Origin: Elusimicrobiota bacterium | GTDB lineage: Bacteria; CG03; SLGR01; PWQF01 | Reading direction: 5' to 3' | Assembly (NCBI GenBank): GCA_003557485.1 | Contig: PWOI01000205.1 | Location: forward strand, 1 to 7,502 | Length of the DNA: 7,502 nt | Program-made: the position numbers and the translations under genes | Shown here: piece after piece, positions 1 through 7,502 of the stretch | Layout of the letters: the number at the start of each line of letters is the position of its first letter | Numbering within the stretch: the stretch's first letter is position 1 | The notes under the pieces: generated by a model | Database searches by the model: none | What the model was told of the DNA's origin: nothing | The model's input: the letters and a program-made list of their open reading frames with translations, nothing else

Positions 1-90
1 AAAATGGAAGAAACAAAGTCTGAAAAAAATGAAAAATTTATGGAGAGAATTGAAGAGGTAAAATTATCGGAGGAATTGGTGGCTCAATGA
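1..90 (+). CDS. C-terminal 29 residues of a charged protein, probably a transposase (5' end outside window)
   Basis: The frame starting at base 1 is open to a TGA at 88-90. It encodes a lysine- and glutamate-rich tail that begins KMEETKSEKNEK and ends in LSEELVAQ. No domain can be recognised in so short a piece. The reasons to think it is real are its AT-rich, coding-like composition, its position 27 bases from the inferred element boundary (the usual place for a transposase stop codon), and the lack of any matching minus-strand homology. An ATG at 4-6 also lies in frame, but a start there would leave only 28 residues, so this is far more likely the end of a longer gene. The transposase assignment is inferred from the adjacent repeat, not from sequence similarity. 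Confidence 0.4.
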   Translation, partial: KMEETKSEKNEKFMERIEEVKLSEELVAQ

Positions 91-117
91 CTTTTACAGA
101 ACATTTGGGATTGACTC
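90..117. repeat. Putative terminal inverted repeat of the insertion sequence
   Basis: Read inward from the junction on the minus strand, the tip is GAGTCAATCCC and the inner part is CTGTAAAAGT. The length of 28 bases and the TGTAAAAGT inner block resemble IS256-type ends as I recall them. The repeat cannot be confirmed as inverted because the other end is outside the window. It contains the TAA (94-96) that now terminates the interrupted minus-strand gene. If this is right, the 8-9 host bases starting at 118 (TTTAAACTC) should be duplicated on the far side of the element. Confidence 0.45.
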
Positions 118-402
118 TTTAAACTCAAGACTGTTGACCGGTCCGTCTCCTTTAACAAAAAAACGGAAGGTGTAATTTGCCGGAAGAGTAAGATCGATAT
201 CGCGGGAGGCTACAACCCAATCCGAATCCGTAAGGTCGTAGTCAATTGCCAGGCAGGGGCCGTCCTTTCCTTCTCCGGTGCCTATTTCAATGCCCTTTCC
301 TATTGCAGTCCACCGGCCGGGATTCTCAAACCCCGACAGGCGCAAGGATGACAGAAAAAAGAAAACAAATATAAAAAGGCAGAGCGCGGAAGTTTTCTTC
401 AG
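94..402 (-). pseudogene. Truncated paralogue of the discoidin/glycosidase protein, N-terminal module only
   Basis: The 102-codon frame starts at CTG (402-400) and ends at TAA (96-94). Residues 1-19 (LKKTSALCLF onward) form a typical signal peptide: two lysines followed by a long hydrophobic, Phe-rich core. What follows matches residues 27-100 of the 1164-residue neighbour at roughly 40% identity by eye. Shared landmarks are FEN, a Trp, LxxDYxL, DWVVA, LPxN and KGxGPxN. The match ends at LEFK, where the neighbour continues with a further 1060 residues. Here seven unrelated residues (ESIPNVL) precede the stop, and these lie in the presumed insertion-sequence end. The frame is therefore most likely the 5' stub of a formerly full-length tandem copy. 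A TTG at 343-345 would also open the frame but would delete the signal peptide. If still translated, the product would be a small exported, probably non-functional fragment. Confidence 0.65.
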
Positions 403-3400
403 TAGATTATCTCCACTTCCCGGGGCATACTGTCGAAGTATATCTCGTTATCGGTAAATTCTTCATGGACGCTGCCGTCTATTCTCACTCTCCGTATTGT
501 CCTCTCCAGGTAAGGTGATTTCAGCATAAAGCCTTCCGGAGGCGCGGCATCGCCTTCAAAGCGCATCCTTACGGTCATCCCGGAAGAATCCATGGAGTAT
601 CCTATTGTTCCGTAGTGTGTAGGAAAATTGCTTATGCTTATCTCTTCGGAAAGCCAGTCTTCGTCAATGCCCATACCCAGCAGAAGCATATTGTCTTCCT
701 CATAAACAAACATATTACGGGTAGTGTTGACAAGGCCCGCGCCTATCCAAGAATGGGGCATATCACCCACATAAGCGGGAGTGCGGTAGTCGGGATGTAC
801 AATCTCGCCCCAGTGGTTCCACTCAGGCGGCCTCTGGTCTCCTATTAGGTAATAGTAGGAATTAAGAGCTTTCTCCTTTTCGCCCAGAAAGAGAAACGGG
901 CTTATATTCCTGATTTCATAAGGAGTATAACTGGTAGGCGGGCCGTCCGGGAACCTGGGTTTCATTGTATAGTTGTAGTAGCGTTCAAAAGTATACCTGA
1001 AGGACTCCTGGTCCAGGTAAGTGTACTCGTAGGTGGGAAAAACCGAAATTGTCGTTGAAGTGGGGTCAAAATCTGCAAGTGCTATGGAAGCAGGAATATA
1101 CCTTATGTTATGCTTCTCCTGAACCATCTTTATATTCCTTAAAAGATTGCTCCGCAGCCCCTCTTCCTCCTCTTTCATCCAGGGTATAAGGTGCTGCTTC
1201 CCTACAACTTCGGCAAGAAGCTGTCCGTCCTTCCATCCTTTGAGAACCCAGAATATATCCCAGAGGCTCTGCTGGGGATTGCCTATGTAGCCTTCGTGGC
1301 TTTCGGATATGGGAAGCAGTCCGTACTCGGGCGTCCCCTCATAGCGGGAGTGAAGTTTTTGCCTTCTAAGCATCTCGGAAAATTCCAGGGACCTGCGAAC
1401 CGCCGGAAAAGTTTGGCGGGCAAATTCCCTGTCACCTGTGAAATTATAGTAGTCAGCAACTGTGAATACATAAGCACCCTGTCCGTCCCACTGGTTCCAG
1501 TCCTGGCCGAAATGGGCCGGCTGTCTGGTTCTGGCGTTAAGTATATGGGGCACCCTGCCGTCGGATTCAACAGCTTCGCTTATCCACAGAGCGTAGCGCC
1601 TGGAATATTCGCCCAGGTTAGCCCTCAAGAGAGCTGCTGCCATTACCGAGCTGTCCCTGATCCATGAATGTTCATAGGCCCTGGAACCCGGCTGAAGGGC
1701 GTCGCCGTCCTTGTTTATAAGTATATACGCCAGGTTTGAGCGCATAGAATCAAATATTTTCGGGTTTGGTATATTAACCTCTATCCTGTTAAGTTTTTCC
1801 TTCCAGTCGGCCCTTACCTCTTCTAGCGTTTCCATAACCAATGATTCGGTGAAGCGTCCAGCCCTTGCCGGGTCATGATTCAGCGGCAGAACAAAAAGAA
1901 GCTGCTTAGTTTCCCCCGGAGCCAGGCTGTAATCATACGAAAGAGCCGCAGAGGCTCTTGCTGCGGAATCCCTGCGGACCGAAGAAGCCGAAGGCAGCGC
2001 TCCCTTATAAAGCAGTTCTACAACATCCCCCTCGCCGTAACCCATTGCCCCGAAACCATCGGGTCTCTGCAGGGAAATAACGCCCCCGTTATCGTTAACT
2101 TTTATCACCTGGTTTCTTGATGACGGAACAATACTTTCCACCTGGGCAAGTCCGCCATGCTGCCAGGGCGGATTAACAAGAAACGGCCTTATTGAAATAA
2201 ATACTTTTCCTTCTTTTGTCTCTCCGCTTTTATTTTCAAGAGTGTAAATAAGACCTGTAAAGTCAATATTGTTTCTCTTGAACCCGAACCCTTTCTGCAA
2301 GAACTCAATCCCTTCGTATATCCATTTTACCTGCGTTATGGGCAGGTAGTTCTCTTCCAGGGAAAGCTCTATATCAACATCATTGTAGGATATCAGTCTC
2401 CCCCCGGTAAAAAGATAAGGCATAAGGGAAAAACTGCGGGTAAAAGCGCTCAACTGTCCGGTTTCGGTAAGGAGGCTTACATTAAAAGCTCCTTCCGTAC
2501 CTATTATATTCCAGTACTGCTGCATATGGCTGAGCCACATCGGGAAAAAGCCCCGGGGATACATATCTGCAAGCATTCTGTAATATTCCATATCAGATTC
2601 CTGCATTTTCCTGCTGAGCTCTTTTCTTAATGCCTCTTCATCTCGTGCAACCATTATTGCATCCACAACGCCTCCGCGGGGAGCAGTTTCTTTGAGGTCT
2701 ACAGAAAAAGTGTTGAATTCACCGAATTTTATACCTTCTTTTACGGTTAATCTCACTGGCTGCCTGTCATCAGGCGAAATACCGGTAATTTTTACTCCGT
2801 TGACAGATATGTCATATAAGTCTCCCCGGTCGCTGAGCCAGAGAAGAGTGTCGTATCCTTGCCAATGTTCAGGAACAAAAATGCTTCTTTCCGGGTTTTC
2901 AGAAGTATTCCAGTTTATCTTAAGGACCATATCAGGATCGGGCATCCCTACTCCGAAAGGTTCATCTCCGGTCTTGAATACCGTATTAAGTATAGAGTAG
3001 CCCCATCCGGTACCGCGCTGCCTTCCGTAGATTCTCAGGTAGCGCCTTGAAACCATTTCAAAATCAATGTCATCGGTTCCGCCCAGCCCGTATCTTTCGG
3101 TAAAAACGGTCTCCCATTCTCTGCCGTCATCTGAAACCTGTATATCGTAAACCCTTCCGTAAGCCATTTCCCAGTATATTATCAGACCGACAATTTCTAT
3201 TTCGCGTCCGAAATCAAATTTTATCCACTGCGGATCGGAAAAATCACTTGCCCACCTGGTTCCAAAATTTCCGTCAACTGCATTCTGCGGCTCCAGATGC
3301 GGAAGTTCTATAGAACTTGCGGTAGCCGTAACCCTGAAAGGAGCAGAGCCTGCCCGCGTCCTTTCCCTTCCTTCAAGAGGCGTGTATGCCAGCCGGTCAA

Positions 3401-3893
3401 TACATATCGTACCGCTTCCTCCCGATCCTTTCACAATGGCAATTTCCATGCTTTCAATATGAGTCAGGTCGGCACCCGGCTCAGGGCCCCAGGCAAACTC
3501 TATCCGGTTTTTCTCTATCTCATATCTTGTCCACTCCTGCGGGGGGCTCAGATCAGGCAGTTTTTTCCAGAAAACATTACCGTCTCTGTCCAGAAATTTT
3601 ATCTCTACAGTATTAGACGGCCCCTCTCCCTTAAGATAAAAACTTATTTTAAAGTTGTCGGGAAGTTTTTTTCCTCCAAAGTTTTTTCCTGCAACGACCC
3701 AATCCTTTCCATCCCCTAGCCGGTAATCAAGACAGAGGGCGCGGCCTTCATACCCCCGGGCACTCCGGAGATTGACTCCCTCTGAGATAGGCTCCCAGGC
3801 GGAAATATTTTCAAAATTATCAATTATGTTTTCCGCTGAGGCGAAAACCGGAACAAGTATCATTGCAGTTAAAATTAAAACTAATTTTTTCAT
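399..3893 (-). CDS. Secreted discoidin-domain protein with six-hairpin glycosidase-like catalytic region
   Basis: The protein has 1164 residues and begins with a signal peptide (1-20, MKKLVLILTA... ending ASA). Residues 24-170 form a galactose-binding-like beta-sandwich resembling CBM11/CIA30-type modules, closing with SGTICIDRLAY. Residues 184-308 are an F5/8 type C (discoidin, CBM32-like) domain, with NAVDGNFGTRWAS, QWIKFDFG and RRYLRIYG. Residues 320-415 are another beta-rich segment. Residues 440-700 form a large beta region with YPRGFF, YWNIIG and RPFLVNPPWQ, which I associate with large discoidin-containing glycosidase-like proteins. Residues 710-1085 form an (alpha/alpha)6 region. EHSWIRDSS (741-749) recalls the Arg-Asp pair that binds sugar in subsite -1 of GH15 glucoamylases. 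DWNQWDGQGAY (798-808), EWNHWGE (1024-1030) and DMPHSWIGAG (1044-1053) are further active-site candidates. A beta domain closes the protein. The likely role is binding and cleaving or processing a polysaccharide outside the cytoplasm. Family, substrate and catalytic acids are not determined. ATG follows a strong ribosome binding site. There is no obvious C-terminal sorting domain, unlike the long protein at the head of the operon. Confidence 0.8.
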   Translation of the reverse strand: MKKLVLILTAMILVPVFASAENIIDNFENISAWEPISEGVNLRSARGYEGRALCLDYRLGDGKDWVVAGKNFGGKKLPDNFKISFYLKGEGPSNTVEIKFLDRDGNVFWKKLPDLSPPQEWTRYEIEKNRIEFAWGPEPGADLTHIESMEIAIVKGSGGSGTICIDRLAYTPLEGRERTRAGSAPFRVTATASSIELPHLEPQNAVDGNFGTRWASDFSDPQWIKFDFGREIEIVGLIIYWEMAYGRVYDIQVSDDGREWETVFTERYGLGGTDDIDFEMVSRRYLRIYGRQRGTGWGYSILNTVFKTGDEPFGVGMPDPDMVLKINWNTSENPERSIFVPEHWQGYDTLLWLSDRGDLYDISVNGVKITGISPDDRQPVRLTVKEGIKFGEFNTFSVDLKETAPRGGVVDAIMVARDEEALRKELSRKMQESDMEYYRMLADMYPRGFFPMWLSHMQQYWNIIGTEGAFNVSLLTETGQLSAFTRSFSLMPYLFTGGRLISYNDVDIELSLEENYLPITQVKWIYEGIEFLQKGFGFKRNNIDFTGLIYTLENKSGETKEGKVFISIRPFLVNPPWQHGGLAQVESIVPSSRNQVIKVNDNGGVISLQRPDGFGAMGYGEGDVVELLYKGALPSASSVRRDSAARASAALSYDYSLAPGETKQLLFVLPLNHDPARAGRFTESLVMETLEEVRADWKEKLNRIEVNIPNPKIFDSMRSNLAYILINKDGDALQPGSRAYEHSWIRDSSVMAAALLRANLGEYSRRYALWISEAVESDGRVPHILNARTRQPAHFGQDWNQWDGQGAYVFTVADYYNFTGDREFARQTFPAVRRSLEFSEMLRRQKLHSRYEGTPEYGLLPISESHEGYIGNPQQSLWDIFWVLKGWKDGQLLAEVVGKQHLIPWMKEEEEGLRSNLLRNIKMVQEKHNIRYIPASIALADFDPTSTTISVFPTYEYTYLDQESFRYTFERYYNYTMKPRFPDGPPTSYTPYEIRNISPFLFLGEKEKALNSYYYLIGDQRPPEWNHWGEIVHPDYRTPAYVGDMPHSWIGAGLVNTTRNMFVYEEDNMLLLGMGIDEDWLSEEISISNFPTHYGTIGYSMDSSGMTVRMRFEGDAAPPEGFMLKSPYLERTIRRVRIDGSVHEEFTDNEIYFDSMPREVEIIY
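400..414 (-). promoter_or_regulatory. Ribosome binding site and CTG start of the truncated paralogue
   Basis: On the minus strand GGAG (414-411) is followed by eight bases and CTG (402-400). The CTG shares two bases with the TGA stop of the upstream gene, giving CTGA, the same arrangement as the common ATGA coupling overlap. No ATG, GTG or TTG in this frame lies near the signal-peptide start, so the choice of CTG rests on spacing and on the position of the KK-hydrophobic leader. It may be a rare genuine CTG start, or an ATG mutated after the gene became useless. Confidence 0.5.
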
Positions 3894-3901
3894 TTACCTT
3901 T

Positions 3902-3907
3902 CTCCTT
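3902..3907 (-). promoter_or_regulatory. Strong Shine-Dalgarno for the 1164-residue protein
   Basis: AAGGAG on the minus strand is separated by eight bases from the ATG at 3893-3891. It lies in the 53-base gap after the PorV-like gene, the only noncoding DNA inside the operon. No convincing terminator hairpin is visible in that gap, so read-through from upstream is expected. The strong site contrasts with the weak one of the PorV-like gene and sets this start securely. Confidence 0.75.
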
Positions 3908-3946
3908 TATTATATGCATAATGAAAACTAAACAATTCCTTAAAAG

Positions 3947-4933
3947 TTACCTAAAAAAGTTTGCTGAGAGGGATACCCTGTGATGTCCCCAGTGATCCGA
4001 AAGAGGTGTGAACGGAAGAACTGCTGCATAGTCCAGCTGCATGGAAATATTCTCCATTGCCTTCATTCCGTAGCTGGCTCCGAAAGCGACTTCATCGCTG
4101 CTTAATCCGGTCCTTATACCGATACTGGGATGCTTCAGCCAGGCTTCAACTCCAGCAGAGAGTTTAATCTTATCGGAAGGGTCCCCCCAAACCTGATCGC
4201 GATATATAAAAGATAGTTCAGGCGTAATTGATTTAAAATAGCCGGCGTCGTAAATCCGGTACCCTGCGCCTAAGGAAGCTGAGAAAGGAACGCTGTCTTT
4301 TTCTTTCAAACCTATATCGGCCGGAATAATGTTTCTGAAACTGAGACCCAGAGGAAGCTGCTCAACAGGTTCAACAATAAATCCCAGGTCGGCAGTAAAG
4401 GCGCCGGCACCGTCCTTTTTAGTTATAGGATCATTAAGTATCGGATCGCCGGAATCCATAGGTTCCCAGTCATAACCGTGATACAGATATTTAAGGTTTA
4501 CTCCGGCAGCCACGCGCACCTTTCCGAAATCCGGAATCCAGTCGTTAAGTTCCCTGGCAGCGCTTAGGCTCAGAGCATGTTCACAGTATATTCCGTCTCC
4601 TCTGAAAACAGAGTATGAGATTCCGAAATGCCCTATCTCCGGGTAGGGATATACAAGAGAGGCAAGCATGTAATCAAGGGAAACTCCGGGAAGGCCTGAA
4701 AAAGGACTGTAATATTCAAAAAGCGCCGAAGGCTCTTTTATATTGGCCAGCCCGGCAGGGTTCCATCCGGCTGCGGATGCATCGTCAATGGTAGCTATAA
4801 CGGCGCCTGCCTTGCCCGCAGCGCGTGAACCGAAACTTTCTACAAGGAAAGCCGCATATATCTTTCCACAAGTGAGCAGCAGAACAAAGGAAAGTGCCGC
4901 TGCCAGTCTTATTTTACTTTTTACTGAGATCAT
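3947..4933 (-). CDS. PorV/PorQ-like outer-membrane beta-barrel protein
   Basis: The protein has 328 residues. Residues 1-27 are a signal peptide with a hydrophobic core AALSFVLLL and probable cleavage after KIYA. The mature N-terminus carries GSRAAGKAGAVIATIDDASA followed by GWNPAGLA (residues 35-63). This Gly/Ala-rich stretch with a DD and an NPAGL motif is characteristic of PorV/PorQ and UPF0164-type barrels, distantly FadL-like. The rest alternates short polar turns and amphipathic strands (for example FGISYSVF, VRVAAGVNLKYLY, FSASLGAGYRIY), and the last residues SLSANFFR fit an aromatic-rich outer-membrane barrel terminus. About 330 residues is normal for the family. In type IX secretion PorV works in the outer membrane with cargo that carries a sorting C-terminal domain. 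The immediately upstream gene encodes such a domain and overlaps this one by 4 bases (ATGA), so a partnership is plausible but inferred. The ribosome binding site is weak (GGTGG just upstream of ATG), consistent with translational coupling. FadL-like transport of hydrophobic substrates is the alternative role. Confidence 0.75.
   Translation of the reverse strand: MISVKSKIRLAAALSFVLLLTCGKIYAAFLVESFGSRAAGKAGAVIATIDDASAAGWNPAGLANIKEPSALFEYYSPFSGLPGVSLDYMLASLVYPYPEIGHFGISYSVFRGDGIYCEHALSLSAARELNDWIPDFGKVRVAAGVNLKYLYHGYDWEPMDSGDPILNDPITKKDGAGAFTADLGFIVEPVEQLPLGLSFRNIIPADIGLKEKDSVPFSASLGAGYRIYDAGYFKSITPELSFIYRDQVWGDPSDKIKLSAGVEAWLKHPSIGIRTGLSSDEVAFGASYGMKAMENISMQLDYAAVLPFTPLSDHWGHHRVSLSANFFR
4930..4933 (-). 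other. ATGA stop/start overlap coupling the surface protein and the barrel gene
   Basis: The TGA stop of the long FN3 protein (4932-4930) overlaps the ATG of the PorV-like gene (4933-4931). Such 4-base overlaps usually indicate co-transcription and re-initiating ribosomes. Only a weak GGTGG precedes the ATG, which fits dependence on upstream translation. Confidence 0.85.
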
Positions 4934-7502
4934 TTCGCCACCGCTATAGTTCCGTAGTGAATCTTACCGTCTTTTGTATGCACCATATAAATATATAATC
5001 CGGACTCAAGCGTGCCCCTTACATCTTCATCAGGTTTCCAGGTTATATAGAGGGGGGACGGTTCAGTCAATTTTGTGATTTCCCTTCCCCGCATATCGGT
5101 TATTGTTACTTTTTCGGCTTCCGAGCCGAACCTGATCTGGCGGTTAGAAGGAGTAATAAATCTCGTGTTGGGTTTCCAGCCGGCAACGAGCCCTGTTTGG
5201 GCAAAAATTGTAATACCGGCGTTGGGGTCGTATTTGTTATCGCCGTTAAGAGAAAAAATACTGTATTCGTACCTGGTACCGTGTGCCAGGCCGGTATCTT
5301 TATAAGAAACAATAACTGCTGAGGAAGCTGACCCCGGACCGGACAGAACAGCCGCCTGAGATGATGGGGACCATTTATTTTCAAGTAACTTGCCGTCCCT
5401 TTCTATCCGGTACTTGGCTCCCTGTTTTCCGCGCCATTTGATTGTAATTTCAGTCACCCCGGAAACCGGTTTTAACTTCGGGTCTTTCTCATCATACTGT
5501 GGACTGGCTTCATAGGTATAAACGGAAACAGAACCGGAGGGAGCAGATTCAAGGGCCCCGTCATAAGCCCTCACAACCCTTTTGTACTTAGTATTTGCAG
5601 AAAGCCCTGTCTCGTCCCAGTAGGTAGTCCCTGCAGGCAGCGGATCACTGGCACTGCTATCGGGAGCGGTCCCATAAAAAAGCCTGTATCCGCTTGCCCC
5701 CTGTATTTCATTCCAGCTCCACCGGATAGAATGTGTGGAGAGTACAACCCCGGTAAAATTGTCAGGCGGGCCTATTGCAGTCTTTGTAGAGACCGTGTTG
5801 GAATAAGCAGTTTTTATTCCGTCATTGTTATACGCCCAGACCCTGAACCAGTAAGTTGTCAGAGGAGTAAGCTCTTCGATAGTGAAGGTTGTGGTGTCGA
5901 GGGCAGTTCCCCATGCCGCGGCCGTTGTATGACCTATTGTAAAATTCTCATCCTCTGCATAAGAAATGCCGTAGCTGGTTAGGTCCGGGTTGGAACTTTC
6001 ATTCCATAGAAGCGTAACAGAACTGGAATAAACAGAATCCACTTCAAGGGCCGAGGGGACGGCTGCAAGAGTGTAAAGGGAAACTACAGCGGAGGTTCCA
6101 AGAATAACAAAGTCATCGTATGCTACAACATATCGGGAATAGGAAGTGTTGGTATCCAGTCCGTCTTCAAGCCATTCTCTTGTCTCCGAATCAAAACTCT
6201 CCAGCTCCGCGTCATTAGATGCATTAAAAATTTTGTATGAATCCGCGTCCGGCGTTTCCGACCAATTCCAGTTCAGAGATTGCGTTGAGACTGGCGTTGC
6301 GAAAAGAATAACCGGAGGAGCAGTTAAGTGTAATGATGCGTCATCCCACCTGAACCCTCCGTCCCCCGCCGCTTCGGCTTCTTCTGTTTCATATTCCATC
6401 CCGACACGCACATAGGAAGTGTTTTCCGGAGAAGCACCCTGAATGCTGTATTTAGTCCATGTGTCGGTACTTCCTGTCAGGCCGGTTTTATCCAGTGTAT
6501 ATTCTTCCAGCAACTCATATGATTCATCAAGAAACCGGAGAAAAACGGTAATGTCATAATGGTCAAAATCCCAGTTTTCGGTAGGGTTGCCCCAGATTGA
6601 GAAATCATAGATAAGCCCTTCATCGGAACTTGCATAGTCCTGGTATATATAACCTTCTTTTTCCCAGCCCTGCATTAAAGCTACCCAGGTTCCGGTCCGG
6701 GGATCCATCCAGCCCGCATCATCCCGAACTATGCCGCCGTCACGTTCCCATCCATCTATAATCTCATTGCCGTCTCCATATTCAAAAGATGTATTTTCAA
6801 GAAATTCCTCTATGATGATATACGGTGTTTTGGTATCGGCATTTAAAGTCAGCGGCGTGGCGTACCCCTCCTCATCCATACCTAATATTGAATAGAAATA
6901 CTCGGTATAGAGTTCAATATCCGTATCACTCCATTGTAATTGGTCTGTGCTATGTACAAGTTCTACGCCGGCAGTATCGGTTGAGGAAAAAACAGATTCC
7001 GACCTGTATATATGGTACAGGTTCATTATGCCATCAGGCGAGCCGGCAGCCGGCCAGTAAAGATCTATTTTAAGTTCAGTTTCAGAAGCAACGGCAAGCA
7101 CGTTTTTAACATTAGAGCCAACATCGTTCAGCTTTAGGTCGTCAAGATATACCGTACCGCTTACATCAACATCTCCGGGCTGTAAAAAGAACAATATGTG
7201 GTTGATGCGTGAAATATCGCATAATTCCAAAGATGGATTAGTTAATTTGTCAGAATCCCATTCAAATGTCACTTCCTGCCAGAGGCCCGGTTGGGAAGCG
7301 GTAAGCTGCTGAATGTCACCGCTTTCAACTCCGTCAGCGTCCCTGAATTTCATAAGTATGGTTACTTCGCTATTTTCCGGGTAAACCCATATGGATATTG
7401 AACTGGATAGGCTTACGGAGAAATCGCTGACATTGTTGGAACCGTCATAAAGATTACCTGCTAAAAAGTAAGAAAACTCATCTCCCGCGGCTTTTTCATA
7501 AT
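4930..7502 (-). CDS. Large FN3 / carbohydrate-binding-like surface protein with sorting-type C-terminal domain (5' end outside window)
   Basis: The reading frame is open to the window edge, so its 856 visible residues are the C-terminal part. An ATG at 7351-7353 is internal, because beta-sandwich sequence (YEKAAGDEFSYFLAGNLYDG) continues upstream of it. Visible order: residues 1-128, a galactose-binding-like module ending SGTVYLDDLKL; 130-226, an FN3-like repeat; 228-393, a CBM4/9-like jelly roll (ENTSFEYGDG, then GFRWDDASLHL); 395-478, 481-574 and 577-662, three FN3-type repeats; 668-768, a divergent FN3-like unit; 780-856, a C-terminal domain with VTITDMRGREITKL, TWKPDEDVRG and SGLYIYMVHTKDGK. 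This last domain resembles type IX secretion sorting domains and FlgD-like Ig folds, which are found at the ends of exported proteins. No enzyme domain is visible, but one may lie upstream. The likely role is a cell-surface or secreted glycan-binding or adhesive protein. It is translationally coupled to the PorV-like barrel. A Thr/Ser-rich, acidic composition fits an extracellular location. Confidence 0.75.
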   Translation of the reverse strand, partial: YEKAAGDEFSYFLAGNLYDGSNNVSDFSVSLSSSISIWVYPENSEVTILMKFRDADGVESGDIQQLTASQPGLWQEVTFEWDSDKLTNPSLELCDISRINHILFFLQPGDVDVSGTVYLDDLKLNDVGSNVKNVLAVASETELKIDLYWPAAGSPDGIMNLYHIYRSESVFSSTDTAGVELVHSTDQLQWSDTDIELYTEYFYSILGMDEEGYATPLTLNADTKTPYIIIEEFLENTSFEYGDGNEIIDGWERDGGIVRDDAGWMDPRTGTWVALMQGWEKEGYIYQDYASSDEGLIYDFSIWGNPTENWDFDHYDITVFLRFLDESYELLEEYTLDKTGLTGSTDTWTKYSIQGASPENTSYVRVGMEYETEEAEAAGDGGFRWDDASLHLTAPPVILFATPVSTQSLNWNWSETPDADSYKIFNASNDAELESFDSETREWLEDGLDTNTSYSRYVVAYDDFVILGTSAVVSLYTLAAVPSALEVDSVYSSSVTLLWNESSNPDLTSYGISYAEDENFTIGHTTAAAWGTALDTTTFTIEELTPLTTYWFRVWAYNNDGIKTAYSNTVSTKTAIGPPDNFTGVVLSTHSIRWSWNEIQGASGYRLFYGTAPDSSASDPLPAGTTYWDETGLSANTKYKRVVRAYDGALESAPSGSVSVYTYEASPQYDEKDPKLKPVSGVTEITIKWRGKQGAKYRIERDGKLLENKWSPSSQAAVLSGPGSASSAVIVSYKDTGLAHGTRYEYSIFSLNGDNKYDPNAGITIFAQTGLVAGWKPNTRFITPSNRQIRFGSEAEKVTITDMRGREITKLTEPSPLYITWKPDEDVRGTLESGLYIYMVHTKDGKIHYGTIAVAK

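Follow-up and report, generated by a model that had tools for sequence, protein, structure and literature searches.

A PorV/PorQ-like barrel gene overlapping the gene of a surface protein with a sorting-type tail in an Elusimicrobiota bacterium: a candidate cargo and carrier pair of type IX-like secretion

The window analysed here, a contig of 7,502 nucleotides from an Elusimicrobiota bacterium taken over its whole length, raises the question of whether a long surface protein and the barrel encoded directly behind it belong to one export and anchoring route, as a preliminary description of this DNA had proposed by analogy with type IX secretion. Reviews confine type IX secretion to Bacteroidota and related FCB phyla and report its genes as absent elsewhere (PMC11285876, PMC11205867), and in two papers from the literature on Elusimicrobia it appears in the reference lists only (PMC7031533, PMC8542988). 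The reading favored in this analysis, to which a probability of about two in three is given, is that the pair constitutes a cognate cargo and carrier of an SprA-dependent, type IX-like export in which the barrel is kept as a non-covalent anchor. The features of the locus are as follows.

4930..7500, minus strand: cargo (passenger) gene, 856 amino acids visible; open reading frame with its 5' end open at the contig end
4933..5184, minus strand: C-terminal sorting-type domain, about the last 84 residues of the cargo, from a TIGR04183 match, an AF2 model and structural neighbors
4930..4933, minus strand: ATGA in which the cargo stop and the barrel start overlap, read from the DNA
3947..4933, minus strand: gene of a PorV/PorQ-family outer-membrane barrel, 328 amino acids, from an NF033709 match and an AF2 model
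399-3893: glycosidase-like gene directly downstream of the barrel gene

Both open reading frames were found where they had been placed before, and the overlap between the stop of the long surface protein and the start of the barrel was confirmed on the minus strand. The DNA at this junction reads ...gtggcgaaATGAtctcagta... (the stop/start junction being also written gcgaaATGAtctc), so that the cargo TGA and the barrel ATG share four bases in all, and translation of the two proteins is probably coupled through this ATGA. The two genes share a strand, with the barrel gene immediately following that of the cargo, an arrangement found also for type B cargo and its barrel. The N-terminus of the cargo is lost, its reading frame running off the end of the 7502-base contig. 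The visible part contains fibronectin type III domains (fn3, E 7e-19) and begins with a region that may resemble a carbohydrate-binding module, while its C-terminus reads ...KVTITDMRGREITKL...ESGLYIYMVHTKDGKIHYGTIAVAK. The two stretches that had first drawn attention to this end of the protein, MRGREITKL and SGLYIYMV, are both within about the last 70 residues.

When searched alone, the window tail matches the sorting-domain model TIGR04183 at E 9e-4 and 19.1 bits, under the curated cut-off of 23, a cut-off that is passed at 12 other places in the genome in the profile search. The AF2 model of the tail (pLDDT 88) is an Ig-like beta-sandwich of seven strands at the extreme C-terminus, the domain extending to the very last residue of the cargo. 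Its best neighbors by VIA-align are the C-terminal domains of PorZ (Z 8.7), of NucA in its translocon-bound form (7.9) and of mirolase (7.8), with the domains of RgpB, PorU and RemA just below. A Z near 8 would be weak by itself, but it is telling that type IX domains crowd the first ranks of the list. In motif E, the last strand, the window tail carries threonine (YGTIAVAK) in the position of the conserved lysine that is important in type A domains, a place taken by lysine or arginine in the tails at C17, C195, C84, C106, C157 and C164. No match to TIGR04131 or to the PorP/SprF family was obtained for the window tail or barrel with NCBIfam. Judged by its sequence, the window tail is a divergent variant and not a standard type A domain.

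The barrel protein starts with a signal peptide-like N-terminus. Its alignment to the PorV/PorQ family model NF033709 spans practically the full length (E 6.9e-15, 55.4 bits, profile 5-326 of 326) and scores under the curated cut-off of 90 bits, which some paralogues in the genome exceed. It scores 16.6 bits against the PorV equivalog NF033710, where the orthologue score of 250 is not reached. The protein is accordingly described as a divergent relative within the PorV/PorQ family and not as PorV itself, and the earlier designation as a PorV/PorQ-like barrel stands on the full-length family match despite the cut-off. The AF2 model (pLDDT 86, pTM 0.81) displays an N-terminal hatch and a barrel of 14 strands. 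Structures of PorV in its SprA-bound form, 8gl6_F and 6h3i_F, come out on top with a TMq of 0.66-0.67 versus 0.51-0.61 for FadL, the alignment with 6h3i_F giving Z 29.8 and an rmsd of 2.7 over 268 aligned residues, whereas the VIA Z values of PorV (29.9) and FadL (29.8) are tied. The agreement of the model with PorV is therefore no poorer than that with FadL, and the fold alone cannot tell the one from the other.

This tie bears on a different explanation, in which the barrel would be a FadL-type transporter importing hydrophobic compounds that the cargo binds or sets free, the two genes would be part of a nutrient-uptake operon and the tail an ordinary Ig-like domain of the FlgD type. The glycosidase-like gene directly downstream of the barrel would suit such an operon. 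The sequence models speak differently, since the FadL/TodX Pfam model PF03349 reaches 14.1 bits against a gathering score of 29.7 and the PorV/PorQ model is matched at full length. With the observations on the other pairs described below, uptake of this kind is considered improbable.

In order to place the window pair in its genome, counts were derived from model searches and fetched stretches rather than from a full annotation, in a draft assembly of 2.07 Mb, 212 contigs and 86.6% completeness, so that absences are soft. About 24 PorV/PorQ-family barrel genes were found by profile search, together with about 20 genes bearing a type IX-like sorting tail. Four of these barrels are cut at a contig edge; among the 20 judgeable ones, 15 are immediately preceded, in the same orientation, by a gene with such a tail (hypergeometric p ~5e-30, assuming about 1900 genes), whereas no tail gene precedes the barrels at C80, C115, C94 and C42 or the second one at C84. 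The genome thus has at least 15 pairs, that of the window among them, and the 4-base overlap occurs in 9 of these 15 as well as in many relatives. The route imagined as private is therefore private in the sense that each pair has its own barrel, and not otherwise.

Of the paired genes, 25 tails were scanned, and every one has a TIGR04183 match at E<0.1, with additional matches to the PorZ tail (13/25), CHU_C (21/25) and FlgD_ig (12/25), the last being what the uptake explanation would predict of an ordinary Ig-like domain; type B model TIGR04131 is matched weakly by five. Two other TIGR04183 matches, C130:4270 and C139:8366, lie inside long open reading frames and were put down to chance. One kind of tail is thus common to cargo bodies as unrelated as kelch, FG-GAP plus Big_5, long fn3 arrays, CBM_X2, LTD (lamin-tail) and phospholipase D-like proteins. 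Given that all scanned paired tails match TIGR04183, that the structural neighbors are type IX domains and that 15 of 20 barrels are paired, the weak scores of the single window tail and barrel are not a matter of chance. Tails with lysine or arginine in motif E tend to precede barrels scoring high with the PorV/PorQ model (15 pairs, one-sided p 0.009), and those without it, including that of the window, low-scoring ones, C37 being a clear exception; this trend places the window pair on a branch where tail and barrel alike have departed from what is seen in Bacteroidota.

The arrangement is not restricted to one genome. Relatives of the window barrel are present in every genome of the same order and in most of the phylum, named relatives being metagenome-assembled genomes labelled Elusimicrobia, some of which may originate from soda-lake sediment to judge from isolate names. 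The small phylum concerned, with 15 relatives among the genomes searched, may be a separate one in GTDB, such as UBA6262. The gene before the barrel carries a tail in most judgeable relatives, and adjacency is kept in the genus, the order and the phylum, in agreement with the conservation that the preliminary description had left to be checked. Among the matches listed, a barrel gene comes immediately after the tail for 38 of 78 tails of the phylum, compared with 1 of 72 in the classical type IX genome G016, whose SprA and PorU score above cut-off (Fisher p 2e-12). G016 contains 87 tail matches and 15 barrel matches, its PorU gene adjoining a PorV-family gene, while the phylum comes close to one barrel per tail.

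The distances of tails and barrels correlate, with r 0.88 over 36 pairs and r 0.79 (p 1e-4, Mantel) over 12 own-genome pairs alone. For the nine own-genome pairs with enough passenger sequence, the last 85 residues, i.e. the tail, correlate with the barrel at r 0.82, and passenger segments ever further upstream at 0.50, 0.25 and -0.11. The closest pair to that of the window, at C130:32937-35662, has a kelch protein as passenger. Tail and barrel hence behave as a module. Their co-divergence is a strong but indirect sign of recognition, as DNA linkage alone could hold tail and barrel together through passenger swaps. Together with the pairing it led to the rejection of a chance Ig-like tail, and it is hard to reconcile with FadL-type uptake, because cargo bodies ranging from kelch to phospholipase D-like proteins offer no common substrate and yet tails and barrels co-diverge.

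Other parts of the type IX machine, whose absence together with a lack of conserved adjacency would have counted against the proposal, were recovered as well, namely a divergent SprA/Sov homologue beside the PorV/PorQ-family barrels and sorting-domain proteins already counted. This homologue, of 1729 residues, is encoded at C42:12991-18180 and is below the curated TIGR04189 cut-off, its homology resting on profile comparison: an alignment of 13 SprA-like sequences matches the SprA of G016 over ~1018 columns with an hhalign probability of 100%. Among PDB sequences the SprA-like protein had no match. Of 16 genomes searched across the phylum, 15 have an SprA homologue and the one without it is 63% complete; the presence of SprA is a further point against the uptake explanation. 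The PorU model is matched in the order only in its C-terminal sorting domain; its catalytic domain was not detected in any of the order's eight genomes, a soft absence as these are drafts, and C25-type catalytic matches within the phylum are confined to another family. The Peptidase_C25 profile gave no match and was silent with the controls too. GldM had no match in the own draft genome, and GldL no convincing match in the phylum or, likewise, in G016.

Taken together, these observations are consistent with the following course of events. The cargo would presumably be exported by Sec, after which its C-terminal domain would fold in the periplasm and be recognized by the extracellular loops of the barrel from the adjacent gene, this barrel being seated at that time in the lateral opening of the SprA-like translocon. 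The barrel would then pull the cargo out through SprA. The tail would be left uncleaved, because no PorU-type sortase was found in the order, and the barrel would stay bound as a non-covalent, one-to-one surface anchor in the manner of PorQ with PorZ or SprF with SprB, equal amounts of both partners being provided by translational coupling. The many pairs probably share one SprA translocon. Extended to the whole set, the picture is that of a sortase-free type IX variant in which every cargo has its own PorV/PorQ-type barrel, is exported via the shared SprA and afterwards keeps this barrel as a permanent non-covalent anchor, tail and barrel being an exchangeable module on about twenty passengers; this wider proposal is tentative, its chances being put at slightly under even.

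The steps before anchoring could also be divided differently. The dedicated barrel might act after export only, as an anchor, with the crossing left to SprA and one shared PorV/PorQ-type carrier, the route of ordinary type A cargo. Such a division exists in P. gingivalis, where PorZ and PorU retain their tails and are held by them on PorQ and PorV, PorQ holding PorZ and PorV being the general carrier (PMC10202324), and the uncleaved PorZ domain is the closest structure to the window tail. The barrels lacking a tail gene in front of them could be such general carriers. None of these unpaired barrels stands out as a PorV orthologue, however, and in SprB-SprF and Fjoh_3952-3951 the neighboring barrel is required for secretion itself (PMC12618676). 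A purely anchoring function is therefore regarded as unlikely. Less likely still is a barrel moving its cargo across the outer membrane on its own, without SprA, in the style of two-partner secretion. One barrel per cargo and a gene overlap suggesting coupled translation would agree with it, but the 14-strand model with its N-terminal hatch resembles PorV and FadL and has no POTRA or autotransporter features, and SprA is kept across nearly the whole phylum; an autotransporter-like route was rejected for the same lack of features in the model.

Several consequences follow. A phylum possessing an SprA homologue, sorting domains and many PorV/PorQ barrels implies that type IX secretion is older or wider than thought, or has spread. 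The approximately 15 co-diverging paralogous pairs per genome offer a natural data set on tail-barrel matching, with the unrelated passengers as an internal control. If the barrel does act as an anchor, tail and barrel would make up a two-gene module displaying unrelated proteins on the cell surface without a sortase.

Among known systems, FadL/TodX channels share with the window barrel the 14 strands and the N-terminal hatch, but the window barrel is below the cut-off of their sequence model, and to our knowledge no FadL/TodX channel has a partner with a sorting domain. The general PorV shuttle shares a seven-strand sorting domain, a PorV-family barrel and an SprA-family translocon, inside which the PorV loops bind the sorting domain and draw it out (PMC10994853). 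F. johnsoniae relies on a single PorV for its entire type A cargo (PMC12618676), whereas there is nearly one barrel per cargo here and the window tail is without the motif-E lysine. PorZ-PorQ and PorU-PorV, static pairs of the Bacteroidota attachment complex, are alike in having a type A-like domain held uncleaved on a PorV/PorQ-family barrel (PMC10202324), the tail here being presumably uncleaved as well; they are single machine parts, in contrast to some 15 or more different cargoes here, and a further difference is that the order yielded no catalytic domain of PorU. The organization of SprB-SprF and Fjoh_3952-3951 is similar in that the barrel gene is directly downstream, one per cargo, with several pairs per genome and a 14-strand barrel of the FadL superfamily (PMC12618676, PMC9143113). 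In F. johnsoniae, type B cargo requires the directly downstream-encoded PorP/SprF barrel in stoichiometric amounts and remains bound to it, PorP-like barrels acting as cargo anchors (PMC12618676, PMC9143113). The pairs described here differ from these in lying outside Bacteroidota, in a barrel of the PorV/PorQ rather than the PorP/SprF type, and, for the window, in a tail that has a match to the type A model TIGR04183 and none to the type B model TIGR04131.

Behind the window's barrel, after a gap of 53 bases, lies the gene of a signal-peptide protein from which the sorting tail was absent (399-3893, minus strand), with a short open frame further downstream:
Window 399-3893, minus strand: the signal-peptide protein, 1164 aa long, which contains an F5/8 type C domain and matches six-hairpin glycosidases weakly
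Window 94-345, minus strand: short open frame similar to the N-terminal domain of this 1164-aa protein
Judging from this sequence likeness, a second, tandem protein of the same kind may start at 94-345.

Several relatives carry, between or behind their cargo-barrel pairs, a protein roughly 390 aa long that has a signal peptide and, at its C-terminus, a SpoVG-like match. It is present in stretches L114, L117 and L123 and at two further positions:
L116:4658-5851, SpoVG-like-match protein
L232:2607-3746, SpoVG-like-match protein
The first pair is followed by a second tail gene and barrel at L116:5996-8169 and L123:6160-8695, those of L116 being a phospholipase D-like protein with a sorting tail and then a PorQ-like barrel.

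In the window's own genome, one contig stretch (L054) holds both a PorV-family barrel (C42:8721-9908) and the SprA homologue (C42:12991-18180), separated by two permease genes of LptF/LptG-like appearance. Several PorV/Q-family barrels of this genome (stretches L055, L059, L067, L068 and L070) bear TPR-like C-terminal extensions:
C84:20919-22514, also with a match to UPF0164, a family known from Treponema
C37:7861-8982
C115:22330-23484
C150:3389-5020
C94:21398-22714

C25-type peptidase matches (PorU model about 354-737) were obtained in four genomes of another family of the same phylum (G008, G009, G012 and G014), and no such match in the eight draft genomes of the window's order. Genomes of Melioribacter, Rhodothermales, Kapabacteria and Ignavibacteria have a sorting tail at the end of the gene preceding the barrel:
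L156, L157, L167, L174, L181, L184, L186, L191: loci with a tail gene of about 1037-1330 aa before the barrel
The length of this preceding gene suggests that it is PorU, in which case these loci share the PorU-PorV gene order of the classical type IX genome, G016.
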